Shown here piece by piece: positions 1 through 16,058 of a DNA stretch of 16,058 nt. The DNA is from Candidatus Latescibacterota bacterium (lineage in GTDB: Bacteria; JAAXHH01; JACQVL01). How positions within the stretch are numbered: the first letter of the stretch is position 1; each line of letters begins with the position of its first letter. A program made the position numbers and the translations under genes. The DNA lies in the NCBI GenBank assembly GCA_016209865.1, contig JACQVL010000309.1:1-16058 (forward strand). The letters run 5' to 3'. The notes beneath the pieces were generated by a model that worked only from the letters and a program-made list of their open reading frames with translations, did not search any database and was not told the origin of the DNA.

Positions 1-32
1 GAATAGGGGGGCACGGCCGTGCCCCCCTATTC
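1..32. repeat. Perfect 32-bp palindrome upstream of mreB
   Basis: Positions 1-32 equal their own reverse complement exactly: each 16-nt arm starts GAATAGGGGGG and continues to the centre at GGCC. In RNA it would form a very stable GC-rich hairpin with a minimal loop. It lies 29 nt before the mreB start. The bases after it (TCGTCAAATTTC) are only weakly T-rich, so it could end transcription of a gene left of the window, or be a dispersed palindromic repeat. The sequence does not decide between these. Confidence 0.6.
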
Positions 33-61
33 GTCAAATTTCATGTCAGGAGTGGACTCGT

Positions 62-1096
62 ATGGCGTTCTCCGTGGCGAACGTCTTCTCGAACGACATC
101 GGGATCGATCTGGGGACCGCGAACACCCTCGTCTACGTTCGGGGACGCGGCATCGTCATCAACGAGCCGACGGTCGTCGCGACCGATACCCGGACCGGCA
201 GAGTCGTGGCGATGGGCGGCGAAGCGAAGGAGATGCTCGGCCGGGAACCACCCGACCTGAAGGTTATCCGCCCGTTGCGGGACGGAGTCATCAATGATTT
301 TGAGTACACCGAAGAGATGATCCGGTATTTCATCCGGCGGGTGTTGAAGAACCGGTTTTTCGTCCGGCCGAAAGTCGTCGTCTGTGTGCCGTCGGGCATC
401 ACTCCGGTCGAGAAACGGGCGGTCCGGGATGCGGCCGAACGGGCCGGCGCGAAGGACGTCCGGCTGATCGCCGAACCGATGGCCGCGGCGATCGGGTGTT
501 CCCTGCCCGTCGAGGAGCCGGTCGGCAGCATGATCATCGACATCGGCGGAGGCACCTCCGAGATCGCCATCATCTCCCTCTCCGGCATCGTCACGAAAGT
601 CTCCATCCGCGTCGGCGGGGATGAGATGGATGAGGCGATCATCCAGCCTCTCCGCAAGACTTACAACCTCTTGATCGGACCCCGGATGGCCGAGTCGATC
701 AAGATTCATATCGGGTCGGCGTTCCCCGTCTTCGACGAGGAAAAAGAGATGCCGGTCAAGGGACTCGATCTGGTCGGCGCCACCCCGCGCATGGTCATGG
801 TCAACTCTGAAGAGATCCGGGAAGCCCTGTCTGAATCAGTCAACGCGATCATCGCGGCGGTCCGGCTGGCCCTGGAGAAAACCCCGGAGGAACTGGCCGC
901 CGATATCATCGACCGGGGCATCGTGATGAGCGGCGGCGGCGCGTTGCTCCGCGGCCTGGACCAGCGGGTTCGCGTCGAGACCAACCTCCCCGTCCGGCTG
1001 GATGATGACTGCATGACGTGCGTCGTCCGTGGCACGGGTAAAGTCCTCGATAACCTGAACGGCTACGAGAAAATGCTCGAAACGTTGAAAGACTAA
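62..1096 (+). CDS. mreB: Rod shape-determining protein MreB
   Basis: Bacterial actin homologue of 344 residues, the usual length. It forms membrane-bound filaments that direct the elongasome. The actin-fold ATP-binding motifs are visible: phosphate-1 DLGTANT at residues 16-22, AEPMAAAIG with the expected Glu near 138-145, phosphate-2 DIGGGTSE at 160-167, and the adenosine motif GIVMSGGGALLRG at about 286-298. ATG at 62 is preceded by AGGAG at 48-52, a 9-nt spacing. It is the first gene of the mreBCD-mrdA-rodA cluster, with a 9-nt gap to mreC. The identification is secure from family motifs and context. Confidence 0.97.
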   Translation: MAFSVANVFSNDIGIDLGTANTLVYVRGRGIVINEPTVVATDTRTGRVVAMGGEAKEMLGREPPDLKVIRPLRDGVINDFEYTEEMIRYFIRRVLKNRFFVRPKVVVCVPSGITPVEKRAVRDAAERAGAKDVRLIAEPMAAAIGCSLPVEEPVGSMIIDIGGGTSEIAIISLSGIVTKVSIRVGGDEMDEAIIQPLRKTYNLLIGPRMAESIKIHIGSAFPVFDEEKEMPVKGLDLVGATPRMVMVNSEEIREALSESVNAIIAAVRLALEKTPEELAADIIDRGIVMSGGGALLRGLDQRVRVETNLPVRLDDDCMTCVVRGTGKVLDNLNGYEKMLETLKD

Positions 1097-1105
1097 ACAC
1101 GTCCT

Positions 1106-2008
1106 ATGCCCCGCCTGTTCGTGTACCTCTCTGTGCATCGACCGACGACGGCGCTGTTCATCACGACGTCGTTGTCGATCACTCTGCTGTCCCTCTCGCC
1201 GCCGCAGCAGGTCCGCGTGACCCGGATCGCCATGTTGACCGTCCTCGCGCCGGTACAGGAGGCCCTCTCGTTCATCCCGTCGTTCTTCCATCTCCGGGGT
1301 GAGAACCGTCTGCTCCGGGCTGAACTCGTCCGGCTGCAACTCCAGAACGCCGCCCTGCGAGAGAACAGCCTGGAAAACATCCGTCTGCGTCGATTGCTCG
1401 GTTTCAAGCAGAAGACCGCGTTTACCTATCTCCCGGCTGAGGTGATCGCCCACGAGAGCGGCCGACTGATGAACGCGATCATGATCGACATCGGCAGCCG
1501 CGTTGGCGTCGCGCCCAACATGGCGGTCGTCACCCCGGAAGGGCTGGTCGGCCGGGTCGTGGAAGTCGGCCCGATCTCCTCCGTCGTGCAACTGTTGTGC
1601 GATCGCAACTGCCAGGCCAGCGGTATCGTACAGCGGAGCCGGGTGGCCGGGATCGTCTCCTGGGAAAACGGCCCCGATTTCGAGCTCCGTCTTCCGTTGC
1701 GGGCCGATGTCCGGATGGGGGATTGGGTCGTCTCATCCGGGCTGGGCGGGGTGTTTCCGCGCGGCCTCATCATCGGTCAGGTCGTGGGGGTGAGTCTGGA
1801 GGATATGGGCCTCTTCAGGCGCGCGTTGATCGCTCCTCGTGTCGATTTCAGCCGGCTGGAGGAAGTCTTCGTGATCGTCGCCCAGTCGGAACCGCCCGAT
1901 GAGCAACCGGCCATGCCCGACTCGCTCCGCCTGCCCGCGCTGAGGCCGGAATCGGTCGGGAATCGTGAGCGCTCAGGCCTGCCGACGAGTACCGAACCGC
2001 AACGATGA
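1106..2008 (+). CDS. mreC: Rod shape-determining protein MreC
   Basis: Periplasmic scaffold of the elongasome, linking MreB and MreD to PBP2. The 300-residue protein has a short cytoplasmic N-terminus, one membrane segment at about residues 14-33, and a Leu/Arg/Glu-rich coiled coil at about 63-98 (GENRLLRAELVRLQ and following). The beta-rich MreC domain follows, with the typical AEVIAHESGR and VAPNMAVVTPEGLVGRV motifs. The C-terminal 40 or so residues are Pro/Glu-rich and probably disordered. ATG at 1106 follows mreB by 9 nt without a strong ribosome site, which suggests translational coupling. Its TGA overlaps the mreD ATG by 4 nt (ATGA). Confidence 0.95.
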   Translation: MPRLFVYLSVHRPTTALFITTSLSITLLSLSPPQQVRVTRIAMLTVLAPVQEALSFIPSFFHLRGENRLLRAELVRLQLQNAALRENSLENIRLRRLLGFKQKTAFTYLPAEVIAHESGRLMNAIMIDIGSRVGVAPNMAVVTPEGLVGRVVEVGPISSVVQLLCDRNCQASGIVQRSRVAGIVSWENGPDFELRLPLRADVRMGDWVVSSGLGGVFPRGLIIGQVVGVSLEDMGLFRRALIAPRVDFSRLEEVFVIVAQSEPPDEQPAMPDSLRLPALRPESVGNRERSGLPTSTEPQR

Positions 2009-2505
2009 CGCTCCGTAATGCTGGTCTGTTGTTTCTCGCCTTCATCGTCCAGAGCACGATCGCGCCCAGCATGGCCATCCAGACGGCCCGCCCCGATTTT
2101 CTGCTGATCGTCCTGGTGTACGTGGCTCTCTCCCAGGGCGCCATGGCCGGGACCCTGTTCGGGTGCGTGTTTGGCCTGCTGCAGGACTTCTACAGCCCTG
2201 GCACGAACCTCGGACTGAACGCCTTGTGCAAGAGTCTGGTGGGCTATATCGTCGGGTTCGGGAAGGAAGGTCTCTTTAAAGATAATCTCATCATTCTGGT
2301 GATCACGCTGTTGATCACCGCCCTGTTCCATGATGGTCTTTACTTTCTCGTCTACAGTCGCCACGACTTGTCCCGGTACGGGCCGATGATGCTGCACGAC
2401 AGCCTGCCGTCGATTGGGTACACCGTCGTGGTCGGGACTGTGCTCGCGTTGTGTGCCGCATTCCGAAGAGGGACGTTCGATGCCAGGCGCATTTTCCGGG
2501 AATGA
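2005..2505 (+). CDS. mreD: Rod shape-determining protein MreD
   Basis: Small, highly hydrophobic inner-membrane protein of 166 residues with about five membrane segments, which fits MreD. It works with MreC in the elongation complex. Sequence conservation in this family is low. The call rests on size, hydrophobic profile, the internal GxxxGLLQDFYSPG-type stretch typical of MreD, and its position between mreC and mrdA. The start overlaps the mreC stop (ATGA). Its last 26 nt overlap the start of mrdA. Confidence 0.92.
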   Translation: MTLRNAGLLFLAFIVQSTIAPSMAIQTARPDFLLIVLVYVALSQGAMAGTLFGCVFGLLQDFYSPGTNLGLNALCKSLVGYIVGFGKEGLFKDNLIILVITLLITALFHDGLYFLVYSRHDLSRYGPMMLHDSLPSIGYTVVVGTVLALCAAFRRGTFDARRIFRE

Positions 2506-4285
2506 CTTCACCCCTCAGAAACAACAGGGTACGGTCATCACCGTCATCGTCTCCGTGATGTTCGTCCTCCTGGCCGGCCGGCTCTACTATTTCCAGGTCA
2601 TCGACGGAGACCAATACCGGCAGGATTCCGAGCGGAACAGCGTCCGCAAGGTCACCTTAGAAGCCCCTCGCGGCCTTCTTTTCGACCGTCACGGCGCGCT
2701 CCTCGTCGAGAACCGGGCCTCCTACACCATCTCGGCCATCCCCTTCGAGATCGCCGATTCGACGATCAGCCGGCTCGGCGACATCCTGCACCTCGACCCG
2801 CGCGGCCTGCGAACCCGGATCCGGAAACAGACGCCCAACCCCTTCGAGCCGATCACCCTGCAACGGGACGCCTCGTTCGAGACCGTCTCCATCATCGTCG
2901 AACATCAACTCGACCTGCCGGGCGTCACCGTGCAGATCGAACCCACCCGCCACTATCCCCTCGGGTCAGTGGCCTCCCATCTTCTCGGGTATGTCGCCGA
3001 ATTGAGCGAGAAGGACCTGGCCCGTCTCCGGGATCAGGGGTATCAGTCGAAGGATGTGGTCGGTAAGACCGGGGTGGAGAAAGTGTACGAACAGCCCCTG
3101 CGCGGGAAGAACGGGATCACCTACGTCGAGGTCAACGCGCACGGCCAGGAGATCGGCCTGCTCCGGGGTGTCAGCGCGACCCCTCCCGTCCCGGGCCAGA
3201 ACGTGTACCTGACGATCGACGTCCGTGTCCAACTGGCTGCTGAAGCGGCGATGGGGGATTCGATCTCTGGCGCGCTGGTCGCGCTCGACCCCCGCAACGG
3301 GGAAATCTTAGCCCTGGTGAGCAAACCGAATTTCGACCCCAACCTCTTTCCGACCGGCATTCCGAGAGCGGCGTGGCACCAGATCAACACCGACCCGCGG
3401 ACCCCCCTCTTGAATCGGGCGATCGACGGCGTCTATCCCCCCGCGTCCACGTTCAAGATCGTGTCCGCGACGGCCGCCTTAGAGGAACATCTCGTCAGCA
3501 ACGCGTCTCGCTTTGTGCCCTGCGAGGGAGGGTGGCTGTTCGGGGGACGGTACTTCAAGTGTTGGACCCCTGAGGGACATGGCGCGCTCTCCCTGTCCAG
3601 CGCGCTGACCCATTCCTGCGACGTCTATTTTTACCAGCTCGGCTATCGGCTCGGTCTGGAGCGATGGGGGGACTATGCGCGCGCCTATGGGATGGGCGTA
3701 CCGACCGGCATCGACCTCGCTGGCGAGCGGGGCGGGCTGATTCCCGACCTCCAGTACTACCGGAAGGACGGGAAGAATGGCTGGTCGAGGGGGAAAATGC
3801 TCAACCTCGCCATCGGACAGGGCGAAACCCTCGTCACCCCGATCCAGATGGCCGTCATGATCGCCGCCGTCGCCAACCACGGCACGGTGTACGTCCCGCA
3901 CGTCATGCGGTCGGTCGAGACTCCGCAACGCCAGCCGGTCGTTCAGATGGAACCGCGCGTCAAGGCAGCCCTTCATTTCGAGGAAGGGACGCTCGCCACG
4001 CTTCAGGAAGCCTTGATCAATGTCGTCAACGCGGGGACGGCGGGACGGGCGCGGATCGCAGGCATCCAGGTAGCGGGGAAGACCGGGACTGCCGAGAACC
4101 CGCATGGGGACGACCATTCGTGGTTTATCGGGTACGCCCCGGCCGATCATCCGGCGATCGCGGTCGCCCTGGTCGTCGAGAACGCCCCGCATGGCGCTGC
4201 GGTGCCCATCGTCCGGCGGGTGATCGAGGAATGCCTGCTGGGGCCCAGACCGAACACGGTGGTGATGGGGAACGGCGTCCGATGA
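2480..4285 (+). CDS. mrdA: Penicillin-binding protein 2 (peptidoglycan DD-transpeptidase)
   Basis: Cross-links lateral-wall peptidoglycan together with RodA. It has 601 residues from the ATG at 2480. This start has the purine-rich site AGAGGGA at 2467-2473 and gives a normal PBP2 N-terminus, whereas the upstream in-frame ATG at 2414 lies deep in mreD. One membrane anchor lies at about residues 17-38. The non-catalytic dimerisation domain follows (EAPRGLLFDRHG near 61-72). The transpeptidase domain has the active-site STFK at 323-326 (Ser323), SCD at 379-381 in place of the usual SxN, and KTGTAE at 534-539. Two Cys (348 and 361) flank the FGGRYFKCW segment. The start overlaps mreD by 26 nt and the stop overlaps the rodA ATG by 4 nt. 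Confidence 0.96.
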   Translation: MPGAFSGNDFTPQKQQGTVITVIVSVMFVLLAGRLYYFQVIDGDQYRQDSERNSVRKVTLEAPRGLLFDRHGALLVENRASYTISAIPFEIADSTISRLGDILHLDPRGLRTRIRKQTPNPFEPITLQRDASFETVSIIVEHQLDLPGVTVQIEPTRHYPLGSVASHLLGYVAELSEKDLARLRDQGYQSKDVVGKTGVEKVYEQPLRGKNGITYVEVNAHGQEIGLLRGVSATPPVPGQNVYLTIDVRVQLAAEAAMGDSISGALVALDPRNGEILALVSKPNFDPNLFPTGIPRAAWHQINTDPRTPLLNRAIDGVYPPASTFKIVSATAALEEHLVSNASRFVPCEGGWLFGGRYFKCWTPEGHGALSLSSALTHSCDVYFYQLGYRLGLERWGDYARAYGMGVPTGIDLAGERGGLIPDLQYYRKDGKNGWSRGKMLNLAIGQGETLVTPIQMAVMIAAVANHGTVYVPHVMRSVETPQRQPVVQMEPRVKAALHFEEGTLATLQEALINVVNAGTAGRARIAGIQVAGKTGTAENPHGDDHSWFIGYAPADHPAIAVALVVENAPHGAAVPIVRRVIEECLLGPRPNTVVMGNGVR

Positions 4286-5511
4286 GAAAACCGATGGCTG
4301 AGCGGTTCGACCGTCCGTTACTCGTCATCACCCTGTTGCTCTCCTTGATGGGTGTCGTCATGCTCTACAGCGCCGCCCACAATGAGGCCGTTCAGGGCGT
4401 CCCGCGTTCTCTCCTCCAGGTCGGCTGGCTCGCCATCGGCTGGGTCGTCCTCTATTGCGTCGCGGTCGTCCCCACGCGCGTCTTGCACGCGCTCAGCATT
4501 CCGTTCTACTTTATCATCATCGCCCTGTTGATCGCGGTCCTGGCGACGGACGCGGTGAAAGGCTCAAGCCGGTGGCTCCGGCTCGGTCCCTTCGGCCTTC
4601 AGCCGTCAGAACTGGCCAAGGTGGCCGTCATCCTCGTCCTGGCCCGGTACCTCGACGGCCAGCGCCGTTCCACCAATCGCCTCCTCTTGCTGCTGCCTCC
4701 TTGCCTCTTCGTTGGCCTTCCCATCGCCCTGATCATCAAGCAGCCGGACCTCGGCACCTCGCTCGTCTTCGGCGCGTTGCTCATCGGGATGCTCTACTGG
4801 AACGGGATCAGCGTTCTGGAATTGCTGCTCATCCTCTCCCCCATCGCCAACGTCCTGATCAACGTACTGAGCGGGTTTAACTGGCTGATCTGGACCGGGT
4901 TCATGCTGAGTCTTTTTCTCATTCTCTACCTGTCCCGCACCCCGCTGCTCGCCAGCCTGATCGTCCTGCTCGGCCATGTGGGTGTCGGCATCACGACCGA
5001 ACCGTTATGGAACTCGCTCCATGATTACCAGCGGCAACGGGTGGAGACGTTCGTCAACCCCTACGAGGATGCCTTAGGCGCCGGGTACCAGATCATCCAA
5101 TCGAAGATCGCCATCGGGTCCGGCGGCCTCTTCGGGAAAGGCTTGCTCAAGGGGACGCAGACGCAGCTCTCGTTCTTGCCCGAACAGCACACCGATTTTA
5201 TCTTCTCCGTCGTCGGCGAGGAATTAGGGTTTGTCGGGGCGATCGTCGTCCTGGGCTTGTTTTTCCTCTTGGTCACGCGAGGCATCCGCATCGCCTCAGA
5301 GGTCAAAGGACGGTACCACAGCCTGATCGCCGCCGGGTGTGTGTCCGTCTTTGCGTTCCACGTCATCGTCAACGTGGGGATGACCACCGGCCTGTTTCCC
5401 GTCGTCGGCGTGCCCCTTCCCTTCCTCAGTTACGGAGGCTCTTCGCTGCTCACCAACATGACGCTCGTCGGCCTGCTCCTCAACGTCTGGCGACGACGGC
5501 ACGAGTATTAA
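4282..5511 (+). CDS. rodA: RodA peptidoglycan glycosyltransferase (SEDS family)
   Basis: Polytopic inner-membrane enzyme of 409 residues that polymerises lipid II and pairs with PBP2. The reading frame stays open far upstream inside mrdA. ATG at 4282, overlapping the mrdA TGA (ATGA), gives the expected N-terminus; a second ATG at 4294 is also possible. SEDS signatures present: SSRWLRLGPFGLQPSELAK near 95-113, KQPDLGTSLV around Asp156, NPYEDALGAGYQIIQSKIAIGS, GTQTQLSFLPEQHTDFIF (the Asp near 305 is the conserved residue linked to catalysis), and the C-terminal GVPLPFLSYGGSS. It is slightly longer than E. coli RodA, with extra hydrophobic segments in the middle. It is the last gene of the operon, and heptad repeats start directly after its TAA. 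Confidence 0.96.
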   Translation: MRKPMAERFDRPLLVITLLLSLMGVVMLYSAAHNEAVQGVPRSLLQVGWLAIGWVVLYCVAVVPTRVLHALSIPFYFIIIALLIAVLATDAVKGSSRWLRLGPFGLQPSELAKVAVILVLARYLDGQRRSTNRLLLLLPPCLFVGLPIALIIKQPDLGTSLVFGALLIGMLYWNGISVLELLLILSPIANVLINVLSGFNWLIWTGFMLSLFLILYLSRTPLLASLIVLLGHVGVGITTEPLWNSLHDYQRQRVETFVNPYEDALGAGYQIIQSKIAIGSGGLFGKGLLKGTQTQLSFLPEQHTDFIFSVVGEELGFVGAIVVLGLFFLLVTRGIRIASEVKGRYHSLIAAGCVSVFAFHVIVNVGMTTGLFPVVGVPLPFLSYGGSSLLTNMTLVGLLLNVWRRRHEY

Positions 5512-5625
5512 CGGCAAGGACGAAGGGCGAAATGGCAAGGACGAAGGGCGAAACGGCAAGGACGAAACGGCAAGGACGAAGGGCGAAACGGCAAGGACGA
5601 AGGACGAAACGGCAAGGACGAAGGA
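5512..5625 (+). repeat. Heptanucleotide-based tandem repeat after rodA
   Basis: Directly after the rodA TAA, blocks built from the heptads CGGCAAG, GACGAAG and GGCGAAA follow each other. Block boundaries are at 5512, 5533, 5554, 5568, 5589 and 5610, giving block lengths of 21, 21, 14, 21 and 21 nt and a final partial copy. Every block is a multiple of seven, so copy-number change acts on heptads. The plus strand is almost pure purine with a few C. No open frame is conserved, because the 14-nt block breaks a triplet period, so this is not a peptide repeat. The remaining gap to lgt (5626-5742) is A-rich then T-rich, with no gene visible. Confidence 0.85.
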
Positions 5626-5742
5626 GTAAGAACAAAGACCGAAAAATCACAGGAGGGATAAAGGTCGATCAATAAAGGACGAACACAAGATTTTTCCTTA
5701 CCACTTTTTTCTCACTATTTTTTATCTTTCGTTCTTTGCATT

Positions 5743-5774
5743 TTCGTCCTTTGTCCTTCCTCCTTCGTCCTTCC
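5743..5774 (-). repeat. Inverted heptad repeats before lgt
   Basis: Reading on the plus strand from 5743, four heptads stand in phase: TTCGTCC, TTTGTCC, TTCCTCC and TTCGTCC, then TTCC. They are the reverse complement of the GGACGAA family after rodA. TCCTTCGTCCTT (5761-5772) is an exact 12-bp inverted match to AAGGACGAAGGA (5614-5625). In a read-through transcript the two arrays could pair over a loop of about 135 nt, ending just before the lgt ribosome site AAGGA at 5776-5780. Confidence 0.75.
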
Positions 5775-5786
5775 AAAGGATTTTCC

Positions 5787-6653
5787 ATGCATCCCATCCT
5801 CTTCAAACTCGGCCCGCTTGCCGTCCGCTCCTACGGCGTCTTGCTTGCCCTGTCGTTCCTCGCCGGTGTCTACGTCGCGCTCTGGCGGGCACGACAGCGA
5901 GGCCTCGATCCGTCCCGGCTCCTCACCATGTGCCTCCTCATCGTGGCATCGAGCATCGTAGGCGCGCGAGTGCTGTACGTCATTCCCCATTGGGAGGAGT
6001 TTATCGGTCATCCCTTCGACATCATCAGCCCCGTCCAGAGCTCGGGCGACATCGGTATCACCGGCCTCACGATGTACGGCGGAGTGATCGCCGCCCTCGC
6101 GACGTCCATCTGGTACCTCAAGCGCCACCGGCAGCCGGTCTGGCGGACCGCCGATGCGTGTGCTCCGTCGATCGCCCTGGGGATCGGGCTGACCCGGATC
6201 GGGTGTTTTCTGAACGGCTGCTGCTTCGGCCTGCCGAGCACCCTCCCGTGGGCGGTCACGTTCCCGGAACTCTCCGCCGCCGGCGCCCTGTTTCCCCGGA
6301 CGCCCCTGCACCCGGCCCAACTCTACTCATCCCTGTATGGCTTCGCGCTGTTCGGCGCGCTGCTCGCCGTCGACCGGCGCGACCGGTACGACGGGTTTCT
6401 GTTTGCCCTGTTCTTGATGATAGAGTCCGTCGCCCATTTCACCGTCGATGTCTTCCGGTACTATGAAGCCAGCATGACCCTCACGACCGTTGGCGCCTTC
6501 CCCATCTCGGTGAACCAGGGTCTCTGTCTCCTCCTGTTTGGCATGGGCCTCTTCTTGATGCTCCGGCTGCGCCCCCGGCGGACACCCCAGCGATCCCGGC
6601 GTCCGGCCCGACCCGGCCGTCGACCGACGACAGCGACACGGCGGGATCGATGA
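5787..6653 (+). CDS. lgt: Prolipoprotein diacylglyceryl transferase
   Basis: Transfers diacylglycerol from phosphatidylglycerol to the lipobox Cys of prolipoproteins, the first step of lipoprotein maturation, in the inner membrane. ATG at 5787 is preceded by AAGGA at 5776-5780 and gives a typical N-terminus (MHPILFKLGPLAVRSYG). An upstream ATG at 5736 would add 17 unrelated residues read from the T-rich repeat region. Of 288 residues, several form membrane helices. Family motifs include LTMYGGVIAA near 94-103, TRIGCFLNGCCFG at 136-148 and HPAQLYSSLYG at 175-185. The C-terminal 25 or so residues are an Arg/Pro-rich tail beyond the usual end. The TGA overlaps the next ATG by 4 nt. Confidence 0.93.
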   Translation: MHPILFKLGPLAVRSYGVLLALSFLAGVYVALWRARQRGLDPSRLLTMCLLIVASSIVGARVLYVIPHWEEFIGHPFDIISPVQSSGDIGITGLTMYGGVIAALATSIWYLKRHRQPVWRTADACAPSIALGIGLTRIGCFLNGCCFGLPSTLPWAVTFPELSAAGALFPRTPLHPAQLYSSLYGFALFGALLAVDRRDRYDGFLFALFLMIESVAHFTVDVFRYYEASMTLTTVGAFPISVNQGLCLLLFGMGLFLMLRLRPRRTPQRSRRPARPGRRPTTATRRDR

Positions 6654-7975
6654 AGCGCTGGCCTGTTGTTCCGTTCATCTTCCTCCTGATCGGGGTGCCT
6701 GCGACTCCCGGCCTGACCCAGTCCTGGGCATTTTCCCCAGCCCTGATCGACCCGGCACGCCAGGCGGGCTCAGCCGTGCAGGGCGGGTTCGGATGGACGC
6801 GCATCGCCACGAACGATACCGGCGCTGCGGTGAATTACGTGACCCTGACGCTCAACCCTGAGATTCGCGTCGGCAAAGTCGGGGTGGGGTTGACGATCGA
6901 CGTGCTCGTCAACACTCGGAATGACCCCGGCGGGAGCCGGATCAGGCAGACCGAACTCCGGCCGGGCCATCTGCTCCGCTACGCTCGATACGGTCAGCCA
7001 GACGACCCGTGGTACGCCCAGGTGGGGGCGTTCGACCGCGTCACCCTGGGTCACGGGTTTATCCTCTCCCGGTACTCGAACCAGGTGGCCGACCAGAGCC
7101 GGCGCATCGGAGCAGGACTGAAGGTCTCCGGGCAGCACGGGGGGATCGAAGCGCTCACGAATAACCTCGGCGCGCGAGAAATCTACGGGGCCCGGGCGTT
7201 CTTCCGGCCGCTCGCCGAACGTCCCGACGACCTCCTCCTCAGGCGTCTGACGATCGGAAGCACCCTCGTGATCGACGAAAACCCCGGCCGGGGGCGGACC
7301 CGCAGACCCGCCCAGAGCACCGAAATCTTCGGCCTCGATATCGAGTTGCCTCTGCTCGAGACCGCGCTCCTCGATGTCATGTCTTATGGAGATTTTGCGA
7401 AGATTTTAGACTATGGTCAGGGGGGGGCGATCGGTGTGAGCCTGCGCGTCAAACACCTCAGCAAGGTGCTGACCCTGACTGGACGGCTCGAAGAACAGAT
7501 ACTCGGCCGGGAGTTCATGACGGAGTTCTTCGACGCGACCTATGAAGTGGAGAGCGTCCTCGCGTCGGGCGCTACCAAGACCGACCGGTTGCGTGGGCTA
7601 CCGGGGACGCGCGGGGTGATGGGGGAGTTGGGCGGGGTGATCCTCGGACGTCTGGCGGTCGTCGGGCAGTACCGGGCGTACGGGGGCCGGGACTCAAGCG
7701 GCGTCCTCCATGCGGAGGCGCGTCTGCTCAACGTCATTCCCCGGATGACTCTGCGCGCGTCGTACGACAAGAAAGGGGTTCGCCGGCTGTCCGACCTCCG
7801 GACTCTCGACGAACGTTCCGTCGTCCTCGCTGAAGCGAATTACCGTATGGCCTCCTTCCTGCTGGTCGGTCTCGAATACCGGTGGACGTTCGTGTTCGAC
7901 GATCGTCCCCACTTCCAGGTCTATCGTCCCCAGGAACGGTTCTTCCCCAAGGTGTTGTTCGAGTATGCGTTTTAA
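6650..7975 (+). CDS. Hypothetical exported protein, probable outer-membrane beta-barrel
   Basis: I do not recognise a named family. The 441-residue product begins with a Sec-type signal peptide (MKRW, a hydrophobic core of about 14 residues, then cleavage near TPGLTQS, about residue 25). The body is rich in alternating polar and hydrophobic residues, Gly and aromatics, with no membrane helices. It ends in VLFEYAF: a terminal Phe with alternating aromatics is the classic recognition signal of BAM-inserted barrels. An outer-membrane porin-like protein is therefore the best inference. It overlaps lgt by 4 nt (ATGA) and is followed by comF, whose ATG lies inside its last codons. The link to lipoprotein processing may be only transcriptional. 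Confidence 0.7.
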   Translation: MKRWPVVPFIFLLIGVPATPGLTQSWAFSPALIDPARQAGSAVQGGFGWTRIATNDTGAAVNYVTLTLNPEIRVGKVGVGLTIDVLVNTRNDPGGSRIRQTELRPGHLLRYARYGQPDDPWYAQVGAFDRVTLGHGFILSRYSNQVADQSRRIGAGLKVSGQHGGIEALTNNLGAREIYGARAFFRPLAERPDDLLLRRLTIGSTLVIDENPGRGRTRRPAQSTEIFGLDIELPLLETALLDVMSYGDFAKILDYGQGGAIGVSLRVKHLSKVLTLTGRLEEQILGREFMTEFFDATYEVESVLASGATKTDRLRGLPGTRGVMGELGGVILGRLAVVGQYRAYGGRDSSGVLHAEARLLNVIPRMTLRASYDKKGVRRLSDLRTLDERSVVLAEANYRMASFLLVGLEYRWTFVFDDRPHFQVYRPQERFFPKVLFEYAF

Positions 7976-8723
7976 GTCGGTGGTCGGTAGTCGGTGGTCG
8001 GTGGTCGGTGACTGGTGGTCAACGTCTCTTGACGCGCTCGTCGATTTTGTGTATCCTCCAGGTTGTCACGTGTGCGCACGATCCCTCGACCACGCGGCGT
8101 CGGTCATCTGCGTCGCCTGTGCGGCGCAGGTTCACCCCATCCCATCGCCGTACTGTGAACGATGCAGCACGCCGTTAGACGGCGAGGACGCCGTCTGTCG
8201 CGTGTGCGCCGGGCGGTCGTTTTCCTTCGTCCGGGCGCGGGCGGCCGTCACGTTCGATGAGACCGTGCAGACGATGATTCATCTGCTGAAATACCGCGGC
8301 AGACGCGCGCTCGGTCGTTTCCTGGGCCGGGTCCTGGCCGAGGCGGCCGTCCGAGAGGACTGGTTCCGAGAGGTTGACCTGCTGGTGCCCGTCCCGCTGC
8401 ATCGCAGTCGTGCCCGCGAACGGGGGTATAATCAGAGCGAACTGCTGGCCCGTGGAGTGGCTGACCGGGCGGACCTCCCGCTTGCGACCCGCCTCCTCAC
8501 ACGCCATCAGTCGACCCGGTCGCAGACCACCCTCACCCCGGCTGAGCGTGCGGCGAACGTCCGGGGCGCGTTTCGTGTCATCGCCCCGCACACGGTTGCC
8601 GGGACGCGCATCGCCTTAGTGGATGACGTGTTCACGACCGGCGCGACGTTCGATAGTTGCGCGCACGCCCTGCTTGATGGTGGAGCGGCTGCCGTCTATG
8701 CGCTTGCCGTTGCCCGGGCCTGA
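7965..8723 (+). CDS. comF: ComF family protein (phosphoribosyltransferase-like)
   Basis: Of up to 252 residues, the part from about residue 21 aligns by eye with ComF proteins: a double zinc-ribbon region (CHVC, CVAC, then CERC and CRVC) and a PRTase domain with the PRPP-loop VDDVFTTGAT near 216-225. ComF is linked to DNA uptake in competent bacteria; its enzymatic role here is unknown. LVPVPLHRSRARERGYNQS is a strong family signature. The start is uncertain. ATG 7965 lies inside the upstream gene and makes residues 5-20 translate GTCGGTG heptad repeats, while in-frame GTGs at 7980 and 8001 are inside the repeat too. The functional protein clearly begins near SLDALVDFVYPPG. Confidence 0.88.
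   Translation: MRFKSVVGSRWSVVGDWWSTSLDALVDFVYPPGCHVCARSLDHAASVICVACAAQVHPIPSPYCERCSTPLDGEDAVCRVCAGRSFSFVRARAAVTFDETVQTMIHLLKYRGRRALGRFLGRVLAEAAVREDWFREVDLLVPVPLHRSRARERGYNQSELLARGVADRADLPLATRLLTRHQSTRSQTTLTPAERAANVRGAFRVIAPHTVAGTRIALVDDVFTTGATFDSCAHALLDGGAAAVYALAVARA
7976..8024 (+). repeat. GTCGGTG heptad tandem repeat at the start of comF
   Basis: Directly after the TAA of the upstream gene stand seven heptads: GTCGGTG, GTCGGTA, GTCGGTG, GTCGGTG, GTCGGTG, ACTGGTG and GTCAACG (the last two degenerate). It is the second array in the window that starts at the first base after a TAA stop and has a 7-nt period. Translated in the comF frame it gives an SVVG/RWSVVG repeat with no counterpart in ComF proteins. 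Confidence 0.85.
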
Positions 8724-8809
8724 GGTGAGACCGATTGCGGACTGGAAACCCATTCATGTCCATCATCCCCCAATGATGGGATGACTCAACGGCGGAGGGA
8801 GATGCACTG

Positions 8810-9841
8810 ATGCGAATCGGTATCTTAACCGGGGGCGGTGACTGTCCGGGGCTGAACGCGGCCATCCGTGCCGTCACACGCCGTTCGATCGACACCCACG
8901 AGTCGACGGTGGTCGGCGTCCACAACGGGTGGGCTGGCCTGTTGCACGGGGACACCGAGCCGCTGAGTCTGTACTCGATCTCGGGGATCCTCCATCGTGG
9001 CGGTACGATCCTGGGGACGTCCAGGACGAACCCGTTGAAGCATCCGGACGGCATCCAGCGGATCATGGAGAACATCCGTAAATTCGAGCTCGACGCGGTC
9101 GTGGCGATCGGGGGAGAAGACACCTTAGGGGCCGCCGCTGCGCTGAACAACCAGGGGATTCCGATGGTCGGCATCCCCAAGACGATCGACAACGACATCG
9201 TCGGGACAGAGTCGACGTTCGGGTTCGACACCGCCATCACCATCGCCACCGACGCCATCGACCGGCTGCACACGACGGCGGAGTCCCATCATCGGGTGAT
9301 GGTCATCGAAGTGATGGGCCGTCACACCGGGTGGATAGCCATCATGTCCGGGATCGCAGGCGGAGCGGATTGTGTCCTCATCCCGGAAATCCCGTTTGAG
9401 ATCGACGAGGTGTGCCAGTTGGTCGAGCAGCGGAAGCGCCGGGGGAAGACGTTCAGCCTGGTCGTCGTGGCCGAGGGGGTGAAGCTGAAAGGGTCGGTCG
9501 ACTATGTCATCCAGGATACCAAAGTGGACGAGTTCGGCCACGTCCGGCTGGGTGGAATCGGCCATGTCATCGGAGCGGAGATCGAAAAGCAGACCGGCAT
9601 CGAAACCCGTGTGACGATCCTGGGGCATATCCAGCGGGGCGGGTCTCCGACCGCGTACGACCGGGTTTTAGCGACGCGGTTCGGAGTCGCGGCGGCGGAC
9701 CTCGTCCATGCCGGTGAGTTCGGCCGCATGGTCGCTCTGCGCGCGGCGAAGATCGAGTCGATCCCGCTGTCAGACATCGTCGGGAAGATTCGACCGGTGG
9801 ACATGGAGCTGTACGAGATCGCCAAAGTCTTCTTCGGGTAG
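8810..9841 (+). CDS. pfp: 6-phosphofructokinase, PPi-dependent type by active-site residues
   Basis: Phosphorylates fructose 6-phosphate at C1, a committing step of glycolysis. It has 343 residues and starts at ATG 8810 behind GGAGGGA (8794-8800). PFKA-family motifs: TGGGDCPGLNAAIRA at 7-21, GGEDT at 101-105, PKTIDNDI at 123-130, MGRHTGWIA in the middle and GHIQRGGSPTAYDR later. Position 104 is Asp and 124 is Lys, where ATP-dependent PfkA has Gly at both. In this family Asp104/Lys124 marks pyrophosphate as phosphoryl donor, as in the actinomycete PPi-PFK. The reaction would then be reversible and usable in gluconeogenesis. Substrate choice is an inference from two residues. tpiA follows after about 24 nt. 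Confidence 0.92.
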   Translation: MRIGILTGGGDCPGLNAAIRAVTRRSIDTHESTVVGVHNGWAGLLHGDTEPLSLYSISGILHRGGTILGTSRTNPLKHPDGIQRIMENIRKFELDAVVAIGGEDTLGAAAALNNQGIPMVGIPKTIDNDIVGTESTFGFDTAITIATDAIDRLHTTAESHHRVMVIEVMGRHTGWIAIMSGIAGGADCVLIPEIPFEIDEVCQLVEQRKRRGKTFSLVVVAEGVKLKGSVDYVIQDTKVDEFGHVRLGGIGHVIGAEIEKQTGIETRVTILGHIQRGGSPTAYDRVLATRFGVAAADLVHAGEFGRMVALRAAKIESIPLSDIVGKIRPVDMELYEIAKVFFG

Positions 9842-9865
9842 AGGTCGATCGCGGAGGGCGGGGTG

Positions 9866-10633
9866 ATGCAGACGGGACGACGCCCGATCATCGCCGGCAA
9901 CTGGAAGATGTACACGACGCCGCCTGAGGGACGGGCCCTCGCCCAGGCCATCCGAGCCCGGGCAGAGCCGCTCGCTCAGGTCGACCTGGTGCTCTGTCCG
10001 CCGTTCACCTCTCTGGCGGTGGTGGCTGAATGTCTTCAGGGCAGCCCCATCGGGCTTGGTGCGCAGAACATGCACTGGGAACTGGAGGGGGCGCTGACCG
10101 GCGAGGTCTCGGCGAAAATGTTATTGACAGTCGGCTGCCACTACGTTATATTAGGACACTCCGAGCGGCGGACCTGCTTCGGGGAGACGGACGCGATGGT
10201 GCATCAGAAGGTTCTGACTGCCCTGGCGGTGGGACTGACTCCGATCGTGTGCGTCGGGGAAACCCTTGTCCAGCGAGAAGCGGGTCAAACGGAGGCGGTC
10301 GTGTACACGCAGGTCCGGTCGGCGTTCGCGGACATTCCGTCGGCGGATCTGGGGCGGGTCATCCTCGCGTACGAGCCGGTCTGGGCGATCGGGACGGGAC
10401 GTGTGGCCACCCCTGTCCAGGCCAACGACGTCCATCGTCGCATCCGGGCGCTCCTGGCGGAACTGGCGGACGACACCACGGCCGCGCGCGTGCGGATTCA
10501 GTACGGCGGGAGCGTCAAGCCGGAGAACGCGGCGGCGTTGCTGGCCGAGCCGGACATCGACGGGGCGTTAGTCGGCGGTGCAAGCCTGAAGGTGGAGACC
10601 TTCCTGGAGATTGTCCGGGCTGCCGTGTCTTAG
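9866..10633 (+). CDS. tpiA: Triose-phosphate isomerase
   Basis: Interconverts dihydroxyacetone phosphate and glyceraldehyde 3-phosphate. It has 255 residues from ATG 9866; a GTG directly before (9863) is in frame, but GGAGGG at 9853-9858 is better spaced for the ATG. Key parts of the TIM barrel: AGNWKM with Lys14, ILGHSERR with the electrophile His98, AYEPVWAIGTG with catalytic Glu170 plus the mobile loop, and YGGSVKPEN in the phosphate site. It sits in the same direction as the phosphofructokinase gene and 9 nt before secG, so probably one transcript. Confidence 0.96.
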   Translation: MQTGRRPIIAGNWKMYTTPPEGRALAQAIRARAEPLAQVDLVLCPPFTSLAVVAECLQGSPIGLGAQNMHWELEGALTGEVSAKMLLTVGCHYVILGHSERRTCFGETDAMVHQKVLTALAVGLTPIVCVGETLVQREAGQTEAVVYTQVRSAFADIPSADLGRVILAYEPVWAIGTGRVATPVQANDVHRRIRALLAELADDTTAARVRIQYGGSVKPENAAALLAEPDIDGALVGGASLKVETFLEIVRAAVS

Positions 10634-10642
10634 GAGCAAGAG

Positions 10643-11062
10643 ATGCTGTTTACTTTACTGGTTCTCTTCTATCTCATCGTGTGCGTGGCGCTGATCCTGG
10701 CCGTGCTGTTGCAGTCGGGCAAAGGACAGGGCATGGCCAGTGCGTTCGGCGGGAGCGCGGTGGCCGGGACGGTATTCGGCGGCCGTGGGGCGGCCACGTT
10801 CTTGAGCAAAGTGACGACCATCTTAGCGATCCTCTTTATGTTGCTCGTCCTGGGGCTGAACCTCGTTCCGTCGAGCAGCCAGGCTCCGAAGAGCGTCATC
10901 CGCGAAGAGGCGCTCAAGACGCAGCAAGAATCGCCCGCGAAAGGGCTCCCGGCGGCGCCATCGGGCGGCAAATCGACCGGACCGGTGACCCCACCCGCAA
11001 AGGCTCAGCCGCAGACCCCGGGGCAGACTCCGCCCCCGGCCTCGACGCCATCGAAGAAATAG
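10643..11062 (+). CDS. secG: Preprotein translocase subunit SecG
   Basis: Accessory subunit of the SecYEG translocon in the inner membrane. The 139 residues hold two membrane segments (about 4-24 and 53-74) around a Gly/Ala-rich loop (LLQSGKGQGMASAFGGS, then a short FGG repeat), which is the SecG signature. The C-terminal 60 or so residues are Pro/Gln/Lys-rich and probably disordered, longer than in E. coli SecG. AGGAG at 10632-10636 overlaps the tpiA stop and lies 6 nt before the ATG. The tpiA-secG order is common in bacteria and supports both calls. Confidence 0.93.
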   Translation: MLFTLLVLFYLIVCVALILAVLLQSGKGQGMASAFGGSAVAGTVFGGRGAATFLSKVTTILAILFMLLVLGLNLVPSSSQAPKSVIREEALKTQQESPAKGLPAAPSGGKSTGPVTPPAKAQPQTPGQTPPPASTPSKK

Positions 11063-11090
11063 GGCGGAGGCGCGGCTCCGCGCCCGAATG

Positions 11091-11175
11091 GCCGAAGTGG
11101 TGGAAGTTGGTAGACACGCTGTCTTGAGGGGGCAGTGGGCGTAAGCCTGTCCGGGTTCGAATCCCGGCTTCGGCA
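11091..11175 (+). tRNA. tRNA-Leu, anticodon GAG
   Basis: A full class II cloverleaf can be drawn. The acceptor GCCGAAG pairs with CTTCGGC, with discriminator A. The D arm is GTG/CAC with GTTGGTAGA in the loop. The anticodon stem is CTGTC/GGCAG with loop TTGAGGG, so GAG is at 11126-11128. The long variable arm is GGGC-GTAA-GCCT, and the T arm is CCGGG-TTCGAAT-CCCGG. CCA is not encoded. It starts 28 nt after secG; a short GC hairpin (GGCGCG/CGCGCC, 11069-11084) lies between them. It probably reads CTC and CTT codons. Its 3' half is the likely integration target of the element to the right. Confidence 0.95.
11152..11175 (+). other. Probable attachment site in the tRNA-Leu 3' end
   Basis: The T arm and acceptor 3' strand of the tRNA border directly on the integrase end of the element. 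This is the usual attB position for tyrosine integrases, where the element restores the tRNA 3' end. I found no second copy of this stretch in the window, so the other att site must lie to the right of 16058. The exact core length cannot be read from one end. Confidence 0.55.
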
Positions 11176-11237
11176 TGCTTGAACAACAAGCCATTAGACT
11201 GATGAGGTGTGAGAGCTTTTGTGTTGCAGAATCGCCC

Positions 11238-11259
11238 ATTGTAGCAGAATTGTAGCAGA
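11238..11259 (+). repeat. Perfect 11-bp tandem repeat next to the attachment site
   Basis: ATTGTAGCAGA occurs twice without a gap (11238-11248, 11249-11259), and a weaker TTGCAGAAT stands at 11224-11232. It lies in the 110-nt gap between the tRNA and the integrase stop, where arm-type integrase or excisionase sites are expected. The binding role is an inference from position. Nothing else is visible in 11176-11285. Confidence 0.6.
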
Positions 11260-11285
11260 TACCCCCGCTCCTTCCTCAGAGCCAC

Positions 11286-12320
11286 TTAAGCGTCCCGGAC
11301 CCCCGGATACAGGGTATTGACCGCCCCCTTCAGATGCTCAGGCGCAAGGTGCGCATACCGCATCGTCGTCTTGATATCCCGATGCCCCAGCAGCTTCTGC
11401 ACGGTCGCCAGATCGACCCCGTTCATCACGAGATGGCTAGCAAACGTATGCCGAAGACTATGGAAGGTCGTATGGGGCAGGCCGGCGCGTTGCACGGCGG
11501 CATCGAAGCTGCCGCGAATGTCGTGCAGCCGGGTGCCATCCGGATTGTGGAACACCGCGGGACTGGTCGGATGGCGCGGGGTGGTGCGCAGGGTCTGCAC
11601 CAACAGGGCATTCATGGGGATGATGCGGGCTTCATAGTTCTTCGTATGCCAGCCATCCTTGTTCCGGACGGCGAGCATCGCGTGGTCGAAATCCACGTCC
11701 GCCCACTGGAGGTAGAAGAGCTCGGATTTACGCAACCCAGTGTTGAGGGCGGTGACCACGAACGGATACAGAAACGCCGGAGCGAACGGGTCGCGACACG
11801 CGATCAAGAGGGCGGTGATCTGGTCCTGCGTGAGATAGTGGACTGGTGGGTCGGGCTCACGGAGCTTCTGAACGGTGACGCACGGATTGGTGCGGACATA
11901 CTGCCACTCCACCGCCTTGCGGAACATGTGCTTCAGCACCTTGAGCTCGGTATTGACCGTCGCCACCTGGACGGCGTTGAGCCGTTCGCTCTTGTAAGTT
12001 TCGACGAGGTCAGCCGTAATCGCCGTCATCTGACGGGTCCCGAAGAACGGGACTAGATGCACGGTCACGGAATACCCGTCTCGGGTCGCCGTGGTGAGGG
12101 CGTTGTTGGTACGGGCGTAGTCCAGATAGCGGGCGGCAAACTCGGCGAAGGTCGCGCGGTGGAGCACCGGACCGAGATGTTCCCCCCGCTCGACCTCCAA
12201 CTTGAGCTTAGCGAGCGCTAGTTCCGCCACCTGCTTATTCCGGGAGACTGGCTTCTGGATCCGCGTGCCATGCCGGGTGTAGGTGATCCACCACGTCGTG
12301 CCTCGCTTGTAGAGCCCCAT
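11286..12320 (-). CDS. int: Site-specific tyrosine recombinase / integrase
   Basis: Catalyses integration and excision of the element at the adjacent tRNA-Leu. It has 344 residues from ATG at 12320; a GTG just before (12323) is in frame, but AAAGGA fits the ATG better. The N-terminus has an arm-binding-like segment (TTWWITYTRHGTRIQK), followed by a SAM-like core-binding domain at about 56-145 and the catalytic domain from about 160. The full catalytic set is present: Arg197 in TGLRKSE, Lys227, His287 and Arg290 in HSLRHTFAS, His313 in LGHRDIKTT and the nucleophile Tyr322 in MRYAHL. The gene reads towards the tRNA and is intact. It is 15 nt downstream of the HTH gene, so probably cotranscribed. 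Confidence 0.96.
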   Translation of the reverse strand: MGLYKRGTTWWITYTRHGTRIQKPVSRNKQVAELALAKLKLEVERGEHLGPVLHRATFAEFAARYLDYARTNNALTTATRDGYSVTVHLVPFFGTRQMTAITADLVETYKSERLNAVQVATVNTELKVLKHMFRKAVEWQYVRTNPCVTVQKLREPDPPVHYLTQDQITALLIACRDPFAPAFLYPFVVTALNTGLRKSELFYLQWADVDFDHAMLAVRNKDGWHTKNYEARIIPMNALLVQTLRTTPRHPTSPAVFHNPDGTRLHDIRGSFDAAVQRAGLPHTTFHSLRHTFASHLVMNGVDLATVQKLLGHRDIKTTMRYAHLAPEHLKGAVNTLYPGVRDA

Positions 12321-12335
12321 CACGCTGTCCTTTCG

Positions 12336-12602
12336 TTAGGACCGGAGAACCTCGTGGAGGACAGTACTGAGGGCGTCCACCGAGACCGCTTCTGTCCGCT
12401 GGTCGGCCAGCCAAGCCTCCAGATCCGTCCGGCGAAAACGCACATGCCGGCCAATCTTCACATGCGGAATCCGCTGCTGGCTGGTCAGTTTGTAGAGATA
12501 GTGTCGCTTCAGCTTGAGCCAAGCACACACGTCATCGATAGTCAGAAACTCATCAAGAGGTAGTCTACGATCCAGGTTGGCGGGTGTCAAGCGATTTCCC
12601 AT
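12336..12602 (-). CDS. Small HTH DNA-binding protein, excisionase/AlpA-like
   Basis: An 88-residue protein with a MerR-type winged helix of the HTH_17/excisionase group. LTIDDVCAWLKLKRHYLYKL (20-39) is helix-turn-helix, then the wing IPHVKIGRHVRFRRTDLEAWLA (45-66). Such proteins act as recombination directionality factors (Xis) or as AlpA-like activators of integrase genes in mobile elements. Its place directly upstream of int fits. GGAG stands 9 nt before the ATG. The start overlaps the stop of the upstream ORF as TAATG, a translational coupling arrangement. Confidence 0.88.
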   Translation of the reverse strand: MGNRLTPANLDRRLPLDEFLTIDDVCAWLKLKRHYLYKLTSQQRIPHVKIGRHVRFRRTDLEAWLADQRTEAVSVDALSTVLHEVLRS

Positions 12603-12949
12603 TAGCGATCACTCCGTGAATCAGGCCAGATCAGGACCCCGTGGGGGGGTGCCCACGTCTCAATGTCCTCGCACGCCGTGCAACACTCCAGGACCACCCG
12701 GCATTGCGCGCCTGTCGGGGTCTTAGGGGGGACCGGACACCCTGGGCGGAGTAATACTCTCTTCCACGGAGAGGGATTCAGGCACGCCCATGCTCCGTCG
12801 GATGCGTGAAAGTTGTCGTTGGTCTGACGGCGTTCAGTGGCCATAGTCAAGCGACTCGCCTTGAACATGATTTCCAGCGTCCTCCAGCGCTTGCTGTTCA
12901 TTGCTTCGAGCCGCAGGTCTATCACGAAGTCAATCGCTTCGACCTGCAT
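12602..12949 (-). CDS. Hypothetical protein between replicase and excisionase genes
   Basis: I do not recognise this ORF. It stays open up to 13087, overlapping the replicase gene. The start given here (115 residues, MQVEAID) is the first ATG after the replicase stop, and one at 12844 would give 80 residues. Neither has a strong ribosome site. Support for it being real: codons in the last 110 positions are mostly G/C-ending, it lies between same-strand genes, and its TAA overlaps the next ATG (TAATG). The C-terminal half holds several Cys (CRVVLECCTACED), which could bind a metal, but no known finger pattern is clear. Confidence 0.5.
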   Translation of the reverse strand: MQVEAIDFVIDLRLEAMNSKRWRTLEIMFKASRLTMATERRQTNDNFHASDGAWACLNPSPWKRVLLRPGCPVPPKTPTGAQCRVVLECCTACEDIETWAPPHGVLIWPDSRSDR

Positions 12950-12983
12950 GGGACTGCGCGCATCTGCAGCTGTCAAACGGTGC

Positions 12984-14954
12984 TTATTGCGTGATGGCCT
13001 CGTCAGTGCAGGAGTCACCTCTATCCACATCACACCACGAGTCACCTGGGACACAAGCGGCATCGCTTGCTTCATCTGCCATCTCACAGGTAAGCAGGTG
13101 ATAATAGACCTCCCGACCCTTCTTCTCCTCTCGCTCTACCTCTTTACGCTCGATCAGTTCCTGCAACACTTTGGTTACATTGCTGGAATCGTGCAGACTG
13201 CTCGGTCCGTTAGAGTCCTTGAGAATCTGGGCCAGCTGCGTCGGGGTTGCGCGTCCGTCCAACGTGGAGAGCGCTTCCAGCACGGCCTGTTGCGCCTCTG
13301 TGGTCTGTACCGTCCGGGCATCCCCCAGGGAGAACCAGCAGCACAACCGGGGATCGAATGCGAGCGCGAGTTCGCACTCGAGCACGTCACGCCCGGTGAT
13401 TTCAAGGGTCGCCGCTCCAGTCTTGCGTTCACGATTCAAGCCCCACACCACATCGGCCACCGCGGTTTTCCCCGTTGAGCCTAAAGGGTCATCCACGACA
13501 TCCTTCGCGACCCCTTTCCGTTTATGATCAACAATCACGATCGCACATCCCTTCTCTAAGGCTACGCGTTGCAGCGGCGTCAGGACTTGCGTCACTATCC
13601 CCACATCGTTCTGTTCGACCCCGGGGAACATTCTCGAGAGGGTATCGACAATAAGGAGTCGAGGCCGTTGATCGTGGATAAGTTGGGTGAGATACTGAAG
13701 GCCATAGGGATCATCGTGGGTGCGGAATAACTCGGTCCCAAATCGCACCGGCAACCCCGGTTCCCAGTGCTGATCGTGCATGCGCTTCTGCAGGCGTTGC
13801 GGATGATCCTCTAAGGCAAAGTACCACGCAGCCCCCGGGGGGACATCCACATCCAGAAACTTCCCACCGGCCCCGACGGCCTGGGCCAGTTGAAGCATCA
13901 TCCAGCTTTTCCCAACCTTCGGACGCCCGGCGAGGATCGTCAGACCCACGGGAAGCAGGCCAGGAACGATCCACAAGGGTTCGGGAAATGGCGCCTCCAG
14001 GAGTTCATCCGCCGTCCACACGGGTGGGCGCACGAAGACAGGAGCAAGTCCGTCAGCCGTGGCGGAGGTGATAGTGATGGGTAGCCCGTCATCAGAAGGG
14101 GTCAGGTGTAACCAGGCAGCCACTTTCGCGACCACGTCGCCCCCCACGAGCTCGGCGAACGTGGGAAGGCCCGTGACGGGAATCCCCTGAGCCATTCGCT
14201 GCGGCGTATGGAAGCCTTGCTCAGCCCGCTTCTCTGCCTCCTCATCTCCGGCGATTTCGGCCACAGTGCGGATGAACCACGTGATGTCCGGCTCTGACCA
14301 ACCGGCCTGCTTCAAGGCCCCGGCTAACGCCATCGCACAGACGTCCCGACTCCCTGGGGACGGCCAATGGCGTGCCAGGAGCACGCACGCGGCCATGTGT
14401 TCAAGGGCATTGAGCAAAATCGCGGCATCGACCCGAGCGGGGTGTCCTTTGGCGTCCCAGGTGTAGCGTTCTCCGCTCGGGTGCTCACTGGGGGGTACCA
14501 GCGTTTGCATCGGCGTCTTCTGCTGGCTCAGGCCACGCAGTTCGACGAGCATGGTGCCGTCGATATCCCGAAACTGGATAGTAACCAGACCAGAGGGGAC
14601 CTGATACCACCAATGGGAGCGTGGTTTCCCAGGTCGTCCGTGGATCATGTCTGTGGGGGGTAGAAACCATGGAGCGGCGTTGATAGCTTCAGGAACATCA
14701 CAATCGATATCGCCTAACTCACTCTCCGGGACTCCGAGGAGCAATCCGATATTTCCGCCGTGGCCGTAATACTGCGGGAGTTCAGTCTCGGTCAGGCGCA
14801 GATCCGGCCATCCCGTGAGAGTGGGCCCTTTCGCTCCCTTCAGAGAGGGGACGGAGAGATACCCCCGCTTGTGGTAGGCGCGGGCGGCAATTAAGGTGTC
14901 GGACTCTGCCATCGATGCGTCTGGGTGTATCAGCCTGCCATTGTCCTTACGCAT
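12984..14954 (-). CDS. Primase-polymerase / RecA-like ATPase fusion (replication protein)
   Basis: Probable replication initiator of the element. ATG 14954 has GGGAGG 8 nt upstream and overlaps the previous gene by 8 nt; the longer frame back to 15077 is unlikely. Of 656 residues, about 15-190 resemble a bifunctional primase/polymerase (AEP) domain: the acidic pair in GDIDCD (81-86), RPGKPRSHWWYQVP around His114, and VELRGLSQQKTPMQTLVPPSEHPSG (138-161). Residues 325-530 form a RepA/AAA_25-type RecA ATPase with Walker A GRPKVGKS (343-350), Walker B RLLIVDTLSRM (432-442) and DHKRKG (476-481). The end (550-622) looks like a winged helix for DNA binding. Families are recognised by eye. This architecture occurs in plasmids, phages and satellites. 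Confidence 0.88.
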   Translation of the reverse strand: MRKDNGRLIHPDASMAESDTLIAARAYHKRGYLSVPSLKGAKGPTLTGWPDLRLTETELPQYYGHGGNIGLLLGVPESELGDIDCDVPEAINAAPWFLPPTDMIHGRPGKPRSHWWYQVPSGLVTIQFRDIDGTMLVELRGLSQQKTPMQTLVPPSEHPSGERYTWDAKGHPARVDAAILLNALEHMAACVLLARHWPSPGSRDVCAMALAGALKQAGWSEPDITWFIRTVAEIAGDEEAEKRAEQGFHTPQRMAQGIPVTGLPTFAELVGGDVVAKVAAWLHLTPSDDGLPITITSATADGLAPVFVRPPVWTADELLEAPFPEPLWIVPGLLPVGLTILAGRPKVGKSWMMLQLAQAVGAGGKFLDVDVPPGAAWYFALEDHPQRLQKRMHDQHWEPGLPVRFGTELFRTHDDPYGLQYLTQLIHDQRPRLLIVDTLSRMFPGVEQNDVGIVTQVLTPLQRVALEKGCAIVIVDHKRKGVAKDVVDDPLGSTGKTAVADVVWGLNRERKTGAATLEITGRDVLECELALAFDPRLCCWFSLGDARTVQTTEAQQAVLEALSTLDGRATPTQLAQILKDSNGPSSLHDSSNVTKVLQELIERKEVEREEKKGREVYYHLLTCEMADEASDAACVPGDSWCDVDRGDSCTDEAITQ

Positions 14955-15276
14955 CGGTCTTGCCTCCCTGCTGGATGCGCAAGCGCCGGTACTCGGCCTG
15001 GGCCAGTTGGACGAGGCGGGGTTTCGCGTCCGGGGGGAAGACGCAGAGGGGGAAGTACCGGAGACGCCCCCTCTCATCGGTATAGGTGTCGGCGGGCGGG
15101 CTCACCCACGGGGTACGCCCGTCACCAGTAGAGATGTATCGGCATCGCCGGATGAGCACAGAGTTGATCGACACATCGAGCTGCATGCGGAATGCCCCAC
15201 AGTCAAACACAAGTCGAGAAGCACCCGGCACGAGCAGTACAGCGGTGGTCGCGCCGACGGGGGGATTCGGGAGCAT
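14947..15276 (-). CDS. Small conserved-looking protein, possibly SpoVG-like
   Basis: 109 residues from ATG 15276, chosen because GAGGAG stands 6 nt upstream; the frame is open to 15393 without such a site. The second half (DGRTPWVSPP, a charged turn TDERGRLRYFPL, then VFPPDAKPRLVQLAQAEYRRL) has the same order as SpoVG: a strand, VxxPxxxxxDGxxxDIxxPI and a final helix with EYxRL. SpoVG proteins bind nucleic acid, and relatives occur in mobile elements. The likeness is only by eye and not secure. It overlaps the replicase start by 8 nt, so the two are translated together. Confidence 0.7.
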   Translation of the reverse strand: MLPNPPVGATTAVLLVPGASRLVFDCGAFRMQLDVSINSVLIRRCRYISTGDGRTPWVSPPADTYTDERGRLRYFPLCVFPPDAKPRLVQLAQAEYRRLRIQQGGKTDA

Positions 15277-15298
15277 AGTGGTCTCCTCACAAAGAAGA

Positions 15299-15338
15299 CG
15301 GCGTGTTCGCAGTGGTCGTGGACACCGCAAACACGCCG
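15299..15338 (-). promoter_or_regulatory. Attenuator-like hairpin in the leader of the replication genes
   Basis: The arms CGGCGTGTTCGC (15299-15310) and GCAAACACGCCG (15327-15338) pair with one mismatch around a 16-nt loop. On the minus strand, the direction of the replication genes, the hairpin is followed by TCTTCTTTGTG and then at once by the GAGGAG ribosome site of the 15276 gene. It thus looks like an intrinsic terminator placed in a leader. The loop contains GTGGACACC (plus strand 15318-15326), also present in the operator cluster at 15523-15531. Termination in vivo is an inference; the T tract is short and broken. Confidence 0.5.
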
Positions 15339-15431
15339 ACGTTGCACCAGCATACCAGCGGACGCCATGACCCGGCCATCGGGAGGCCATCACAACGAAC
15401 AGGCAGCGTCCACCGTGTTGTCGCCTGCGTC

Positions 15432-15466
15432 ATCACGGGATTCAGGGACAAGACGTGATTCCCGTG
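15432..15466. promoter_or_regulatory. Two mutually exclusive stems in the replication leader
   Basis: ATCACG (15432-15437) can pair with CGTGAT (15454-15459), and CACGGGA (15434-15440) can pair with TCCCGTG (15460-15466). The left arms share CACG, so only one stem can form at a time. Such alternative pairing is what an antisense-controlled leader would use. The stems are only 6 and 7 bp, so chance cannot be ruled out. Confidence 0.35.
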
Positions 15467-15475
15467 GATTTGCTC

Positions 15476-15503
15476 TTGACAAAGGCCGGTGGTCATGTAC
15501 ACT
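15476..15503 (+). promoter_or_regulatory. Sigma-70-type promoter facing right
   Basis: A perfect -35 TTGACA (15476-15481) is followed after 16 nt by TACACT (15498-15503); CACTAT at 18 nt is an alternative -10. The start would be near 15510. No plus-strand gene follows: the next coding sequence is antisense, and a terminator hairpin stands about 50 nt on. The same stretch carries TATAGT on the minus strand (rc of 15501-15506) with only a poor -35, so a weak leftward promoter could overlap. Confidence 0.65.
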
Positions 15504-15531
15504 ATAGAGTGTCCGCCCTGTAGTGGACACC
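15499..15531. promoter_or_regulatory. Operator-like cluster of inverted half-sites over the promoter
   Basis: ACACT (15499-15503), AGTGTCC (15508-15514) and GGACAC (15525-15530) form two overlapping inverted repeats, spaced 4 and 10 nt, that share the middle half-site. They cover the -10 and the predicted start of the rightward promoter, where a repressor would block it. A further GTGGACACC copy lies at 15318-15326. The RHH protein encoded at 15633-15926 is the obvious candidate binder. This is an inference from proximity. Confidence 0.5.
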
Positions 15532-15597
15532 TGCCGTTCATTTGTGACGGCCGGTTGCACGGCCCAGTTGTTCCAGCAACTGGGCCGTTGCTCTTTA
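15510..15597 (+). ncRNA. Candidate antisense RNA of about 88 nt
   Basis: Bounded by the predicted start after the TTGACA promoter and by the terminator hairpin. It contains no credible ORF with a ribosome site. Two stems can be drawn: GCCGT/ACGGC (15533-15537 with 15547-15551, 9-nt loop) and the 12-bp terminator stem. Any minus-strand message running from the RHH gene into the replication genes would be fully complementary to it. Size, strong promoter and stem-loops match plasmid countertranscript RNAs, but expression is untested. Confidence 0.45.
15557..15597 (+). terminator. Rho-independent terminator, rightward
   Basis: ACGGCCCAGTTG (15559-15570) pairs perfectly with the CAACTGGGCCG arm (15577-15587 plus the next T) around the loop TTCCAG. 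It is followed on the plus strand by TTGCTCTTTATA. GCA at 15557-15559 can lengthen the stem with TGC at 15589-15591 through a one-base bulge. On the minus strand the hairpin is followed by GCAACC, without a T run, so it should not stop leftward transcription efficiently. Confidence 0.75.
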
Positions 15598-15632
15598 TAC
15601 CGGAGGGGGCGCTCGAGTTCCGCTCATAGGTC

Positions 15633-15926
15633 TCACCTCTTATGTTTCTCGGCTAAAGCTTCCGGTATCCGTCCCGACCTCAATACGTTTTTCTCTTCCT
15701 CACTAAGCTGCACCTTTTGTAGAAAACTCGCCTGCTCTGCCCATCTATTGTTAAAGGCTTCAATCGCGGCCAGAATATACTCTGTGAACGACTTGTACCC
15801 CAGACGTGCTGCCCATTCCTCCGCGACGCGCTTGTCCGCCTCCGAGGGGAACCGTAAGGGAAAGTTCGATGGTGTCGTCGGGCCTTCATCTGTGAGGACA
15901 ATCTCATCCTCGCTGAAATGCTTCAA
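15633..15926 (-). CDS. Ribbon-helix-helix DNA-binding protein (putative repressor)
   Basis: The central part fits a MetJ/Arc/CopG-type fold: strand NFPLRFP (about 21-27), helix SEADKRVAEEWAARLG, turn YKS, then helix FTEYILAAIEAFNNRW (47-62). A charged helical tail (LSEEEKNVLRSG and following) may mediate contacts with itself or a partner. The start is uncertain: TTG at 15926 (97 residues) has AAGGA 7 nt upstream, and the only in-frame ATG (16043) would cross the palindrome. The region is visibly less GC-rich than its neighbours, a sign of different ancestry. It sits upstream of the replication genes and beside the operator-like cluster, so a copy-number or maintenance regulator is plausible; an antitoxin is the alternative. 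Confidence 0.65.
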   Translation of the reverse strand: MKHFSEDEIVLTDEGPTTPSNFPLRFPSEADKRVAEEWAARLGYKSFTEYILAAIEAFNNRWAEQASFLQKVQLSEEEKNVLRSGRIPEALAEKHKR

Positions 15927-15960
15927 AGATCCTTCCTTATAATGCGAATTAAGAGTTGCC

Positions 15961-16036
15961 GTCCATCGGCTCCTTGTATGTTTTAGAGACGAGGCCAATC
16001 GTTTCCTAAAACAGCGACAAGGAGGACCCGATGGAC
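15961..16036. repeat. 76-nt imperfect palindrome with mirrored ribosome site and ATGGAC
   Basis: The left arm (15961-15986) and the reverse complement of the right arm (16006-16036) share GTCCATCGG, CTCCTTGT and TGTTTTAG in the same order, 25 identical bases. They differ only by 3-nt and 1-to-3-nt insertions. The inner part continues as AGACGA against GAAACGA. As a result both strands read ACAAGGAG, a short spacer, CCGATGGAC: on the plus strand this starts the gene at 16031, on the minus strand an ATG at 15966 that stops after five codons. Confidence 0.8.
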
Positions 16037-16058
16037 TGGCCATACCAGTTAGTCCACC
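16031..16058 (+). CDS. Start of an unidentified rightward gene, cut by the window edge
   Basis: ATG at 16031 follows AAGGAGGA (16019-16026) with near-ideal spacing. Only nine codons are visible (MDWPYQLVH), too few to name it. It is divergent from the RHH gene, with the start region embedded in the palindrome at 15961-16036, so the palindrome could act as its operator or as a translational hairpin. Confidence 0.5.

Follow-up and report, generated by a model that had tools for sequence, protein, structure and literature searches.

A predicted antisense RNA opposite the replicase leader of a tRNA-Leu-integrated element, and its possible part in replication control

Background

Control of copy number by antisense RNA is a textbook mechanism of plasmids, and the locus analyzed here raises the question of whether an element integrated in a chromosome could be controlled in the same way. 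The locus lies in a window of 16,058 bp, which is an entire contig (C241) of a 3.75 Mb genome in 356 contigs. The original prediction, made from this window, was of a plasmid-type copy-number control module in which the gene of a ribbon-helix-helix (RHH) protein, a short convergent RNA and a leader with alternative stems precede the replication genes.

Results and Discussion

Up to position 11062 the window carries mreB/C/D, mrdA, rodA, lgt, pfk, tpiA and secG among its genes, as read from translations, and we take this part to be chromosomal. Beyond it lies a tRNA-Leu gene, followed on the minus strand by genes for a tyrosine integrase, an HTH protein and a Prim-Pol/AAA_25 replicase, a 109-aa ORF, a gap of 356 nt and a 97-aa ORF (Table 1). 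Two attachment sites with identity to the 3' end of the tRNA were found, attL in the window and attR on contig C312, and the integrase adjoins one of them. Since the 59-bp core and the 21-bp repeat occur on both contigs, the element is integrated site-specifically and its far end is known, which bears out the tRNA-integrated element of the original prediction. The stretch of the element from window position 16058 to the start of C312 is missing. The 21-bp repeat, built from two GTAGCAGA copies beside both attL and attR, is likely to be an integrase arm site. At the right end of the element, left of attR (C312, 360-2249), there are a UPF0175/DUF3368 pair and a nucleotidyltransferase/HEPN pair, both of toxin-antitoxin types. 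The AlpA-like HTH protein scored 51 bits against the MADS1 antiphage HTH model, under the cut-off of 80 for that model.

Table 1. Features of the integrated element and its replicase leader in the window
Feature	Position	Strand	Basis or remark
tRNA-Leu (GAG), integration target	11091-11175	+	ARAGORN
59-bp attL core; attR at C312:2424-2482 has the identical sequence	11119-11177	+	Genome search with the tRNA 3' region
21-bp repeat TGTAGCAGAATTGTAGCAGAT; second copy beside attR at C312:2277-2297	11240-11260	+	
Tyrosine integrase	11286-12320	-	PF00589, 2e-34
AlpA/excisionase-like HTH protein	12336-12602	-	HTH_17 8e-16; excise TIGR01764 7e-15
Prim-Pol/AAA_25 (RecA-type) replicase (P0001)	12984-14954	-	AAA_25 2.6e-28, Prim-Pol 3.4e-8
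Small ORF (P0002), 109 aa, overlapping the replicase start, SD GAGGAG	14947-15276	-	
Attenuator-like hairpin (t:T), 16 pairs, then TCTTCTTTGT	15299-15338	-	Directly before the small-ORF SD
Possible antiterminator hairpin (C:t), -25.9 kcal/mol	15314-15372	-	Not above chance
Segment B of the leader, complementary to A, imperfect copy of part of the predicted antisense RNA	15385-15414	-	Alignment, folding
Antisense RNA promoter (predicted), TTGACA-16-TACACT	15476-15503	+	Consensus scan; TTGACA 15476-15481, TACACT 15498-15503
Predicted antisense RNA, about 88 nt, three stem-loops, ends predicted	15511-15598	+	Folding
Segment A of the replicase leader, predicted antisense RNA target, partner of B	15522-15552	-	Folding, shuffles
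Antisense RNA terminator (predicted), 13-pair stem, then TGCTCTTTAT	15559-15588	+	Consensus scan
Probable ribbon-helix-helix protein (P0003), 97 aa, TTG start after AAGGAAGG	15633-15926	-	Sequence pattern, weak fold matches

All genes of the element between and including those of the integrase and the RHH protein are oriented leftward. A unit that runs rightward and stops in the intergenic region therefore calls for an explanation. Its promoter matches the consensus at 10 of 12 positions and has the second highest plus-strand score in the 16-kb window, and the stem of its terminator is followed by a T-rich tail on the rightward strand alone. The predicted RNA between them folds into its three stem-loops with -48 kcal/mol (z -6.7 against shuffles). 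Over 15480-15599 the z score was -7.0 for the plus strand and -4.4 for the minus strand, indicating that the plus strand is the better folded. As a control, the 356-nt intergenic region was shuffled 1000 times with its dinucleotide composition kept, and promoters of at least 10/12 followed by a terminator of at least 12 bp were counted. On neither strand did any shuffle yield a unit as strong as this, and five shuffles contained one under far looser criteria. At the level of sequence, the promoter, structured RNA and terminator of an antisense RNA gene are thus present opposite the replicase leader. The parts of the short convergent RNA with its own TTGACA promoter and terminator were confirmed to be there beyond chance, the RNA itself being predicted. 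No meaningful Rfam match was found for the locus at gathering or lenient thresholds.

The leader on the opposite strand contains the hairpin that the original prediction had called attenuator-like. It has a free energy of -28.3 kcal/mol, which none of 1000 shuffles equaled, and its T-rich tail (hairpin and tail 15338-15289) is closely followed by GAGGAG and the ATG at 15276. It therefore has the form and place of an intrinsic terminator in a leader before a rep operon, as in pT181 and pIP501. The strongest alternative stem is the long-range complementarity of A and B (15552-15522 with 15414-15385; 29 pairs), which was also reached in none of 1000 shuffles. Since A is the complement of the predicted antisense RNA and can pair with B, B is an imperfect copy of that RNA. 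The stem B:C (15418-15390 with 15384-15354) was borderline, being matched in about 3-4% of shuffles, and the antiterminator stem C:t (15372-15345 with 15341-15314) was no better than chance (34% of shuffles). A:B, B:C and C:t do stand in the order required for a classical attenuation cascade, so that of the predicted leader with alternative stems the long-range part held up well and the antiterminator part did not. In equilibrium folding the terminator was favored with and without the antisense RNA and no switch was seen. The outcome of a rough simulation of cotranscriptional folding varied with the barrier chosen, showed no switch consistently and counts neither for nor against one. Attenuation of the pIP501 kind at this leader is thus possible and not demonstrated even on paper, given the chance-level C:t, the borderline B:C, a terminator that wins in both equilibrium states and a kinetic simulation without consistent outcome. 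Through a 12-nt repeat (15315-15326 and 15520-15531, 11 of 12 positions identical, about 0.1 expected by chance on a rough estimate), the attenuator hairpin also contains a second short sequence that matches the target of the predicted antisense RNA.

Downstream of the hairpin, the stop codon of the small ORF overlaps the replicase ATG at 14954 (ATGCGTAA), and a replicase SD, GGGAGG, lies upstream. The overlap and this SD make translational coupling of the two genes likely. There is accordingly a small ORF of the R1 type downstream of the predicted antisense target, with its overlap and its own SD seen and the coupling probable. No relatives of P0002 were found in IMG/VR, GTDB contigs or family searches, and its structure model was of low confidence (pLDDT 45).

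The gene upstream of the leader was expected to encode an RHH protein. An ORF is present at that place, and its product, P0003, had no Pfam, NCBIfam or significant PHROGs match and no relatives in IMG/VR or GTDB contigs. A single-sequence model had a mean pLDDT of 72, reaching 91 in the block of residues 31-40, with a beta-alpha-alpha order. Its best structural neighbors, AtaR, KacA, TacA2, PutA and ParD-type RHH proteins, were weak matches with Z up to 3.9, and the weak matches were mostly RHH proteins. The pattern NFPLRFPSEADKRVAEEWAARLGYKSFTEYILAAIEAF, the order of elements in the model and these neighbors make P0003 likely to be an RHH protein. This part of the original prediction was retained as a weak assignment.

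The replicase and the non-coding region were compared with other sequences. Plasmid pATHE01 of Caldicellulosiruptor bescii, which has a CopG-family gene upstream of its replicase, encodes the closest full-length relative of P0001 (33% identity over 86% of the length). Unlike the element described here, pATHE01 is a free plasmid, and an antisense promoter-terminator unit upstream of its replicase was not found. Against IMG/VR and GTDB contigs the best identity of P0001 was 44%, in the AAA domain, and one IMG/VR contig (L049) has the same order of RHH_1 gene, small ORF and AAA_25 replicase. Of 84 related replicases, 8 are preceded within 1.2 kb by a promoter-terminator unit in antisense orientation (shuffled mean 1.9), and 4 by a unit on the sense strand. 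The clearest antisense unit is in an Acidothermus MAG (L033, 960-1120), between an HTH gene and a related replicase, with a TTGAAA/TATAGT promoter and two hairpins, the second of them terminator-like. These counts hint that such units are a wider habit of related replicases. Antisense units in relatives such as L019 may be ordinary two-way gene terminators. When the non-coding region itself was compared with the 16 genomes of the phylum, the matches were short and chance-like, the best having E 0.001 over 39 nt, and its degenerate core pattern had zero matches in IMG/VR.

Among the systems compared, the order of parts matches plasmid R1 best. In R1 (IncFII) the order is copB, antisense copA, translation-coupled tap and repA (PMC5717011). 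The locus likewise has a putative repressor gene, a predicted antisense RNA in the intergenic leader, a small ORF probably coupled to the rep gene and the rep gene itself. It differs from R1 in having a Prim-Pol/AAA_25 replicase instead of RepA, a probable RHH protein instead of CopB and a strong terminator-like hairpin before the small ORF, and in belonging to a chromosomally integrated element. In pIP501 (Inc18) CopR is present and RNAIII causes attenuation of repR (PMC4981023). The likeness there is a small repressor with an antisense RNA, both putative here, over a leader that has a terminator-like hairpin before the rep gene; on the other hand, the antiterminator is at chance here, the coupled small ORF is extra and CopR may be unrelated to P0003. 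The gene of the RHH-type repressor CopG of pMV158 lies upstream of rep and co-directional with it, with antisense RNAII between them (PMC5717011, PMC4485353). The locus shares with it a repressor gene, here of probable RHH type, and an antisense RNA, here predicted, before rep, but RepB of pMV158 is a rolling-circle initiator, and RNAII acts directly to inhibit the translation of repB. The small ORF that overlaps the replicase start, placed after the RNA and before the replicase, brings the order nearer to R1 than to pMV158. The plasmid-type module of the original prediction thus agrees with the locus in its parts, order and tRNA integration, with R1 as the nearer model and without an antiterminator above chance.

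Control of this kind over a Prim-Pol/RecA-type replicase had been expected to be unusual, which proved only partly right, since on pSYSA of Synechocystis a primase-helicase Rep is found beside an abundant antisense RNA with three stem-loops (ssr7036/asRNA1/CyRepA1; PMC9978351). Both replicons have a Rep with primase and helicase domains, an upstream small ORF, a three-stem-loop antisense RNA (predicted here) and toxin-antitoxin pairs. However, asRNA1 lies within the small ORF, its mechanism has been compared to ColE1 priming and pSYSA is an extrachromosomal plasmid (PMC9978351). The novel points are that an integrated element combines these parts and that the predicted antisense RNA is imperfectly copied in cis.

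On balance, the locus probably serves to control the replicase operon of the integrated element through a countertranscript, the predicted antisense RNA. This reading is supported by a promoter and strong terminator that oppose all neighboring genes and were not reproduced by shuffling, by the better folding of the plus strand, by the equally unmatched A:B stem and hairpin, the latter directly before the SD, by the overlap of small ORF and replicase and by the R1-like order. The RHH genes upstream of AAA_25 replicases in pATHE01 and L049 and the excess of antisense units among related replicases point the same way. Against it stand the lack of a convincing leftward promoter right of the RNA, a terminator that forms regardless of the RNA, a C:t stem at chance, the orphan status of the RHH protein and the small ORF, a non-coding region with no relatives among the sequences searched and no Rfam family.

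From the parts, their non-random nature and the integration site we infer how such a module could act. An RNA of about 88 nt would be made rightward from the promoter at 15476 and end at 15598. The replicase message would run leftward through the target of this RNA into the small ORF and the coupled replicase; the simplest assumption is that it starts within the RHH gene or upstream of it, which would also be the simplest way to give A:B a meaning. With many copies of the element the short RNA would be abundant and pair with segment A, and less replicase would be synthesized, either because termination at the hairpin 15338-15299 is favored or because translation of the small ORF coupled to the replicase is hindered. 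In an attenuation cascade, A:B pairing would let C block the terminator, and the RNA bound to A would free B to take C, so that the terminator forms. Segment B would be an in-cis imitation of the antisense RNA competing with it for A, and the RHH protein would likely be a second, transcriptional repressor. That a cis mimic and a trans-acting antisense RNA compete for one target and so set the reading of the replicase, a distinct attenuator design in an integrated replicon, is a tentative and rather doubtful proposal.

A promoter scan of the region detected no leftward promoter of good quality to the right of the predicted antisense RNA. The best-scoring leftward candidate, GTGTCC-18-TATAGT (15530/15506-15501, score 7.2), coincides in part with the rightward promoter. 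A message initiated there would begin at about 15494, left of any overlap with the antisense RNA, so that the no-overlap case, which the original prediction gave as one of its refutations, may apply. The locus could then be a pair of divergent promoters with an operator, the RHH protein binding the GTGTCC...GGACAC inverted repeats, which we consider unlikely; in that case the short RNA, with no message to overlap, would act in trans or be an aborted divergent transcript, an equally unlikely outcome. The two -10 boxes do share the palindrome ACACTATAGAGTGT and are adjoined by the GTGTCC/GGACAC inverted repeat, and the leftward score is the best of the region. Background hits in the rest of the window, however, score as well as this candidate, and divergent promoters would give no function to the A:B complementarity or to the strong terminator at 15588.

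A control like that of satellite phage P4 would place the pairing in one transcript. P4 integrates in a tRNA-Leu gene and has a primase-type replicase and a leader with complementary segments and a terminator, and its CI RNA, read from that leader in the direction of the replicase, terminates transcription early. By analogy, a processed leader RNA with B could act in trans on A of new transcripts and cause early termination at 15299, which seems quite improbable, and the rightward RNA would be, with no better prospects, a second source of the same pairing sequence. The tRNA-Leu integration, the excisionase-like HTH protein, the primase-type replicase and the presence of A and B in one leader with a terminator after them all recall P4. 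Yet the strongest and only complete RNA gene of the locus has a promoter and terminator of its own and is read from the other strand, an arrangement that P4 is not known to have, and there is a single complementary pair here, whereas P4 has two targets; a match to an Rfam family is also absent. The inverted repeats might instead be DNA-level parts of an origin, as sites for the replicase or the RHH protein, with the hairpin at 15559-15588 only insulating the RHH gene from rightward transcription. Many inverted repeats do lie upstream of the replicase, from 15299 to 15588, but they are not iterated like iterons, and an RNA gene needs just such a stem, with a T-run on one strand only, downstream of a near-consensus promoter on that strand. 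This explanation, too, is quite improbable.

If countertranscript control is confirmed, an integrated element of a little-studied bacterial lineage would keep plasmid-style replication control inside a tRNA gene. That would suggest that the element replicates autonomously for a time once excised, and would connect plasmids, in a testable way, to tRNA-integrated Prim-Pol elements.

To the right of the RHH gene, a rightward ORF (ATG 16031) extends past the end of the contig. A very strong hairpin (15961-16036, z -7.5) lies ahead of it and contains AGGAGG and the start codon of this ORF in its 3' arm. The hairpin might mask the ribosome site, or it might matter as an inverted repeat in the DNA where two genes diverge. 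A possible promoter element for the ORF is a TATAAT at 15938.
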